Assembly (NCBI RefSeq): GCF_007559335.1
Contig: NZ_VMBG01000002.1
Span: 496,001-560,000 of the forward strand
DNA length: 64,000 nt
Direction of reading: 5' to 3'
From: Rariglobus hedericola
GTDB lineage: Bacteria; Verrucomicrobiota; Verrucomicrobiia; Opitutales; Opitutaceae
The notes under the pieces are model-generated. The model was given only the letters and a program-made list of their open reading frames with translations. It ran no database searches and was not told the DNA's origin. Of the stretch, positions 1-64,000 are shown piece by piece; position 1 is the stretch's first letter; every line of letters begins with the position of its first letter. The translations under genes and the position numbers were made by a program.

Positions 1-207
1 CAGGGCCTTGATGATTTCGGCGTAACGCGTGGCCCCGGTGGTCGTGGCCCGGGTGGTCGCGCCGTTGAACACTTGGCGGGTTTCGGCGTCGTCCCACTGG
101 GGGACCAGCGGTTTGGCGTCGGAGCCCTTCTGGGCCAGCGAGGCAACGGGCAATGCAGCGCCCAGTGCAAGGGAGGCTAAAACGATGCGGAGAACGGGAG
201 ATTGCAT
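1..207 (-). CDS. Partial secreted protein, N-terminal part only
   Basis: The reverse strand is open from an ATG at 205-207 to the left edge, giving 69 codons and no stop. The protein begins MQSPVLRIVLASLALG and continues through a hydrophobic stretch to ASLAQK, a convincing Sec signal peptide with cleavage near residue 26. The rest that is visible is polar and Thr/Ala-rich (NGATTRATTTGATRYAEI) and matches no family I recognise. It is divergent from everything to the right, and its promoter must lie in the 208-791 gap. The protein is exported to the periplasm or beyond; its function cannot be told from this fragment. Confidence 0.6.
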   Translation of the reverse strand, partial: MQSPVLRIVLASLALGAALPVASLAQKGSDAKPLVPQWDDAETRQVFNGATTRATTTGATRYAEIIKAL

Positions 208-791
208 GAGGGGCGCAGGGACGGTGATCGAATCGAGGCATGGCCACCAAGGCATAGAACACCGGGCCAGACCAATTTTTATCCGTCGCGGGACGGCGGG
301 GCGAAAGTTTTAGCGCGGATTTTGAGGGATGTGCGCGTTTTTTTACAAAATCGGTGGTCGTGTCTGCCGATTTGTAAAAAATGCCGTGGAGGGGCCTGGG
401 CCTAGCTAGAATACACTATCTATTGTGGATGGATGGGTTACGCGTGGTTCTGAATAGAGAGAGCGGCCAATGCATGAAAATGAAAGCTATAAACAATAGA
501 GGTATGAAAAAATCTCACTCGATGAGTAATTATAATCCGAAGATGACTGCGTATTAATCACCACTCTGAACAGATCGCATAGTAGCAATTGGTTACGGAT
601 ATCGCAATCGTTAAGCGTCGATAAGTCGCGGGCTTTTTCAGCCGATTTCAATTCACCAAATCGTCACCCCAGCGGTTTGACGGAGGGGTGAGGCATGGTG
701 ACTGCTAATGATGTTATAGATTAAATCAGTTATTGGTCGGAATTCTAGTTCGACGCGGTTGGACGATGCTAAAATTTAAAAAATAAAGAAT
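208..791. other. Non-coding, AT-richer intergenic region
   Basis: About 580 bases with no convincing gene. From about 400 onward the sequence is visibly richer in A and T than the rest of the window. Short open frames here start with no ribosome site and resemble no protein. It must hold the divergent promoters of the partial secreted gene on the left and the PEP-CTERM gene at 792. I could not pick a promoter with confidence. Confidence 0.5.
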
Positions 792-1547
792 ATGATATAT
801 AAAATGAAGTTACTTGTCGTGATGCTTGGGGCGGTTTTCACCGCACATTTGAATGCGGCGACTTTGGCAGGTTGGGATTTTAACGGTCAGGTTGGAGCTA
901 GTAACGTATGGGGCCCTAGCCCATTTGCAGCTACTTCGTTAAGCGCGGGTGTTGTAAGTGCCAGCCTTGGGTTGGGTTTTACTACAAGTCAGTCTGGGAC
1001 TAGTGCAAGTAAAGCATGGGGGACCAACGGCTGGTCTTCGACTGCGACGACTGCAAGTGCCGCTCTTGCTGCTAATAATTGGATTACGATTACTCTTAAT
1101 GCAGATGCAGGCTACACAATGTCTTTAGCTTCGATTGATGCCTTTAATGTCCGTCGATCTGCAAGTGGACCGATAACTGGTCTTTTACAGTATTCAGTAG
1201 ATAGTGGAACGAGCTTTAACGATATTGGTTCGGCCATTACATGGGGTAATGTCACGACTTCATCAGGTAATGCGGTGGCATCTATTGATTTATCCGGAAT
1301 TGTGGATCTTCAAAATGTTGCATCCGTAACATTTAGAATATTGAATTATGGTGCGACGGGTGCCAGTGGAACTTGGTATTTGAACGAGCCTACTGCTACT
1401 GCTGGAGTGAGTGATTTTACTCTTTCGGGCACCACGGCATTATCCCAAGTTCCTGAGCCTTCTACCTACGCTATGGTTTTGGGCGGGCTGGTTTTGACAA
1501 TTGTTGTCGCTCAGCGTCGCCGTCAGTCGACTGCCAAGCGCAGCTAA
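792..1547 (+). CDS. PEP-CTERM sorting domain protein
   Basis: A 251-residue exported protein. A signal peptide (KLLVVMLGAVFTAHLNA) is followed by a beta-rich, Ser/Thr/Ala/Gly-rich body. The C-terminus carries the PEP-CTERM signal: VPEPSTYAMV, a hydrophobic helix, then an Arg-rich tail (QRRRQ). Proteins of this class are processed by an exosortase, which is not in the window, and end up at the surface or in extracellular matrix. The ATG at 792 has a purine-rich AAAGAA just upstream; the ATG at 804 would give a cleaner signal peptide and is a fair alternative. Base use is AT-richer than in most genes of the window. A terminator follows directly. The binding partner or ligand is unknown. Confidence 0.8.
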   Translation: MIYKMKLLVVMLGAVFTAHLNAATLAGWDFNGQVGASNVWGPSPFAATSLSAGVVSASLGLGFTTSQSGTSASKAWGTNGWSSTATTASAALAANNWITITLNADAGYTMSLASIDAFNVRRSASGPITGLLQYSVDSGTSFNDIGSAITWGNVTTSSGNAVASIDLSGIVDLQNVASVTFRILNYGATGASGTWYLNEPTATAGVSDFTLSGTTALSQVPEPSTYAMVLGGLVLTIVVAQRRRQSTAKRS

Positions 1548-1578
1548 TATTAATTAGTCGAGGCTTGATATTAATAGG

Positions 1579-1607
1579 CGGCGACGGCTTCGGCTGTCGC
1601 CGTTTTG
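1579..1607 (+). terminator. Rho-independent terminator after the PEP-CTERM gene
   Basis: A perfect 7-bp stem, CGGCGAC (1579-1585) with GTCGCCG (1596-1602), has a 10-nt loop and is followed by TTTT. It sits 31 bases after the stop at 1547. Between it and the start at 1899 there is only one weak open frame (1621-1860), which I do not accept as a gene. Confidence 0.6.
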
Positions 1608-1865
1608 CGTTTACGGGCTAATGCTGACCGAGATTGATCAAGTATGTGCACAGTGGGAAAACATGATGGCATGTCGGATTTTCTATCCATTTATAGTTAA
1701 TGTGTTAGGAAGTGATTCGGATGTCTACGTATATTGTCGCACTGGCGTTGGCATGGCCGATGCAATGTTACGACTCATACAATTTAATGGCTGCTGGTCT
1801 TCACTCAAACGTCACGCTCGCGGGTTGCCGGTTGAGCAGATCTTAACAGGATTATCCTGACGGTC

Positions 1866-1882
1866 CGAACCAGTCTGGTTCG
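1866..1882 (+). promoter_or_regulatory. Dyad just upstream of the cassette 1 start
   Basis: CGAACCAG and CTGGTTCG are perfect 8-bp arms around a single T, ending 16 bases before the GTG at 1899. No Shine-Dalgarno sequence is visible between the dyad and that start. It could be an operator, or an RNA hairpin affecting ribosome access. Sequence alone cannot decide which. Confidence 0.35.
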
Positions 1883-1898
1883 TGCTTATTCTGCTACA

Positions 1899-4800
1899 GT
1901 GTCTTCGTCCTTTTCATTCAAGTTTCATTCTGCCGGTCGGCACCTTTCGGTTAAAAAGAACCGTGGGTTTGCGCTTCTCATCACTGTTACGTTATTGGCG
2001 TTTTTAGTGCTCCTGCTGGTTTCGTTGGCGGCCCTGACGCGCGTAGAAACGCAGGTTGCTGCCAATAGTCAGATGCTCGCGCAGGCTCGCCAAAATGCGA
2101 TGATGGCTATGAATATAGCTATTGGCCAATTGCAGAAATATGCAGGGCCAGATGCGCGGGTGACTGCGCAGGCTAATATTACCGGTTCAACCGTGACTAA
2201 CCCTTGGTTCACTGGGGTATGGGACTCGGATAGTAATTCCAAGACGCCTTTAACATGGCTGGTGAGCGGAAATGAAACTTCAGCTTTGAGCGTAAATGCT
2301 GCCACTAATCTTAACCGCACGTCGGCTAGTCCTGATACTGCTTTGACGGCTAGTGATGCAGGTCGCGTAAGGCTTTTAGGGCCTGCCACGGCTCGTATGA
2401 GCGATCTCAGTGTTAATAATATTACAAATGGGGCTGTGGTAGTTCCGGCGGTGGCCATTAAGGCGAGCCCTCCGGGGTTTGCGGCTGGTTCTGAGGTAAC
2501 GATTGGTCGTTACGCTTATTGGGTGGGCGACGAAGGCGTAAAAGCCTCTCTTGGTCTGCCTGATCGTTCGACTGAAGTCACTTATGCTCCTTGGGATACG
2601 CTTACTCAGCGTCAGCGTATCCGTCAGCAAATAGGCTCAAGTCCCAGCTATTTCCGGACCACGGCAGCGACTTCTAATTTGCCCGCAGTGCGGCTTGAGG
2701 GCTTTGATCCTCAGTCAACCAGCTTTCAGCGGAATATTTTGTCCCAGCCGCAATTTGCGCTGGTAGCGAAGTCAGGGTCGATCGAGATGCCTGACTTTAT
2801 GAAAGACCGTTACCACGATTTTACGGGTAGCGCGTTTTCGGTTCTTGCGAACACATTTCCTGCTAGCAGCGCGTATCGCGGGCTTATGCATGACCTTTCG
2901 CTCAAACCGGATGATCTGGGGACGGCATTCAAAGCCTATGCGAATCACGACGGCCGGTATGATCCTACAACCAAGTATATGGAGACGCCCGGTGGCACGT
3001 CTATAGCGGGGTCAACGGCACCTTTACTGGCGATAACCAGCGTCGATTCTCCGCGCCGCCGTTATAAGATGATGGCTGTTCCAAGTAATGCGGCACCGGG
3101 GCTTCCGGAAATCGGCTTTAGTGTGGCACCTGTGCTTGCAAATTTTTATTTGCAGTTTTCGGTGGCCAGAAGCGGGACGGGCAACCCGGCTTCGTCCACG
3201 AATCTTGCCGTTCAATCACGCATTTACGTGACACTCTGGAATCCGTATTCGACGGCATTTGCGCCCTCTACAAGTGATGTTTTGAGCCTTGATGTTGATC
3301 TGCCAACGATCACTGCCGACGGAGTTCCTGTTAACTTAAACCAATCCAGGGTTTCGGCAAGTTCAGGTGGGGTGACTTTTCCTTTCAGTGATACCGCTCG
3401 TTACAACGGCAGTTATGGATCGCTGGGCGAACTGGCGACTTGGTTTCCGGGCCGAGTTTATTCTTGGGTGACTCCTTCAGGCGGAACGAGCTCGGTTCTA
3501 GGTTTTTACAATAATACTCTGACCAGTAATTGGAACGATCAGACGGTCCCCGCGCCGGTAACGGGAAACCAATATCCGAGTATAACAATCCCCGAGTCTA
3601 CTATCACGGTCCGGCTAAAATTGAACGGAACGGTTGTTTCAACTTATAAAGCAGTTTACGACGAACAGGTATCATCTGCACCGCCGAACGATCCAGCTAC
3701 TCCGCCAACGGGATACCAGAAGCCTGTCTGGCGCTTTGGGTTTACCTTCCGGATAAATCAACCCCGTGGCTACTCTTCCGCCCGTGAATGGCTTAAGGAG
3801 TATGATCCACGTGCCGAGCTGATCGATCAGGCAGAGATCGTGGCGAGTGATTCGCCTCTGCTGATTCCTTTTGGAACGGATTCCGAGACGTCATCGGCTC
3901 CGCTCATCTATTCGGCCCAAAGTCCAGTCACGACATCGATTTCCAACGGCACCGTCCTTGTCTCGAATCTTCTCTACCGTGTTCAGGGCACGGCGGCCAC
4001 GGGCATGAGCACTTACAACGATGTGTCGCTCTTCGAATTGCCGCGCTTACCCATTCTTTCGGCGGGAGAATTACAGCATCTGAAGGTTAAAGATAAGCGC
4101 CCCTACGCGATTGGTAATTCGTGGGGTGGCACGGCGACCAATGTAATTTTTGATCGGTTTTTCTTCTCAGGAATTCCTTTAACCGGAAATAGGCCCACGC
4201 TGGGAGTCGAGCCTCTACCTAACTGGAATTTAACTCCAGTAAATGCGCCTGATGTGGCGACGCTGCGCTCGGATGCAGATGCCACGAAGACCGCGCTTTC
4301 TTCGCGCTATTTGCTGCAGGCTGGCGGGTTCAACATCAACTCCACGAGCATCGCTGCGTGGAGAGCGGTGCTTTCAAGTGTCAGGTTCTCCACGGCCGCC
4401 CCGTTTACTGCGGTCTCAATTGATAACACGGCATCGGCGAGCTCTAACAATGCAGGGACGCAGAATGGTAATGCAGTCCAGAGCCAGACTTTCAGCGTGG
4501 ATACGAGTTTGGGGGCGGTGCCGTCACCGGTCTTCTTCCGACTGCCGCAAAGTGCGCAGGAAGTTTTCCAGTGGCAGACGGTATCTTCATCCAACACCAA
4601 CCGACGCCAGTTCACGCAGACATCGGCTTTCAGGGTGGGCGTGCGTGGATTCAATGACTCAGCAACGAGCAATGGATTTTCCGGTGAAACGGGCATATTT
4701 ACTACATCGGGCAAGCACGGCACCAATCGCCAGCACCTGACGGTGGATCAAATCGAACTGCTGGCCGAAGGGATTGTCGGCCGTATTAGAGCTCGTTTTG

Positions 4801-5237
4801 ATTCAAAGGGGCCCTTTGTCAATTTGCAGGACTTCCTCTCCGAACCAGATCTAACCGACCCGGCGGATGGTAGTTTGCTGGAAGCGGCGATCAAAAAGGC
4901 GGGGATGAATGCGACTGAAGTTACGGTGGATGCAAATTGGAAGGCGTTTAACAATGCACAGCCCGGGTTTAGCACGCTAACTCTGACGCAGGCGGATGTG
5001 ATCACTGCGCTGGCTCCTTACATGAAAGCACGTTCAGACACGTTTTTGGTGAGGACCTACGGGGAGGTCATCAACCCTATTACTGGCACCGTAGATGCTA
5101 CTGCTTGGGGTGAGGCTACGGTGCAGCGATTTCCCGAGACAGTTGATTCGGGCGACGATATTTCTCAGCCAAACCAACCTTTTGGACGACGTTTTAAAAT
5201 CATATCATTCCGATGGCTATCATCAGCAGACATTTAA
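1899..5237 (+). CDS. Large GspK-like pseudopilin of cassette 1 (Verru_Chthon cassette A-like)
   Basis: A 1112-residue protein starting at GTG. Residues 20-50 form a prepilin-type leader and helix: a KKNRG box, then FALLITVTLL and a long hydrophobic stretch, followed by TRVETQVA. Position +5 of the mature helix is Ile rather than Glu, as in GspK minor pseudopilins. Near the C-terminus, LLAEGIVGRIRARF and GPFVNLQDFLSEPDL resemble the GspK helical domain with its DNA-glycosylase-like repeats. The last residues are FGRRFKIISFRWLSSADI. The 27078-30887 protein shares this architecture and nearly this ending, so the two are paralogues. The stop overlaps the next gene by 25 bases. The likely role is a pseudopilus-tip or surface component of a type II secretion-like machine. 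The family assignment is from memory of Verru_Chthon cassettes, so it is an inference. Confidence 0.75.
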   Translation: MSSSFSFKFHSAGRHLSVKKNRGFALLITVTLLAFLVLLLVSLAALTRVETQVAANSQMLAQARQNAMMAMNIAIGQLQKYAGPDARVTAQANITGSTVTNPWFTGVWDSDSNSKTPLTWLVSGNETSALSVNAATNLNRTSASPDTALTASDAGRVRLLGPATARMSDLSVNNITNGAVVVPAVAIKASPPGFAAGSEVTIGRYAYWVGDEGVKASLGLPDRSTEVTYAPWDTLTQRQRIRQQIGSSPSYFRTTAATSNLPAVRLEGFDPQSTSFQRNILSQPQFALVAKSGSIEMPDFMKDRYHDFTGSAFSVLANTFPASSAYRGLMHDLSLKPDDLGTAFKAYANHDGRYDPTTKYMETPGGTSIAGSTAPLLAITSVDSPRRRYKMMAVPSNAAPGLPEIGFSVAPVLANFYLQFSVARSGTGNPASSTNLAVQSRIYVTLWNPYSTAFAPSTSDVLSLDVDLPTITADGVPVNLNQSRVSASSGGVTFPFSDTARYNGSYGSLGELATWFPGRVYSWVTPSGGTSSVLGFYNNTLTSNWNDQTVPAPVTGNQYPSITIPESTITVRLKLNGTVVSTYKAVYDEQVSSAPPNDPATPPTGYQKPVWRFGFTFRINQPRGYSSAREWLKEYDPRAELIDQAEIVASDSPLLIPFGTDSETSSAPLIYSAQSPVTTSISNGTVLVSNLLYRVQGTAATGMSTYNDVSLFELPRLPILSAGELQHLKVKDKRPYAIGNSWGGTATNVIFDRFFFSGIPLTGNRPTLGVEPLPNWNLTPVNAPDVATLRSDADATKTALSSRYLLQAGGFNINSTSIAAWRAVLSSVRFSTAAPFTAVSIDNTASASSNNAGTQNGNAVQSQTFSVDTSLGAVPSPVFFRLPQSAQEVFQWQTVSSSNTNRRQFTQTSAFRVGVRGFNDSATSNGFSGETGIFTTSGKHGTNRQHLTVDQIELLAEGIVGRIRARFDSKGPFVNLQDFLSEPDLTDPADGSLLEAAIKKAGMNATEVTVDANWKAFNNAQPGFSTLTLTQADVITALAPYMKARSDTFLVRTYGEVINPITGTVDATAWGEATVQRFPETVDSGDDISQPNQPFGRRFKIISFRWLSSADI

Positions 5238-6013
5238 TTTCCTTGGTTGTTTTAATGGGTTTGGGCGTGTCCGTTCTGCGGGCAGAGACCAAATCTTCCA
5301 TCCCCGTGCCAGCACAGGTTGAATTGAAATTTACGGTCTTTGGCACGCGCACCTTTAAGGGACTAGCTTATCGGGTGGGTAACTCCTCCAAGGTTACGCC
5401 GTTAAAGTTTTACAGCGTAACTCTTTCCGATGTTAATGCCTATAAGGGCGATCAGCAGATCAAATTTTATGATGAGGTGCAGCTGACTAAGGAACTGGAG
5501 TTAATTGCCGCAGCGAAGCGCCTTAATCCCTCTGCTCCTGAGCCACAGCTTGGAATCAAACCAGTGGCTATATGCTCGATACCGAACGGAATGAAGAACG
5601 CTGTATTGTTGTTCTTTCCCCGCTCGGCCCCCGCTGCTGATGGGATTCAGTGTGAAGTCTTCCCCATGGATATGTCTGTAACCAAGGTTCCGGCCGGCTC
5701 CATGGTCATAGTTAATGCTTCGGGGCGTGAATTTGTGGGGCAGGTTAATTCAGCAACGGTTAAAATCACTCGAGGTGTGAGCGAACCCTACAAAGCGGAA
5801 AATGGGAGAATTGCGGTCAAGATTGCGCGGGTTGAGCCTGAGTTTCAGAATGTGGTAAGTGGTGACAGATGGGTTTTGGGTGAAACTCAGCGGCGGATTT
5901 GGGTTTTATTTCCGTATTCCAATACCAGCGATGCACTACCTGATGCTCGATGCTTGGTGGATCGATTGCCGGTGGAAGAGAAGGGCCTGCGCACTGCACT
6001 GCTTAGTCCTTGA
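5213..6013 (+). CDS. Small exported protein of pseudopilin cassette 1
   Basis: A 266-residue protein with a signal peptide (MAIISRHLISLVVLMGLGVSV). Its ATG lies inside the end of the large pseudopilin gene, giving a 25-base overlap in another frame. The mature part looks beta-rich, with alternating hydrophobic runs such as LKFYSVTLSD, NAVLLFFP and IAVKIARVEP. It has no family I can name. Length, position, overlap and start sequence match the small gene of cassette 2 at 26350-27102, and several blocks align loosely (a VTLSD/EVPN strand, an LLFF/LILI strand, an N-rich turn before a V-I-A strand). I read the two as distant homologues. The overlap implies translational coupling, so the two proteins probably work together in the envelope. 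Confidence 0.7.
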   Translation: MAIISRHLISLVVLMGLGVSVLRAETKSSIPVPAQVELKFTVFGTRTFKGLAYRVGNSSKVTPLKFYSVTLSDVNAYKGDQQIKFYDEVQLTKELELIAAAKRLNPSAPEPQLGIKPVAICSIPNGMKNAVLLFFPRSAPAADGIQCEVFPMDMSVTKVPAGSMVIVNASGREFVGQVNSATVKITRGVSEPYKAENGRIAVKIARVEPEFQNVVSGDRWVLGETQRRIWVLFPYSNTSDALPDARCLVDRLPVEEKGLRTALLSP

Positions 6014-6151
6014 ACGGGTTCTGACAGTGGGGGATTAACTCCCTTCAAAGCTCAATGAGGGTGCCTTTTGAGTGCGGGTTTGGTGCTCACATGAAAGCGT
6101 TATGAGCAGATGAATGGGTGTAAACTTAGCCTAATCTTAACGTAGCAGCCG

Positions 6152-6180
6152 TTGGTGGTTGGCTTGCCCAATGCTATTAT
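6152..6180 (+). promoter_or_regulatory. Candidate sigma-70 promoter, possibly for a leaderless message
   Basis: TTGGTG (6152-6157), a 17-base spacer and TATTAT (6175-6180), with TG one base before the -10 box (extended -10). The ATG of the pseudopilin gene is at 6190, only 9 bases past the -10 box, so the transcript would be nearly leaderless. It would make the third gene of cassette 1 independently expressed. Confidence 0.35.
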
Positions 6181-6189
6181 GTGGCTGTA

Positions 6190-7020
6190 ATGAAAAAGCA
6201 CTACACGGGGCATTGTTCGGATTGCGCACGGCGTAATTCTGCTGGGGCGTTTACGTTGATCGAGTTGCTTACGGTGATCGCGATCATCGGCATTCTGGCG
6301 GCGATTTTGTTTCCGGTGATCGGAAGTGTGCGGAAGGCCGCCAAGTATTCCACGAATGTGAGCAATGTGCGGCAATGGACCGTGGCTAACATGCTGCATA
6401 TGCAGGACCACAAGGGTTACATCCCTTGGCGCGGGCCAGCATTGGCCGGTGGTGAGTCGATTGTGGATTCGATGGAGGTGTTTTCCGCAGATATCCCCGT
6501 GTTGCCGTGGTGGAACGCACTGCCGCCCTATATCGGGCAGAAGACGTTGGCTGAGCTGCATGCCACGGGTGCACTGCCCAAGCTCGGTGATAACTCCATC
6601 TGGGTGTCTCCTCTGGCCGAAGATACCGTCGCGGCGAACCGCTGGGCGGCGTTTACCTGTTATGCCCCGCCGCGTTCATCTAATCGAGGGAGTGGCACCA
6701 CTTACTTCGTGGCTAATTCACGCACATTGGCGGAGCCCTCGCGCACTGTGATGTTTGCGGAAACGCCGCATTTTAGCCAAGCTCTGCAAAGCGGTGTGCC
6801 TTATGGTCATATCAATGAGATATCCAGCCCCGCCTCAACGGGACCTTACAACCGCAATGGAACCAGTGCTGAGCGAGGCGGCGAAAAGGGAAAAGCAGCC
6901 ATCGGTTTTTTTGATGGCAGCGTGCGGACGTTAACGGGTGCGCAGATTGTGACACACGGCGGGACGGCTGCGGAAAAAGGAGCCAATCCGGATCGGATCG
7001 TCTGGCGTCAGGATCTTTGA
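6190..7020 (+). CDS. GspG-like pseudopilin with H-X9-DG type C-terminus (cassette 1)
   Basis: A 276-residue protein. A short leader ending in SAGA precedes [20 protein letters not shown], the classic type IV prepilin/pseudopilin N-methylation helix with Glu at +5 if cleavage follows the Ala. The Ala at -1 in place of Gly is a common variant in this phylum. Near the end, [13 protein letters not shown] is the DG strand typical of the prepilin-type processing-associated H-X9-DG family. I use the ATG at 6190; a GTG nine bases upstream adds three residues. It lies 176 bases downstream of the small exported gene and may have its own promoter. The protein should be a major subunit of a pseudopilus in the inner membrane and periplasm. 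The corresponding gene in cassette 2 comes first, not last. Confidence 0.8.
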
Positions 7021-7114
7021 TCCGCGCCCGGATATGCCGCGCGTGTTTTAGGGCCAAGAGGTTTGAAATGAGGTCGCACCGCATACAGGTGTGGATGCAA
7101 TCTTGGGTATCGCG

Positions 7115-7792
7115 ATGGCCTTAACCTCTTCAGTTTTTTCTACTCCGATCTTGCGGGCGGCTTACGTGGATCGGCGTCTTGCGGCGCTTTATCCGGAGAC
7201 GCCGATTCCGCTGGATCATAGCAGTCCTTACACGCTGTTGATCGCGGTGCTGCTGTCGGCGCAGTGCACCGACAAGCGTGTGAATTTGCAGACGCCGGGG
7301 CTTTTCGCGAAGGCGGATAATCCGCGCGACATGGTGAAGTTGTCGGTTGCCGAGATCGACACGCATGTGCGGCCGTGCGGACTGGCTCCGCGGAAAGCGC
7401 AGGCCATCCGGCGGCTGTCGGAGTTGTTGCTCGAGAACCACGGCGGAGAAGTGCCGCACACGTTTGCGGAGTTGGAGGCGTTGCCGGGCGTGGGACACAA
7501 GACGGCTTCGGTGGTGATGTCGCAGGCGTTCGGAGTGCCGGCATTTCCGGTCGACACGCACATCCACCGGTTGGCTCAGCGGTGGAAACTTTCGAGCGGA
7601 AAAAATGTGGAGCAGACCGAGCGTGATTTGAAAAAGCTCTTCCCCGAGGGCCATTGGAACGCGCTTCATCTGCGAATCATTTACTATGGTCGCGAGCATT
7701 GCACGGCGCGCGGATGTGACGGCACGGTGTGTATGATTTGCAGGGAATTATTTCCGGAACGTCGCCGTGCGGTGCGCGTGAAGAAAACTTAA
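7115..7792 (+). CDS. nth: Endonuclease III (DNA glycosylase/AP lyase)
   Basis: A 225-residue base-excision repair enzyme that removes oxidised pyrimidines and cleaves the abasic site. SAQCTDKRVN marks the N-terminal HhH-GPD fold. The helix-hairpin-helix reads LPGVGHKTASVV, with the Schiff-base lysine at K129, and FPVDTHIHRL supplies the catalytic Asp D147; the 18-residue spacing matches the E. coli enzyme. Four cysteines follow at 196, 201, 206 and 209. Their spacing (C-x4-C-x4-C-x2-C) differs from the usual iron-sulfur loop C-x6-C-x2-C-x5-C. I use the ATG at 7115; an upstream GTG at 7091 would add eight residues. It stands alone between the pseudopilin and nuclease genes. Confidence 0.92.
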   Translation: MALTSSVFSTPILRAAYVDRRLAALYPETPIPLDHSSPYTLLIAVLLSAQCTDKRVNLQTPGLFAKADNPRDMVKLSVAEIDTHVRPCGLAPRKAQAIRRLSELLLENHGGEVPHTFAELEALPGVGHKTASVVMSQAFGVPAFPVDTHIHRLAQRWKLSSGKNVEQTERDLKKLFPEGHWNALHLRIIYYGREHCTARGCDGTVCMICRELFPERRRAVRVKKT

Positions 7793-8024
7793 ACAAACGC
7801 AGTTTAAAGGCGGCTGATTTGCGGTTTTTCGCGGTGTAAATGCCGCGTCCTTGCAGTGGATTTTGTAGGTTGCTGGCATTTTATAAAAGATACGCGGCGA
7901 GCGTTTCTTTTTTGTCGGCTGCGCGTCGTAGGTCACCCTGATGAGAGGTTACCTCCGATGGTGGATAATGGTCGCGCGGCGCGGGCCGGTAGAGTGCTTT
8001 GCGTTGTCCGGCCGGTGGCCGCAC

Positions 8025-9011
8025 ATGAAGGGCTTCGCGTGCGCTGCAATCGTTTGGATTGTGTCGATGGCCAGTGTTTCCGCGGAGACGCGGATGGTGC
8101 ATTCGCAGCCGGGCGCGGCGGACAAGTGGACGGCGTTGCAGTGGACAGCCGATGAAGTGAATCGGTTTGGCGGCATGCCGGAGCTGCGTCTTCCGGCGGG
8201 GCGCACGCTGGTGCTGGCGCGTTATTTGTATTATGTTTCCAACTACGATGTGGCGAGGCGTTATCCGGTGTGGGTGGCGCATGTTGATCGCGCGGATTCG
8301 GTCTTGAAATATCGGGGCCGCAAACGGGGTGACTGGAGCCGGGCGAATGACGAGTTCATGCCGGATGCGCAGGTGGCCGGGCAGTCGTTGAAACGCAAAT
8401 GGCAGTTCGCGACCAACGAAAGTTTCACCCAGGCGAATCCGCCGGAAATTCCGGTGGGTGAAAAGGGGGCGGAGAAAATCACGCGCGGTCATCTTGCGTC
8501 GAACGCCGAGATGAAATCGCTGGGCGAGCCGGAGCAGGGGCTGCAGTCGCAGGCGGAGTCGTTTTCGTTGGCCAACGTGGTCCCGCAGATGCAGCGCAAC
8601 AACGCGCCGATCTGGGCGAAGCTGGAGGACAACTGCATCGAGTGGGCGGCGCGAATGGGCGGGGTTTCGGTGATCAGCGGACCGGTTTATAATTTGGACC
8701 CGAAAGGGCCGGTGCCGATGAACCGGTTGCTGTATACGACGGGTCGGGACGGCGTCGGGCTGCCGATACCGACGCACTTTTTCAAGGTGGTGATCGCCAG
8801 GCGGGAGGGGCGCCTGGTGGCAGTGGGGTTTCTCGTGCCGCATCGCACGGATCTGACGCCGGCGGATCTGGACGCGTTCGTGGTGCCCATCCGCAAGATC
8901 GAGGAGATCACGGGGCTTAATTTCATGCCGAAACTGGGCGGGAATGACGCGTTGGAGCTGCGGGCCGACGAACGGTGGCTGGGATGGCTGACCGAGACGG
9001 CGGGGCCGTGA
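8025..9011 (+). CDS. Secreted DNA/RNA non-specific endonuclease (NUC1 family)
   Basis: A 328-residue protein with a signal peptide (MKGFACAAIVWIVSMASVSAE). The active-site segment is TRGHLASNAEM with the general-base His H156; the canonical motif is DRGH, so the Asp is replaced by Thr. The second signature, NVVPQMQRNN, holds the probable metal-ligand Asn N193, followed by IWAKLED as in Serratia nuclease. It should degrade extracellular nucleic acid with a bound metal ion in the periplasm or outside the cell. I chose 8025 because it starts the signal peptide; the frame stays open upstream to an ATG at 7941. No linked immunity gene is seen, so a nutritional role is more likely than a toxin role. 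Confidence 0.82.
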   Translation: MKGFACAAIVWIVSMASVSAETRMVHSQPGAADKWTALQWTADEVNRFGGMPELRLPAGRTLVLARYLYYVSNYDVARRYPVWVAHVDRADSVLKYRGRKRGDWSRANDEFMPDAQVAGQSLKRKWQFATNESFTQANPPEIPVGEKGAEKITRGHLASNAEMKSLGEPEQGLQSQAESFSLANVVPQMQRNNAPIWAKLEDNCIEWAARMGGVSVISGPVYNLDPKGPVPMNRLLYTTGRDGVGLPIPTHFFKVVIARREGRLVAVGFLVPHRTDLTPADLDAFVVPIRKIEEITGLNFMPKLGGNDALELRADERWLGWLTETAGP

Positions 9012-9076
9012 ATATGCGGTCTTCAGAAAACGATGTTGATTTGCCGGGGGGCGTTCCCCAACGTGCCCAACCTTTG

Positions 9077-9153
9077 GGACTCATAGCTCAGTTGGTTAGA
9101 GCACCTGCTTCACACGCAGGGGGTCACTGGTTCGAGTCCAGTTGAGTCCACCA
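9077..9153 (+). tRNA. tRNA-Val (anticodon CAC)
   Basis: GGACTCA pairs with TGAGTCC as the acceptor stem, followed by A and an encoded CCA. The D stem is GCTC/GAGC, the anticodon stem CCTGC/GCAGG with loop TTCACAC (anticodon CAC, reading GUG), and the T arm carries GGTTCGAGTCC. All arms are canonical. A terminator follows. Confidence 0.95.
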
Positions 9154-9166
9154 TTCTTTATTAAGG

Positions 9167-9191
9167 CCACCTCTGCGGAGGTGGTTTTTTT
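9167..9191 (+). terminator. Rho-independent terminator of tRNA-Val
   Basis: CCACCTC (9167-9173) pairs perfectly with GAGGTGG (9178-9184) across a 4-nt loop and is followed by seven T residues. It begins 13 bases after the CCA end of the tRNA. Confidence 0.85.
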
Positions 9192-9253
9192 GTAAACGGT
9201 GATCGGCGACTTGTGGTCGAGGTGGGGCTGTGGTTCATCGAAGTATAACCAAG

Positions 9254-10009
9254 ATGTTTGCACGTGCTTCACGTCCCTGGGTGTTTTCGTCCCTGCTCCA
9301 TGCATCCGTGGCGGGCGTGGTGTTGCTGTGGATCTGGTGGGCGCAGCGCGATGCAGAGCCGGAGCCGCTCGTGATTTTTCAAGTGCCGCCGTCGACATCG
9401 GTTTCGGATTCTACGGCGATGCCCAATGGGGCGCCGACTACGTTGGGGGTAAGCTTTACGCCGGTGCCGGTGGTGGTGCGGCCTGCGCCGCCGCCGTCGG
9501 TTCCGGATGTGGCTGAAACGAGCGTGACGCCTTCACGTCCCGAGGTCCGCACTCACGCGACACCGGCACGACCGCAAAATCGCCCGACGACGCTCACCGA
9601 GCACATGCGTCAGCATCCGCGATCTGCGGTTGTCGCGCGGCCAGCACCGGTGGCTCCATCGTCCGCCCGAATCAATCTGGATGAAGTCCTGGCGACGGAT
9701 GCTGCGAGTCGGAGTGCACCGCCGGCGGTCGATGCGGCGCAGGTGGATTCCTATCTCCAGCGGCTGCTCGGCAAGTTGCGCACGGCGCATGAGAAACCGG
9801 CGGGGTTGGGCGAGGGTTTACAGGTGCGCGTGGAGTTTATGCTCAAGGCCGATGGCGCGATTGGTGATGTGCGGATTCTTAAAACCTCGGGCAACCCCGA
9901 GTTTGATGCCTCGGTGCTAGCGGCGTTTCGCCGGTTGCGTGATCTCGGTGTTCCCCCGGCGGGCTCGGCGGGCATCAATCAAGTGACGTTTCGCACGCAG
10001 GTGGATTGA
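9254..10009 (+). CDS. TonB-family energy transducer protein
   Basis: A 251-residue protein. One N-terminal transmembrane helix (FSSLLHASVAGVVLLWIWW, about residues 11-29) is followed by a long Pro/Val/Ala-rich periplasmic spacer and a C-terminal TonB domain. That domain shows the family pattern LQVRVEFMLKADGAIGDVRILKTSG, then FDASVLAAFRRL (quoted in parts). It should transmit proton-motive force from an ExbB/ExbD complex to outer-membrane receptors. The window's ExbB/ExbD genes lie 38 kb away in a different operon, so the partner is uncertain. I use ATG 9254; an upstream GTG at 9230 adds eight residues. The gene is monocistronic. Confidence 0.82.
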   Translation: MFARASRPWVFSSLLHASVAGVVLLWIWWAQRDAEPEPLVIFQVPPSTSVSDSTAMPNGAPTTLGVSFTPVPVVVRPAPPPSVPDVAETSVTPSRPEVRTHATPARPQNRPTTLTEHMRQHPRSAVVARPAPVAPSSARINLDEVLATDAASRSAPPAVDAAQVDSYLQRLLGKLRTAHEKPAGLGEGLQVRVEFMLKADGAIGDVRILKTSGNPEFDASVLAAFRRLRDLGVPPAGSAGINQVTFRTQVD

Positions 10010-10173
10010 ATGAGTCGCAGCAAGGTTGTTGATGCGGGAGGGCCTTTTTTACGTAGCGACGAACAAAAGCAGCCGCTTCGTTTCAAAAAGAGTGCCCGGT
10101 GGGTAGCTAAAACGACTCAAGCGCAGTATTTATTGCCTTCTCAGAAACCGAACTCGTCCACACGCATCGATCT

Positions 10174-11256
10174 ATGTCCTCCAAGCCCGCATCTTATTCC
10201 GCCAAAGCTTACTCCGTTTCCAGCGCGACCGCGCCGTTCAAGCCCGACACCATCCAACGCCGCGAGCCCGGCGACCTCGATGTGCAGATCGAGATTCTCT
10301 TCTGCGGCGTCTGCCACTCCGACCTTCATTTCTCGCGCAACGAATGGAGTAGCGCCATGCCCGCGTCGTATCCGTGCGTGCCCGGCCACGAGATCGTCGG
10401 CCGCGTGACCAAGGTCGGCCCCAAGGTCACCAAGATGAAAGCCGGCGACCTCGCGGGCGTGGGTTGCATGGTGGGCGCGGATCTCGCCAACTGTCCGTTC
10501 TGCAAAGCGGGCAAAGAGCAGTATTCGCCCACGCAGATCGGCACCTACGGCGGCACCGAGCCGGTGCTCGGCACACCCACGCAGGGCGGCTACTCGGAGA
10601 GCATCGTGGTCAATGAACACTTCGCGTTGCGCGTTCCGACCAACCTCCCGCTGGCGGCAGTCGCACCGCTGCTCTGCGCCGGCATCACGACCTATTCACC
10701 GCTGCGCTATTGGAAAGTCGGCCCGGGCAAAAAGGTCGGCATCGTGGGCATCGGCGGACTCGGTCACATGGGTGTGAAATTCGCCCGCGCGCTGGGAGCG
10801 CATGTCGTGGTGTTCACCACCTCGAACGGCAAAAAAGACGACGCCATCCGTCTCGGTGCGCACGAAGTCGTGATCTCCAAGAATGCCGACGAGATGAAGG
10901 CCCACGCCGGCTCCTTCGACTTCATCCTCGATTGCGTCTCCGCCGATCACGACATCAACGCCTACCTCGCGCTGCTCGCGCCCGAGGGAAATCTCACGCT
11001 CGTCGGCGCGCCCGAAAAACCACTGGCGGTGGCCGCATTCTCGTTGTTGATGGGACGCAAGAGCCTTTCGGGTTCGCCGATTGGCAGCATCGCGGAAACG
11101 CAGGAGATGCTCGATTTCTGCGGCGAGCACAACATCACCGCCGACGTCGAAATCATCCCGATCCAGAAGATCAACGAAGCCTACGACCGCCTGCTCAAAG
11201 GCGATGTGAAATACCGCTTCTCGATCGACATGGCGTCCCTCAAAAACGAGAGCTGA
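10174..11256 (+). CDS. Zinc-dependent alcohol dehydrogenase, YahK/cinnamyl type
   Basis: A 360-residue medium-chain dehydrogenase that should reduce aldehydes with NADPH. The catalytic zinc ligands are visible: C47 (in CGVCHSD), H72-E73 (PGHEIVG) and C168 (LLCAGITTYSPL). The Rossmann motif is VGIVGIGGLGHMGVKFA. Compared with YahK, the structural zinc loop keeps only C107 and C110 of its four cysteines; the first is L104 and the last S118. The structural zinc is therefore probably lost. The flanking genes are unrelated and convergent or distant, so it is likely a stand-alone detoxification enzyme. Start: ATG at 10174, the only one that gives a standard N-terminus. Confidence 0.88.
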   Translation: MSSKPASYSAKAYSVSSATAPFKPDTIQRREPGDLDVQIEILFCGVCHSDLHFSRNEWSSAMPASYPCVPGHEIVGRVTKVGPKVTKMKAGDLAGVGCMVGADLANCPFCKAGKEQYSPTQIGTYGGTEPVLGTPTQGGYSESIVVNEHFALRVPTNLPLAAVAPLLCAGITTYSPLRYWKVGPGKKVGIVGIGGLGHMGVKFARALGAHVVVFTTSNGKKDDAIRLGAHEVVISKNADEMKAHAGSFDFILDCVSADHDINAYLALLAPEGNLTLVGAPEKPLAVAAFSLLMGRKSLSGSPIGSIAETQEMLDFCGEHNITADVEIIPIQKINEAYDRLLKGDVKYRFSIDMASLKNES

Positions 11257-11300
11257 TCGGCTTACCTCCTGCCTTCTGACCGCTTTGCCTCTGGCGAGGA

Positions 11301-11780
11301 TCAGGATGCGCCGCGCGCCAACGCAGATTGCGCCAGTTGCAGGCGCATCTGCTCGACGCGCCGGTGCTGCTGATGAGCCCGGCGGATGAGTGTGGGGTAA
11401 TGCAGACCGCCGAGCCGCGGGTCATTTACGGAAGCCAGCGCCGTCCACAGCGCGGCTTTTCCGAAAATGCCAAGACAGAGCGCCTCCAGCGTTTCAAACG
11501 CGCCGAGGTCGTTGGATTTTCTGCTGCGAAGTTTCAGGCGGCTTAATTTTTCCATCACTCGCGCCGTCCACTTTTTGAAGCCGGCCGAGCGAGTCTCCAC
11601 CCGTGACGCCAGTTGCTTCAGTTGTTGGTGATCCTCCTCGATCTCCACGAGGAGCTCGGCCGCAAATTCACCGAGAGGATCATGCCGCCGGGCATCGCTA
11701 AATCTCTTTAGCATATCGATGGCGAGCGCCGCGCCCGCAAGATGATCGTGCAAGTAGATTTGGAGAGAGTCTTTCTTCAC
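11301..11780 (-). CDS. Conserved helical protein of unknown function, ferritin/hemerythrin-like bundle
   Basis: About 159 residues from a GTG at 11780 (KKDSLQIYLHDHLAGAALAIDML); the frame continues upstream to an ATG at 11849, adding 23 residues that look unrelated. The sequence is almost wholly helical, with the pattern YLHDHLAG, then LLVEIEEDHQQLKQLASRV, FKKWTARVMEKLSRLKL, and LEALCLGIFGKAALWTAL. I know this as a widespread uncharacterised protein of bacteria and predict a four-helix bundle. The His/Glu pairs could bind a metal, but I do not see a proven ligand set. It is convergent with the dehydrogenase and divergent from the DUF72 gene. Confidence 0.65.
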   Translation of the reverse strand: MKKDSLQIYLHDHLAGAALAIDMLKRFSDARRHDPLGEFAAELLVEIEEDHQQLKQLASRVETRSAGFKKWTARVMEKLSRLKLRSRKSNDLGAFETLEALCLGIFGKAALWTALASVNDPRLGGLHYPTLIRRAHQQHRRVEQMRLQLAQSALARGAS

Positions 11781-11938
11781 AACATGCTGAGATTTGTCTG
11801 TTGATTGTAGACATTTTCCGCCCGTCCGTAATCGGGTCGACCCACGCATGCGGCATAGGGAAAAACTTTCAGCGGCCGGTAAAAACGCCGATGGGCTGAA
11901 GCGGGTTCCTTTCCCTTTTTTCGCCTGTCTGGGTATTC

Positions 11939-12688
11939 ATGGCGTCGCCCAAACCTGTTGAATCTCACATCGGCTGCTCGGGTTGGTATTACTGGCATTG
12001 GAAAAAGACGTTTTATCCCGAGGAGCTTCCGACCCACCGGTGGTTCAAGCATTACACCGGTGTTTTCAAGACGGTGGAACTCAACGCTCCGTTTTATCGC
12101 TGGCCCAAGCCGGCCACGGTCAAGAATTGGCGGCGCAACGCGTCTCCGGATTTTCGCTATGCGATAAAGGTCAACCAGACGATCACCCACGAGAAGCGGA
12201 TGATCGGGACCAAGAAACTCGTGCGGGAATTCTACACCATCGCAGAGACCTTGGGGAAAAAGATGGGCTGTTTCCTTTTTCAGTTTCCACCCAGTTACCG
12301 TTACACGCCGTCGCGTTTGAAGACCTTGGTGACGCAGCTGGATTCGGCCTTTCGCAACGCCATCGAATTCCGACACAAAAGCTGGTGGCGAAAATCGGTG
12401 TATCGCGCCTTTGAGAAAGCCGGCCTGATTTTTTGTTCGGTCAGCGGACCACGTCTGCCGGAGGAATTGGTAAAGACTTCGGATATCCTTTATATCCGGT
12501 TTCACGGAAGGCCGAAATGGTATCGTCACGATTACTCTGACGCGGAGCTGTCGAAGTGGGCCGACAAGATCCGGGGCAGCGGAGCGCGCGAGGTGTGGAT
12601 TTTCTTCAACAACGACCGTGATGGCTATGCCATCAAGAATGCGTTGAGGATGGAAAAGCTTTTGCTGCGTAAACGAGGCAGAGTTTGA
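11939..12688 (+). CDS. DUF72 family protein (YecE-like)
   Basis: A 249-residue protein of the DUF72/YecE family, which has a TIM-barrel fold and no settled function. Signature segments are HIGCSGWYYWHWK near the N-terminus, ELNAPFYRWP, DFRYAIKVNQTITH, FLFQFPPSYRY, and YIRFHGRPKWYRHDYS near the C-terminus, ending in VWIFFNND. The length fits the family. It is divergently transcribed from the helical protein gene, with about 160 bases between the starts that must hold both promoters. Confidence 0.85.
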   Translation: MASPKPVESHIGCSGWYYWHWKKTFYPEELPTHRWFKHYTGVFKTVELNAPFYRWPKPATVKNWRRNASPDFRYAIKVNQTITHEKRMIGTKKLVREFYTIAETLGKKMGCFLFQFPPSYRYTPSRLKTLVTQLDSAFRNAIEFRHKSWWRKSVYRAFEKAGLIFCSVSGPRLPEELVKTSDILYIRFHGRPKWYRHDYSDAELSKWADKIRGSGAREVWIFFNNDRDGYAIKNALRMEKLLLRKRGRV

Positions 12689-12825
12689 AGGCGTCGGGAA
12701 GTGCGTTGAGTCAAGTTGTGTCGTTGGTGGCACACCCGCTGGCGCTTATGGCCCAGCGTGGCCGCGGCTTGTATCGTTTGCCCTAGGTAAACACCCCGTT
12801 GTGAAGTGGTCCGGTGTGTGCGAAG

Positions 12826-15417
12826 ATGAATTATATGGATTCTAATCAACTCACCCAGATGTCCCGCCAGGCCGTGACCGACGCCCAAGCCGAGGCGCGT
12901 CGTCGCAGTCACAATGAGGTGGAGACCTGGCATCTGCTCCACGCCTTGCTCGCGCAGGAGAACGGCATCGTGCCCGCGCTCGTCGAGAAGCTCGGGCTTA
13001 CCACCAGCGCCCTGCAACTCGCCGCCGAGCGCGAACTCGACCGCCTGCCCAAAGTCTCCGGCAGCGTGGACACATCGAAAGTTTACGTCACCCAGTCGGT
13101 CAACGAAGTCCTCACCCGCGCCGAGGCCGAAGCCAAATCGCTCAAAGATGATTTCGTTTCCGTCGAACATCTTTTCCTCGGTCTGCTCGACGTCGCGAAA
13201 CCCGACGCGCTTAAAAACTATTTCAAATCCTTCGGCATCGAGCGCACGAAAGTCCTCAAGTCCCTCAAAGATCTCCGCGGCGCACAACGCGTCACCACCG
13301 ACAATCCCGAGACGACCTACGCCGCGCTGACCAAATACGGCATCGACCTCGTCGAGCTCGCGAAGAAGGGCAAAATGGATCCCGTCATCGGCCGCGACGA
13401 CGAGATCCGCCGCACCGTGCGCATCCTTTCGCGCAAAACCAAAAACAACCCCGTCCTCATCGGCGAACCCGGCGTCGGCAAGACCGCCATCGTCGAGGGT
13501 CTCGCGCAGCGCATCGTGCGCGGCGACGTGCCCGAGGGCCTCAAGGACAAGACGATCTTCTCCCTCGACATGGGCGCGCTCGTCGCCGGCGCGAAATACC
13601 GCGGCGAATTCGAAGAGCGCCTCAAGGCCGTGCTCAACGAAGTGAAGCAGGCCGATGGCCGCATCATTCTCTTTATCGACGAACTCCACACCATCGTCGG
13701 CGCCGGCAAGAGCGACGGCGCGATGGACGCCGGCAATCTCCTCAAGCCCATGCTCGCGCGCGGCGAACTCCACTGTATCGGCGCGACCACGCTCGACGAA
13801 TACCGCCAGCACATCGAGAAAGACGCCGCGCTCGAGCGCCGTTTCCAGCCCGTCATGGTTGAGCCGCCGTCCGTTGAAGACGCGATCTCCATCCTGCGCG
13901 GCATCCGTGAACGTTTCGAACTTCACCACGGTGTGCGCATCCAAGACAACGCGCTTGTCGCCGCCGTGACGCTATCCAACCGCTACATCAGCGACCGATT
14001 CCTGCCCGACAAGGCAATCGACCTCATGGACGAAGCCTGCGCGATGATCCGCACCGAGATGGACTCGGCTCCGCAGGAACTCGACGCGCTCCAGCGCCGC
14101 GTGCTCCAACTCGAAATCGAGGAAGCCGCGCTCAAGCTCGAGAAAGACGACGCCTCCAAGCATCGCCTCGAATCCTTGCGCAAAGAACTCGCTGACGCCC
14201 GTTCGCAAGCCGCCGGCCTGAAGGCGAAGTGGGACAAAGAAAAAGACTCCGTCAACGCCGTGCGCGCCGTGCGCGAGCAACTCGACGCCGCGCGTATCGA
14301 GTTGGAAAAAGCCGAGCGCAACTACGACCTCAACAAGCTGGCCGAACTCCGCCACGGCAAGATCCCGCAGCTCGAAGCCGAGCTGAAGAAATCCGAGACC
14401 ACCGCTGCAAAGACTGAACTCTTCAAGGAAGAGGTGTCCGCGGAAGAGATTGCCGAAATCGTTTCCAAATGGAGCGGCGTGCCGGTGACGCGTTTTGTCG
14501 AAGGCGAAAAGGAAAAACTCCTTCGCCTTGGCGAGGTGCTGCATGAGCGCGTGATCGGCCAGGACGAAGCGGTGACGCTTGCGACCGACGCCATCCTGCG
14601 CGCCCGCGCCGGTATCAAAGACCCGCGCCGCCCCGTCGGCAGTTTCCTGTTCCTCGGCCCGACGGGTGTCGGCAAAACCGAACTCGCGAAGACGCTGGCC
14701 GAGACGCTCTTCGACAGCGAAGCCGCGCTCGTGCGCATCGACATGTCCGAATACATGGAGAAGCACAGCGTCTCTCGTCTGGTCGGCGCGCCTCCCGGCT
14801 ACATTGGTTACGACGAAGGCGGCCAGCTCACCGAAGCTGTGCGTCGCAAGCCCTACGCCGTGATCCTGTTCGACGAAATCGAGAAGGCGCATCCGGATGT
14901 GTTCAACATCCTGCTGCAAGTGCTCGACGACGGACGCATCACCGATTCGCAGGGCCGCACCATCGATTTCAAAAACACGGTGATCATCCTCACGTCGAAC
15001 CTCGGTTCGCGTTACCTGATCGAAGGTGTCACCACCGACGTGATTCCGGAAAGCGTGCGCGAGTCGGTCATGGCCGAAGTGCGCAAGGCGTTCCGCCCGG
15101 AGTTCCTCAACCGCATCGACGAGACGATCCTCTTCAAGCCGCTCACGCTCGAAGAAATCACCCGCATCGTGGATCTGTTGCTGGCCGATTTGAACAAGCG
15201 CCTGCTCGATCGCCGCGTCACCGTGATGCTCGACAAAACGGCCAAGGCTTGGGTCGGCGAGAAAGGCTACGATCCGGTTTACGGAGCGCGTCCGCTCAAG
15301 CGTTTCCTACAACGCCAGATCGAGACGAAGCTCGCCCGCGCCCTCATCGGCGGCGAAGTGAAGGACGGCGCCGAAGTCACCTTCAAGGTGCAGGGCGACG
15401 AGCTGGTTATCGCGTAA
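12826..15417 (+). CDS. clpB: ClpB protein disaggregase
   Basis: An 863-residue Hsp100 ATPase that, with DnaK, rescues proteins from aggregates in the cytoplasm. It has an N domain (about 1-150), a first AAA+ module with Walker A GEPGVGKT (K219), a coiled-coil middle domain (about 400-525), and a second AAA+ module with Walker A GPTGVGKT (K617). The length matches E. coli ClpB (857). I chose ATG 12826, which gives the [16 protein letters not shown] start; a GTG at 12814 adds four residues. It is monocistronic and convergent with a PEP-CTERM gene. I see no obvious heat-shock promoter in the 137 bases upstream. Confidence 0.96.
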
Positions 15418-15424
15418 TAACGTT

Positions 15425-15461
15425 CGTGCCTGAGTGAACCGAGACGGATTGCTCAGGCACG
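15425..15461. terminator. Probable bidirectional terminator between clpB and a PEP-CTERM gene
   Basis: CGTGCCTGAG (15425-15434) pairs with CTCAGGCACG (15452-15461), a perfect 10-bp stem with a 17-nt loop. It starts 8 bases after the clpB stop, and its right arm overlaps the stop codon of the reverse-strand gene. Neither side has a clear T run, so it may be a weak or processing hairpin. Confidence 0.5.
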
Positions 15462-16226
15462 CTTGCGGCGCGTGCACAGAGCGAGGCCGAGCACTCCAGC
15501 ACCGCCGATCAACGCGTAGGTGGAGGGCTCGGGAATGGCAGTCACGGAAAAGTTATCCATGCGCACGGTTTCTTGCGAATTTACGCCCATGCGGAAGCCT
15601 ACGATGGTGTTGGAGACGCTTAAAGGAGTGGTCTCGGTGTAGGTGCCGAAGGTGCCGAGAACAGTGCCGCCCGTGGTGAGAATCGATCCGGTAAATGAAA
15701 TGGACGAGCCTGTGTTGAGCACGTCCAGATTGAGCGTGTAATACGTGGTGTTGGACCAAGTCGCGGGTCCTCCAAGGGTGAACGTCTGGAGGGAGTTTAC
15801 CTGGGTGCCGATGGCACCGGTGGTGGCGCTGGTGCCTTCGAAGACACGGAAGTCGGCGGTGTTGGCACCGGTGAAGCGGAAGACCGCCGTGTAGCCATTG
15901 TTCGTCCCGATATTGGTTAAAAATCCAAAACTCGAAGAGGTGGCCGTAAATGCCCCGTTGAAGGCGACATCCGCCTTGAGGGTGTAGCTGGTGCCGGCCG
16001 CCGCTGAGTTCAAAATTGAATACCCTGAGTTGGTAGCGGCGTCGAATTTTGCCACGTGGTTACCGTAGGGACTCGTGTTGCTCCATGCTATCGATGTGCC
16101 CGGAGTGAAACCAGCGGTGAAGTTGCTGGTGTAATCAGCGGCTGTATCGAACGTGTAGGTCGCAGCCGTGAGCGAGGAGGTGACGACACTGGCAAGGGCG
16201 AGCAGGAGGCAGGAGTAGAGTTTCAT
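15453..16226 (-). CDS. PEP-CTERM protein, LamG-like beta sandwich
   Basis: A 257-residue exported protein with a signal peptide (MKLYSCLLLALASVVTSSLTAA) and a beta-rich body. The C-terminus is AIPEPSTYALIG, a hydrophobic helix and RRKRA, the exosortase sorting signal. The segment GFLTNIGTNNGYTAVFRF, then ADFRVFEG, is closely paralleled in the 37766-38578 protein (GFITNITGGVGYLAVFRL, ADFRIFKG). The two are paralogues, probably concanavalin-like sandwiches that may bind sugar. The gene is divergent from a LacI regulator 83 bases away, which suggests control by that protein. Confidence 0.82.
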   Translation of the reverse strand: MKLYSCLLLALASVVTSSLTAATYTFDTAADYTSNFTAGFTPGTSIAWSNTSPYGNHVAKFDAATNSGYSILNSAAAGTSYTLKADVAFNGAFTATSSSFGFLTNIGTNNGYTAVFRFTGANTADFRVFEGTSATTGAIGTQVNSLQTFTLGGPATWSNTTYYTLNLDVLNTGSSISFTGSILTTGGTVLGTFGTYTETTPLSVSNTIVGFRMGVNSQETVRMDNFSVTAIPEPSTYALIGGAGVLGLALCTRRKRA

Positions 16227-16308
16227 GGGGGGAGTAAACCTTGGTTAAACCGACGCAACGGGGCTTCACGCTCGACCTCAACGAACGCGATTGTTTAACT
16301 GTTGAACG

Positions 16309-17313
16309 ATGCCTCGGCCCACCATGCGTCAACTCGCGCGCGAACTTGGAATTTCCGCGGCGACCGTGTCGCTCGCGCTGCGTTCCGACTCCCGCATCAC
16401 GCCCGAAACCACCGCACGGGTGAAGTCGCTGGCGGCGAGCCGCGGTTATCACGCCGACCCGGTGGTCGCCGAGGGCATGTCGCGGGCGCGCCGGCATGAT
16501 TTTTATCGGGAGACCATCGGATGGTTCCTGGATGTATCGCCGCAAGCGCAGCCGTGGTTGGGAGACTTGTTTTCATCCGCGGGCGAACGCGGGCGGATGT
16601 TGGGATACCAGATCGAGTTTTTCACGGTGGATTTTGAGGACAAGGCGGCGTTGAGGAGGACTGCGCGGATGTGCCGGGCGCGTGGTATTCGCGGCCTGCT
16701 GTTGGGACCGCTGGAGCATGCGCTGGTTGATCCCGTGCTGCCATGGGGCGACTTCAGTTGGGTGACGATTGGGCAAAGCCTGGTCTCGCCGGCGTTGCAT
16801 CGGGTGGGGCGTGATTACGACAAAGACATCAGCTTTGCCTTGTCGCGGCTGCGGGCGCAGGGCTGGTGTCGGCCGGGATTTGTGGATGACAACACCATGC
16901 ACCATCTGATGGGACTGCCGTTGTTGCGGGCGGCACTGGTTCACTATCACCGCGCTGAGGATAAGATGTCGGACGCTTATTATACGGCGAAACTGGATCG
17001 GCCCGCGGATTTCGCGCGTTGGTTGAAACGCAACCGGCCGGATTCACTGGTGTTGGGCAAATCGTTTGAAGAACGCGCGGTGGAATTGCACCGGTTGGTC
17101 GCGCACCTGCCTCAAGTGGAGTTATCGCCGCCCGACGGAACGGTGTGCACCCAGGCGCGATTCGTTCGTGATTATGCGAGCATGGGGCATTCGGCGATGA
17201 CGCTGCTGCACCGTTTGCTGGCCGATGGAGAAAAGGGAATACCGCGCAACGAGCAGACGATCGTGGTGAGCTCGGCCTGGCAGGAGCCTGGGCCTGCGGA
17301 GCTGCCGGGCTAA
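16309..17313 (+). CDS. LacI-family transcriptional regulator
   Basis: A 334-residue DNA-binding protein. The N-terminal helix-turn-helix is MRQLARELGISAATVSLALR, followed by the hinge-helix region RVKSLAASRGY. The rest is a periplasmic-binding-protein-like sensor domain ending in the VVVSSAW strand. Its effector is probably a sugar. It is divergently transcribed from the PEP-CTERM gene at 15453-16226; the 82-base gap contains near-palindromic GTTTAAC/GTTGAAC elements just before the start codon that could be its operator. That assignment is a guess. The start is the first ATG of the open frame. Confidence 0.88.
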   Translation: MPRPTMRQLARELGISAATVSLALRSDSRITPETTARVKSLAASRGYHADPVVAEGMSRARRHDFYRETIGWFLDVSPQAQPWLGDLFSSAGERGRMLGYQIEFFTVDFEDKAALRRTARMCRARGIRGLLLGPLEHALVDPVLPWGDFSWVTIGQSLVSPALHRVGRDYDKDISFALSRLRAQGWCRPGFVDDNTMHHLMGLPLLRAALVHYHRAEDKMSDAYYTAKLDRPADFARWLKRNRPDSLVLGKSFEERAVELHRLVAHLPQVELSPPDGTVCTQARFVRDYASMGHSAMTLLHRLLADGEKGIPRNEQTIVVSSAWQEPGPAELPG

Positions 17314-17436
17314 AAACGGTAAAACATTGTAAAAGCCTGACGAGGTTCGGTTTTTGGGGTTGCAGGATAAGACGTTGAGGAGTGCCCTTTGCTTTGTCTC
17401 GCTTTCGCACCCCGCCGGTTAACAACCCCTTACCTC

Positions 17437-19707
17437 GTGTCGGCTAAACTCCTACTACTCAGGACAGGCTCCGCCGTCTTCAATGCCCAAGCATTGATTG
17501 CGACTGCCAGCGGACTCTATGACCGCACGTTTGCGACGGAACCCGAGGTGGAAGCAGCGCTTAAGGGCGAAAAATTTGATTTGATCCTGTGCGACGGGCG
17601 CACGCGGGATGCTGAAGTTCTCGAGCTGGTCGAGCGCATGCGCGGCCTGCAGCCCGATGCGGCGATCTTGTTGCTGTGCGCAAAACCGCAGCTCGATTTC
17701 ATCGTGAAGGCCATCCGCTTCGGCGTGCGTGATCTCTTCCATCCGCCGATTAATCTCGGTGCAATGATTGCGCGGGCGGACGAACTGCTGAAACCCGTCT
17801 ACGCGAAGGACGAGGAGGGAGCCTTTATGCTCCATTGCCGTTCGTCGCTGACACTTTTTTTGGCGGATGAAAGCGGCAGTGCGCGAGCCACCGCCGCATC
17901 GTCCGCGACTGATGGCCGTGAATTAAAAACCCTGCGCGCGGAGTGTGATCGTCTGGGCCGCGAGCTGCAGGAAGCGCTCGATAAACAACATCTCGCCAAC
18001 GCCACCAGCGTGTCGCGCGCTAAAGACATCGAGGAGCGCGAGCAGGCCCTGGCCGAGATGGAAGCATCGTTTAGCATCGAGCAAAAGCGGCATGCGGCCG
18101 AGGAGGCGGCCATCCGTGTCGCCCGTGAAAAACTCGAAGCCTTGCAAGCAGCGTCCGTGCTCTCCGTCGCGGCCCAGGCTGCGCGCGAGAAGCAACTGGT
18201 TGAAGCAGAGGCGCGTCATGCCGCCGAAGTGAACGCGCATGAAGAAGCCCGGGCCGAGGTGGAAGTGGCGGAGCAATTACTCTCCGGTCGCGAGAAACAA
18301 CTGGCCGCGGCGCGCGCGGCGTTTGACGTGGCGCAAAAAGATCTGCCCCTCGCGCAAGCACGCCTCACCGAGGAACGCGCCGGTCTGGCCAGTCTTCGTG
18401 AAACCCTCGGGCAAGAGGCCGCGGCCCACACGCAGGCGCAAGTCGCGCTCGCCGCCAAACAAAAGGAAGTCGCCCGCGAAGCTGCGCGCATCGAAGCCGA
18501 AGCCGCGGCCTTGGAATCTGCCGAGGCGGCTGCGGCGAAACAATCGGGTGATCTGGCTCTCCGTGAAAAAGCGGCGGCCGCGCAGCTCATCAAGTTGGTC
18601 GAGCGCGAGCAGGCCGTGATGGTGAACGCCGAGCGGTTATCCAATCTTGAGGCCGAACTGCTGGGTGAAAAATCCCGGCTCGCCAAGGAAGCCAAGGCGC
18701 TGGAGCCCATGCGTGCGGAAACCGCCGCAGCGCTCGCGCAAGCCAAGGAAGCTGGTGAGTCGATCAAGGTTACTCAGTCCAAACTGGCCACCGAGACCGC
18801 CCGCATTGAAGCGGAAGCGGCCGCTTTGGAAGCTGCCGAAGCGGATGCGAAGAAGCAGGTCGCCGATCTGAAGGTCCGTGAAAAAGCGTTGGCCGCGCAA
18901 CTCGTCAAATTGGCCGAGCGCGAACAGGCCGCGGTGATCAGCGCGGAGCATTTATCCAATCTTGAAGCCGAGCTGCTGGGCGAAAAATCCCGGCTGGCCA
19001 AGGAAGCGAAGGCGCTGGAGCCCATGCGTGCGGAAACCGCCGCGGCGCTCGCGCAAGCCAAGGAAGCGGGTGAGTCGGCCAAAGTCACTCAGGCCAAACT
19101 CGCTGCCGAGACTGCGCGGATCGAAGCCGATGCGGCGGGACTTGAAGAAGCCCAGGCCGAAGCCGAGGTGCGCGCCAAAGAGCTGGCGGCGCAGGCGAAG
19201 AAGATTGCCGCGCAAGAGAAGCAGCTCACCGCACGCGAAACCACGGCGGCCGAAATCGAAGCCCGCGCGGCGGCAGCCGAGGAAAAGGCGTTGCATGCCG
19301 TGGCCACACGCACGGCCGAAATCGAGGAGCGCGCCGCCGCGTTGAAAACGCGCGAGCAGACGCTGGCGACCCGTGAAAAGGAAGTCGCTTCATTGCGTGC
19401 CCGCATGGAAGCCGACAGTGCCGCGGCCGAAGAGGAACAAGCCTCGCTGGACGCGGCCAAAAAAGCCTTCGAGCAAAAGGCGTCCGAACTCACACGTCGC
19501 GAAACGCAGTTCGCCGAGGTCGAAAAGCAGCAGGCCGGGCAGGCGGCCCAGTTGAAAAAAGATCTCGCCGCACTGGCCAATGCCCGCGCGTTGCTTGACG
19601 CGGATCGCCAGGCGTTGGACGCCGAATACACCGCGCACACCGAAAAAGAGCAGGCCTTCGAGGCCAAACGAAAACGCATCATCCAAGACATGATGAGTGC
19701 CACCTGA
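17437..19707 (+). CDS. Pseudo-receiver domain plus long coiled-coil protein
   Basis: A 756-residue protein. Residues 1-125 have a CheY-like fold pattern: KLLLLRTG, then KFDLILCDGRT with D53 at the phosphorylation position, and VRDLFHPPI. The acidic pair after strand 1 and the conserved Lys are absent, so phosphorylation is doubtful. From about residue 160 to the end it is a continuous, Ala/Glu/Lys/Arg-rich coiled coil, including two 105-residue tandem repeats (350-454 and 455-559). I use GTG 17437; the frame stays open to an ATG at 17389. It lies 30 bases upstream of the PilM-like gene, probably in the same operon, so it may be a cytoplasmic scaffold or rod that binds that protein. The function is unknown. 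Confidence 0.72.
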   Translation: MSAKLLLLRTGSAVFNAQALIATASGLYDRTFATEPEVEAALKGEKFDLILCDGRTRDAEVLELVERMRGLQPDAAILLLCAKPQLDFIVKAIRFGVRDLFHPPINLGAMIARADELLKPVYAKDEEGAFMLHCRSSLTLFLADESGSARATAASSATDGRELKTLRAECDRLGRELQEALDKQHLANATSVSRAKDIEEREQALAEMEASFSIEQKRHAAEEAAIRVAREKLEALQAASVLSVAAQAAREKQLVEAEARHAAEVNAHEEARAEVEVAEQLLSGREKQLAAARAAFDVAQKDLPLAQARLTEERAGLASLRETLGQEAAAHTQAQVALAAKQKEVAREAARIEAEAAALESAEAAAAKQSGDLALREKAAAAQLIKLVEREQAVMVNAERLSNLEAELLGEKSRLAKEAKALEPMRAETAAALAQAKEAGESIKVTQSKLATETARIEAEAAALEAAEADAKKQVADLKVREKALAAQLVKLAEREQAAVISAEHLSNLEAELLGEKSRLAKEAKALEPMRAETAAALAQAKEAGESAKVTQAKLAAETARIEADAAGLEEAQAEAEVRAKELAAQAKKIAAQEKQLTARETTAAEIEARAAAAEEKALHAVATRTAEIEERAAALKTREQTLATREKEVASLRARMEADSAAAEEEQASLDAAKKAFEQKASELTRRETQFAEVEKQQAGQAAQLKKDLAALANARALLDADRQALDAEYTAHTEKEQAFEAKRKRIIQDMMSAT
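18484..19113 (+). repeat. In-frame tandem duplication, 2 x 315 bp
   Basis: Two direct repeats of exactly 315 bases (18484-18798 and 18799-19113) encode 105-residue units. Both start at an ARIEAEAAALE-type segment and contain the identical block LSNLEAELLGEKSRLAKEAK. A third, diverged start (ARIEADAAGLEEAQ) follows at 19114. The spacing of 105 residues is a multiple of seven, so the coiled-coil heptad phase is kept. Confidence 0.85.
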
Positions 19708-19737
19708 TTCTCAGCTTCAGTTTAATATCACACGTTC

Positions 19738-21948
19738 ATGGCATCACAATCCGTTCCCCGTCTTCTCGTAGAACTCGCTCCACATTCCGTGCAGCTCGCA
19801 GTGATCAATGCCGCCGGCCGTCTGGAAGGTTTTAAGGAATGCGCCCTCGAGGCCGCTGCCGTCACGACGGTGCTCGCAGAAATCGCACCGGGATTGGCGA
19901 CGGCCAATGCGCAGGTGCTGCTGGTGCCTGCTTCGGGTTTCGTGCTGCGTTCGTCCGCGGAGGAAGCGGCTTCGATGCGCACGACGAAGAGCTTGCTCGC
20001 GCGTGCAGAATCCGCGCCCCACGGACTGGGTTCGCCGTTGAGCGTGGTGGCGTTTGATGCGACGAACGGTTCCCGCGTGGATACCGTCGGGGCGTCGCCG
20101 TGGGTGGTCACGGGTGCCGCCACCGAACAGGTGGATGCGGCGAAAGCGCAGCTCGCGTCACTGGGTTTCTCCGCCGCGAATGTGCGGCTGGCGTTGCCGG
20201 TGCGTATTGGTGCCGTGGTGACAGCGTTGCAGGACATGCCGGAATCGACGCGCGTGCTGGTGTGGCAGGTGGGCGAGACCGACGCGCAGCTGGCGTGTGT
20301 TTCCGCGGCGGGCTGCGAGGCGGCCGGACTCGCGGCGATCGGCTTCACGCAGATTTTCGAAGCGGTGCAGGCCGGGCTGGGCCTGAAGTTTCGCGCGGCG
20401 GCGGCGAAGCTGTTTTTTAATAACGATTACGATTTCTCGGAGACGGCGGGTCCGGTGGCAGAGCGGCTGGCTGCAGTGCTGCGGCCGGCGATCACGGCAC
20501 TGGGCTGCGCGCCGACGGCGTTGCATGTGGCCGGTTTGCCGGCGGGTCAGGCCTGGCTGGCGAAGGCGGTGGCCTCCGCGCTGGAGCTCGCGCCGCTGGC
20601 TCCAGACATGGCGGCATTCTGCGCGCAACGCGGGCTGGGTGGCAGCGCCGTCGCCGCCACGCTGCCGGTATCGGCGCTCGGCGTGTTGTTCCAGGCGTCC
20701 TCGACCGGCGGCGGAGAGCAAGCGTGGCAGCCGGGTTGGTTGGATGTGAATGCACCTGTGTCGGTTGCACCCGCGCCAGCATCCGCACCGGTCGCACCCA
20801 AGCCGGTGGCTCCGGTGATCAAGGCACCGGCTCCCGTGGTGGCACCTGCTCCCGCCAAGCCTGCACCGGTTCCGGTCATGGCTTCGGCCGCCGCCGCCGC
20901 GCCCAAGGCTGCGCCCGTGATCATGAAGCCGGTGCCCGCGTCCGCGGCTGCGGCGCCCGTGGCTCCCAAGCCGATGACAGCGGCTCCGATCATGAAACCG
21001 GTGGCGCCGACACCCAAACCCGCGCCTCTGCCTGCGCCCGCGCCCGTCGCGGTGGTGGCTCCGGTGGTGCCTGCCGCTCCTGTGCCGATACTTTTTTTAC
21101 CGGATGATCCGGTGGTGGAGGCGGCGCCTGAGCCAGAAATCATTCAGGTTGCCCCCAAGAAAAAACCGGTGGCTTTGTTCGCCGCCATCGCGGCCGTAGT
21201 GGTGTTGGGCGGAGCGGGGGCTTTTTTTATGACGAAGGGCAAGAGCGCCAGCCCGGAGGTCGTCGCGGCGGTTCCACAGTTGTCCGCCGAGGAGCTGCGC
21301 TTGCGCGAAGAAGAAAACGCGCGCATGCTGGTCGAGGAAATGAAATCGCCGCGCAGCTTCCGCAACGAGCGCTACAGTTTCGAAGTCTCTGACCGTGGTC
21401 TTCTGCGCAAGATGGTGGGCGTGGGAAACAAAACGATCATCGACGAGTTCGGCTGGTTGGAGTTGCAGGGTATGTTCACCGGGACCGCCAAGACGTTTTA
21501 TGCGGGCGCGATGGGTGACACGGATTACAAACCGGCCATCAACAAGACCGTGCGCGACGGCAAGGTGGTGTTTGAAATCACCGGCGTGCATTCGCGCTTT
21601 TCGGTGGAGACGCTGGTCACGTGCCTTCCGTCGTCGTTGAAGATCGAGACGGTGTTCAAGCCGATCAACATGGATGATCCGCGCGGCCCGATCTCCGGAG
21701 TTTACACGGTTAAGATGAACCGCGCGTCGTTGTCACTCGGCCAGAAGGCCGTGGTGGCTCCCGGCTCGGTGACCTACTCGACCCAATCCGGACCGGCCGT
21801 GATCAAGTTCAACGGCGATGCGTGGGGTCAGGCGGGCGAGGAAGGCAAGGAGACGCTCATGGCCAGCAGCAGCTTTGTGGTTTTCTATTTTTCGGGCGGT
21901 CCCGAAGCCAAGGAAGGCAAGCTCGTGATCGAACTTACGCTCCCCTGA
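19738..21948 (+). CDS. PilM/GspL-like actin-fold protein with membrane anchor and beta-rich C-terminus
   Basis: A 736-residue protein. Residues 1-330 resemble the actin-like fold of PilM/GspL: RLLVELAPHSVQLAVI, the duplicated-subdomain pattern LASLGFSAANVRLALPV, then STRVLVWQVGETDAQLACV and GFTQIFEAVQAGLGLKF. Residues 340-470 are a Pro/Ala linker. One transmembrane helix (about 478-498, LFAAIAAVVVLGGAGAFFM) leads to a beta-rich domain (about 530-736) with no family I recognise. GspL has the same order of cytoplasmic actin-like domain, helix and periplasmic domain, but the periplasmic part here is different. A paralogue is at 41673-43733. Probable role: an inner-membrane platform for an envelope machine; this is inference. 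Confidence 0.65.
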   Translation: MASQSVPRLLVELAPHSVQLAVINAAGRLEGFKECALEAAAVTTVLAEIAPGLATANAQVLLVPASGFVLRSSAEEAASMRTTKSLLARAESAPHGLGSPLSVVAFDATNGSRVDTVGASPWVVTGAATEQVDAAKAQLASLGFSAANVRLALPVRIGAVVTALQDMPESTRVLVWQVGETDAQLACVSAAGCEAAGLAAIGFTQIFEAVQAGLGLKFRAAAAKLFFNNDYDFSETAGPVAERLAAVLRPAITALGCAPTALHVAGLPAGQAWLAKAVASALELAPLAPDMAAFCAQRGLGGSAVAATLPVSALGVLFQASSTGGGEQAWQPGWLDVNAPVSVAPAPASAPVAPKPVAPVIKAPAPVVAPAPAKPAPVPVMASAAAAAPKAAPVIMKPVPASAAAAPVAPKPMTAAPIMKPVAPTPKPAPLPAPAPVAVVAPVVPAAPVPILFLPDDPVVEAAPEPEIIQVAPKKKPVALFAAIAAVVVLGGAGAFFMTKGKSASPEVVAAVPQLSAEELRLREEENARMLVEEMKSPRSFRNERYSFEVSDRGLLRKMVGVGNKTIIDEFGWLELQGMFTGTAKTFYAGAMGDTDYKPAINKTVRDGKVVFEITGVHSRFSVETLVTCLPSSLKIETVFKPINMDDPRGPISGVYTVKMNRASLSLGQKAVVAPGSVTYSTQSGPAVIKFNGDAWGQAGEEGKETLMASSSFVVFYFSGGPEAKEGKLVIELTLP

Positions 21949-21966
21949 ACCAACTGCTGAACCGAT

Positions 21967-23775
21967 TCAGGGCTGGTCGACCAGTCGCGCGGTTACACTA
22001 AGCGTGTGCTCCGGCTTCGTAACGGTGAACACCACGCCGATACGACGAAGGCCTGGCTGGGGCGCGTCGTAGTCCGCGGGTGGATGCGAGGCGTCTTCAT
22101 CGAAGACCTTGAACGCGGCGTCGCTGGAGAAAACGAGGCGCAGCGTTTTACCGTTCATGCGCAGAGTCGCGCCGGTGGGATTGGTTTCGACCGAAGCCTT
22201 GGTCATCCAGGAAAACCGATAATGCGCACCGGTGGTCGCGCCGGTCAACCGGTCGCGAATTATTACGGTATCCGCTGAATCGATACGCAGTTCGCGGGTG
22301 AGTTTCTTGGCTTGGGAGGCGTAGAGCGGGGTGAGGTTGATGAGCGCGGATTGTTCGCCGGCGGAGAATGCTTGCAGGGTGGCGGTTGCGTTTTCGTCGG
22401 GATCCAGATCGTCGATCAACGGAACGGAGTGGCTGCTGGCGTTGAGGGCGAAAACCTTCCAGCGGTCCTTACCGAACAGTGAAATGCCGGCCTGCTCGAC
22501 GGTGTTGTAGCTGGGCATGCCGAGATCGGTCGTCCAGCGGACGCCACCGAGTTCCAGAATGAAGCTGCCGGCATCCTGGTGCCCGTGGCTGATACGCGCG
22601 CGTCCGCCCTTGATGCCGGCATAGAGTGAATTGCGACCATCGCCTCGGCGGAAAATCGCCATGGGGTTGGCACCTTCAGTCTTCCAGCTTTCAGGCGTCG
22701 CGACTGGAGTGGCGGCCGGGCCGGCGGGCATCCACAGGAGTGAGAGCGCGAAAAAACGACTCGTGAGCGGAGCCTTTTCCGGATGCGCGCTGTAATCCAC
22801 GCCGGGTTTCCCGATCTTCAAATGCTCGCGAGCTGCAATGCCCGGACTGCGGGTTTCGCGGGCGAACCAATACATGACTGGCAGATAACTGCGGCGAAGT
22901 ATGCAGTCGCCGTAGTTAAAGAAGTCACCGGAGGGACCGGTGAGGATATTGACGACGGAGGCGCTTTGGAGGAACGCGGGGTCGCTGCCGAGCACTGCAG
23001 ACGAACCGGTGGCGGTGCGCAGGGCCTCGATGAGCAACACATGAAACGTGGAGCCATATTCCCAATACATGGGGCCTTCGACGTAGGCGCCGTCGGGTGC
23101 GTAGGTTTCGAAAATAGGCGGAACATTGCGACGGGCACGAGCGATGGTGCGCGCGGCGAGTTCCGGCTCTTCCTCGGCAACGGCCAGCGCGGCGAGCGTG
23201 AGGCCGGCTTCGCACACCTGGCGCCAGTTATTAAGACCCTTGCGCCACCCGAGCTGGTCGGAGTCGCCGGGCTTGAGCGCTTGCTCGACCAGGGCATGCC
23301 TAAGCACCGTGCGCGATTCGGGGGACAACACATCGTAGAGCCAGTCGTAACCGATGGCCACGGCGGTGGCGGCTTCAGCGGTGTCGAGAAAATGGGATGG
23401 GTTCCAGTCACTGAAGGCGGCGACGGAAAGCATCTCTTGTTCAGCGCGAGCCGCCCATTTTTTATCGCCGGTGATGCGGTAAAGCAGGGCGCCATTGAGG
23501 ATGCGACGGACGGCGTTGCGGCTGGTGTCGAGCATGCGACGGCCGATGAGCTGCCTCGTAAGAAGCGGGGCGTAGTATTCCCGCTCGACCGTTTCGCTCA
23601 GAATCACGAACGCATCTTTGAGCGGACCGTCATGCGTAACCGATTCGCGAATACGGTCGAAGTCTGCGGAGGTGGCGAGCAGCCGGGGATGAGGTGGCAA
23701 CGCCGGTGATTCGGCGGCTCTGGAAACGGTGAATGCTGCGATCAGTCCTAGGCAGGCGATGAAGATACTACGCAT
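21967..23775 (-). CDS. Heparinase II/III-family polysaccharide lyase
   Basis: A 602-residue exported enzyme. A signal peptide (MRSIFIACLGLIAAFTVSRA) is followed by PPHPRLLAT, an alpha/alpha toroid (ALLYRITGDKKWAARA, GYDWLYDVLSP, NNWRQVCEAG), then a beta-sandwich with SHGHQDAGSFILELGG, the His-containing lyase signature, and a C-terminal beta domain. Such enzymes cleave uronic-acid-containing chains by beta-elimination. It is the last gene of the beta-glucan operon and overlaps the GH5 gene by 28 bases, which implies translational coupling. The substrate is not known; a uronate-bearing glucan or an exopolysaccharide would fit the neighbours. Start chosen at the signal-peptide Met; the frame is open further upstream. 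Confidence 0.82.
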   Translation of the reverse strand: MRSIFIACLGLIAAFTVSRAAESPALPPHPRLLATSADFDRIRESVTHDGPLKDAFVILSETVEREYYAPLLTRQLIGRRMLDTSRNAVRRILNGALLYRITGDKKWAARAEQEMLSVAAFSDWNPSHFLDTAEAATAVAIGYDWLYDVLSPESRTVLRHALVEQALKPGDSDQLGWRKGLNNWRQVCEAGLTLAALAVAEEEPELAARTIARARRNVPPIFETYAPDGAYVEGPMYWEYGSTFHVLLIEALRTATGSSAVLGSDPAFLQSASVVNILTGPSGDFFNYGDCILRRSYLPVMYWFARETRSPGIAAREHLKIGKPGVDYSAHPEKAPLTSRFFALSLLWMPAGPAATPVATPESWKTEGANPMAIFRRGDGRNSLYAGIKGGRARISHGHQDAGSFILELGGVRWTTDLGMPSYNTVEQAGISLFGKDRWKVFALNASSHSVPLIDDLDPDENATATLQAFSAGEQSALINLTPLYASQAKKLTRELRIDSADTVIIRDRLTGATTGAHYRFSWMTKASVETNPTGATLRMNGKTLRLVFSSDAAFKVFDEDASHPPADYDAPQPGLRRIGVVFTVTKPEHTLSVTARLVDQP

Positions 23776-24860
23776 GGGGTGCCGGCAGTATGAGCGGGCA
23801 GACCGAGCGCGTGCAACAGCTCGATGTCGGGAACGCGGAGGCCGTCCTTTGAGGAGACGACCGAGAAATCCCCGGCGTAATCCCACATGGTCCAACCAAT
23901 GCCGTTTGCAGAAAGTGCAGCGGAGACATCGTGCACCCAAGCCAGGCGCGAGGCACGTGGTGCGAATTTTTTATACACGCCGAATTCATTGCACGTGAGA
24001 ACCAGGCCGTGCTCGCGGGCCCAGGTGACGGCGGGCTGGATGAAGTCGTGATAGACCTGCGCATTCCAGTTCATCACCACATATTCGGCAAGCTGGCGGC
24101 GGGCATCGTGATCGGTGACCCTCTTGAGGAATTCGGCGATGAACGTGGGGTCGGCGGGATAGGTGAGGCCTTTGGTGAACATCGCCCAGGGCGACACCCA
24201 GCCCGCTCCCTGATGCGTGAAGACGTGGGGATCGTAGAGATGGAAATTGGCGATGATGTTGCGGTCGGCCGGCGGCGTTACTTGCAGGAGATCGGGCAGC
24301 AACGACCACTGATCGCCCGTGATGATGATCGTATGATGCGGTGCGACGCGGCGGATGGCCTCGACGAGCGTGTTTTGGATTTTATTCCAACGAAGCGGGT
24401 CGTGGACGCAGGGCTCGTTGAGCACTTCAAAAAACGTGCGCTCGGGGTCGAAGCGCACGAGGGCGGCGGCGAATTGCTCCCAGAAATTAACGAACGTCGC
24501 GAGGGCGGCGGGTTGAGTGGCGAGGTGTTTTTTGAACGCATCCTCGGGGTGGATGTCGACGATGACGGCGAGCCCGTGGTCGAGGATCACATCTATCCGG
24601 TTCTGAATACGCGCGAGGTAGTCGGCGGGCAACGTGCCATCGGCAGCTGCCGCGGCGAGGATCGGTTCGCAGTTGATCGGAAAGCGAACGTGGTCGAAGC
24701 CCAGGTCGCGGATGAGCGCGATGTCGGCTACGCGGATGTAGGAATCGAAGTGGGCGGGGACATATCCCGGAGCGACATAGATCTGGGAGAACCAGTGGCT
24801 GAGATTAATGCCACGGCGCAGACGTTGGGCGCGGGTGGCGGTGAGTGGCAGCGGGCTCAT
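23748..24860 (-). CDS. Glycoside hydrolase family 5 (cellulase-type)
   Basis: A 370-residue TIM-barrel hydrolase. RRGINLSHWFSQ opens the domain and HVRFPINCEP follows. The acid/base Glu is E149 in VLNEPCVHD and the nucleophile is E292 in TCNEFGVYK. No signal peptide is seen, so it probably acts in the cytoplasm on imported oligosaccharides, likely beta-1,4- or mixed-linkage gluco-oligomers. Its ATG overlaps the stop of the MFS transporter gene by 4 bases (ATGA), and its end overlaps the lyase gene. I chose ATG 24860 for this overlap and because the upstream extension (to 25061) lies inside the transporter gene and looks unlike GH5. Confidence 0.88.
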   Translation of the reverse strand: MSPLPLTATRAQRLRRGINLSHWFSQIYVAPGYVPAHFDSYIRVADIALIRDLGFDHVRFPINCEPILAAAAADGTLPADYLARIQNRIDVILDHGLAVIVDIHPEDAFKKHLATQPAALATFVNFWEQFAAALVRFDPERTFFEVLNEPCVHDPLRWNKIQNTLVEAIRRVAPHHTIIITGDQWSLLPDLLQVTPPADRNIIANFHLYDPHVFTHQGAGWVSPWAMFTKGLTYPADPTFIAEFLKRVTDHDARRQLAEYVVMNWNAQVYHDFIQPAVTWAREHGLVLTCNEFGVYKKFAPRASRLAWVHDVSAALSANGIGWTMWDYAGDFSVVSSKDGLRVPDIELLHALGLPAHTAGTPCVVSSSPA

Positions 24861-26329
24861 GGTGTCATGACGGGTGAATTGGGCAGCGGAGCGGGCGGGA
24901 CGAAATTGTCTTTTCCGCCGAGCTTTTTCCATTCGCGGTAGAGCAACCACGTGAAGAAGAGCGAGCCGGCCTGAAAGGTGAAGTTCCACACGGGAAGGAA
25001 CCGGTAGGCGTAAACCGGATTGGGATTCAGCTTGGACGTAAGATCGAAAAACACGCCGCAAGCGACGCCGCCGAAGATGAGCGCGGTGGAACGCACGAGA
25101 GCGTTGGCCGACGAGAACTGGCCGTAACGATCCATCGGGAAGACTTTCATGAGCGTGGGAATCTCGGCGGCGCTATAAAGAATGTAGAGCGGCAGGCCGA
25201 TGACACTCAACGTGACATAGATCCAAGGAAGGATGTTGGGTGAAATGCCCGGGCTCATCATCGCAAACGTGATGGAGAACGGCCCTATGAACACCTGAAG
25301 GCTCATGGCGATCAGCAGCACGCGCAACGGATGGGCGCGGTCGGCGAGGATGCCGGCGGGGTAGAGTAAAATGACGCCGACGATGCCGCAGATACCGCCG
25401 ACCTTGCCGATGAAATCGAAGGAGAGACCGAGGTATTTGGTCTGGTAGAGAAGCGTGTAGGAACCGGAGGCCCAGGTCATGGCGATGCACGCGTTGGCGA
25501 GAAAGATATACCAGTAAAAGCGGTGGGTAAAACACTCGGTGGCATAAGTGCGGATGGCGGCGCGGAAGCCTTTTTTCTCGCCGATGTATTCAGGTGGAGG
25601 CGGATAATCACCCTCGCGGACCTTCCAGCACATCATCACGAAGGCGATGAGGTAGAGCACGCCGGCGACGATAAAGATGAGCTGCATGTGCGACTCGGCG
25701 TATTTCAACACGAAGAAATTATAGCCGGCGCCGGCAAGTGAACCCACGACGCGGAAGAGCGCCATGAAGCGGGCGAGGAAGGCGTGGGGAACGACGTCGT
25801 TGAACAGGTAGTAATAGACCGACGTGATGAAGAGGTTGAAGAACTGGAAGCAGATCATCAGCACGCCGATCACGACGAGCATGACGGACATCTCGGAGAA
25901 ACGACCGTGCAGGCCGATGTCGTGCAACCAGCGGCCGATGGGAGCGGCGTAGCCGAGCAGAATGAGGAAAATAACGAGGAACGGCGTGGCACCGATGAGG
26001 AACGGGATGCGTCGTCCCCATTTGCTGCGGAAGCGGTCGCTGCGGAAGCTGATGATCGGGTTGATCGCCGCCGCCATCATGTTGGGGATGGTGGTGACGA
26101 TGAGGCCGAGAGCCCAGTTGGGCGCACCGATGGAGTTGAGCTTCAGTGGTAGAATGCTCGGCACCACCGTCTCCATGAGCGTGAAGCAGAAGTCACCCCA
26201 GAGCAGGAAGAGGAAGAGCGTGATGAGACTCGCCCGGGTGTAGGTGAGCGTGCCGACCTTGAGCCGATTGGGATCGTTGGCGGCGGGTTGCGAAGACGAA
26301 GAAGAAGCAGGTGCCGGGATCGCGGACAT
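24857..26329 (-). CDS. MFS sugar transporter
   Basis: A 490-residue inner-membrane protein with about twelve hydrophobic helices. A Ser/Pro-rich cytoplasmic tail precedes helix 1 (LITLFLFLLWGDFCFTLME). SFRSDRFRSKWGRRIPFL after helix 2-3 is the MFS loop motif with its basic residues. The family is probably the major facilitator group found with glycosidases in Verrucomicrobiota, moving mono- or disaccharides with protons or sodium. It lies 20 bases downstream of the small exported gene of cassette 2 and is coupled to GH5. It is the only sugar importer in the operon; no SusC/SusD pair is present. Confidence 0.85.
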   Translation of the reverse strand: MSAIPAPASSSSSQPAANDPNRLKVGTLTYTRASLITLFLFLLWGDFCFTLMETVVPSILPLKLNSIGAPNWALGLIVTTIPNMMAAAINPIISFRSDRFRSKWGRRIPFLIGATPFLVIFLILLGYAAPIGRWLHDIGLHGRFSEMSVMLVVIGVLMICFQFFNLFITSVYYYLFNDVVPHAFLARFMALFRVVGSLAGAGYNFFVLKYAESHMQLIFIVAGVLYLIAFVMMCWKVREGDYPPPPEYIGEKKGFRAAIRTYATECFTHRFYWYIFLANACIAMTWASGSYTLLYQTKYLGLSFDFIGKVGGICGIVGVILLYPAGILADRAHPLRVLLIAMSLQVFIGPFSITFAMMSPGISPNILPWIYVTLSVIGLPLYILYSAAEIPTLMKVFPMDRYGQFSSANALVRSTALIFGGVACGVFFDLTSKLNPNPVYAYRFLPVWNFTFQAGSLFFTWLLYREWKKLGGKDNFVPPAPLPNSPVMTP

Positions 26330-26349
26330 GGAGCTGGTTCGGAGGGCGA

Positions 26350-27102
26350 TCAGCGAACGTGCTGAACACCCTTTTCGTCGGTCGTAATGGACTCCCGGAT
26401 ACGGCGGGCCACGATTCCCTTGGGATTGGGGTCCATCGGCGACGGGGCAATATCCACCAGGAAGATGCTGGTGCGGGAATCGGCGCCGACAGGATGGGCG
26501 CTGCTGCTTACGAGGAGCCAGCCATCAGCTTTTTCATCCGCGGCTACTTGAAGCCAAGCTTTGCGTGAGGTCGGATAGGGGGCGGTCTGATACTGGCCGG
26601 TCGGCAGCACCATCTTCGTGTCGGCGATATTTACAGCCAGACGGCGCTTGGAGAAATTGAACACGCGATAATTGTTGGCTGGGTGGGCTTCGAGAGATTG
26701 GTCGATGACGAGGGTGTTGTAGGCGAGTTCGGCTTCGGGCGGATTCTTGGCGATGAGTATGAGAAAGGGGCCGATTTTTTGAGCAGGCAGCTGAGCCTTG
26801 GCGACCGGCGTTTTGACCGGGGGCAGTTTGGGGTCTGCGTTGGGCACCTCGCGGTAGAAGACGACGTCCCGGTTTTTTGGTGCGGGGTAGAGCTGGGAGA
26901 ATGAGCCGGCGGCGGCGTTCAGTGATTCTTTCTTTTTTTCGACGTCGAAAAAGAAGGTTTCCACGCCGGCGATCGAGACGACGCGAAACTGCGGGGCGGG
27001 TGCTTCGGGCGCAGGCGAAGTTTGCGAGCGCAAGATTGCGGGCGCGACCAGTAGAAAAACGCAGGCGAGGACGCGGATCAGATGTCGTTGGGCGAGAGCC
27101 AT
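26350..27102 (-). CDS. Small exported protein of pseudopilin cassette 2
   Basis: A 250-residue protein with a signal peptide (MALAQRHLIRVLACVFLLVA). The ATG lies 25 bases inside the end of the large pseudopilin gene, exactly the overlap seen in cassette 1 (5213-5237), and both starts read MA-x-x-x-RHLI. The mature part has a Pro/Ala-rich segment, then beta-like strands (NRDVVFYREVPN, FLILIAKNPPE, NNYRVFNFSKRRLAVNIAD) and a C-terminal SIFLVDIAPSPMDP. No family is recognised. It probably partners the large pseudopilin in the envelope. The frame extends upstream to 27228, but that part lies within the other gene. Confidence 0.7.
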   Translation of the reverse strand: MALAQRHLIRVLACVFLLVAPAILRSQTSPAPEAPAPQFRVVSIAGVETFFFDVEKKKESLNAAAGSFSQLYPAPKNRDVVFYREVPNADPKLPPVKTPVAKAQLPAQKIGPFLILIAKNPPEAELAYNTLVIDQSLEAHPANNYRVFNFSKRRLAVNIADTKMVLPTGQYQTAPYPTSRKAWLQVAADEKADGWLLVSSSAHPVGADSRTSIFLVDIAPSPMDPNPKGIVARRIRESITTDEKGVQHVR

Positions 27103-30100
27103 CGGAAAGAAATGATTTTGAATTTGCGGCCGAAGGTTTGGCTGACGCTGCCGTTGCCCGGGCTGTCCCAAGCGTTCACGGAGCTCTCGACATATTCGGG
27201 GAGGCGCTGGACAACGGCTTCGCACCACGCGCGGCCGGTGATGTAATTGGGATCGGTGTCGGGCAGGACGGGATTCACGGTTTCGCCATAGGTGCGAATC
27301 GTAAAGGTGTCGGAGCGACCGGAGAGGCCTGCACCGATCTTGGAAAGGATGTCGGCCTGCGTGATGTATTTGGGAGCGAAGGAAGAACGGCCGCCGTAAG
27401 GCCGTTCTGCGGTGGTCGAGGTGTTGCGGCGCCCTTCGACGAGCGGGCGGCCGTAGTAGCCCATGGTGTATTGGCTTTCCTGGTTAACCCGGGTTCCGCT
27501 CGAGGTGATGAGCTGGTCCTGCGCCCAGAAGGTGTCGCCGGCGTCGTTGGTCGGAAAGCGGGTGGACGAGGACGTGGTGGTGGCGTCGATGGCGGCTTGA
27601 ATGGTGCCGCGATAGCTCTCGTCCTCGCCGGGGGTCCCGGAGTTATCCACGAGGCGGCGGTTCACGAAATCACCCAGAGAAACGAAGGGGCCGCGATTGC
27701 GGATCTCGGTGACGATGTCGCGGGCGAGCTGGGCGATTTCGTTTTCGTCGAGTGAGCGGTAGCCTTTCCAGGCATCATTGGGATTATCGTCGCCGTTGGG
27801 ACGGATGAAACGGGAGAAGGTTGTCTTGAGCGTATTGGTTGAGGGGGAACCCGGGTTTTCCGGATTGAACCTGAGCTGATTGCCACCACCCAGAATCGCC
27901 CGCCAAGCCTGTTCGGAGGTGGAGTTGATATTGAACGCGCCGGCAACCATCAGGCCGGCTGCAGAGCGGTCGGGGTTTTGAACATCGATCGCGGGGTTGT
28001 AGCGCAGATGGCGGGTGTTGGGAAAAGTCTGGGTCGCGGAGATGGCACCGGTGGCGGGGACGGTGGAGAAGTAGTAGCGGTCCCACAGGTTGCGGTTAAG
28101 CAGGTAGGAAATGTCGTAATAGCCGCGCATGTCGGAACCGAGTTTTCCGATGCCTTGGGCGCCGGTGCCGGAATCGACGCGGGCGATTTGCCAGCCGGGG
28201 GGCGTGGTCGAGAAACTGGCGCCGCCGGAAACGAGACGGAAATCGGCCAGGCTGTTGCCGACGGGGTAGGCTGGGTAGGCGCCAACGAGAGAAAGGTTCG
28301 CGTGTTGAAGCTGTCCGATGGATTGGAGCGGTTGGTTTTCGTAGGGGAATTCAAAAAGACCGACATCGACGGGAGCGCCGCCCAACCAGTCGTGACCTTG
28401 GCCGGCTGAAGTGCGGTCGCTATCCGGACCGGGACCGTTGATGAATTTCTGCCAAGGGAACGTGTAGAGTGGCTGACCGGCGGTGGCGGTGAAGAGGACG
28501 TTGTAGTTGTTGTCGCGGCGGGTGCGCCCGGAGCGGACGGCTCGCATGTTGCCCTGCGCGAGCCAGCGGGTCGCGAACATGTATTGGTTGGCATTGAGCT
28601 GTGCGTTGCTGCCTTGGCCGGAGAAGAGTGCCTGCGTTTGGAAAACATAGGTGGGCTCTGAGGCGATGGTGTCGTGGACAAGCGGGCCGGGCTCTTGAAA
28701 GGGCGGGGTGACGACCAGACCGGACCAATCCATATCCTGTGCGGTGCTATACCAGCGGCGGTTTGTGGCGGAGGGGTTGAAGAAGGCGCGATTGGCCGCA
28801 TCGTTGGCTCCGCCGGTCGTGGTCAGAGAGGAGAGGGAGCTGGGCTCACCGAGGTAGATATTGATGCCTCCGCCACCCAGGAAGCTGGCGCTCTGGGTTC
28901 CGGGACTTGCGGCGAGGCGATAGGAGAGGTTTTCCTCGCCTGCCAAGATGGTGATGTTCGTCGGGCTGCCGGCGGGACCGGTGCGGAAGGGAACGGAAAC
29001 GTAGGCGCCAGGCTCAGGCTCGATGTTTTCAAGTATGTTCTGCTGGTTATAAACCTGACCGCTCGAGGTGACAGGAAGGGAGAAAACAAGGCTTTGACCG
29101 GGTAGTATGTCGGGGCACTTCAGGCGAAAGCGGATAAAGTTACCGTTGTTGCCGTAGTGGGTGCGGAGGAAGTTGAAGCGACCTCGGGATGTCCAAGTGC
29201 CCGCGATATCGGCTTCGAGCTCAACGTTGACCTGTCCGTCGTGCGAAGGCTGGACACCCACTTCAAAATTGCTGCCGTCTGCCTGGGCGGCGGGAGCGCG
29301 GAGGGTGACATTGTAAGGGTTCCAGATGACGACAAGTGGATAGAGATTCATGTGAATCTCCACGCCGGGAGCGGGAGTAGCTACGGGTGCGGCGCGAAAG
29401 CCGAGCGAGAAATAAGTGATAACAGGAGCGGCGCCGACATGATCTGCGTCGGCCGGAACGGTGGTTTTGTTCGGTTTGTCGTAGGTGGGCAGGCGAACGG
29501 GGACACTCAGGGCGTTGGGATCTGAGGATGCGGTGGGCACGCGGGTTTGCGCAAAGGAGCGAAGATGCCGCCAAGTGGGGATCGCAAAGCCACCGCTGGC
29601 GACGAAGCCTCCGTTGTCTCCGGAATGGGGAACCCACATGCGGTTGAGGTCAGCTGTGGGATCGGTTGCTGCCGGGGTGTAGCTGGGATCGAGGAGAATG
29701 CTGAGGTCCCGTTTAAGGCCGCCGGCATTGGTGTCGGCGAGGACGGAAGTGGATTGGGTGGTGACGTCGTGGAAGCGGTATTTGAGCGCCGTCGACATCG
29801 CGGGCGCATTGGTGGAGGCCAGAGGGACTTGTTTGGGCGAGACGATCGGCGCGAGCGTGGCTGCGTCAGGACTGTAAAGTGTGTCGATGCGGGGCGAATT
29901 CAGGGCCGGCATTGAGGCCGTCCAACTTGGTGTGTCGGACGCCATCAGTTCGATGGCTGCGCGCGTGGAGTTGGAGAACGCGTTGCGTTGTTGCTCGAAC
30001 TTTTCGTCGTTAGTGAGGCTGATGTCCGTGCCGGCGAGAGGGAGGTTGACGCGAGCTTTCACGCCTTCGTCGCCAACCCACCATGCGTAACGGCCGACGG

Positions 30101-30887
30101 TGACAGGTGATCCGCTGCCCATGCCCGGGACGCTCGCGGCGGGCACGGTGATGTCCACGGCGGGGGCGACGACGTAATCAATGGGCTGCGATCCGTTGAG
30201 GGATGAGGTAACGCTGTTTTGTCCTACGAGAAGGCGGGCCGGGCGCGTGACGTTGCTGGCGTTGGTGATGGTGAGATTGGTCGCCAGGGCCGCGGTGGTC
30301 TCGGTGAGATTGGCGACGGTGCCGGCGGGTTTGTAGGGGATGCTGGCCGCTGCGGGAGCAGTGGTGATTTGGCCGAGTGCACCTACATCGCCGGAGGTCC
30401 GGCGTGGATCGAAGGGCGTGATTTCGTTTCCGCTCACGAGCCAGTTGAGCAGGCGTGCAGGAGATCCGGTATTGCGACGGGGATCTGCCGCGTTGGTGGT
30501 ATCCACCATGATGTTGGTGGGCGATGTAAGAGCGGTCGCGATGGATTCGGGCGTGGCGGTGTAGTCGCCGGCAACGGAGCTGCCGTATACGCCGACCCAC
30601 TGGGAATTGTTCTGGCCCGGTGTGTTTTCCAGGTCGGCGCGGGCGGTGGTGCGTTGGTCGGGGCCGGCGTATTTCTGGAGCTGGCCGACGGCGATGTTGA
30701 GCGCCATGAGTGCGTTCTGGCGGGCTTGCGAGAGCTGCTGGTTGTTGGACGCAACCTGGGTTTCCACGCGCGTGAGCGACGCGAGCGAAACGAGCAGCAG
30801 GACGAGAAAGGCCAGGAGGGTGATCGTGATGAGCAGCGCAAAGCCGCGCTCACGACGGGCGACGGAATTTGAGGGGATGCGATTCAT
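27078..30887 (-). CDS. Large GspK-like pseudopilin of cassette 2 (Verru_Chthon cassette A-like)
   Basis: A 1269-residue protein starting MNRIPSNSVARRERG, then FALLITITLLAFLVLLLVSL, a prepilin-type leader and helix without Glu at +5, as in GspK. The next block, TRVETQVASNNQQLSQARQN, nearly repeats that of the 1899-5237 protein. The body is a large Ser/Thr/Asn-rich beta region. A GspK-like stretch (IAQLARDIVTEIRNRGPF, then LGDFVNRRL) comes near the end, and the protein finishes with FGRKFKIISFRWLSPNDI. The ATG at 30887 lies 35 bases after the pseudopilin stop; the open frame continues upstream inside that gene and is ignored. Its place in a glycan operon suggests a surface or pseudopilus component that touches or secretes glycan-active proteins. 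Confidence 0.75.
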   Translation of the reverse strand: MNRIPSNSVARRERGFALLITITLLAFLVLLLVSLASLTRVETQVASNNQQLSQARQNALMALNIAVGQLQKYAGPDQRTTARADLENTPGQNNSQWVGVYGSSVAGDYTATPESIATALTSPTNIMVDTTNAADPRRNTGSPARLLNWLVSGNEITPFDPRRTSGDVGALGQITTAPAAASIPYKPAGTVANLTETTAALATNLTITNASNVTRPARLLVGQNSVTSSLNGSQPIDYVVAPAVDITVPAASVPGMGSGSPVTVGRYAWWVGDEGVKARVNLPLAGTDISLTNDEKFEQQRNAFSNSTRAAIELMASDTPSWTASMPALNSPRIDTLYSPDAATLAPIVSPKQVPLASTNAPAMSTALKYRFHDVTTQSTSVLADTNAGGLKRDLSILLDPSYTPAATDPTADLNRMWVPHSGDNGGFVASGGFAIPTWRHLRSFAQTRVPTASSDPNALSVPVRLPTYDKPNKTTVPADADHVGAAPVITYFSLGFRAAPVATPAPGVEIHMNLYPLVVIWNPYNVTLRAPAAQADGSNFEVGVQPSHDGQVNVELEADIAGTWTSRGRFNFLRTHYGNNGNFIRFRLKCPDILPGQSLVFSLPVTSSGQVYNQQNILENIEPEPGAYVSVPFRTGPAGSPTNITILAGEENLSYRLAASPGTQSASFLGGGGINIYLGEPSSLSSLTTTGGANDAANRAFFNPSATNRRWYSTAQDMDWSGLVVTPPFQEPGPLVHDTIASEPTYVFQTQALFSGQGSNAQLNANQYMFATRWLAQGNMRAVRSGRTRRDNNYNVLFTATAGQPLYTFPWQKFINGPGPDSDRTSAGQGHDWLGGAPVDVGLFEFPYENQPLQSIGQLQHANLSLVGAYPAYPVGNSLADFRLVSGGASFSTTPPGWQIARVDSGTGAQGIGKLGSDMRGYYDISYLLNRNLWDRYYFSTVPATGAISATQTFPNTRHLRYNPAIDVQNPDRSAAGLMVAGAFNINSTSEQAWRAILGGGNQLRFNPENPGSPSTNTLKTTFSRFIRPNGDDNPNDAWKGYRSLDENEIAQLARDIVTEIRNRGPFVSLGDFVNRRLVDNSGTPGEDESYRGTIQAAIDATTTSSSTRFPTNDAGDTFWAQDQLITSSGTRVNQESQYTMGYYGRPLVEGRRNTSTTAERPYGGRSSFAPKYITQADILSKIGAGLSGRSDTFTIRTYGETVNPVLPDTDPNYITGRAWCEAVVQRLPEYVESSVNAWDSPGNGSVSQTFGRKFKIISFRWLSPNDI

Positions 30888-30922
30888 TACGGGCGGACTT
30901 TGGGGTGACGTCTGGCGCGGTC

Positions 30923-31639
30923 TTAGAGGACGGGGGCGGGGGCGTAAAAATCCACGCCGGCGCTCTCGAAGTAGGAAACGAGAGCGGGTCCTTTCACCCA
31001 GCGCACGGAACCATCGGCGTGGGCGGCGTTCTGGCCCTGCACCGAGCCGGTGACAGGTTCGGGATCGGAGTGGCCGTAGCTGCGACCGGCGGACCGGTAG
31101 GTGAGACAAGTCCAGAGAGGGAAATTATCTGGCACGTTGCTGCGCTGTTTGAGCACGTTTGGGGTGCCGGCCCCGAAACCGGCAACGATCGCAGCTTTGA
31201 GCGGTAGATTTCCGAAGTAGGAATAAGTAACGTAATTCGCGGTCGTGCCAGTAGCGGCGTAGCCCGGGGTCTCGGTGCTGCGCCACGCTTTTAGGGGGCC
31301 GGGGCAGAACATGATTCCATCCTTCGGCGGGTTGCCGAGATACGGGCTGAAAGCGTCCCAGTCGGCGGAAATAAATGCGTGCGGAAACGGGTAAATCACA
31401 CTGCCGGCGGGCCGCAGAGGGATGGAGCCGCGATTATCGTTGGCGTAGGTCAGCGTGCCCACGGCGAGCTGATGGAGATTGCTGGCGCACGTGGATTTGG
31501 CGGCCGACTCCTTCACCTTGCCGACGACGGGGATGAGAATCGATGCGAGGATGCCGATGATGGCGATGACGGTAAGTAACTCGATGAGCGTGAAACCTGC
31601 ACGGGCGGACGGGGTGGTGGGGTAGTTGTGGCGTTTCAT
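30923..31639 (-). CDS. GspG-like pseudopilin with H-X9-DG type C-terminus (cassette 2)
   Basis: A 238-residue pseudopilin. The leader MKRHNYPTTPSARAG precedes [20 protein letters not shown], with canonical Gly at -1 and Glu at +5. Near the end, NAAHADGSVRWVKG is the DG strand of the H-X9-DG pseudopilin class. It is the first gene of the cassette here, whereas its counterpart at 6190-7020 is the last. It is 78 bases downstream of the GH16 gene, with a hairpin in between. It should be processed by a prepilin peptidase (not in the window) and form a periplasmic pseudopilus. Start: ATG 31639, giving a short positive leader. Confidence 0.85.
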   Translation of the reverse strand: MKRHNYPTTPSARAGFTLIELLTVIAIIGILASILIPVVGKVKESAAKSTCASNLHQLAVGTLTYANDNRGSIPLRPAGSVIYPFPHAFISADWDAFSPYLGNPPKDGIMFCPGPLKAWRSTETPGYAATGTTANYVTYSYFGNLPLKAAIVAGFGAGTPNVLKQRSNVPDNFPLWTCLTYRSAGRSYGHSDPEPVTGSVQGQNAAHADGSVRWVKGPALVSYFESAGVDFYAPAPVL

Positions 31640-31659
31640 GACGGGGGTAGAGGGGTGGG

Positions 31660-31689
31660 GCCGCAGGAGGAATTTAACCCACCTGCGGC
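31660..31689 (-). promoter_or_regulatory. Intercistronic hairpin between GH16 and the pseudopilin gene
   Basis: GCCGCAGG (31660-31667) and CCTGCGGC (31682-31689) form a perfect 8-bp stem with a 14-nt loop in the 78-base gap. No T run follows in the direction of transcription, so it is more likely an RNA stability or attenuation element than a full terminator. Confidence 0.4.
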
Positions 31690-31717
31690 GAGTGCTCAAA
31701 CGAAGGATATCGGTTCT

Positions 31718-34162
31718 TTAGAGGCGGCTCTTGAGCTGCCAGGCGCGGGTGTAGTCTACATCCATGACAGCAGGGAGGTTGGCATCATCGACATTCTTGG
31801 TGGCCCAGCCGCCCATCTGGACGTTGAACTTCAAGTAGGCGGGGACGTTGCTGACGCGGTCGTTGATCTGCTCGGCGGTTTTCTTGCCGTCGACATACCA
31901 GGTGAGTTTACCCGGTTCCCAGAGGAGGCCAAAGACGTGGTAACCATCGGGCGTGGGGCCGTAGTAAATTTGCGAGGTGCCCCATTGTTTGTGGTCGGAG
32001 CCGTAGCCGTCCCAGTGGGTGGCGACGCTGTTGCGGCCGGGGCCCCACTCGGAGAGGATTTCCATGATGTCGATTTCCATGGCGCCCTTGCCGGTGTCGC
32101 GGCGGCGCCAGGTGTCGAGGCCGGAGGCGGCTCCACGGTCGGGCATCATCCAATAGGCGGGCCAGAGACCGCGGACGTAGGGGACTTTGATGCGTGCTTC
32201 GAAGTATCCATAAAGTTGCGACCACTTGTTGTAGCTTTGGATGAGGCCGGAGCTGTAGGCACGGGTGCCGAGCTTGGGGTCGTTGTTTTCGTGGCCGAAC
32301 TTCTTCTCGACTTTGAATGTGGCGACACCGTTGGCGACCGTGACGTTTTCCGGGACGTAATGTTGCAACTGGCCGGGCTGCGGGCCGTCCCACGGGAAGC
32401 GCGGGGTCCAGAGTTTTTCGTTCAGCTGGGTGCCGTCGAAGTTTTCATCGAGGGTCTTGACCCATTCGCCGGGGAGATCGGCGGGCGGGCGCTGGCCGAG
32501 CCAGGCGGGGAGAACAGCCGGTGTGTTGCGATCCTCGGGCTTGGTGAAGGAAAGTTTGTTGGCGGCGTCGGATGGGCTGCCAGAGGCCTTCAAGTTGTCG
32601 AGGACGAGCGTGGTGGCGGTCTTCGGGCGGACGATGAAGATCTGGATCGCGGAGATTCGCGCGGGATTGAGCGGGAAGGCGGGGGCGCCGTTCTGCTGGC
32701 CAAAGGTGAGCTTGAGGATCTTGGTTTCGCCGGGATTGAAGACGGTGTTTTCGGTGTTCCACGGTTCGGCTTTCCAGTCGCCGGGGTTGTCGGCGCGGAG
32801 GAATACGGTGACCTTTTTGTCGTTGGCGTTGGTGACGCTCACTTCGATGGCGCTGAAGGCGGAGAGATTCCAGCCGCCCTTCGGAATGGGGAACTGGATG
32901 TTGGGATAGTTGGAGCCGGCCTCGAAGGTGACCTTGACTTTGCCGGCTTCGATGACGGCGGAGGAATCGGAGTGGTTGAAGCCGGCGAGTTTGTTTTTCG
33001 CGAGGTCGAGGAGTTCACCGCCGATGGAAGGCGAGAACGTGGCGTCCTGACCGGCGGCGACGGGTGTGGCCGAAGCGGTCTCCACGGAGGCAGTGGCGGA
33101 GGCGGTGCCGAACGGGGCGAGGTTGCTGATGAGGAGGGCCGCGTCGGCCTTGGGCTTCTCGACGTAAAGCTTGAGGACGTTCACGCGCGAGGAGTCGAGG
33201 GCGTATCCGGTCTTTCCATACGACTGGCCGAAGGTGACCTTGAGGGTCTTGGTTTCCCCGGGGGCGATCCAGACGTTGCCGGTGTTCCAGGGATTCTGGC
33301 GCCAGTCGCCGGGGTTGCCGGCGCGGAGGGCGACGTTGACGCGGGACTGGCCGGCGTTGGTGACGGTGGCCTGCACGCCGGCGAAACCGGTGAGGTTGAG
33401 CTGTCCGCCGGTGAGCGGGTAGTCGAAGCCGGGATAGTCACCGCCATTGGGGAAGGTGAGCTTGAGGGCGGGGGCGCCGGAGGACGCGTCGAATGCGAGG
33501 GCCGGGGCCTGCTCGGTCTTGATGGAGGCGATGTTGGCGGCGGTGGGCGTGAAGATCACGGCGCCGGCGGGAACCGCGGCGGACGTGGCCGCGGGTGAGG
33601 TCGAGGTGGTGGCGGCAGGGGCGACCGCCGGCGTGCCGGTGCCGAAGGGGGCGATGTTTTTAACGAGGATGACTGCGTCGGCCTTGGGCTTTTCGACGAA
33701 GAGCTTGAGGTTGCTCACGCGAGCGGCATCGAGGGCGTATCCGGCGCGTCCATACGACTGGCCGAAGGTGACCTTGACGATCTTGGTTTCGCCGGCGGCG
33801 ATCCAGACGTTGTTGGTGTTCCAAGGTTGTTTGCGCCAGTCGCCGGGGTTGTCGGCGCGGAGGTTCACGTTGAGGCGGGACGGGCCGGTGTTGGTGATCT
33901 CGGCCTGGACGCCGGCGAAGGCGGAGAGGTTGGCGGTGCCGCCGGCGAGGGGCAGGTCAAGGCCCGGGTAATCGCCGCCATTGGGGAAGGACACTTTGAG
34001 TGCGGAACCCTCCAGCGAGAGGACGGGGTCCTTCTCGGTTTTGATGGTGGCGATGCTGGCGGCCGTGGGCGTGAACAGATCGGAGGCGGCGGTCGCGGAA
34101 AGGGTGGCTGCCAGGGTAAGCAAGGCGGCGCAGAACGGACGGAAGGAGGTAAAGCGTTTCAT
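31718..34162 (-). CDS. Secreted GH16 endo-beta-glucanase with three N-terminal binding-like repeats
   Basis: An 814-residue exported protein. After a signal peptide (to about residue 26) come three similar beta-sandwich repeats (about 28-175, 200-348, 373-525) sharing PNGGDYPG, LRADNPGDWR, PWNT, GETK and FGQSYG segments, with Ala/Thr-rich linkers. They look like carbohydrate-binding modules. The catalytic GH16 domain (about 560-814) has the motif EIDIMEI with nucleophile E696, D698 and acid/base E701; the extra Met (beta-bulge) is typical of laminarinase-type enzymes. It should cut beta-1,3- or mixed-linkage glucan outside the cell. The gene lies 18 bases after GH1 in the same operon. Confidence 0.9.
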   Translation of the reverse strand: MKRFTSFRPFCAALLTLAATLSATAASDLFTPTAASIATIKTEKDPVLSLEGSALKVSFPNGGDYPGLDLPLAGGTANLSAFAGVQAEITNTGPSRLNVNLRADNPGDWRKQPWNTNNVWIAAGETKIVKVTFGQSYGRAGYALDAARVSNLKLFVEKPKADAVILVKNIAPFGTGTPAVAPAATTSTSPAATSAAVPAGAVIFTPTAANIASIKTEQAPALAFDASSGAPALKLTFPNGGDYPGFDYPLTGGQLNLTGFAGVQATVTNAGQSRVNVALRAGNPGDWRQNPWNTGNVWIAPGETKTLKVTFGQSYGKTGYALDSSRVNVLKLYVEKPKADAALLISNLAPFGTASATASVETASATPVAAGQDATFSPSIGGELLDLAKNKLAGFNHSDSSAVIEAGKVKVTFEAGSNYPNIQFPIPKGGWNLSAFSAIEVSVTNANDKKVTVFLRADNPGDWKAEPWNTENTVFNPGETKILKLTFGQQNGAPAFPLNPARISAIQIFIVRPKTATTLVLDNLKASGSPSDAANKLSFTKPEDRNTPAVLPAWLGQRPPADLPGEWVKTLDENFDGTQLNEKLWTPRFPWDGPQPGQLQHYVPENVTVANGVATFKVEKKFGHENNDPKLGTRAYSSGLIQSYNKWSQLYGYFEARIKVPYVRGLWPAYWMMPDRGAASGLDTWRRRDTGKGAMEIDIMEILSEWGPGRNSVATHWDGYGSDHKQWGTSQIYYGPTPDGYHVFGLLWEPGKLTWYVDGKKTAEQINDRVSNVPAYLKFNVQMGGWATKNVDDANLPAVMDVDYTRAWQLKSRL

Positions 34163-34180
34163 TAAAAAAGGGGAGGGGTT

Positions 34181-35620
34181 TTAGACGGAAGCGGTCGTGA
34201 GCGAGGCGGTTTCGCCGACGTTGGACGCGGTCGTAAAAGGGGTGGCGGAGGAAGGCGTGTTGTAAAGGTTGGCGCCGTTGGTGCGGATGACCTCGCGATA
34301 CCAGTGGGCCGAGTCTTTGAGTGTGCGCACTTGGGTCGCGTAGTCGACGTGAACGAGACCGAAGCGGTGCTTGTAGCCCTCGGCCCATTCGAAGTTGTCC
34401 ATGATCGACCAATGGAAATAGCCCTGCACGTCCACGCCCTCGTCGATGGCCTTGTCGAGACCGAGGAGATAGCGGTGGAGGAAGTCGATGCGGTGCGAAT
34501 CGTGGACCTTGCCATCGAGCGACACCCAGTCGGGCATGGTGAGACCGTTTTCGGTGATGACGATGGGGAGCTTGTAACGCTCGGCGAGGAACTTGGTGCC
34601 CCAGTAAAGTGCGCTGTCGGTGCGCTTCCACAGAAAGTGCGTGTGGGGGAATCCTGGATCGAGCTGGACGGTCTCGGGCTCGCCATTGGCGCCGGCTTTG
34701 GTGGGGGTGGCGTGGTAGATATTGCAGCCGTAGAAATCGAGCGGCTGCTTGATGATGTCGAAATCGGCATCCTTGAACTTCGGGGCGTTTTTGCCGTAGG
34801 CCTTCAAGCCCTGCTCGGGATAGGAGCCGAGCACGGGGGCGTCGCCCCACCAGCGGTTGTTCCAGCAATGGCCGTCCCACACGGTGTCCATCGCGGCGTT
34901 GGCTGCGGCGACATCGGCGGCGGAGTCTGTAACCGGATAGTTGATACAACCGACGGGGGCCCAGCCGATGACCGGCGTGGTCTTGGCGCGGGCGCGGATG
35001 GTCTGCACCGAGCGACCATGGGCGAGCAAGGCGTGGTGGCCGGCTTGCAAGACCTCGTGGAGGCCTAGCTTGAGGCCGGGTGCGTGTTCACCGTGGAGAT
35101 GGCCGAGACCGATGAAGCATTGCGGCTCGTTGAGGGTGATCCAGTGCGAGACGCGGTCGGAGAGACGGTCGACGACGACGGCGGTGTAGTCGGCAAACCA
35201 CTGGGCGCTGTCGGGATTCAGCCAGCCGCCGCGCATGAAAAGATCGTAGGGGAAATCCCAGTGAAACAGTGTAACCCAAGGTTGGATACGCGCGGCGAGC
35301 AGCTCGTCGACGAGGCGATCGTAAAAAGCGAGGCCGGCTTCGTTGACTTTGCCGGTGCCGCTGGGCAGGACGCGGGGCCAGGAAACGGAGAGGCGGTAGG
35401 CCTGCAGGCCCATCTGCGACATCATGGCGACGTCGTCCTTGTAACGATTGTAGTGGTCGCACGCGACGTCGCCGGTGTGGCCTTCCCAGATGCGGCCCTT
35501 TTGGTGTGAGACCATGTCCCAGACGGACGCGCCTTTGCCGTCGGACTGCCAGGCGCCTTCGATTTGGTAGGAGGCCGCGGCGGCGCCCCAGGTGAAGTTG
35601 GATGGGAAGGATGAACTCAT
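34181..35620 (-). CDS. GH1 beta-glucosidase
   Basis: A 479-residue cytoplasmic enzyme that should release glucose from beta-gluco-oligosaccharides. It starts MSSSFPSNFTWGAAAASYQI and keeps the full GH1 set: acid/base E165 in TLNEPQ, nucleophile E357 in ITENG, the Gln/His sugar contacts (SYQIEGAW, FHWDFPY) and the C-terminal MDNFEWAEGYKHRFG. No signal peptide. It is the first gene of the leftward operon. The ATG at 35620 is supported by homology; the frame remains open to 35806, covering the promoter region. A second GH1, fused to an AraC domain, is divergent from it and closely similar in its catalytic part. Confidence 0.93.
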   Translation of the reverse strand: MSSSFPSNFTWGAAAASYQIEGAWQSDGKGASVWDMVSHQKGRIWEGHTGDVACDHYNRYKDDVAMMSQMGLQAYRLSVSWPRVLPSGTGKVNEAGLAFYDRLVDELLAARIQPWVTLFHWDFPYDLFMRGGWLNPDSAQWFADYTAVVVDRLSDRVSHWITLNEPQCFIGLGHLHGEHAPGLKLGLHEVLQAGHHALLAHGRSVQTIRARAKTTPVIGWAPVGCINYPVTDSAADVAAANAAMDTVWDGHCWNNRWWGDAPVLGSYPEQGLKAYGKNAPKFKDADFDIIKQPLDFYGCNIYHATPTKAGANGEPETVQLDPGFPHTHFLWKRTDSALYWGTKFLAERYKLPIVITENGLTMPDWVSLDGKVHDSHRIDFLHRYLLGLDKAIDEGVDVQGYFHWSIMDNFEWAEGYKHRFGLVHVDYATQVRTLKDSAHWYREVIRTNGANLYNTPSSATPFTTASNVGETASLTTASV

Positions 35621-35730
35621 GGGAAAGTAAATGGGGGCGGCGGCAGCCGGGGAGGGGAAGAGAGCGGGGTGGCTCGGGCATGAACATAGCACCAATGAAG
35701 GAATAGGGGTTAGCCGTCTGCTGATGCAGA

Positions 35731-35750
35731 ATGTGTCATTTGCCGATGCG
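35731..35750 (+). promoter_or_regulatory. Shared 20-bp motif in the GH1 / GH1-AraC promoter
   Basis: ATGTGTCATTTGCCGATGCG lies in the 254-base gap between the divergent GH1 operon and the GH1-AraC gene. Two close relatives lie between the divergent PEP-CTERM genes at 38653-38672 and 38749-38768. The common core is ATGTGTC-A/T-T-C/T-T-N-C-C/T-GA. It is a candidate binding site for the AraC-type regulator. Confidence 0.5.
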
Positions 35751-35874
35751 TTTGCGCCGGCAATGAGGGAAGATTTCCTCGCTTTTAGTCGGGTTTTGAC
35801 CATCAAGGCCGGGGAACTCGCTGATCGCTTACCTCTTTCGCGGCAGTGCAGTTTCTTGCGAATCCTTACCCTGC

Positions 35875-37653
35875 ATGAGTTTTCCGGATAAATTTTCCTG
35901 GGGCGCGGTGACGTCGGCCTATCAAATCGAAGGTGCGTGGGAGGCCGACGGCAAAGGTCCCTCGGTGTGGGATATGTTCACGCGTCGCCGCGGACATGTG
36001 TGGGACGGCCAGACCGGCCAGGTGGCGTGCGACCACTACAATCACTACAAAGGGGACGTGGCCCTCATGGCGCAAATGGGGCTCAACGCCTACCGCTTTT
36101 CGGTGTGCTGGCCGCGTGTGATGCCGTCGGGCACGGGCGCGGTGAACGAGGCGGGCCTGGCCTTCTATGACCGGTTGGTGGATGAGTTGCTCGCCGCCGG
36201 GGTGCAACCGTGGGTGACGCTGTTTCACTGGGATTTTCCCTATCAACTTTTTTTGCGCGGCGGCTGGCTGAATCCGGAGAGCCCAGCCTGGTTTGCCAAA
36301 TACACGGCGGCGGTCGTGGACCGGCTGTCGGACCGGGTGACGCATTGGGTGACCCTCAACGAGCCGCAATGCTTCATTGGCCTCGGTCACGCGAGTGGCG
36401 AGCATGCTCCCGGTTTAAAACTCGATCTGCCCGAGGTGCTGCTCGCGGGACATCATGCCTTGCTGGCGCACGGGCGTGCGGTGGAAGTGATCCGCGAGCG
36501 TGCGAAAAAGAAACCGATCGTGGGTTGGTCGCCGGCGGGCACGATTTATTATCCGGCGACGGAAAGCTCGGAGGATATCGCGGCCGCGCGCGTCGCGACC
36601 AACTCGGTGTGGCCCGACGGTGTGTGGAACAACCGCTGGTGGGGCGATCCCGTGGTGTTTGGTAATTATCCGGAGGAAGGCTTGCGCGTTTACGGCGCGG
36701 CGGCACCGCGTGCGACGAAGGCGGATTTCAAAATCATCCAGCAGCCGATTGATTTTTACGGGTGCAATATTTTCCAAGGCGAGGCGATCAAGGCGGGTCC
36801 GGGTGGCGCGCCCACGCTGGCACCGCTGCCGCCCGGGCATCCGCGCACGCTCTATCTGTGGAGCCAGACGCCCGAGGCGCTTTATTGGGGGCCGAAATTT
36901 TTGGCGGAAACTTACAAGCTGCCGATCGTCATCACCGAGTGCGGCATGTCGAATTGCGACATGGTGGGCCATGACGGACGCGTGCATGACCAGGTGCGAA
37001 TCGAGTTCATGATCAGCTACCTGTTGCAACTGCGCCGGGCGCTCGCCGAGGGCATCGACGTGCGCGGTTATTTCAACTGGTCGCTGATGGATAATTTCGA
37101 ATGGCAGGAAGGTTATAAACACCGCTTCGGCCTGATCCATGTCGATTACGCGACGCAGCGGCGCACGTTGAAAGATTCGGCGCATTGGTTCCGCGAGGTC
37201 ATCGTGTCGAATGGTGCGGCGCTGGAAAAATACGTGCCGGACGCAGGCCCGCCGCAGCCCTACGTGATCCAGGAAACCATGCGTTATGTCGCCGCGCATG
37301 TAGGCGAGTCATTCAACATCAAAGATCTTGCCGCGCACCTACGCTGCCATCCGGATTTCCTGAGCCGCAAATTCAAACAGCAAGTGGGTGAAGACCTGAG
37401 TGCGTATATCCGGCGCGTTCGTATCGATCATGCGCGCGAGCTCTTGAAGCAGTCCGGCTCGCTGATCGATGACGTGGCGGAGAAGTCGGGCTTCTCCGAT
37501 CGCATTCATTTCACGAAGGTGTTTCGCCGCGTCACGGGGCAGACGCCCGGACAGTTTCAACGGCAATTCCGCGCGGGTGTGGGCGAACGGGCCGGCGTGG
37601 TCGCGGACCCGCGTTTGAAGTCGAAGAACCCGCGCTCGGCCACGGGTGCGTGA
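35875..37653 (+). CDS. GH1 glycosidase fused to an AraC-type DNA-binding domain
   Basis: A 592-residue protein. Residues 1-455 are a complete GH1 domain: SAYQIEGAW, FHWDFPY, acid/base E163 in TLNEPQ, nucleophile E355 in ITECG (the usual Asn after it is C356), and MDNFEWQEGYKHRFG. Residues 463-565 are an AraC-type double helix-turn-helix: IKDLAAHLRCHPDFLSRKFK, then VAEKSGFSDRIHFTKVF and RVTGQTPGQF. There is no break in the frame between them, and the two domains have the usual lengths. I infer a sugar-sensing regulator in which the glycosidase domain binds, and perhaps hydrolyses, a beta-glucoside and the AraC part controls the divergent operon. Whether it still cleaves is uncertain. No signal peptide; cytoplasmic. 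Confidence 0.92.
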   Translation: MSFPDKFSWGAVTSAYQIEGAWEADGKGPSVWDMFTRRRGHVWDGQTGQVACDHYNHYKGDVALMAQMGLNAYRFSVCWPRVMPSGTGAVNEAGLAFYDRLVDELLAAGVQPWVTLFHWDFPYQLFLRGGWLNPESPAWFAKYTAAVVDRLSDRVTHWVTLNEPQCFIGLGHASGEHAPGLKLDLPEVLLAGHHALLAHGRAVEVIRERAKKKPIVGWSPAGTIYYPATESSEDIAAARVATNSVWPDGVWNNRWWGDPVVFGNYPEEGLRVYGAAAPRATKADFKIIQQPIDFYGCNIFQGEAIKAGPGGAPTLAPLPPGHPRTLYLWSQTPEALYWGPKFLAETYKLPIVITECGMSNCDMVGHDGRVHDQVRIEFMISYLLQLRRALAEGIDVRGYFNWSLMDNFEWQEGYKHRFGLIHVDYATQRRTLKDSAHWFREVIVSNGAALEKYVPDAGPPQPYVIQETMRYVAAHVGESFNIKDLAAHLRCHPDFLSRKFKQQVGEDLSAYIRRVRIDHARELLKQSGSLIDDVAEKSGFSDRIHFTKVFRRVTGQTPGQFQRQFRAGVGERAGVVADPRLKSKNPRSATGA

Positions 37654-37690
37654 GAGGCCCGCGTGATCGGGATGGAGTGAGCGGACATTA

Positions 37691-37730
37691 AAAAGCCCCG
37701 GTTCTCGCGAGCGAGAGTCGGGGCTTTGTT
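37691..37730. terminator. Bidirectional terminator
   Basis: AAAGCCCCG (37692-37700) pairs with CGGGGCTTT (37719-37727), with an inner CTCGC/GCGAG helix. A runs precede and T runs follow, so it can serve both the GH1-AraC gene and the convergent PEP-CTERM gene at 37766. Confidence 0.85.
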
Positions 37731-37765
37731 AGCGACCGGTGATGAGACCGGGCGAAGGGGGGGAA

Positions 37766-38578
37766 TTAGCGACGACGACGGGAGAGCACGAAACCGAGAG
37801 CACCAAGACCGCCGAGGAGCGCGTAGGTGGACGGTTCGGGAACGGCGGAAGTGGTGAGGACGAGATTATCAACAGAGGTCATCACATTATTTCCGCCTGT
37901 GCCTAAGCGTAGAGCTACTGAAGTGCCGCCAAAAGTCGGAGTGGAATCCGAGATCGTTCCAAATGCTCCGATGATGCTAGAGTTGGACGAGTCTAGAATT
38001 GAGCCAGTGAAACCAATGCTAGTGCCTGCTACGGCATTAACATTTAAGCTTATGGTGTAAAAGGTGGTCGAGTTGAAGATGGCCGAGTTCAGGGATGCAG
38101 AGTTTAATGTAACGGTCGATCCAACCTGAGCTCCTACCGAGGTGCCATCGGTCTTGGCTCCTTTGAAAATTCTAAAGTCTGCAGTGCTAACTCCACCGGT
38201 CGTATTAAGACGAAATACGGCCAGGTATCCCACGCCTCCTGTGATGTTTGTTATGAAACCCACGCTCGTGCCGCCAAAGGAGGAGGGCATCACATCAAAT
38301 TTCGCATCAAGTTTGAGTGAAAAACTGTCGGTGTTTTGCGCAGTGAATGAGGGGTTGTAAACGGCAATGCCTGACAGTGATCCGGTGCTTGTCGTGGTCT
38401 CGAGTATACCGTTGTTCACGGTCATATTCGTGGGGTTCGAGGTTTCCGTGAAATTGTCTGCGTATTGGGTTCCGGAAAAGTCGATGGTTGTGGTTATTGC
38501 TTTAAGCGGCGTCAGGCTTAGCGCGGAGGTGACGACTGCAATGGGCACGAACGCAAGGCGGGGTAGGTTGATTTTCAT
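37766..38578 (-). CDS. PEP-CTERM protein, paralogue of the 15453-16226 protein
   Basis: A 270-residue exported protein. The signal peptide is MKINLPRLAFVPIAVVTSAL and so on, the body is beta-rich, and the C-terminus is AVPEPSTYALLGGLGALGFV with RRRR, an exosortase target. Segments GFITNITGGVGYLAVFRL and ADFRIFKG match the 15453-16226 protein, so both likely have the same LamG-like sandwich. Base use is less GC-rich than in neighbours. It is divergent from another PEP-CTERM gene; the gap between them carries two copies of the motif found at the beta-glucan operon promoter. A role in binding a glycan at the surface would fit but is not shown. Confidence 0.82.
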   Translation of the reverse strand: MKINLPRLAFVPIAVVTSALSLTPLKAITTTIDFSGTQYADNFTETSNPTNMTVNNGILETTTSTGSLSGIAVYNPSFTAQNTDSFSLKLDAKFDVMPSSFGGTSVGFITNITGGVGYLAVFRLNTTGGVSTADFRIFKGAKTDGTSVGAQVGSTVTLNSASLNSAIFNSTTFYTISLNVNAVAGTSIGFTGSILDSSNSSIIGAFGTISDSTPTFGGTSVALRLGTGGNNVMTSVDNLVLTTSAVPEPSTYALLGGLGALGFVLSRRRR

Positions 38579-38652
38579 AAACTGTATGGGGTGGGCTTAA
38601 GCAAAATTTAGCACACAGCGGCTTGGAGCGGTTAACACGGATCTGATATAAG

Positions 38653-38672
38653 ATGTGTCATCTCCTGATTCG
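38653..38672 (+). promoter_or_regulatory. Second copy of the shared 20-bp motif
   Basis: ATGTGTCATCTCCTGATTCG matches the 35731-35750 site at 16 of 20 positions. It lies 75 bases upstream of the reverse-strand PEP-CTERM start and 150 bases upstream of the forward one. Confidence 0.5.
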
Positions 38673-38748
38673 TAGGGATTATTGCAGCTGGGTTTCCGTT
38701 ATTCTGCAGGCATGTGCAGCAGTCGGTCTTTTGAAATCGAAAGGCGCT

Positions 38749-38768
38749 AATCTCGGGAAAAGACACAT
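38749..38768 (-). promoter_or_regulatory. Third copy of the shared motif, opposite orientation
   Basis: On the reverse strand it reads ATGTGTCTTTTCCCGAGATT; the first seven bases and several later ones agree with the other copies. It lies 54 bases before the ATG at 38822, pointing toward the 38653 copy, so each divergent gene has its own nearby site. Confidence 0.4.
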
Positions 38769-38821
38769 TTCAGATCAGCACTAGCCTAACTGCTGACGTG
38801 GCTTTCGCGTATGATGCAGCG

Positions 38822-40513
38822 ATGAACCCCAGCTCCCGCCTTTGTCGTTCCCGCGTATCACGCGTTGTTTTGTCGACCACCCTGCTGCTTTCCCTCGCAT
38901 CCGTTTCCCGCGCTGCCGACGGCACGTGGGCCACGACGAGCACCGGCTTGCTTTGGAGCACTGCGGGCAACTGGTCCGGCTCGGTGATCGCCGATGGCAG
39001 CGGGTTTACCGCCAACTTCAACAACGTGGATATCCCTGCGACGCCCGTGACGACCGTGAATTTGGATTCCACGCGCACGATCGGCAATCTGGTCTTTGGC
39101 GATACCAACACGGCCACGGCGGGAAGCTGGGTTTTGTCGAATAACGGCAATGCTGCGAACGCGCTGACCCTCGCCGGCACAACGCCTACGATTACGGTTG
39201 ATACGCTTGGCACGGGAGCCACCGCCACCATTAGCGCGGTGATTGCCGGAAGCAGTGGTCTGACCAAGGCTGGTCTCGGCACCTTGGTCCTGTCCGGTGC
39301 CAACACCTTCTCGGGGACGACCAACGTGAACGCGGGCACCTTGCGTCTGGCCAGTGACACGGCGATCGGAAATGCCGACATCGCGAGCGGAGCGGTTTTA
39401 AACGTAGACTCGGTGTCCGTGGTTTATTCGGGCAACACTTCGGGCGCGGGCAGAATCACCAAGACCAACAGCGGCAGCACTCTCACCTTATTGGGTAATG
39501 GCCTTCACTCGGGCGGAACGACCTTGACCGATGGACGACTTATTTTGGGGACGGGAACCAACAACGGTCTTGGCACGGGCACGTTTACGCTGAGCCGAGG
39601 TGCGGTGCAGTCTTTGGACAACAGCACCCGCACCATTACCAATGCTCTGTCGATGGGCAGCAATGAGCTGTCTTTTGGCGCGCTTCAGGGTGCCTCCACC
39701 GGCTTGGGCGACCTGAATTTCGCGTCCACGACCGGCACCACTATCGGAGGCTCCAAGATTTGGACGGTTACCAACTCGACGACCGCGACCTTTGCCAACA
39801 ATTGGAGCGGCAATACCGGCTGGAGCATCACCAAGGCGGGCACTGGCACGCTGGTGTTCAGCGGCAACATGAACACGTCCGGCGCGCTTACCGTGAACGC
39901 TGGCGCAATGACGCTCAATGGTCTGACTAACAGTTACACCGGTGTGACCACTGTCAGCGGCGGCATTTTATTGATCAACGGTGCCAAGACGGGAACGGGC
40001 GCGGTCACGATCACCTCCGGCACGTTTGGCGGCAACGGCACGATTGCCGGCGCGGCCACCGCTGCTTCGGGTTCTTTCTTGTCCCCGGGCGCGAGCAGCG
40101 GTGTCGCCGGCACTCTTACGTTTACCAGCACGCTCGACATCTCCGGACTCGCCTCGGGCACCGGCGGTTTGCTCTTCAACCTCGGCTCCGTCGGAAGCAG
40201 CGACAAGATCGCGTTGTCGAGCGGCGCGCTCACCATCGGCACCGGCGCGCTGGATTGGAATGACTTCAGCTTTACTACGCTTTCGGGCTACGGCGTCGGC
40301 ACCTACACGCTGTTTTCGACGACCACTTCGATTGTCGGCACGATGGGTTCAAATCTTACCGGCACGGTTGGCGGGCTGAACGGCACGCTTTCGATTTCGG
40401 GCAACGACATCGTGCTCACCGTTTCCGCCATTCCCGAGCCGTCGACCTACGCGCTGATCGGCGGCGTGTTGTCTCTGGGCCTGGCGGCAACCCTGCGTCG
40501 CAAGCGTCTTTAA
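38822..40513 (+). CDS. Autotransporter-associated beta-strand repeat protein with PEP-CTERM
   Basis: A 563-residue exported protein. After a signal peptide (VVLSTTLLLSLASVSRAAD) come repeats of the autotransporter-associated beta-strand type: GLTKAGLGTLVLSGANTFSG, then TTNVNAGTLRL, and later ITKAGTGTLVFSGN with LTVNAGAMTLNG. These predict a beta-helix. The C-terminus is AIPEPSTYALIGGVL and an RRKR tail, an exosortase signal, so it is a surface or matrix protein rather than a true autotransporter; no beta-barrel is present. ATG 38822 is chosen for the signal peptide; a GTG at 38798 adds eight residues. Divergent from 37766-38578 with shared motif copies between. Confidence 0.85.
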   Translation: MNPSSRLCRSRVSRVVLSTTLLLSLASVSRAADGTWATTSTGLLWSTAGNWSGSVIADGSGFTANFNNVDIPATPVTTVNLDSTRTIGNLVFGDTNTATAGSWVLSNNGNAANALTLAGTTPTITVDTLGTGATATISAVIAGSSGLTKAGLGTLVLSGANTFSGTTNVNAGTLRLASDTAIGNADIASGAVLNVDSVSVVYSGNTSGAGRITKTNSGSTLTLLGNGLHSGGTTLTDGRLILGTGTNNGLGTGTFTLSRGAVQSLDNSTRTITNALSMGSNELSFGALQGASTGLGDLNFASTTGTTIGGSKIWTVTNSTTATFANNWSGNTGWSITKAGTGTLVFSGNMNTSGALTVNAGAMTLNGLTNSYTGVTTVSGGILLINGAKTGTGAVTITSGTFGGNGTIAGAATAASGSFLSPGASSGVAGTLTFTSTLDISGLASGTGGLLFNLGSVGSSDKIALSSGALTIGTGALDWNDFSFTTLSGYGVGTYTLFSTTTSIVGTMGSNLTGTVGGLNGTLSISGNDIVLTVSAIPEPSTYALIGGVLSLGLAATLRRKRL

Positions 40514-40555
40514 GCGCTCGTATATCCCTTGCCGTATTAACCACGGCCTTCCTAA

Positions 40556-40590
40556 CAAGCCCGGTGGCTCGCGAGAGTCCCGGGCTTTTC
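40556..40590 (+). terminator. Rho-independent terminator
   Basis: AAGCCCGG (40557-40564) pairs with CCGGGCTT (40580-40587), followed by TTC, 43 bases after the stop of the beta-strand repeat gene. Confidence 0.75.
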
Positions 40591-40663
40591 AATGTCCGGT
40601 GCATTCGGCCGCCTTATTTCTGCTTTGCGCCGGGGCGTGGGTTGGCGAACGTAACGCATCATT

Positions 40664-41563
40664 ATGTGCGCCGAGCCGATTCGTTTTTATAACCGTTACA
40701 CGCAGTCCGTCGAAACCGAGCAGGTCTATGGCGAGAAGTGGTTGCGCTGGACCTACGAGACCGCACCCGGTGGCTTTTCAGTGTGGGCGCTGATCAAGCG
40801 CGCGGTGTTCTCGCACTGGTATGGCTGGCGCATGGATCGCCCGATCAGTGCGCAAAAGGTGCTGCCTTTCATCGCCGACTATGACCTCGATGTGGACGCA
40901 TTCGCGAAGTCGCCGCTGGAGTTCAAAACCTTCAACGAGTTTTTCTACCGTGCGCTAAAAAAAGACGCGCGGCCCATCGCGGCCGGCGAGGATGTCGCGG
41001 TGTTCGCCGCAGATGGTCGCCATCTCGCGTTTCCCGACGTGGACAAGGCGGATGGTTTTTATGTGAAGGGTGCGAAGTTCTCGCTGGCCGAGTTGTTTGG
41101 CGACGAGGCGCTGGCGCGCGAGTTTGCCGGCGGCGCGATGGTGATCTCGCGGTTGTGTCCGGTTGACTACCACCGCTTCCACTTTCCAGTGGCGGGCGTG
41201 CCGGCGGCGCCGAAACTGATCAACGGCTACCTTTACTCGGTGAGCCCGATCGCGCTGCGCCGCAACGTCGGCTACCTCGTGCAAAACAAACGCGCGCTCA
41301 CGCTCGTTAATGACACGCGCTTCGGTCGTGTGGCAGTGTTCGAAGTCGGTGCGACCTGCGTCGGCACGATCAAGAATTTCTTCGAGGCGGGTAAACCGGT
41401 GGCGAAGGGCGAGGAGAAGGGATTGTTCACGTTTGGCGGCTCGTGCGTGATCACGGTTTTCCAGAAAGGCAGCATCCGGTTCGACGACGACGTGGTGGCG
41501 CAGAGCGCGCAACATGTGGAGACGTATGCCCGCATGGGCGACCGGCTCGGTGTGGCGTTGTAA
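40664..41563 (+). CDS. psd: Phosphatidylserine decarboxylase
   Basis: A 299-residue pyruvoyl enzyme that makes phosphatidylethanolamine at the inner membrane. Family segments are PLEFKTFNEFFYRALK, FAADGRHLAF, the His motif RLCPVDYHRFHFP, and the self-cleavage site FGGSCVITVF, where S260 should become the pyruvoyl group. The common form is GST; here the residue after Ser is Cys (C261). The class with a longer N-terminal part and FGGS resembles the type II (Clostridium/yeast-like) enzymes. It is a single gene flanked by a terminator on the left. No pssA is nearby. Confidence 0.92.
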   Translation: MCAEPIRFYNRYTQSVETEQVYGEKWLRWTYETAPGGFSVWALIKRAVFSHWYGWRMDRPISAQKVLPFIADYDLDVDAFAKSPLEFKTFNEFFYRALKKDARPIAAGEDVAVFAADGRHLAFPDVDKADGFYVKGAKFSLAELFGDEALAREFAGGAMVISRLCPVDYHRFHFPVAGVPAAPKLINGYLYSVSPIALRRNVGYLVQNKRALTLVNDTRFGRVAVFEVGATCVGTIKNFFEAGKPVAKGEEKGLFTFGGSCVITVFQKGSIRFDDDVVAQSAQHVETYARMGDRLGVAL

Positions 41564-41618
41564 GTGTCCGGTCCGTGGCGTGAAAATGACCCTCGTTTGA
41601 AGCTGATCGCCCGGGCCG

Positions 41619-41647
41619 TTGGTTGAGTGTAATGTCTTTTGAATACT
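41619..41647 (+). promoter_or_regulatory. Candidate sigma-70 promoter for the second PilM-like gene
   Basis: TTGGTT (41619-41624), a 17-base spacer and AATACT (41642-41647), 25 bases before the ATG at 41673. The match to consensus is modest. Confidence 0.25.
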
Positions 41648-41672
41648 GATTCTTAATCCTTGGATTTTTCCT

Positions 41673-43733
41673 ATGTCCGCTACCCCTCGTCTGATTGTTG
41701 AACTTGCCCCGTATTTTGTGCGCGCCGCCGTGGTGGTGAACGACCGCGTGGTCACGCAGGGCGAATTTGCGGCGGACGATGCGGCGGGCGTGTCGACGTT
41801 TGTGACGGAGCATGCGCCGGGTGCGCCGGTGAGTGTGGCATTGCTGGCTCCGGCGTCGGGCATCGCGACCCTGGTGTCGGCGGAAGAAGCGGCGGGGATG
41901 CGCACGGCGGACGCGTTTTTGGCGCGGGCGGCGGGCGGTGGCGGCGCGCGCGTGGCGGTGTGTGATGCGGCGAAGGGTGTCGTGCCAGTGGGCGATGGGG
42001 TGACGGGCGTGTTGATGGCTGGAATCACGGCGGAAGCGGAGGCCGAGGCGCGCGCACGGTTGACGACTTTGGGGCTGAGCCCGCTGGCGGTGACCGCGGC
42101 GTTGCCGGCCGAGTTGGGTGGCGTGGTGCAGCTGTTGAGCGGCCGGCCTGCGACGGAAAGCGTGGCGGTGTGGGTTCCGGGTGAGTCGGCCGGCAAAGTA
42201 TGGATCGTATCGTCTGCGGGCATTCGTGCGGTGTGCGAAGTCGCGGTCGGGTTTACGCAGATTTTTGAGGCGGTGCAGGCGGAGCTGGGGCTCAAGTTCC
42301 GCATGGCGGCGTCCAAGTTGTTTTTAAGCGGTGAGTATGACTTCAGCGAGACGGCGGAGCGGATCGGGGGACGGGTGGGCGCGGCCATTCTTACGGCTTT
42401 GGATAAAGAAACACCGGCGGCGTTGCATGTCGTCGGGTTGACCGCCGGTCAGTCGTGGCTGGCGGCGGCGGTGGCGAAATCGATCGAGTTGCCCGTGTGG
42501 ACGCCGGCTGAGGCGATCGCGGCGGCCCGCTACGGGGTTTCTTCTGAACATGTGTCGTCGAGGGTGAGCGGCTTGCTGCAAGCCGCTGCGGCGGGGCAGG
42601 TGGGTGGCGCGTGGTTGCCGGTGTGGTTGACGCCCGGTGCGGCGATGCCGGTGGCGATTGCCGAAGCGGTGGTTCCAGTCGCGCCGGTTCCGGTGCCGGC
42701 GATTGTGCGGCCTGCGGCGGCCGCTCCGGTGCTGATGCGTGCACCTGCACCAGCTCCCGCGCAAGTGAAGCCGGTGCCGCCCAAACCGGTGGCGATAAAA
42801 CCGGTTGAACCCGCAGTGGCCAAGCCGGCTACGCCCAAACCCGTTGCGGCGAAGGCTCCGTTGAAGTCTGCGATTACGCCTGCACCGGCTGCGACGACGG
42901 GTAAAAAATTTCCGTTGGTGCCGGTGATTGCGGGTGTGGTGGGTGTGGTGCTGCTGGCCGGTGGAGCGATGTTTTTTCTTAAACCGTCGGCCGAGAAGGC
43001 GAAGTCCGCCGCAGCGACGGCTTCGGTGGCTTCGGTGAAACCGGCTGCGACGGGCCCGGCGGTGAAAGAGGCATCCGGATTGGATCCGGCGTTACAGCGG
43101 GTTCTGCTCGAGTCGGAACTGAAGCGCGATCCGGTCAGCTTCAAGAATGATCATTACGGTTTCGCGGTTTCACCGAAAGGTGTGCTGGTGGATTTGAAGG
43201 CAACCGGGCGCGCCTCGGCGTGGGTCAAGAATCTCGGTTTCATGCGGCTTTACGGAGTTTCGCTGGGAGCCGACGGGCGCAAGGTGGTGCGAAAGGCCGG
43301 CGACATGGGCAGCCCCGATTATCGGGCGCGGGTCCTCAAGCAGGTGCGCGACGGTGCGATCGTGTTCGACGTGGAGGTGGTGCACCCGAAGTTTTTGCTG
43401 AGACAGACGTATACCTGCCTCCCTCATTCGGTGAAGGTGAACGTGCGTTTCAAGCCCACCGGCTTGTCGGATAAGTCGGGAACGTTGGATGCGGTTTACG
43501 GCGTTCACTTGGGCTCAACTGAGTTCACGGCGCCGGGAGCCTTGCCGGTGGTGCGCACGGGTGAAGTGGCTTACGCAACCAAGGCCGGGGCGCTGAGCCT
43601 GCGTTATGATCCGGCGTTTACGGGGGCTGGATCGAAGCCGGTGGTCGCGGATCCGGAACTCGTATCGTTCGTGCTCGCAGTCGCGGGTGGGACGACGGAG
43701 CAGGTGTTGAGTTACGAGATCGTGCTGCCGTGA
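41673..43733 (+). CDS. Second PilM/GspL-like membrane-anchored protein
   Basis: A 686-residue paralogue of the 19738-21948 protein with the same order of parts. Residues 1-300 are an actin-fold-like domain (RLIVELAPYFVRAAVVV, then GFTQIFEAVQAELGLKF, almost identical to the paralogue), followed by a Pro/Ala/Lys linker, one helix (about 415-436, VIAGVVGVVLLAGGAMFFL) and a beta-rich C-terminal domain (FKNDHYGFAVSPKGVL, then MGSPDYRARVLKQVRDG and VKVNVRFKPTGL). Unlike the first copy it has no coiled-coil neighbour and appears monocistronic. The shared blocks mark the residues that probably matter. Function unknown; a membrane platform for pilus-like or secretion machinery is my best guess. Confidence 0.65.
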   Translation: MSATPRLIVELAPYFVRAAVVVNDRVVTQGEFAADDAAGVSTFVTEHAPGAPVSVALLAPASGIATLVSAEEAAGMRTADAFLARAAGGGGARVAVCDAAKGVVPVGDGVTGVLMAGITAEAEAEARARLTTLGLSPLAVTAALPAELGGVVQLLSGRPATESVAVWVPGESAGKVWIVSSAGIRAVCEVAVGFTQIFEAVQAELGLKFRMAASKLFLSGEYDFSETAERIGGRVGAAILTALDKETPAALHVVGLTAGQSWLAAAVAKSIELPVWTPAEAIAAARYGVSSEHVSSRVSGLLQAAAAGQVGGAWLPVWLTPGAAMPVAIAEAVVPVAPVPVPAIVRPAAAAPVLMRAPAPAPAQVKPVPPKPVAIKPVEPAVAKPATPKPVAAKAPLKSAITPAPAATTGKKFPLVPVIAGVVGVVLLAGGAMFFLKPSAEKAKSAAATASVASVKPAATGPAVKEASGLDPALQRVLLESELKRDPVSFKNDHYGFAVSPKGVLVDLKATGRASAWVKNLGFMRLYGVSLGADGRKVVRKAGDMGSPDYRARVLKQVRDGAIVFDVEVVHPKFLLRQTYTCLPHSVKVNVRFKPTGLSDKSGTLDAVYGVHLGSTEFTAPGALPVVRTGEVAYATKAGALSLRYDPAFTGAGSKPVVADPELVSFVLAVAGGTTEQVLSYEIVLP

Positions 43734-43835
43734 GTATGTAGGCGGGACGCTCGTTCGGTAAATTGGGCCGGCCGAGTTAGCCTTCGGACTTGCCACGGGA
43801 GAGCGGGCGTCGGCACTGTGACGCCCTCAGCGCCC

Positions 43836-43919
43836 GCCCGGGTGGTGGAATGGCAGACACGTGGGTCTTAGAAGCCCATATCGAAAGGTGTGCAGGTTCG
43901 AGTCCTGTCCCGGGCACCA
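43836..43919 (+). tRNA. tRNA-Leu (anticodon TAG)
   Basis: GCCCGGG pairs with CCCGGGC as the acceptor stem, followed by A and encoded CCA. The anticodon stem TGGGT/GCCCA holds loop CTTAGAA (anticodon TAG, reading CUA). A long variable arm, as in class II tRNAs, and the T arm AGGTTCGAGTCCT complete it. Confidence 0.95.
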
Positions 43920-44002
43920 ATCTTTGCCGGCCTCCGTGCGGGCCTTCGTTTGCCGTATGGGGTTGGTGTAGGGCGTGTATGGATACTGTGACCCTGAATA
44001 AA

Positions 44003-44027
44003 CGTGCATGAAGTTGCACGATTTTAT
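44003..44027 (+). terminator. Weak candidate terminator of tRNA-Leu
   Basis: CGTGCA (44003-44008) pairs with TGCACG (44015-44020) around a 6-nt loop, followed by ATTTTAT. The stem is short, so the call is tentative. Confidence 0.35.
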
Positions 44028-44038
44028 GGCTCATGTAA

Positions 44039-44068
44039 TTGGCCTGCGATGCATTCCCGTGATATAGT
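44039..44068 (+). promoter_or_regulatory. Candidate extended -10 promoter of the Tol-like operon
   Basis: TTGGCC (44039-44044), an 18-base spacer and TATAGT (44063-44068) preceded by TGA, an extended -10 form. Transcription would start near 44075, giving a leader of about 65 bases to the ATG at 44140 and only about 11 to the ATG at 44086. Confidence 0.4.
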
Positions 44069-44139
44069 TTGAACTAGAATTCAGCATGAATGCATTGACG
44101 TGGCACAACGAAACAATTCCCCTGTCAGGGTTTTCCCCT

Positions 44140-47040
44140 ATGCGTTTACCCCTGCGCCGAATTTCGTCCTCACTTGGTCCTGCTCGCTTTGCCTGCGGTC
44201 TGGGTGTTGCCGTGGTCACCGCAGCCGGCGTGCAGGCACAGATTCAAGTGCCGCTTCCGCAGGTTTTGAGTGAGGCGGATACGCAGATCAAGGCCCGTAA
44301 ACCCGCCGATGCCGCGCCGTTGCTCGACATGGTTCTGGCCCGTGCGGAAAAGGGCGAGGCGCTTCCTTCCGGCGTGTCGTTGTCCAACGTGCAGTTGCTG
44401 GCGGCCAATACCAATTTTCAGCTTCAGAATTTTGCCCGCGCGGAGGAGATCGCCACTGCGATGCTCAAGACTACCACGACCGGCCAGGCCGCGGCGGATG
44501 GTCGTTTGGTGCTGGGTCTCTCGCTCGCACTGCAGAAGAAATTTGCCGAAGCCGTGCCCGTTTTTCAGGCGTTGGAGGAATCTCCGGTCTATCGCGACAA
44601 GGCGCTCATGTATCGTTCGATGGCTGCGCAACAGGCCAACCAGCCCGAGGTCGCCATCGACGCCCTCAACCGCCTGCTCGCATCGGCGCCGCGTGATGCG
44701 GACTGGGCCGATTCCGCTCTCACTCTGATTGCCCTGCAACTCCAGCAGAAGAACCCCGATGCGGCGCGTCGCGGTCTGGAACTCCTGCGCGGCAGCATGA
44801 GCACGGTGGACAACCTCGCAGGCCTCAACGTCCTCAGTCTCCAGTTGGGCGATACATTGCTGGGTTCCAATGATCTCGCGGGTGCTTTGACCGCTTATCG
44901 CACGGTGCTGCCACGCTCCGAGCTCCTGCGCATGCAGAAGCAGCGCACTGCCCGCATGGAGAGCCAGCTGGCCCGTCAGAAATCGATGTTTCGCGGTTCG
45001 GTGACGGATGCCGACAGCGTTCGCCGCATCGAGGCGCGCATCAAGGCAACCAAGGAAGCGCTCGATGAGATTTCGAAGCGCGCGGATTATGACGCGACCC
45101 TGTTTTATCGCCTCGGCCACACGTTCCTGCTCCGTGGTGGCGCGTGGGAGTCGGCAATCGTTCTGGAGCGCTTGCTGAAGGAATACCCGCAAGCCGAGGA
45201 ACGTGAACTCGCTTACTCGGATCTCGTGCGCGCCTATGCCGATTCCGGCCGGGTGGATCGCATGCGCACCGCGCTGGATGATTTCATGCGGGCGATTCCC
45301 GAGAGCAAACTGCTGCCGCAGGCCCTCTACGTTGCCGCGCAGACGGCGTTTGATCGCGGTCGCGCGGACCTCCAGCTGGAGTTTCTTGAAGTGGGCGTGA
45401 ACAAGTTTCCCGACGCCGAACTCACCGAGTTCATGGTGCTCATGCAGGCCAACGCGCATTTCGCCGGTGGCAAGTTTGATGAGGCCCGCGCCGATGCCGA
45501 GAAATACGTCGCGAAGTATCCGCAGGGACGTTTCGCCGAGGATGCGACTTATCTACGCGCGATGGCCACGCTGGTGCTCGGTCGCGCCGGCGATGCCATC
45601 AAGGAGATCAACGAATACATCGCGAAATACCCCGAGGGGCGTTTTGTCGCCGATGGTCGTTACCGTATCGCTGCCGCGCAGTATGCGATGCAGGATTACG
45701 CGGCTGCCGAGAAGCAGTTGGACGCCTGGCTGGCGGATTTCCCCGTCGATCACGCCCAGCGCGGCGAAGCCCTTTCCACGCAGGGTGATGTTTATGCCGG
45801 CGAAGGCCGCATTGATGACGCCATTGCCAGCTATCGCGCGGCCATGTCGGCGTCGCTCTCCGACGACCAGCTGGGCTACGTCCTCGATGAGCTGACCAAG
45901 CACTACCAATCCAAGCGCGATTACAACACCGCCGCGGTGATGTGGGAAGACTTCGCCCGCGAACGCCCTGATCATCCGTTTGTGATCAATGCCGCCTACT
46001 GGATCGGCCGCCTGCGCGGTCGTGAAGGCAAGCCGGATGTCGCCATCACCCAGATGGGTGAGATTGCCCGCCGTTACCTCACCGATCCCAATCGTGACGC
46101 GGTTGAGCGCTTGCTGACTCAGATGGCCGCCCTGCTGGCCCGCAATCCCCGTCCGGGTCCCGATGGCGTGCGTCCGCCTGCGCCTTCCAACGAAGAGATC
46201 GCGGCGCGTGTTGAAAAGGAATTGGTCACCGATGCGACCAAGCACCAGGACACGGTCAAAGCCCGTGTGCTGTTCACCGAAGCCGAGGTTGCCTCGCTCC
46301 GTAAGAACCCTGCGCTGCGCGATGAACTCCTGTCGCGCATTGGCGACGAAATCGCTCCCGAGGCCCTGCCTCCCGGTTTGCTCGGCCGCGTCGGCGACCT
46401 GCTGCGCCAGCAGGGCAAGCTGGATCGCGCCCGCGCTTGTTATGACCAGCTCGTGTTGCGTTATCCGCGCTCGATGTATGCGGATTTTGGTTACGTCGGC
46501 TTGGGCGAACTGGCCTATCTGGCCGGCGATTACGACAACGCGCTCATCCATTTCACCAACGCGATTGATCGTGCCGGCGCCCGCTTCAAACTCCTCGAAG
46601 CCACGCTCGGCCGCGCGAAGACCCTGCTGGCCGCCGGCAAGCTTGATGAGTCCAAGGAGCTCTTCGAGCAGATCGCCAGCAACCGTGCCTGGCGCGGCGA
46701 AGCCACGGCGCAGAGCATTTATTCACTGGGCGAAATCCTGTTGAAGCGCGGTGCTTCCAACGATCTCGCGCAGGCCCAGGCGCATTTCCAGCGCGTGTTT
46801 ATTTCCTACAAGAAGTTCACGCCTTGGGTGGCCCGCGCCTACCTGCGCAGCGGCGAGACCTTTGAAAAGCAGGGCCAGCCGAAGGAAGCCTTGGCCACTT
46901 ATCGTGAAATGATCCGCAATCGCGACCGGTTCGAATCGTATCCTGAGCTGGGCAAGGCGTTGGAACGCGCGAAAGTCCTCGAACTCCAAGTGCCCGATTC
47001 ACCCGCCGCAGCGGCGACCACCACGGGAGGTGCCTCATGA
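44140..47040 (+). CDS. Exported TPR-repeat protein, first gene of a Tol-like operon
   Basis: A 966-residue protein. A signal peptide (FACGLGVAVVTAAGVQAQ) is followed by tandem tetratricopeptide repeats through most of the length, for example DGRYRIAAAQYAMQDYAAAE, YVGLGELAYLAGDYDNALIH and ARAYLRSGETFEKQGQPKEA. TPR arrays bind other proteins, and this one should do so in the periplasm. It overlaps the next TPR gene by 4 bases (ATGA) and begins an operon with ExbB/TolQ and ExbD/TolR genes, so it resembles an extended YbgF/CpoB partner of Tol. ATG 44140 is chosen because the signal peptide starts there; ATG 44086 is an alternative. Confidence 0.82.
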   Translation: MRLPLRRISSSLGPARFACGLGVAVVTAAGVQAQIQVPLPQVLSEADTQIKARKPADAAPLLDMVLARAEKGEALPSGVSLSNVQLLAANTNFQLQNFARAEEIATAMLKTTTTGQAAADGRLVLGLSLALQKKFAEAVPVFQALEESPVYRDKALMYRSMAAQQANQPEVAIDALNRLLASAPRDADWADSALTLIALQLQQKNPDAARRGLELLRGSMSTVDNLAGLNVLSLQLGDTLLGSNDLAGALTAYRTVLPRSELLRMQKQRTARMESQLARQKSMFRGSVTDADSVRRIEARIKATKEALDEISKRADYDATLFYRLGHTFLLRGGAWESAIVLERLLKEYPQAEERELAYSDLVRAYADSGRVDRMRTALDDFMRAIPESKLLPQALYVAAQTAFDRGRADLQLEFLEVGVNKFPDAELTEFMVLMQANAHFAGGKFDEARADAEKYVAKYPQGRFAEDATYLRAMATLVLGRAGDAIKEINEYIAKYPEGRFVADGRYRIAAAQYAMQDYAAAEKQLDAWLADFPVDHAQRGEALSTQGDVYAGEGRIDDAIASYRAAMSASLSDDQLGYVLDELTKHYQSKRDYNTAAVMWEDFARERPDHPFVINAAYWIGRLRGREGKPDVAITQMGEIARRYLTDPNRDAVERLLTQMAALLARNPRPGPDGVRPPAPSNEEIAARVEKELVTDATKHQDTVKARVLFTEAEVASLRKNPALRDELLSRIGDEIAPEALPPGLLGRVGDLLRQQGKLDRARACYDQLVLRYPRSMYADFGYVGLGELAYLAGDYDNALIHFTNAIDRAGARFKLLEATLGRAKTLLAAGKLDESKELFEQIASNRAWRGEATAQSIYSLGEILLKRGASNDLAQAQAHFQRVFISYKKFTPWVARAYLRSGETFEKQGQPKEALATYREMIRNRDRFESYPELGKALERAKVLELQVPDSPAAAATTTGGAS

Positions 47041-47837
47041 AAAAGCTTATCTGTGCATTGTTGGCCCTCGCCGCGGTTTCACCGCTGTGCGCCCAGCGCT
47101 TCATCCTCAAGGATGGCAAGGCGCTCAACCAGGCCGACGTTGTCCTGAAAGACGGCAAGCTGGTGCGTGCGGTCGCCGCAGGTGCGGAGGTGTCCTACCC
47201 GTTGTCCCAAGTGGCCCGTCTCGACTGGCCTGAGCCCGAAGAGGTCGAGCAGGCGCGCCAGCTCGTCGCGGCCGGCAAGGGCGTCGAGGCCGAGGAAAAG
47301 ATCACCCCGATCTACCGCCAGTTCGCGCCTTATTCCAAATTGCCCGGTTCGTGGTGGGGTGAGGCTGCGTTGATTCGTGCCCGCGCTTTGCTTGCCCAGC
47401 AGAAGAACGACGAAACCGAGCGCGCCGCCCGTGAGCTGATGTCTACATCGACGGATTCGGAAACCGTCGCCGCCGCCCAGCTGATCATGGCGCGCATCCA
47501 GATGCTCCTGAACAAGGCGGATATCGCCGACGCGATGCTCGACGAAATCATGCGTAAAGACGCCTCCTCCGAGATCGAGGCGCGCGCCGCGATCCTTCGC
47601 GGTGACATTGCCTACGCCCGCAAGGAGTTCTCCAAGGCGCTCGAATTTTATCTCCAGGTTCCCGTTTTTTATGGAACCGAAGATGCCGTGATGCCGGTCG
47701 CACTTTTGGGCAGCGCCCGCGCCTATCGTGGCTACGGTGACTCCGCGCGTGCCGAGCGCGCGTATCTCGACATCATCGTAACCTATCCCGACACTGCCGA
47801 GGCGGCGGTTGCCAAGACCGAGTCCGCCCGCCTCTGA
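47037..47837 (+). CDS. Exported TPR-repeat protein, second gene of the Tol-like operon
   Basis: A 266-residue protein with a signal peptide (MKKLICALLALAAVSPLCAQ). A short beta-like region (RFILKDGKALNQADVVLKDG) comes first, then helical TPR-like pairs (ARAAILRGDIAYARKEFSKA, PVALLGSARAYRGYGDSARA). It is translationally coupled to the preceding TPR gene and followed 38 bases later by the ExbB/TolQ gene. A periplasmic adaptor of the motor is the likely role. No enzymatic motif is seen. Confidence 0.75.
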   Translation: MKKLICALLALAAVSPLCAQRFILKDGKALNQADVVLKDGKLVRAVAAGAEVSYPLSQVARLDWPEPEEVEQARQLVAAGKGVEAEEKITPIYRQFAPYSKLPGSWWGEAALIRARALLAQQKNDETERAARELMSTSTDSETVAAAQLIMARIQMLLNKADIADAMLDEIMRKDASSEIEARAAILRGDIAYARKEFSKALEFYLQVPVFYGTEDAVMPVALLGSARAYRGYGDSARAERAYLDIIVTYPDTAEAAVAKTESARL

Positions 47838-47875
47838 CCCCTTTTGCTTTCTTAAAAACAACTCTCCCGCGAATT

Positions 47876-48691
47876 ATGAAATCCTCCCTCCGCCGTCTCA
47901 CTGGTTTCGCCGCCCTGCTCACCGCCAGCCCGCTTGCCCTGCTTGCCCAGAGCGCAGCCGCCGCCGCCCCCACTGTCGTTAAAAAATCGCTCCTCCAGGA
48001 GCTCAGCGCCCCGGCGATCATCCCCCTGTGGATCTGTTCGGCGCTGATCGTCTATCTCGTGATCGATCTCTACATGAAGACCGCTCACAAGCAGTTCGTC
48101 TCGCCCGTCGCGGTCGAGGCATTCCGTTCGTTCTTTCGCGCCGGTGATTATCATGGCGCCTACAACTGGGCCCGCGCCAATCCCGGCATTCTCGCCAACG
48201 TCATCTATGCCGGCCTGAAGCATGCCCCCAGCGGCAAACAGGCTGCTGAAGATGCGATGGGCTCAGCCATCATCGGTGAAAACTCCCGCTTCCAGAGCAA
48301 GATCGCCTACCTCTCCGTCATCGGCGTTATCGCGCCCATGATCGGCCTCACCGGCACGGTCGTCGGCATGATTCAGGCGTTCGCGGCGATGGGCCAGGCC
48401 GGTGCGGCCGATCCCTCGAAGCTCTCGGGCGCCATCGGCCACGTGCTCCACGCGACCGCCTCGGGTCTGGCCGTCGCCATTCCGGCGTTCGTGTTCTACT
48501 ACCTCATCCGTAATCGCGTGGGCCACTCGATCCACGCGCTGTCCGACACCGCCAACGACCTTTTCCGCAAATTCCCTTACAGCCATCTGGCCGAAGTGGA
48601 GTTCGAAGGCGGCGAGAGCTTCGCTGCCACGCCCAACTGGGTGGCCGGTGGTCCGACCTACGTTCAGCCCGGTCACGCCCAAGAGGCCTGA
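47876..48691 (+). CDS. MotA/TolQ/ExbB proton channel family protein
   Basis: A 271-residue inner-membrane protein. A cleavable-looking N-terminal hydrophobic stretch and Ala-rich segment precede helix 1 (IIPLWICSALIVYLVIDLYM), then a cytoplasmic loop and the paired helices KIAYLSVIGVIAPMIGLTGT and VLHATASGLAVAIPAFVFYY, the ExbB/TolQ signature (GLTGTVVGM, TASGLAVAIPA). It should form the pentameric motor that uses proton flow. It is followed by two ExbD genes in the same operon. Confidence 0.93.
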   Translation: MKSSLRRLTGFAALLTASPLALLAQSAAAAAPTVVKKSLLQELSAPAIIPLWICSALIVYLVIDLYMKTAHKQFVSPVAVEAFRSFFRAGDYHGAYNWARANPGILANVIYAGLKHAPSGKQAAEDAMGSAIIGENSRFQSKIAYLSVIGVIAPMIGLTGTVVGMIQAFAAMGQAGAADPSKLSGAIGHVLHATASGLAVAIPAFVFYYLIRNRVGHSIHALSDTANDLFRKFPYSHLAEVEFEGGESFAATPNWVAGGPTYVQPGHAQEA

Positions 48692-48757
48692 TCATCCCCC
48701 CGCGCAGGGCATTCATTTTCCCCGCGCTCAATTCCAACCCTTTAACTTCTTAAACTT

Positions 48758-49183
48758 ATGGCAGGTGGTGGTGGCGGAGCGGAGGGCGATCCCGAATTCC
48801 AAATAGCCCCGATGATCGACGTGTTACTCGTGCTGCTCATTTTCTTTATGAGCATCGCGACGACTGCGGTCTCGCGTTATGACCCAAGCATCGAGCTCCC
48901 CGTGGCGCCCGATGCCAACAAGAAGGAAGACTCTGAAGGCGAACTTGTCTTCAATGTCGCCTGGAAGGCTCAAACGCAGAGTGCCGTCACGACCTTCGAA
49001 GAACACGCCGTCAATCTGGACGATGTGGTCTCGACGCTCATCGCCCGCAAAAAGGCCGACCCGAAGGTTCGCGTGCTTGTGCGTAGCGACGGCCTCACAC
49101 CCGTTCGTTATGTTTCCGCCGTGGTGGAAGCCGCCGCCAAGGCCGGCATCTCCGACGTGACCTTCGCCACCCTCAGCCGCTGA
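48758..49183 (+). CDS. ExbD/TolR family protein, copy 1
   Basis: A 141-residue protein with one transmembrane helix, FQIAPMIDVLLVLLIFFMSI, bearing the essential Asp of the ExbD/TolR family. A periplasmic domain follows, ending in VRSDGLTPVRYVSAVVEAAA and GISDVTFATL. It should insert into the ExbB/TolQ pentamer encoded 66 bases upstream. It is 10 bases from the second ExbD gene. Confidence 0.93.
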   Translation: MAGGGGGAEGDPEFQIAPMIDVLLVLLIFFMSIATTAVSRYDPSIELPVAPDANKKEDSEGELVFNVAWKAQTQSAVTTFEEHAVNLDDVVSTLIARKKADPKVRVLVRSDGLTPVRYVSAVVEAAAKAGISDVTFATLSR

Positions 49184-49193
49184 TTTACCGACC

Positions 49194-49637
49194 ATGAAAA
49201 TGCCCATCCAGCAGGCCAACCCCGACGTGGGCTTCCAGATCGCGCCCATGATCGACGTGGTGTTCGTGATCCTCGTGTTCTTCATGGCCCTGGCCGCGCA
49301 GATCAAGATCGAGCAGATTCTCCAGACCAAGCTCCCTGGCATCTCGGTTTCTTCGGCGACCACGGAGTTTGTCGACGAGCAGATTCTCAGCGTCAGTGAA
49401 GACGGCGAAGTTTCGCTCAACGACGAATCCTACGACTCCCCGCAGAGCCGCGAATTGCCCCAGCTCACCGGCACGCTGATGCGCCTCAAGAGCTCGAGCG
49501 ACGCCGCGAAGAGCAAGCTCGTGGTAACGCTGATCAGCAATCCCGAGTCTCCCTATTACCGCACGATCGACGTGCTCAACGCACTGGCCGTCGCCGGTAT
49601 CACCAACGTGACTTTCACCTCCGACTCGGAGGAATAA
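49194..49637 (+). CDS. ExbD/TolR family protein, copy 2
   Basis: A 147-residue protein with the same plan: GFQIAPMIDVVFVILVFFMA with the key Asp, then a periplasmic domain ending in YYRTIDVLNALAVAGITNVT. The two ExbD proteins differ in the periplasmic part (copy 2 has an acidic SEDGEVSLNDESYD loop). The motor may therefore hold a heterodimer. Four bases separate it from the VWA-like gene. Confidence 0.93.
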   Translation: MKMPIQQANPDVGFQIAPMIDVVFVILVFFMALAAQIKIEQILQTKLPGISVSSATTEFVDEQILSVSEDGEVSLNDESYDSPQSRELPQLTGTLMRLKSSSDAAKSKLVVTLISNPESPYYRTIDVLNALAVAGITNVTFTSDSEE

Positions 49638-49641
49638 TCCC

Positions 49642-51117
49642 ATGTCCGAGGAGACCCCAAAAAAGCACCCCAATCTCTACAAGCGCGTCACGGCCAGCGT
49701 GCCGTTGCTCGTCACGGTCATCGTGCACGTCGTGCTGATCGCGATCGCAGGCTACTTTGTGGTGAGCGAGCAGATCATCGGAAAAAAGAAGATCATGGAG
49801 GCGGCCTCGGCCACCGAGTCGGTCGCGCAAAAACAGGTTGAACACCGCCTGCAGGTCGCCCGCAAAGGCGGCGGCTCCGCCAGTTCTTCACCGGTTTCGG
49901 CCTCACGTATTTTCTCCACGGCGGACAACGCCCTTCAGATGCCCGCCATGCCCGACCTTCCGTCGGTTGGCGCGAGCTCGCTCAGTGGCATGGGCTTCGG
50001 CGCCGGCATGGGTGCGGTGGGCACTGGCACGGGTTACAACACCGGTCTCGGTGGCGGCAATGGTCTCGGCAGCGGGTTCATGAGCATGAGCTTCCTCGGC
50101 ACGACCAGCCAGCGCGCCTCCAAAATAGTATTCGTGGTCGATGTCGGCACCGGCTTGATGGACATCCGCAAAGGTGGCTTTGAGGCGTTTCAAATCATCC
50201 GTGATGAAATGGCCAAGCTGATCAGCCGCCTGCCCCCGAGCGCGGAGTTTGGCGTCGTATTATTCGAGACCGGCACGTCCGGCACTGATGGCGCTGTCAC
50301 GTCGTTCGAGCGCACCTTGCTGCCCGCCACGGTGGCCAACAAAGAGCGACTGTTCGAGTGGATCAAACCGATCAATGCGGACTCGGCCCGCGTCGGCATC
50401 CAGTCGGTTCCCAATCGCGTCACCTGGAGACCGAAGCCCATCACCAATGCCGGTCTCGATGAGACTTTGTATGTTCCGCTTTGGACGCGTGCGTTGCGCG
50501 CCTCGTTGGAGCTCCAGCCTGACACGGTTTATCTCATCACGGGCAGCGCTGGTGCCCAGCGCCGCAAAGTGAGCGAGAGCGAACTAGCCAAGCGCAAACG
50601 GGAGAACGACGACTACATCGCCGATCTCAAACGGGAAGGATTGGACATGGCTGCCGTGGGTGCCGCCCGCGGCGCAGCCATGAACAAGGCCCGCGCCGAA
50701 TTCGACGCGATCAACGCCAAGCTCAAGGCGCAGGGTAAGTCGCCTTTCATTATCCAAGACATCAAACGCGTGTTTGACGGTGACTTTCAGGCGGCGCTTA
50801 AACGCATCGGTGAAAGCATCAAACTGGACACCAAGGGCTGGACCACCAAGAGCGGAAAAGTCCTTTGGTGGACGGGCTACAGTGAGTGGGAGAACGCCGA
50901 ATACTCCGATGTGATCATGTATATTTCCCAAATGCAGCGTGCATTGCTCAAGGATCGCGCCGCGTTGAACATCTTCCTTTTTGTCGGACCGAACGAGGAG
51001 CCAAAGGTGTCCATGGAGAACCTTGGAAAGACCAGCTCGCGTAACGGCGGCAAGTTTGAGCTGATCACCACCAAGCGCCTGCAGGAACTGTCCAAGCGCG
51101 ACGAGCAGAAGAAATAA
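49642..51117 (+). CDS. Membrane-anchored VWA-like protein of the Tol-like operon
   Basis: A 491-residue protein. One N-terminal helix (VPLLVTVIVHVVLIAIAGYF) sits where TolA/TonB proteins have theirs. A Gly/Ser-rich low-complexity linker (GMGFGAGMGAVGTGTG and more) leads to a VWA-like domain starting ASKIVFVVDVGTGLMD. The metal-binding motif DxSxS is changed to D167-V-G-T-G, so metal binding is probably lost. A coiled helical insert (SESELAKRKRENDDYIADLK) and the C-terminal half follow. It is the last gene of the TPR-TPR-TolQ-TolR-TolR operon and may replace TolA as the force-transmitting arm. That role is inference. Confidence 0.78.
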   Translation: MSEETPKKHPNLYKRVTASVPLLVTVIVHVVLIAIAGYFVVSEQIIGKKKIMEAASATESVAQKQVEHRLQVARKGGGSASSSPVSASRIFSTADNALQMPAMPDLPSVGASSLSGMGFGAGMGAVGTGTGYNTGLGGGNGLGSGFMSMSFLGTTSQRASKIVFVVDVGTGLMDIRKGGFEAFQIIRDEMAKLISRLPPSAEFGVVLFETGTSGTDGAVTSFERTLLPATVANKERLFEWIKPINADSARVGIQSVPNRVTWRPKPITNAGLDETLYVPLWTRALRASLELQPDTVYLITGSAGAQRRKVSESELAKRKRENDDYIADLKREGLDMAAVGAARGAAMNKARAEFDAINAKLKAQGKSPFIIQDIKRVFDGDFQAALKRIGESIKLDTKGWTTKSGKVLWWTGYSEWENAEYSDVIMYISQMQRALLKDRAALNIFLFVGPNEEPKVSMENLGKTSSRNGGKFELITTKRLQELSKRDEQKK

Positions 51118-51172
51118 GCGAGGGCGAGTCCCACGCTTGCGAGGCGGGCCGTGCGGCGTTTGGCTGCACGGC

Positions 51173-51565
51173 ATGGCTGTTAAAAAACTCCTTCACACCC
51201 GCTACCGGGTAAACGAGATCGAGCGCACGGTTAAGTTTTATCAGGACGCGCTCGGGCTCACGGTCTCCCGCCGCCACACCTCCCCGCGCGGTGCGCAGCT
51301 CGTATTTCTAGCCACGCCGAACAGCGACGAGGAAATCGAACTTTGTCAGATGCCCGCGGGCGCCGAGCCGGTCAAGGTGCAGGCCGATCTCACTCACCTC
51401 GCGTTCGAGGTCGAGGACCTGAAGGCCTTTGCCGCTGAACTGAAGGCCAAGGGATTCGAACTCAGCGACGGTCCCACGACGACGGGTAGCGGTTCGTTGA
51501 TCGCCTTCATTGATGCGCCTGAAGGCTACGAAATCGAATTGATCCAGCGTTCGTCGAAAGGCTGA
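51173..51565 (+). CDS. gloA: Glyoxalase I (lactoylglutathione lyase-like), VOC family
   Basis: A 130-residue metalloenzyme. It aligns with E. coli GloA over its length: LLHTRYRVNEIERTVKFYQD at the start, then EIELCQ, THLAFEVEDL and FIDAPEGYEIELIQ. The four metal ligands His, Glu, His, Glu are all present (H8 is the first). It should detoxify methylglyoxal as its thiol hemithioacetal. ATG 51173 is chosen by homology; an upstream GTG frame to 51137 adds twelve unrelated residues. The next gene starts one base after its stop, so the two are likely co-transcribed. Confidence 0.88.
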   Translation: MAVKKLLHTRYRVNEIERTVKFYQDALGLTVSRRHTSPRGAQLVFLATPNSDEEIELCQMPAGAEPVKVQADLTHLAFEVEDLKAFAAELKAKGFELSDGPTTTGSGSLIAFIDAPEGYEIELIQRSSKG

Positions 51566-51566
51566 C

Positions 51567-52202
51567 GTGGGCAATACGGCAAACGTCTGCGAGAATCGGT
51601 GGCTGACGGCGTGGCCCGATGCGCTGGCATTTGTCGCCGGCCTTGCGATCGCGAGGTTCGCGGGCTGGAACACGGGCGATTTGATTTGGAGCCTGTGGCT
51701 GTCGAGTTTGGTGGTGGGCTATACCATGATCGTTTGGACGATCTTCAGCCGTGCGTGGGGACGTGCCGGCGAGATGCTGGGCGGCTTGTTCCTGTTGGCC
51801 TTCTTCACGGTGCATTTCGGGATGTTTCATTTCGTGCACTCGATGTTTCTCGAACAGTTCTTCCCTTTGGATGGGGTTCGCGGCGAGGGCGGTCCGGATT
51901 ACCTCGAAGTGGTGGCGCGGTATGCGATCTGGCTGCCGGTGGCATTTTTTGCAGAGCGAGCAGCGTTTCGCCGGCCACCACCACGCGTTGATAATGTTTC
52001 GGTCAATGCGGGTGACATCGAAGCCCGCAAAGCGCGGGATGGCGGGGCGTTGATGATGAAACCCTACGTCAACGTGATCCGGTTGCACCTGTTGATTTTC
52101 TTCTTCGCCTTCGCCCACGCCATGAAATGGGAGAGCTTCGCGATCTACGCCGTGGTTTACGCCGTATATTTTTTCCCGTGGCGACTGGTGCTAAAGTCGT
52201 AA
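51567..52202 (+). CDS. DUF6498-like integral membrane protein
   Basis: A 211-residue protein starting at GTG one base after the glyoxalase stop. About five hydrophobic helices are visible (ALAFVAGLAIARFAGW, LIWSLWLSSLVVGYTMIVW, MLGGLFLLAFFTVHFGMFHF, YAIWLPVAFF, VIRLHLLIFFFAFAH, FAIYAVVYAVYFFPW). The FFTVHFGMFHFVHSMFLEQF segment, rich in His, is characteristic of the DUF6498 family as I recall it. The His residues might bind metal. Function unknown. Confidence 0.72.
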   Translation: MGNTANVCENRWLTAWPDALAFVAGLAIARFAGWNTGDLIWSLWLSSLVVGYTMIVWTIFSRAWGRAGEMLGGLFLLAFFTVHFGMFHFVHSMFLEQFFPLDGVRGEGGPDYLEVVARYAIWLPVAFFAERAAFRRPPPRVDNVSVNAGDIEARKARDGGALMMKPYVNVIRLHLLIFFFAFAHAMKWESFAIYAVVYAVYFFPWRLVLKS

Positions 52203-52284
52203 GATACGGTGAGCGTTTAGGTGTGTCGTAAGCGGATGGTGAGTATGAGGTCGTAAACTCGATAACCGCGGTTTGGGATGAGCC

Positions 52285-53403
52285 GTGAAATCGATTATGC
52301 TGGGCATGTTGTTAGTCATGGCATCGCTTCTGCCCGTGCGTGCCGTGGTGATCCCTCATTTCACCATGCAAAAGATGGCGGTGGTGTCCGATGTCGTCGT
52401 GCTCTGTGAGGAAGTGGAGATTGGCTACAACGTGACGGAGTATCCCACTTGGACCTATCGGGAAGCGTTTGCCCGCTGCAAATCCCTGCGCGTGTTCAAA
52501 GGTGTGCTCGAAGAGGGAAAGGAGTTCACTGTAAAATACGCGCCGGTAAGCCGGCGGCCGCTTCGTAAAGGTATGCGAGAAAAACATGCCGATGGCGTAA
52601 TTGCGGAAACGCCGGCCGAGTATTTTCCACCGGGGAGAGCTCTTTTGTTTTTAACGGCGACCAAAGAAGTCGGCATCTACGCCGTTCAAGGAGCCAAGCT
52701 CATTCAGCAGGATGAGATTTTTGATCTGGGCGGCGACCATACTTGGGAAAGAGAAATTCTGCCTCAGCAGCAGCCGGAGAACAGTGTGCTCGGTGAGTGT
52801 TTGAAGTATGGAGAAGCCGAACTCGTGGCAGACTATCTGAAGGGGATGAAGCTCTTGGAGGATTCTTCTATTCCTCCTCAGTTCGAGGTTGTTTACCGGA
52901 AGGATCCCTTGGCGAACGATCCGGTGAAAACTCAGATCGTTGCGGTGGCGTTGAGTCTGATTCCCCTGCTAATGATCGGCGTGGGCTATCGGATATGCCG
53001 GCCGCGTTTACCTAAGGCTAGGATGCTTCGCCGGGGCTTGTTGGTTTTCGTAATGGTGGGAGCCGTCGTAACGGGGGTTCAGGTGTATGCGGTTAGCGCG
53101 ATATGGGCGCAACGACCCGTGCGCTGGGCGAACATTCACACGGGTATGACGTTGGGCGATCTACGCTGCTTTATTACGAGCTATGAATCCTATCCTGATT
53201 ACTTGATGAAGCAAAACGGGGAGCGTCTGATGATCCATCGAGTGGAGGGGATTAATATCCATGGCTCGTGGCAGCTCAGAGTTCGCTACGATGCCAACGA
53301 GGTGATCGGAAGCGCGATGATCACTTATCGAGGAAACTTTAGCTGGTTGATTCCTTCGACTCGACTGGGCCGCGTGAGTAACGAAAGGCTACCTAGGGGC
53401 TGA
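52285..53403 (+). CDS. Hypothetical exported/membrane protein
   Basis: A 372-residue protein starting at GTG. An N-terminal signal sequence (IMLGMLLVMASLLPVRAVV) is followed by a soluble domain with LRVFKGVLEEGKEFTVKY and RALLFLTATKEVGIYAVQG, then two transmembrane helices (IVAVALSLIPLLMIGVGY and LLVFVMVGAVVTGVQVYAV) and a second soluble part. I do not recognise the family. Its last 11 bases overlap the convergent glycosylase gene. Base use is a little less GC-rich than in the neighbours. Confidence 0.65.
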   Translation: MKSIMLGMLLVMASLLPVRAVVIPHFTMQKMAVVSDVVVLCEEVEIGYNVTEYPTWTYREAFARCKSLRVFKGVLEEGKEFTVKYAPVSRRPLRKGMREKHADGVIAETPAEYFPPGRALLFLTATKEVGIYAVQGAKLIQQDEIFDLGGDHTWEREILPQQQPENSVLGECLKYGEAELVADYLKGMKLLEDSSIPPQFEVVYRKDPLANDPVKTQIVAVALSLIPLLMIGVGYRICRPRLPKARMLRRGLLVFVMVGAVVTGVQVYAVSAIWAQRPVRWANIHTGMTLGDLRCFITSYESYPDYLMKQNGERLMIHRVEGINIHGSWQLRVRYDANEVIGSAMITYRGNFSWLIPSTRLGRVSNERLPRG

Positions 53404-54244
53404 CGGTTTTTCCGTAGGCGCGTTCGTAGGCGAAGAGGTATTGTTGGGCCAGGCCAGCGAAGGTTCCGAAGTGCATGCGGCCAAAGTGCGCCACTTGTTC
53501 CGGCGTCCACTCATCAAGCGCATAGCGACGGGCCATGGCTTTGATGATCCATGTATCCACGGGAAACGCCTCGAGTTTGCCCGCGCCGAAAAGGAGCACG
53601 CAGTCCGCGACCTTGGCTCCGACACCGGGCAACGTCATCAGGCGCGCCTTGGCCTCGGCGTAAGGCGCGGCTTCGGTGGCTTCCAGCCAGCCGGGATTGG
53701 CGGCAATGAACTGGGCGGTTTGGTGAATGTAGCGGGCGCGAAATCCCAGCAGGCAGGCCCGCAGTTCGATCTCGGATGCTGTCGCGAGCTCGGGCCATGT
53801 TGGTAATCGATGCAGGCTGTTGGTCCCGGCCAGCGGGGCGCCGTGGCGTTGGGCGAGCAAGGCGATCATTTGTTTGATCTGCACGATTTGCTTCGTCGCG
53901 CTGCAAAGAAAACCGAGGAGGGTTTCGCCAAAAGGCTGACGTAGAATTGTCAGGCCAGAAAACGCGTTGAGGCAGCGTGCGAGATGGGTATCGCTTCGCC
54001 AGGGCAGCGCATCGACCGCGGTGGCGGTGTCATGGCCAAACAAATACAACGGCAGCGCTGTGCGAACGCGCGCGGCCAATGCCTCGGGTGCAGACCACTC
54101 CAGTCCGCCGTTGGAATTCATACGAAGGCGGACGACATGCTCGGCCCAGATACCGAGCCACGTGTCGTCGGGCTCGCGTTGCCACCGGAAGGCCTGACCT
54201 CCGTCGACCAATTCGGCGAGGGTGCCCGGCGTAAGCGCGGGCAC
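53393..54244 (-). CDS. OGG1-type 8-oxoguanine DNA glycosylase
   Basis: A 283-residue HhH-GPD repair enzyme starting at GTG. The N-terminal GGQAFRWQREPDDTWLGIW matches the OGG1 beta domain, and the hairpin LPGVGAKVADCVLLFG carries the catalytic Lys K211. D230 in FPVDTWI is the conserved Asp, 19 residues on, the same spacing as K249/D268 of human OGG1. It should excise 8-oxoguanine opposite cytosine. OGG1-type enzymes are less common in bacteria than Fpg. It is the last of a leftward group and overlaps 11 bases with the convergent gene. Confidence 0.85.
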   Translation of the reverse strand: MPALTPGTLAELVDGGQAFRWQREPDDTWLGIWAEHVVRLRMNSNGGLEWSAPEALAARVRTALPLYLFGHDTATAVDALPWRSDTHLARCLNAFSGLTILRQPFGETLLGFLCSATKQIVQIKQMIALLAQRHGAPLAGTNSLHRLPTWPELATASEIELRACLLGFRARYIHQTAQFIAANPGWLEATEAAPYAEAKARLMTLPGVGAKVADCVLLFGAGKLEAFPVDTWIIKAMARRYALDEWTPEQVAHFGRMHFGTFAGLAQQYLFAYERAYGKTVSP

Positions 54245-54303
54245 CGCACCTTGGAGTAATGCAAAAGGCGTCCAGCCGGCGGCTGATGAAATGACGGACG
54301 TAT

Positions 54304-55206
54304 TCAGGGGAAGACGAGCGTGGTCGAATTACTCATATCGGCCATCACAGTGAGCATGATGAGTGCTCCGGTGGGACCTTTGGTTTCGCCGACAAAGCTG
54401 GCGGTGACCTTCATGTTTTCGACTCGTTTGGATCCGGTGCGGGTCGCGGGTATGCGACCGTCTAGGACGATGGTGAAGGAGCCGGCTTTGGGGCTGATAC
54501 CCGGGGGCAGGGGCGGCGCAAAACCGCTGAATGAAACATTGCCGGAGACAACCGCGACTTGTTTGTCACCGCTTCCTTCAATGGCTTCGAGCTTCATGGT
54601 GCCGGTCGACACGGGGATTTCGCCGACATCCTTGGCGATCGCAGTCTTGAGTTTTTCCAAGTCGGGTTGCCATGTCCCGCTCAACTCGACGGGTTTGTCC
54701 GTGCCGAAAAGAATCTGGTCGTTGTAGTTGGCCTCGTCGGTGGCGGTGACGAGTTTGAGCACTTCCTTTTGCTCCTTCGTGGCGACCTTGCCGTCGATGA
54801 TGTAGGATTTCACGCCGGTGCCGATGGACTCCACGATGATTTGAGTGCCGGCGGGAAGGTAATCGGATTCAGGACCGCTGCTGCGGGAAACGCGCAGGGA
54901 GCGGATGGTGTAGGCGACTTTTTTAATGCCGCCGTGAGGGAAAAACGTGAGCGCTTTTGCGTCGGCTTCCATGGTGGCGGCGGTGTCTTCGAGCACCTGT
55001 TGTTGCACCACTTGAGTGCCTTGGCTGATGAGCATCCGCGATTTCTGGGAGGCTTTGACGGTGGCTTTGAAGAGCTGCCCTTCACGCCAAGGCGTGGTGA
55101 AATTAACGGAATACGTTTCTGCGTAGGAGAGCGTCGCGGAAGCCGTGATCGCGATGACGGCCAGCAGGAGGAGGAGGGACTTGGGCAGCAATCGAGGGAA
55201 GTTCAT
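54304..55206 (-). CDS. Hypothetical secreted protein
   Basis: A 300-residue protein with a signal peptide (SLLLLLAVIAITASATLSYA). It is followed by a beta-rich body: FTTPWREGQLFKATVKASQK, KKVAYTIRSLRVSR, IIVESIGTGVKSYIIDGKV and TASFVGETKGPTGALIMLTV. No known family is recognised; the pattern suggests a lipocalin- or OmpH-unlike beta sandwich in the periplasm. It is 85 bases downstream of the alpha-E gene on the same strand and could belong to that operon. ATG 55206 is chosen for the signal peptide. Confidence 0.7.
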   Translation of the reverse strand: MNFPRLLPKSLLLLLAVIAITASATLSYAETYSVNFTTPWREGQLFKATVKASQKSRMLISQGTQVVQQQVLEDTAATMEADAKALTFFPHGGIKKVAYTIRSLRVSRSSGPESDYLPAGTQIIVESIGTGVKSYIIDGKVATKEQKEVLKLVTATDEANYNDQILFGTDKPVELSGTWQPDLEKLKTAIAKDVGEIPVSTGTMKLEAIEGSGDKQVAVVSGNVSFSGFAPPLPPGISPKAGSFTIVLDGRIPATRTGSKRVENMKVTASFVGETKGPTGALIMLTVMADMSNSTTLVFP

Positions 55207-55291
55207 GGAGATGCCTTTGGTGAGTATAAACGAACACGCCGCCATCAGGGTGACGGCGGCGTGTTGCAAGTTGAAGGCTCTGCGGCGGAAC

Positions 55292-56278
55292 TCAACCCAG
55301 CACTTTGGCGGAACCGGTCGGATATTCGACGAACGTCGACAGGAGTGCGTTGTGGATGTCGGAGATCTTGTTCTGCACGTCGTCGAGGAACTCGTGAAGG
55401 CCGTCGGCGATCACGCCGGGGACATCGATCATTTCCAGTTCGGCGCGCAGCTCACGGATGAGGCGGGCGGGCACATTGTCCTCCATGTGATGAACGGACA
55501 CGGTGATCTGTCCGAGCGCCTGTTCGGCTTCCATGATGGAGAACAGAATGCTGCGCGGGAAAACCGCGTCGCGGAGGAGATAATCAACCACACGTTCGAG
55601 GTTGAGCTGGCCGCGACGGGAGCGCCGGAAGGCTTCAAAAGCTGAGCAGGAGCGCAACACGCTGGCCCATTGGATCATGTCGAGTGCTGAGCCCACAGTG
55701 TGGAGGCTGGGCAGGAGCATGTAGTATTTCACATCGAGGATGCGCGAGGTGTTGTCGGCGCGTTCGAGGTGACGACCGAGATCGAAGAACCACCACAAAT
55801 CGGTGCGCGGGATCATCGAATCCGCGACGCCGTAGAAGAGCTGGATCTGCGTCTTGACGTGATTGAGATACACCGCGGAGCCGAGTTGGGCGTAGCGCGG
55901 ATAGTCGTCGCTTTTGAGCTTCAGGTAAAACGTATTGAGCGTTTCCCAGACCTCGGAGGAAAGCTGGTCGCGGATGCAGCGGGCGTTTTCGCGGGCGGCG
56001 GAAATGCACGACATGATCGAGCTCGGGTTGCGCTTGTCGAAGATCATGAACTCGATGACGGCACGCTCGCTGGCGACTTTTCCGTAGAGTTCGAAGAACT
56101 TCTCCTGGTCGCCGGTGACGTAGACGAGCGGCTCCCAGGACTTCGGGTCATCGGCGGCCTGGCGCGACTGGAGGTCGAGCACGAGCTGGGCGTTGACGTC
56201 GATGGTGCGGGCGGTGTTTTCGGCACGCTCGAGCTGGCGGGCCATCCAATAAACGAGACTAGCGACGCGTGAAAGCAT
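55292..56278 (-). CDS. Alpha-E domain protein, partner of the ATP-grasp enzyme
   Basis: A 328-residue all-helical protein of the alpha-E family. It starts MLSRVASLVYWMARQLERAE and keeps the family segments SCISAARENARCIRDQLS, WWFFDLGRHLERADNTSRIL and HHMEDNVPARLI. Alpha-E proteins are nearly always encoded next to a circularly permuted ATP-grasp protein, as here (5 bases apart). The pair is predicted to make or attach a peptide, but the substrate is not known. Start: ATG 56278; the longer frame to 56506 lies inside the ATP-grasp gene. Confidence 0.9.
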   Translation of the reverse strand: MLSRVASLVYWMARQLERAENTARTIDVNAQLVLDLQSRQAADDPKSWEPLVYVTGDQEKFFELYGKVASERAVIEFMIFDKRNPSSIMSCISAARENARCIRDQLSSEVWETLNTFYLKLKSDDYPRYAQLGSAVYLNHVKTQIQLFYGVADSMIPRTDLWWFFDLGRHLERADNTSRILDVKYYMLLPSLHTVGSALDMIQWASVLRSCSAFEAFRRSRRGQLNLERVVDYLLRDAVFPRSILFSIMEAEQALGQITVSVHHMEDNVPARLIRELRAELEMIDVPGVIADGLHEFLDDVQNKISDIHNALLSTFVEYPTGSAKVLG

Positions 56279-56283
56279 GGGAG

Positions 56284-57774
56284 TTAAACGATGATTTGTT
56301 CCTGCACCGGCATGGGCGGGTTGGTGACGTCGTCGTTGAGGACCCAGGTGTCCTTCGAGCCGCCGCCCTGCGACGAGTTGACGACGAGCGAGCCCTTGCG
56401 GAGCGCGACGCGCGTGAGGCCGCCCGGCATGATCTTGATGGTTTCGCCGTTGAGGATGTAAGGACGGAAATCGATGTGACGTCCCTCGATCGTGCCGCCT
56501 TCGCATACGCTGGGGCAGCGCGAGAGGCCGATGGTCGGCTGCGCGATGAAGTTGCGCGGGTTCGCAATGATCTTGGCGCGGAACTCCTCGATCTGCGTCT
56601 GCGTGCTGTGCGGGCCGACCAGCATGCCGTAACCGCCGGCCTCGTTGACGCTTTTCACGACGAGTTTTGGGAGGTTGGCGAGGATGTGGGAGAGCTCGTT
56701 TTCGTTGCCGGAGAGGAAGGTCTCGATGTTCGGGAGTATGGGGTCCTCGCCGAGGTAGAACTTGATCATCTTCGGCACGTAATAATACACGGCCTTGTCA
56801 TCGGCCACACCGGTGCCGATCGGATTGCAGAGAGCAACGTTGCCCTTGCGGTAGGCCTCGAAAAGGCCGGGCACGCCGAGGAGCGAATCCTTGCGGAATA
56901 CAGTCGGGTCGAGGAAGTCGTCGTCGATGCGGCGGTAGATCACGTGGACGGGCGCGAGTCCGTCGGTGCGGCGCATGTAGACCTTGTCGTTTTCCACGAC
57001 GAGGTCGGAGCCCTCGACGATTTCGATGCCCATCTGGCGGGCGAGGAAACTGTGCTCGAAGTAGGCGGAGTTGAACACGCCGGGCGTGAGCAGCACGACG
57101 GTCGGCTCGGGAACGTGCGCGGGGGCGAGGTAGAGGAGAAGGTTGAGCAGGTCGTTGGTGTAATTCTCGACGGGGCGCACGCGGTAATCGCGCAGCATGG
57201 TCGGGAACACGCGCTTCATGACCTGGCGGTTTTCGAGCACGTAGCTGACGCCGGACGGGGTGCGGAGGTTGTCCTCAAGAACCGAATACACGCCCGCTTC
57301 GTCGCGGATCATGTCGGAGCCGTTGATGTGGACGTAGAGGTCCTTGGCGATTTTGCAGCCGACGAGCTCGGGGCGGAAATTCTTCGACGTCTCAATCATC
57401 TCGCGGGGCATGATGCCTTCCTTGAGGATGCGTTGCGGGCCGTAGATGTCGGCGAGGAACATGTTCAGCGCCGTCATGCGCTGGACGAGACCGCGTTCCA
57501 GGTGCGCCCATTCGTGGGCGGGGATGATGCGGGGGAGCAGGTCGAAGGGGAAAATCTTCTCGGTGCCGGCGTTGTCGGAATAGACGGTAAAGGTGACGCC
57601 GCGGTCGATGAACGTCTGGTCGGCGGTGCGCTGGCGGTCCATCAGCTCCGCCATGTTTTCAAGCAGGCCGAAGCGCTCATACAAACGCCGGTAGTGCGGA
57701 CGGGATTTGCCCGGTGAGGCAAACATCTCGTCATAAAATTTACCGTGTTCGTAGTTCGCGAAGAGATCGGACAT
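56284..57774 (-). CDS. Circularly permuted type 2 ATP-grasp protein
   Basis: A 496-residue protein of the DUF404/DUF407 family. Typical segments are [77 protein letters not shown] and [20 protein letters not shown] with [20 protein letters not shown]. The fold should form an acyl-phosphate and ligate an amine, in effect building a peptide or amide bond. It lies in an operon between a small secreted protein and the alpha-E protein. The transglutaminase and peptidase often linked to this pair are not in the window. Confidence 0.93.
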
Positions 57775-57792
57775 GTGAGTTGGGAGAATCGG

Positions 57793-58287
57793 TCACTCCG
57801 CCTTTTTGGGGGCGGGAGCGGATGCGTCGGGTTTGGACCAAAGGAAACTTTGTTGGGTTGCAAGTTCCGCGCCGTCTGCGCTGAGCAGACGAATTTTCCA
57901 AGCAACGGGGCGGGCTTGGGGGCTCGGCCAGTCTTTGCCGGTCAGGCCGAAGCGGGTCAGGTGGCTGCCGCGGGGAAGCGAAATGGCAAAGCTCTCGGTG
58001 CGCGCCTCGGGCGAGACCGGGGTGATGATTTGCAACTCGATCCACGCGACCTCGATGGCGGTGTCGGACTTGGTGCGGAGGTTAAAGTAGAAACCCTCAC
58101 GCGAAGCCGGCTGGGTGCGCAGGATGGTGGCACCGCGGGTGTTTTCCTTGCCGTTGAAATATTCGGACACCCGCATGAAGGAAGCCGCCGGCATGTATTC
58201 GGGCAGCAGGCGAACGACTTCAATGCCACCAGCGAATGCGGAGGTTGAGCCTAGGGTGAGTGCGAGCAGAAGGGCGGGGAGACGCAT
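57793..58287 (-). CDS. Small secreted protein upstream of the ATP-grasp gene
   Basis: A 164-residue protein with a signal peptide (MRLPALLLALTLGSTSAFAG). The mature part looks like one Ig-like beta sandwich: VSEYFNGKENTRGATILRTQ, FNLRTKSDTAIEVAWIELQI, then SLPRGSHLTRFGLTGKDWPS. No named family is recognised. It begins the ATP-grasp/alpha-E operon, 18 bases before it. ATG 58287 is chosen; the frame is open to 58365. Confidence 0.7.
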   Translation of the reverse strand: MRLPALLLALTLGSTSAFAGGIEVVRLLPEYMPAASFMRVSEYFNGKENTRGATILRTQPASREGFYFNLRTKSDTAIEVAWIELQIITPVSPEARTESFAISLPRGSHLTRFGLTGKDWPSPQARPVAWKIRLLSADGAELATQQSFLWSKPDASAPAPKKAE

Positions 58288-58444
58288 GAAGAAGGATTTA
58301 CGCGGCAGGCCGGCGTAGCACAAGGCCAGTCGCAGATTGTGTGCCAGCGAGTGAATGAAATTCATTCCAAGAGGTCACGAGTTTGGTCGAGGAAGGCGGG
58401 TTAAGAAGGAAAAGCAAAAGTTGGGATACGCCCAATTTCGGATA

Positions 58445-58469
58445 GTTTGTAACTTATTAAGTTACAAAC
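58445..58469. promoter_or_regulatory. Perfect 25-bp palindrome, probable operator
   Basis: GTTTGTAACTTA (58445-58456), a single T, then TAAGTTACAAAC (58458-58469): 12-bp perfect arms. It lies 158-182 bases upstream of the small secreted gene and 12 bases after the stop of the oligopeptide-binding gene. No T run follows on either strand, so a protein-binding site is more likely than a terminator. Confidence 0.6.
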
Positions 58470-58481
58470 GGGGTTGGCTGA

Positions 58482-60092
58482 TCAGGGTTCGAGGCGGATG
58501 GTCTGGTAGCGGTGAACGCCGAGGAGGGCGGGGATCCAGCCTTTGACGTCGGGGTGGATCAGGTAGGTGCGGGTTCCAAAAAAGACCGGGGCGACGGGGG
58601 CTTCGGCGAGGACGATCGCTTCGGCCTGGCGCAGGAGTTCGAAGCGCTTCGCGGTGTCCTGTTCGCGGCCGGCGGCTTCGATGAGGCGGTCGTAGGCGGG
58701 GTTTTTCCAGCCGGTGTTGTTGTTGCCGCTGGTCGAGGTGAAGAGATCGGTGAAGGTGGCGGGGTCGTTGAAATCGCCTATCCAGCGCGAGCGCAGCACG
58801 TCGAAGGCGAGCGTCTGCATGGCGTCGATGTAAACGCGGTCATCCATGGTCGCGAGGGTGCACTCGATGCCGAGTTCCTTGCGCCACATCTGCTGGATGG
58901 CCTCAAAGACTTTGGTGTTGATCGGATCGTTGTTCATTTTGATCTCGAACTTCGGAAAGCCTTTGCCTCCGGGGAAACCGGCTTCGGTGAGCAGGCGGCG
59001 TGCGGCTTCGAAGTCGGTAGGCATCGAGGCGGACGACGTGTAGCCGGCGGTGTCGGGGGGCACGATTGAGTAGGCGGGCTTGCGGCTGCCGCGCATCACG
59101 GGTCCGGCGATGGCTTCACGGTCGATGGCGAGGCCGAGTGCGCGGCGCACGCGCACATCGGTGAAGGGCGCGCGGGTGCAGTTGAACCGGACGTAGAAGG
59201 TTTGGAGGATCGGATCGACGCGGAGTTTGGCCGGATCTTCGCGGCGCCAGGCGTCGAGACGGTCGGGCAGGACGTCGTAGGTGATGTGGACCTGGCCGGA
59301 GCGGAAGGCGCGTTCGTCCACGCCGGGGTCGGCGACGGGGAAAAACTTGACCGCTTCGATCTGGTTGGTCGCGGCGTCGTGGTGGCGCGGGTTTTTCTTA
59401 ACGAGGATGTGCTGGTCGGGCTTCCACTCGGCGAGGACGAACGGGCCGTTGCCGATCAAGTTGCCGGGGCGCGTCCAACCGGTGCCGCGAGCGTGGGGAT
59501 TGCCGGCTTTCAGGACCGAGGCGCGGTGGACGGGGAACCAGGCTTGGTGGGCGGTGAGCGACAGCAGGTAGGGCGTGGGGCGGGCCAACGTGAGCTGGAG
59601 CGTGCGGGCATCGAGGGCCTTGGCGCCGACTTGGGCGAAATCAGTGAGTTTGCCCGCGGTGTAGTCGGCGGCGCCGGCGAGCACGTCGAGCATGTAGGCG
59701 TATTCGGAAGCGAGCTTGGGGTTGAGAATGCGTTCGATGGAAAAAACAAAATCCTCGGCGGTGACCGGATCACCATTGGACCAGAGTCCGTCGGCGCGCA
59801 GTTGAAACGTGTAGGTCAGCCCGTCGGGCGAGATGTCCCAGCGTTCGGCGGCGCCCGGGAGCGGTTTCGAGGTGGCCTCGTCGATAACGGTGAGCCCTTC
59901 GAAGAGGGCGACGAGAATGTTGTAGTCCGTGTAAAGGACGGCGACGTGCGGATCGAGGTCGGCGGGTTCCGCGCCGTTGCCGATGAGCAAAGTCTTGGTG
60001 GCGCGTGCGGCGTCGACGGGAGTTTCGCGTTTGAAGCAGCCGGTGAACGACGACAACACAACCGCGAGCACGACGAGAATACGGAGCGACAT
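58482..60092 (-). CDS. Oligopeptide-binding lipoprotein of an ABC transporter (family 5)
   Basis: A 536-residue solute-binding protein like OppA/DppA. The signal peptide ends in the lipobox SFTGC, so it should be a lipoprotein. Family segments are GAEPADLDPHVAV, AERWDISPDGLTYTFQLR, WSNGDPVTAEDFVFSIERIL, GNGPFVLAEWKPDQHILVKK, and RRALGLAIDREAI. The permease and ATPase partners are not adjacent, so it may use components encoded elsewhere. It is divergent from the GYF/RDD gene, with about 100 bases between. ATG 60092 is chosen for the lipoprotein signal. Confidence 0.92.
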   Translation of the reverse strand: MSLRILVVLAVVLSSFTGCFKRETPVDAARATKTLLIGNGAEPADLDPHVAVLYTDYNILVALFEGLTVIDEATSKPLPGAAERWDISPDGLTYTFQLRADGLWSNGDPVTAEDFVFSIERILNPKLASEYAYMLDVLAGAADYTAGKLTDFAQVGAKALDARTLQLTLARPTPYLLSLTAHQAWFPVHRASVLKAGNPHARGTGWTRPGNLIGNGPFVLAEWKPDQHILVKKNPRHHDAATNQIEAVKFFPVADPGVDERAFRSGQVHITYDVLPDRLDAWRREDPAKLRVDPILQTFYVRFNCTRAPFTDVRVRRALGLAIDREAIAGPVMRGSRKPAYSIVPPDTAGYTSSASMPTDFEAARRLLTEAGFPGGKGFPKFEIKMNNDPINTKVFEAIQQMWRKELGIECTLATMDDRVYIDAMQTLAFDVLRSRWIGDFNDPATFTDLFTSTSGNNNTGWKNPAYDRLIEAAGREQDTAKRFELLRQAEAIVLAEAPVAPVFFGTRTYLIHPDVKGWIPALLGVHRYQTIRLEP

Positions 60093-60193
60093 GGCGCGTG
60101 CAGACAAACGCGGGCGGGAAAGGTGCGCAAGGCCGGGCAAAGACGCCGTGCTATTTCGTTGCCAGTGGCGGCGGGCGGAGGTTTGCACGAGGT

Positions 60194-60964
60194 ATGCAAT
60201 GGTATTACGCGATCGACGGACAGCGCCTCGGGCCTGTCACCCACTCTGAATTTGAACGGCTGGTGCAGGCGGGAACGATTTCCGGCGACGCGTTGGTCTG
60301 GCGCCAGGGCCTGGACCAGTGGAAGACATTGTCCGCGGTGATGGCACGCGATCCGGCGATGTTTGCCGGTATGCCGCCGCCGTTGCCGGCCGTTGAAGCG
60401 GAACCGGTTTTCGAGGAAGAGGTGGAGTTGGCAGAGCCTGAGGCGCCGCGTGTGTCCGGCCTGCAAGCCCGTGCGGTTCCCGTTGAGGCCGAGGCTCCGG
60501 TGCTGGCGGGTTTCTGGCTGCGCTTTGGCGCGCAAGTCGTGGATTTTCTGCTCTGGTGGATCGTCTGGCAGCTTTTGATTGGCGTGGTCGGCACGAAGTA
60601 TTTTCCCGAGGCCATGGCGATCGCGCAAAAGGGGCCCGGTTATCAGGTGCAACCGGATGAATTGATCATGCTCGTGCGGTTTCTTGGCACGGCCTTTTTC
60701 ATCGGGCTGGTCTGGGCGATTGTTTACGACCTGTTCTTCCTGCTGCGTTTCGCGGCGACGCCGGGCAAGCTGCTCTTTGGCATCCGCCTGGCGCAGGCCG
60801 ACGGCCAGCCACTCGGTTTCATGCGCATCGTGGCGCGTTGCTTGGCCAAGGGCCTCGCGGGCTTCCCCACGCTGGGCATCGGTTTTCTGATCGCAGCGTT
60901 CGACGACCAGAAGCGCGGCTTGCACGATTTCTTCTGCAATACCCGCGTGTTCAAGAAGCGTTGA
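60194..60964 (+). CDS. GYF_2 and RDD domain membrane protein
   Basis: A 256-residue protein. Residues 1-50 are a GYF_2 domain (MQWYYAIDGQRLGPVTHSEF, then VWRQGLDQWKTLS). A Pro/Glu-rich linker leads to an RDD domain with three or four helices: GFWLRFGAQVVDFLLWWIVW, FLGTAFFIGLVWAIVYDLFF, then ATPGKLLFGIRL and DQKRGLHDFFCNT. RDD proteins sit in the inner membrane and some act as ion exchangers; GYF_2 is thought to bind peptides. ATG 60194 is preceded by GGAGG-like purines and gives the canonical GYF start. Confidence 0.88.
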   Translation: MQWYYAIDGQRLGPVTHSEFERLVQAGTISGDALVWRQGLDQWKTLSAVMARDPAMFAGMPPPLPAVEAEPVFEEEVELAEPEAPRVSGLQARAVPVEAEAPVLAGFWLRFGAQVVDFLLWWIVWQLLIGVVGTKYFPEAMAIAQKGPGYQVQPDELIMLVRFLGTAFFIGLVWAIVYDLFFLLRFAATPGKLLFGIRLAQADGQPLGFMRIVARCLAKGLAGFPTLGIGFLIAAFDDQKRGLHDFFCNTRVFKKR

Positions 60965-60975
60965 GGCGGCGCGAA

Positions 60976-61008
60976 CCGGCTTCGTTCGCAGCCGGAGAAA
61001 CTATTTTC
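60976..61008 (+). terminator. Weak candidate terminator after the RDD gene
   Basis: CCGGCT (60976-60981) pairs with AGCCGG (60990-60995) around an 8-nt loop; ATTTTCT follows a few bases later. Confidence 0.35.
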
Positions 61009-61052
61009 TAAGAACCTGCACGCTGGCGCGTCATCCCGGAGAAGACCCATCC

Positions 61053-61580
61053 ATGAACCCGGAGGCCGCCCATGAAAACGCAGGAGATTTTGTCCCATCC
61101 GCAGTCGCGGCGCATCAGGCGTCGCTGCTCCGTTACGCCACCCGACTGCTCGCCGGCGATGCCGAACGGGCGCGCGACGTGGTCCAGGATACGTTCGTCA
61201 AACTCATGGCGCAGCCGCGCGCCGCGGTGGAGGACCATCTTGCCGAGTGGTTGTTCACCGTCTGCCGCCACCGCGCGCTCGACGTGTTGCGCAAGGAGGG
61301 CCGCATGAAACGCTTTGCCGATGGAGAGGCAGAACGCGTGACCGCCGTCGATCCACGTCCGGGCCGCGCGCTCGAAGCCTCCGAAACCCACGCCGCGCTC
61401 CTGCGCCTCATCGGCTGCCTGCCGGTGAACCAGCAGGAAGTTATCCGTCTGAAATTTCAGAACGGATTCAGTTATAAAGAAATCAGCCGCATCACCGAGC
61501 ACTCGGTCTCGAATGTCGGCGTCCTCATCCACACCGCGGTGCAACGGCTGAAGGCCGAATTCGCCGCTCAGCAACCCTGA
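61053..61580 (+). CDS. ECF-type RNA polymerase sigma factor
   Basis: A 175-residue sigma factor. Region 2 is LLRYATRLLAGDAERARDVV then QDTFVKLM, with WLFTVCRHRALDVLRK; region 4 is LPVNQQEVIRLKFQNGFSYK followed by EISRITEHSVSNVGVLIHTA, a helix-turn-helix. It should direct transcription in response to an envelope signal. The next gene starts 12 bases after its stop and has an anti-sigma-like N-terminus, so it may be the regulator of this factor. Confidence 0.93.
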   Translation: MNPEAAHENAGDFVPSAVAAHQASLLRYATRLLAGDAERARDVVQDTFVKLMAQPRAAVEDHLAEWLFTVCRHRALDVLRKEGRMKRFADGEAERVTAVDPRPGRALEASETHAALLRLIGCLPVNQQEVIRLKFQNGFSYKEISRITEHSVSNVGVLIHTAVQRLKAEFAAQQP

Positions 61581-61592
61581 GGAACCACGACC

Positions 61593-64000
61593 ATGAATCA
61601 CGATTCCCACGAAAATATTTTCCCCGCCGACCCCCGCATCACCGCCTACGCCTTTGGCGAACTGGAGGGCGACGAACTCAAACTCATCGAAGCGGCCGTT
61701 CAGGCCGATCCCGCGCTGCAAGCCGCCGTGGCGGAGCTGCGCGGTTTTGGCGACACGCTGACTTCTGTGCTCGGTGAAGAGCCGGCGGTCATTGAAGACG
61801 CCGCGCGGCCCGCGCCGGCTGCCGCGCCGAAGAAGCGCCGCGGTCTGCTCATTCCGTTTCCGTTGCATTACCTGGCAACCGCCGCCGCGGCGTGTTTCGC
61901 GGTCGTGGTGTGGGTGCGGCACGAGCCAACAAAGCCCGAGTTGGAGTCTATAGCCGCAGTCGAGAATACCACGCCCGTGTCCACACCGGCCGTTGCGTTT
62001 AAGGTAGCGGCTGAACCGCCGGCGCAAAGAGCGGTCGCACTCGTCGCAGCTGATACTTTTTCGCCTGCATCGGCACCTGTTGAGGTAAAGTTTGATCAGT
62101 CGCTTGGGATGAGCCCGGCTCCTGTGCGGCAGAATCTGGAGGCTGATGGAAAGTTGTTTGACCGCACCTCGATGGGCGCGGCCAAGCAATCTGAAGAGCA
62201 GGCCGTTGGCGGGATGATTTCGAAGGGTCGTAGTGATTATCTCGCCGGAAACATGTCGCAGGCAGAGGAAACTTTTCACGCCGTGCTGGCTGCTGATTCG
62301 GCTAATCCGCAAGCGAAGGCCTTTTTGACACGAATCCAGAAAGAAAAAGCAGAAATCGGTGAGCTCAACCGTAGTCGGAATCGCAAACAGATGCTCGAGG
62401 AAGTGAGTAATTCATGGCAGCGACCCGGCATTTACGCCGGAGATGTAGCGACGTCTGCACCGGTTCCTAGTAATAAGCCCTTAAGCCAAGTTGTTGTCAC
62501 GGTGGGTGCGCCGCTGCGCTTTAAAGTAAAACCGTTGGAGGAAGTAAATTCCGCTCCATTGGGTGGCTACACTTCCGAATCCTACGCTCTGTCTGCCGAC
62601 AATGCCTACCGCACCGTCGAGGCGGAACCGCTTTCGACGTTCTCCATCGATGTCGATACGGCGAGCTACAGCAACGTCCGCCGGTTTCTCACCAGCGGAC
62701 GCCTGCCGCCGCGCGATGCCGTGCGCATTGAGGAACTGATCAACTATTTCCCGTATCGTTACGCCGCGCCGAAAACGGACTCGAAGGACGCGGCGCCTTT
62801 CGCCGCGAAGCTCGAAGTCGCTTCCGCTCCGTGGGCGCCGGCTCATCGTCTGGTGCGTGTCGGTCTGAAGGCTCGCGAATTCACCGCCGCCACGCGTCCG
62901 GCAGCCAACATCGTTTTCCTGCTCGATGTATCCGGCTCGATGAACTCGGCGAACAAGCTCCCTCTGGTGAAACAATCGCTGCGTCTCCTCGTCGAGCGTC
63001 TGCGGCCCGATGATCGCGTGGCCATCGTCACGTATGCGGGCAATTCCGGTCTCGCTCTGCCGTCCACGCCGGCTTCGCAGAAAAACGAAATCCTGGCGGC
63101 GCTCGATAATCTCAACGCCTCCGGCTCGACCAACGGCGCGATGGGCATCCACCTCGCCTACGATATCGCCAAGGCTAACTTCGTGGCCAACGGCGGTATC
63201 AACCGCGTCATCCTCTGCACCGATGGTGATTTTAATGTCGGCGTCACCAGCCGCACGGAGCTCGTGCAGCTCATCGAGGAAAAAGCCAAGAGCCGCGTCT
63301 TCCTGAGCGTATTCGGTTTCGGCATGGGCAACCTCAAGGACAACACGCTCGAGTCGCTGGCCGACAAGGGCAACGGCGCCTATGGCTACATCGACACGCG
63401 CCGCGAGGCGGAGAAGGTGTTCGTCGAACAGGTCGAGGGCACGCTCGCGACCGTTGCGAAGGACGTGAAAATCCAAGTCGAGTTTAACCCGGCCCGCGTC
63501 GCCTCGTATCGGTTGATTGGTTACGAGAACCGCATCCTCGCGAAGGAAGATTTCAACAACGACGCGGTCGATGCCGGCGACATTGGCGCGGGCCACACGG
63601 TGACCGCGCTCTATGAAATCGTGCCGGTCGGCGTGAACGCGGATGGCTCGGTGCGTCCGTTGGTCGATCCGCTCAAATATCAGCGGACGGAGGGCAACGT
63701 TCGCAAGCCTGCGGCTCGCACCACGGGTTCGCGCGAGTTGCTCACGCTCAAGATTCGTTACAAAGCGCCCGAGGGTGATGTGAGCAAGAAGCAGGAATTC
63801 CCGCTGATCGACACCGGCGCGGATTTCACGAAGGCCGATGGCGAATTCCAATTCGCCGCCGCGGTGGCGGCTTGGGGCATGTTGCTGCGCGATTCACCGC
63901 ACAAGGGTTCGGCGACCTTCGAGCAAGTGGTCGGCTGGGCAGAGAACGGACTGGGCGACGACGCCGGCGGCTACCGTGCGGAATTCATCCAGCTCGTGCG
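61593..64000 (+). CDS. VWA-domain protein with anti-sigma-like N-terminus, partial (YfbK-like)
   Basis: Open from ATG 61593 to the right edge, at least 802 codons. Residues 1-60 (RITAYAFGELEGDELKLIEA) resemble the cytoplasmic part of membrane anti-sigma factors, without the zinc-binding His/Cys set. One helix follows (about 89-105, YLATAAAACFAVVVWV), then a TPR-like stretch (YLAGNMSQAEETFHAVLAAD). The VWA region begins YRTVEAEPLSTFSIDVDTAS and has an intact metal site DVSGSM (D445), with FLLDVSG and ILCTDGDFNVG. The end resembles YfbK-type proteins. Paired with the ECF sigma gene, it probably senses or scaffolds at the envelope and may bind the sigma factor. Confidence 0.88.
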   Translation, partial: MNHDSHENIFPADPRITAYAFGELEGDELKLIEAAVQADPALQAAVAELRGFGDTLTSVLGEEPAVIEDAARPAPAAAPKKRRGLLIPFPLHYLATAAAACFAVVVWVRHEPTKPELESIAAVENTTPVSTPAVAFKVAAEPPAQRAVALVAADTFSPASAPVEVKFDQSLGMSPAPVRQNLEADGKLFDRTSMGAAKQSEEQAVGGMISKGRSDYLAGNMSQAEETFHAVLAADSANPQAKAFLTRIQKEKAEIGELNRSRNRKQMLEEVSNSWQRPGIYAGDVATSAPVPSNKPLSQVVVTVGAPLRFKVKPLEEVNSAPLGGYTSESYALSADNAYRTVEAEPLSTFSIDVDTASYSNVRRFLTSGRLPPRDAVRIEELINYFPYRYAAPKTDSKDAAPFAAKLEVASAPWAPAHRLVRVGLKAREFTAATRPAANIVFLLDVSGSMNSANKLPLVKQSLRLLVERLRPDDRVAIVTYAGNSGLALPSTPASQKNEILAALDNLNASGSTNGAMGIHLAYDIAKANFVANGGINRVILCTDGDFNVGVTSRTELVQLIEEKAKSRVFLSVFGFGMGNLKDNTLESLADKGNGAYGYIDTRREAEKVFVEQVEGTLATVAKDVKIQVEFNPARVASYRLIGYENRILAKEDFNNDAVDAGDIGAGHTVTALYEIVPVGVNADGSVRPLVDPLKYQRTEGNVRKPAARTTGSRELLTLKIRYKAPEGDVSKKQEFPLIDTGADFTKADGEFQFAAAVAAWGMLLRDSPHKGSATFEQVVGWAENGLGDDAGGYRAEFIQLV

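Follow-up and report, generated by a model that had tools for sequence, protein, structure and literature searches.

A GH1 beta-glucosidase domain fused to an AraC-type DNA-binding domain, a candidate beta-glucoside sensor of Verrucomicrobiota

The window, a 64,000-nucleotide stretch of the Rariglobus hedericola genome (NZ_VMBG01000002.1, positions 496,001 to 560,000), contains a forward-strand gene (35875..37653) that joins a GH1 domain to an AraC-type DNA-binding domain. It encodes 592 amino acids in one frame with no internal stops. Pfam assigns residues 2-447 to Glyco_hydro_1 (PF00232; 469.7 bits), 485-564 to HTH_18 (PF12833; 74.7 bits) and 525-562 to HTH_AraC (PF00165); these GH1 and HTH domains are the only ones found, and an anti-sigma domain is absent. 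The GH1 domain, the proposed sensor, covers amino acids 1-447 (35875..37215, forward strand), and its fold matches that of GH1 glucosidases. As the Pfam match starts at residue 2, there is no room for a signal peptide. The double helix-turn-helix (HTH) spans amino acids 461-566 (37255..37572, forward strand), with seven helices predicted in 463-566. The AlphaFold model of the fusion is of moderate quality (pLDDT 69.1), and we do not draw on its domain arrangement. A preliminary description of this DNA had read the gene as one frame holding a full GH1 domain and a complete AraC double HTH, with both catalytic glutamates (Glu163 and Glu355) present; the open reading frame, the Pfam matches and the translation agree with it.

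The fusion is divergent from a stand-alone GH1 beta-glucosidase gene (34181..35620, reverse strand), as had also been described; the two GH1 sequences are 67% identical and their start codons are separated by 254 bp. We place the start of the stand-alone gene at the ATG at 35620 (the open reading frame list starts it at 35806). Behind it on the same strand lie a GH16 endo-beta-glucanase-like gene (31718..34162; PF00722) and a gene for a prepilin-like protein with an N-terminal methylation motif (30923..31699; PF07963). These are followed by a 1343-aa open reading frame (27078-31109) that has no Pfam match and is prepilin-like at its N-terminus; its relatives occur in the genome G035 and beside both GH16 operons of the genome G074. 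On the other side of the fusion are genes for a PEP-CTERM protein (37766..38578, reverse strand; PF07589) and a PATR-repeat (autotransporter-type) protein (38822..40513, forward strand; PF12951).

We searched for other GH1-AraC fusions, a check suggested by the preliminary description, and found 24 distinct fusions in 16 genomes after removing five duplicates. Among 252 genomes of the family, seven have a match to the HTH query at E <=1e-22 and five of these carry a fusion; four belong to the window's genus and the fifth to a different one. The four other family fusions are full-length, stop-free and 81-89% identical to that of the window. In a sample of 372 genomes from the order, 11 have an HTH match at E <=1e-24 and all 11 carry a fusion, while a sample of 387 genomes from the phylum, scored at three candidates per genome, has fusions in five. 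Named genomes were scanned as well, and eight of the 11 loci obtained have a fusion. These come from a Rariglobus MAG, two other Opitutaceae MAGs, G035 (a MAG labelled Verrucomicrobiota), Cerasicoccus frondis and three MAGs that are more distant, among them one with the label Verrucomicrobiales and one with the label Methylacidiphilaceae. Up to four paralogues of the fusion occur in one genome. The GH1-AraC fusion is thus present in several families of one Verrucomicrobiota order, and its recurrence as a full-length, stop-free gene in four other family genomes and in more distant genomes of the order excludes a missed frameshift or assembly artefact. Spread by plasmids was also considered and set aside; a tblastn search of plasmids gave GH1 matches in 105 records, all below 60% identity. 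In one record the joined pieces cover 80% or more of the query, and the 10 matches listed are to the GH1 part only. A search of open-licence papers found no published description of glycoside hydrolase-AraC fusions, nor a GH39-AraC analogue; as far as such literature searches reach, the GH1-AraC fusion is undescribed.

In a maximum likelihood tree of 78 GH1 domains, all 24 fusions form one clade (100/99 support), a grouping present in each of 200 bootstrap trees. The fetched loci include 17 stand-alone GH1s, 14 of which form a neighbouring clade (95/89); support for the forks joining the fusions with stand-alone GH1s is moderate (80/89 and 89/58). A stand-alone GH1 is present in 16/24 fetched fusion loci. 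The HTH of the fusion is most similar to that of PocR-domain AraC regulators (54-60% identity). A single duplication and a single fusion, with paralogues arising later, make the simplest history: the GH1 domain would derive from a duplicated beta-glucosidase and would have been joined once, in a common ancestor of the sampled lineages, to an AraC double HTH of the PocR-regulator kind.

The active site of the fusion differs from that of an ordinary beta-glucosidase at a position overlooked in the preliminary description. We matched residue numbers to Thermotoga BglA (TmBglA) and Halothermothrix BglA (HoBGLA) through the N-x-Y and KRFGL motifs rather than by structural superposition. Both catalytic residues are in place, the acid/base Glu163 (36361..36363, forward strand) and the nucleophile Glu355, which is followed by Cys356 (36937..36942, forward strand; cysteine codon TGC at 36940-36942). 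The GH1 active-site tyrosine that positions the nucleophile (Y295 in TmBglA, Y296 in HoBGLA) is missing and replaced by Phe300 (36772..36774, forward strand); the divergent stand-alone GH1 has kept it. Position 300 is Phe in 21, Ser in two and Tyr in one of the 24 fusions, whereas it is Tyr in 54/54 other GH1s. The one exception, the distant fusion L140, is changed instead at Asn298 and Asn356. Since the tree suggests that the tyrosine was lost in a few ancestral events, 23/24 should not be read as a count of independent losses. Cys356 had been singled out as the one striking change in an otherwise intact active site, and neither part of that claim stands. Asn occupies this position in the other four family fusions and Ser in L140, and we dismiss Cys356 as a hallmark because it occurs in 0/23 other distinct fusions and is private to the window's genome; the clade-wide change is that of Tyr300 to Phe or Ser.

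Changes at other active-site positions are scattered. Phe418 is Tyr in 7/24 fusions and Phe in 52/52 other GH1s, and one fusion (L165) is changed at both Trp402 and Glu409. Over 13 active-site positions, 37/312 cells are changed in the fusions (23 of them at position 300) vs 0/210 in the 17 stand-alone GH1s from the fetched loci (Fisher p 2.4e-9, although the cells are not independent). Conserved positions outside the active site also evolve faster in the fusions (109/2040 vs 27/1402 cells). The effect of the main substitution may be gauged from engineered GH1 enzymes, in which, according to the available text of two reports, Tyr to Phe lowers kcat 45-85-fold (PMC9113129, PMC4803828). For TmBglA Y295F, the kcat on pNPG falls 85-fold (PMC9113129); for HoBGLA Y296F acting on cellobiose, it is 8.5 per s compared to 387 per s without the change, and Km goes up from 10 to 20 mM (PMC4803828). 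The same source gives a tenfold lower kcat and an approximately threefold lower Km for HoBGLA F417Y (PMC4803828). These are laboratory mutants made for transglycosylation, not regulators, but they share with the fusions the change of Tyr to Phe, and with it comes slow turnover at a cellobiose Km that, in HoBGLA, is merely doubled. By analogy, loss of the Tyr300 hydroxyl would keep the glycone pocket and slow turnover, so that the GH1 domain may hold its ligand rather than quickly destroy it.

Both catalytic glutamates are kept in 22/24 fusions, so turnover may still matter. One could go further and regard the fusion as a bifunctional trigger enzyme, in which the GH1 domain works as a beta-glucosidase besides regulating, and turnover is part of its output. 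The retained glutamates would fit this, as would the score of the fusion against TIGR03356, the NCBIfam GH1 beta-glucosidase (BGL) equivalog, which it passes with 515.3 bits against a cut-off of 478.5. We nevertheless consider it unlikely, since Tyr300 is lost in 23/24 fusions and most fetched fusion loci already have a stand-alone GH1. Moreover, the nucleophile has become Gln in one fusion (L166) and the acid/base residue Asp in another (L144), indicating that fast hydrolysis is not under selection's upkeep. The nucleophile-Gln fusion (L166, in G294) lies near a stand-alone GH1 whose active-site residues are the usual ones (region L166 3787-11264), and within 18 kb there are six operator-like sites with scores of at least 22.

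Aligning the five family intergenic regions between the fusion and the stand-alone GH1 revealed a conserved 39-bp block with two 17-bp direct repeats 22 bp apart, a repeat match equalled in 3/500 column shuffles. In the window, this candidate operator (O1; 35709..35747, forward strand) lies upstream of the GH1-GH16 genes. Searched as a pattern with up to three mismatches, it matches seven times across the 252 family genomes, each time at the fusion locus of one of the five genomes that carry a fusion. Five of these matches follow from how the pattern was made, while the other two, at window 38753-38789 and G074:C53:3312-3348, are independent. As a control, the reversed pattern gave no matches in these 252 genomes. 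A weight matrix built from the five sites found further sites scoring well above shuffled sequence. In the window, the matrix and a profile place two more candidate operators, O2 (38631..38669, forward strand) upstream of the PEP-CTERM gene and O3 (38752..38790, reverse strand) upstream of the PATR-repeat gene.

The profile was built from 13 sites found partly by its own first version, and most of its best matches are therefore training sites. At E <0.006 it has 16 matches in the 252 family genomes (13 training sites and three new ones), all in the five fusion genomes. At E <=0.5 the five fusion genomes have 26 matches, 13 being training sites, vs 35 in 29 of the 247 others, and none of these 35 covers the whole site. 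The best match outside the fusion genomes, in G240 (E 0.0086), lies inside an open reading frame and is probably due to chance. Outside the family, 11 fusion loci include a stand-alone GH1, and the orientation of the best upstream match is the same in all 11. Its score exceeds those of all 34 control GH1s at nine of the loci (p 7e-7), whereas at the other two it does not exceed that of the best controls. An earlier version of this comparison set 13 loci (including L142 and L143, which have no fusion) against 39 controls, which counted two pairs of duplicates and also three GH1s from the window's genome; the recount used 34. Genome-wide, operator matches at E <=0.05 occur in 4/8 non-family fusion genomes and 0/8 comparison genomes, which suggests that the operator has drifted in part of the order.

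The spacing between the operator and the promoter is close to fixed. O1 ends 20 bp from a -10 element (TATGTT; 35683..35688, reverse strand) of the GH1-GH16 genes, and the -10 elements that we assign to O2 and O3 are TAAATT (38605-38610) and TATGAT (38810-38815). Taking every site scoring above 8 in 21 family loci, TANNNT occurs 19-20 bp from the operator end in 33/37 cases on the target side vs 0/37 on the other side, and in 26/28 of the sites scoring at least 20. For 19 non-family fusion loci the figures are 31/38 vs 1/38, with 16/16 at a score of at least 20, and in three PocR-AraC loci 3/9 vs 0/9. An earlier test on hand-picked sites gave 26/27 in the family and 23/25 elsewhere (of 26 sites, those with enough flank); this set omitted weaker sites and one at L071 198-236, which has no -10. 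Two weak sites elsewhere in the window (6452-6490 and 7316-7354) also have no -10 and are probably chance matches. Setting the first T of the -10 element at -12 puts the operator at about -71 to -33, in place of the -35 element.

The regulator AraC of Escherichia coli binds direct-repeat half-sites about two helical turns apart, the inner one overlapping the -35 region. The sequences around the fusion contain a candidate tandem direct-repeat operator of this AraC/XylS type overlapping the -35 region, and the fusion shares with AraC its C-terminal double HTH. They differ in the sensor, which is a cupin in AraC and a GH1 TIM barrel in the fusion, and in the 22-bp spacing found here.

The genes behind the candidate sites indicate a predicted regulon wider than the divergent operon. 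Sites stand upstream of GH1-GH16 genes in all five family fusion genomes, although the contigs of G117 and G150 break off inside the GH1 gene or shortly beyond it, so that a GH16 gene behind it is not visible. G074 has further candidate sites before a second GH1-GH16 operon and a GH5 gene, while G117 has sites before four GH16 genes on three contigs, one of these sites being without a -10 at the fixed offset. In G117:C14, the site adjoins the gene of a small signal-peptide-like protein, with a GH5 frame behind that gene. Other genes behind sites encode PEP-CTERM, PATR-repeat and two prepilin proteins, and two large proteins without enzymatic Pfam domains. The two prepilin-gene sites are next to PocR-AraC genes or to neighbours of such genes, and may be those of the PocR-AraC proteins. 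Two sites are at contig ends (L072 340 and L116), and for two others (L122 and L071 13335) no annotated target is named.

The PATR-repeat gene is listed from 38798, but its -10 element points to the ATG at 38822 (region 38810-38824). Transcription is predicted to start approximately at this ATG, and the mRNA may be leaderless; the first ATG of the corresponding gene is at about +3 in G117, while G074 has none before about +44. Outside the window, the window's genome also has a gene for a 1095-aa fibronectin-type-III protein (L120 1950-5332; G000:C2 near 638300) with an operator-like site and a -10 upstream.

Related sites are not confined to fusion loci. At the PocR-AraC locus of the window's genome (L069, on G000:C3), there are four weaker sites with a -10, scoring 13.7-20.7. 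PocR-AraC regulators with related sites near themselves or their neighbours were seen at L069 (4429-10897) and L141 (4180-4218), and also at L142 and L143 (4316-4354 and 6299-6582). The PocR-domain regulators of these four loci resemble the fusion in their HTH and in having similar operator sites nearby, and differ from it in carrying a PocR sensor instead of a GH1 domain. The motif is thus not unique to the fusion, and some of the weaker sites may be those of PocR-AraC proteins; the HTH type common to both seems to read such operators, hinting at sensor-domain swapping on one type of HTH.

It follows that the operator might belong to another AraC protein, either the PocR type or the AraC beside the second GH1 operon of G074, with the fusion not its main reader. 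Relatives of the PocR type pass E 1e-22 in the window's genome, G074 and G117, and the second-operon AraC has relatives of at least 70% in the window's genome, G117 and G150. However, G035 has both a fusion and sites, yet no close homologue of either candidate. In addition, each of the five family fusion genomes has its strongest site in the intergenic region of the fusion itself, although the motif was seeded from these five sites. The PocR-locus sites of the window's genome and G074 score lower (13.6-22.1 against 48.7-54.0). We therefore consider it very unlikely that another AraC is the main reader; the fusion is the best candidate reader of the strong sites, with cross-talk possible.

Taken together, we consider it probable that the fusion is a one-component activator that reads cytoplasmic beta-glucosides through a crippled glycosidase. 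This reading starts from what the sequences contain (the fusion, the lost tyrosine, the repeats, their rigid spacing to the -10 element and the families of the target genes) and would add to it DNA binding, a ligand, slow turnover and activation. The ligand would most likely be a short beta-glucoside, such as a laminari- or cello-oligosaccharide that the GH16 and GH5 enzymes set free. Once occupied, the fusion would bind the two direct repeats, which end at about -33, and activate promoters in which the operator stands in for the -35 element. Its targets would include the GH1-GH16 genes together with genes for surface proteins nearby, so that beta-glucan use would come under positive feedback. 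That the GH1 domain is instead a ligand-free scaffold, leaving the regulator constitutive or responsive to protein-protein contact with the paralogous GH1, is highly improbable: catalytic residues do vary in several fusions, but Gln17, His118, Trp119, Asn162 and Trp410 are unchanged in all 24, and a mere scaffold would need none of them. The earlier suggestion that an enzyme was copied and turned into a sensor largely stands, given a fusion clade near the GH1s of the same loci, active-site changes concentrated in the fusions and a candidate operator in the divergent intergenic region; support for the joining forks of the tree is moderate, and the view of Cys356 needs the correction made above. 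More tentatively, the fusions could form a family of intracellular regulators with a self-resetting sensor, in which, owing to the change of Tyr to Phe, a slowly hydrolysed ligand or glycosyl-enzyme intermediate holds the activator ON and turnover times the beta-glucan regulon, an idea that we find possible but doubtful.

A precedent is RsgI6 of Clostridium thermocellum, whose GH10 domain, in the available text of the report, has very low activity but keeps its sugar binding (PMC4711584). Like the proposed role of the fusion, this is a weakly active glycoside hydrolase serving as a sugar sensor for polysaccharidase genes (PMC4711584). As described there, however, the RsgI6 domain is a GH10 and the extracytoplasmic module of an anti-sigma factor, whereas the fusion has a GH1 domain and no anti-sigma domain.

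The fusion would be a clear case of an enzyme becoming the sensor of a transcription factor, with the close stand-alone paralogue often still at the same locus. It combines a crippling mutation of known kinetics with a predicted operator and regulon, and together with the paralogue these make the transition from enzyme to sensor testable in vitro by reverting a single residue. The fusion may also offer a natural scaffold for glucoside biosensors. For these Verrucomicrobiota, the operator and its targets provide a candidate regulatory code for the use of beta-glucan, probably laminarin.
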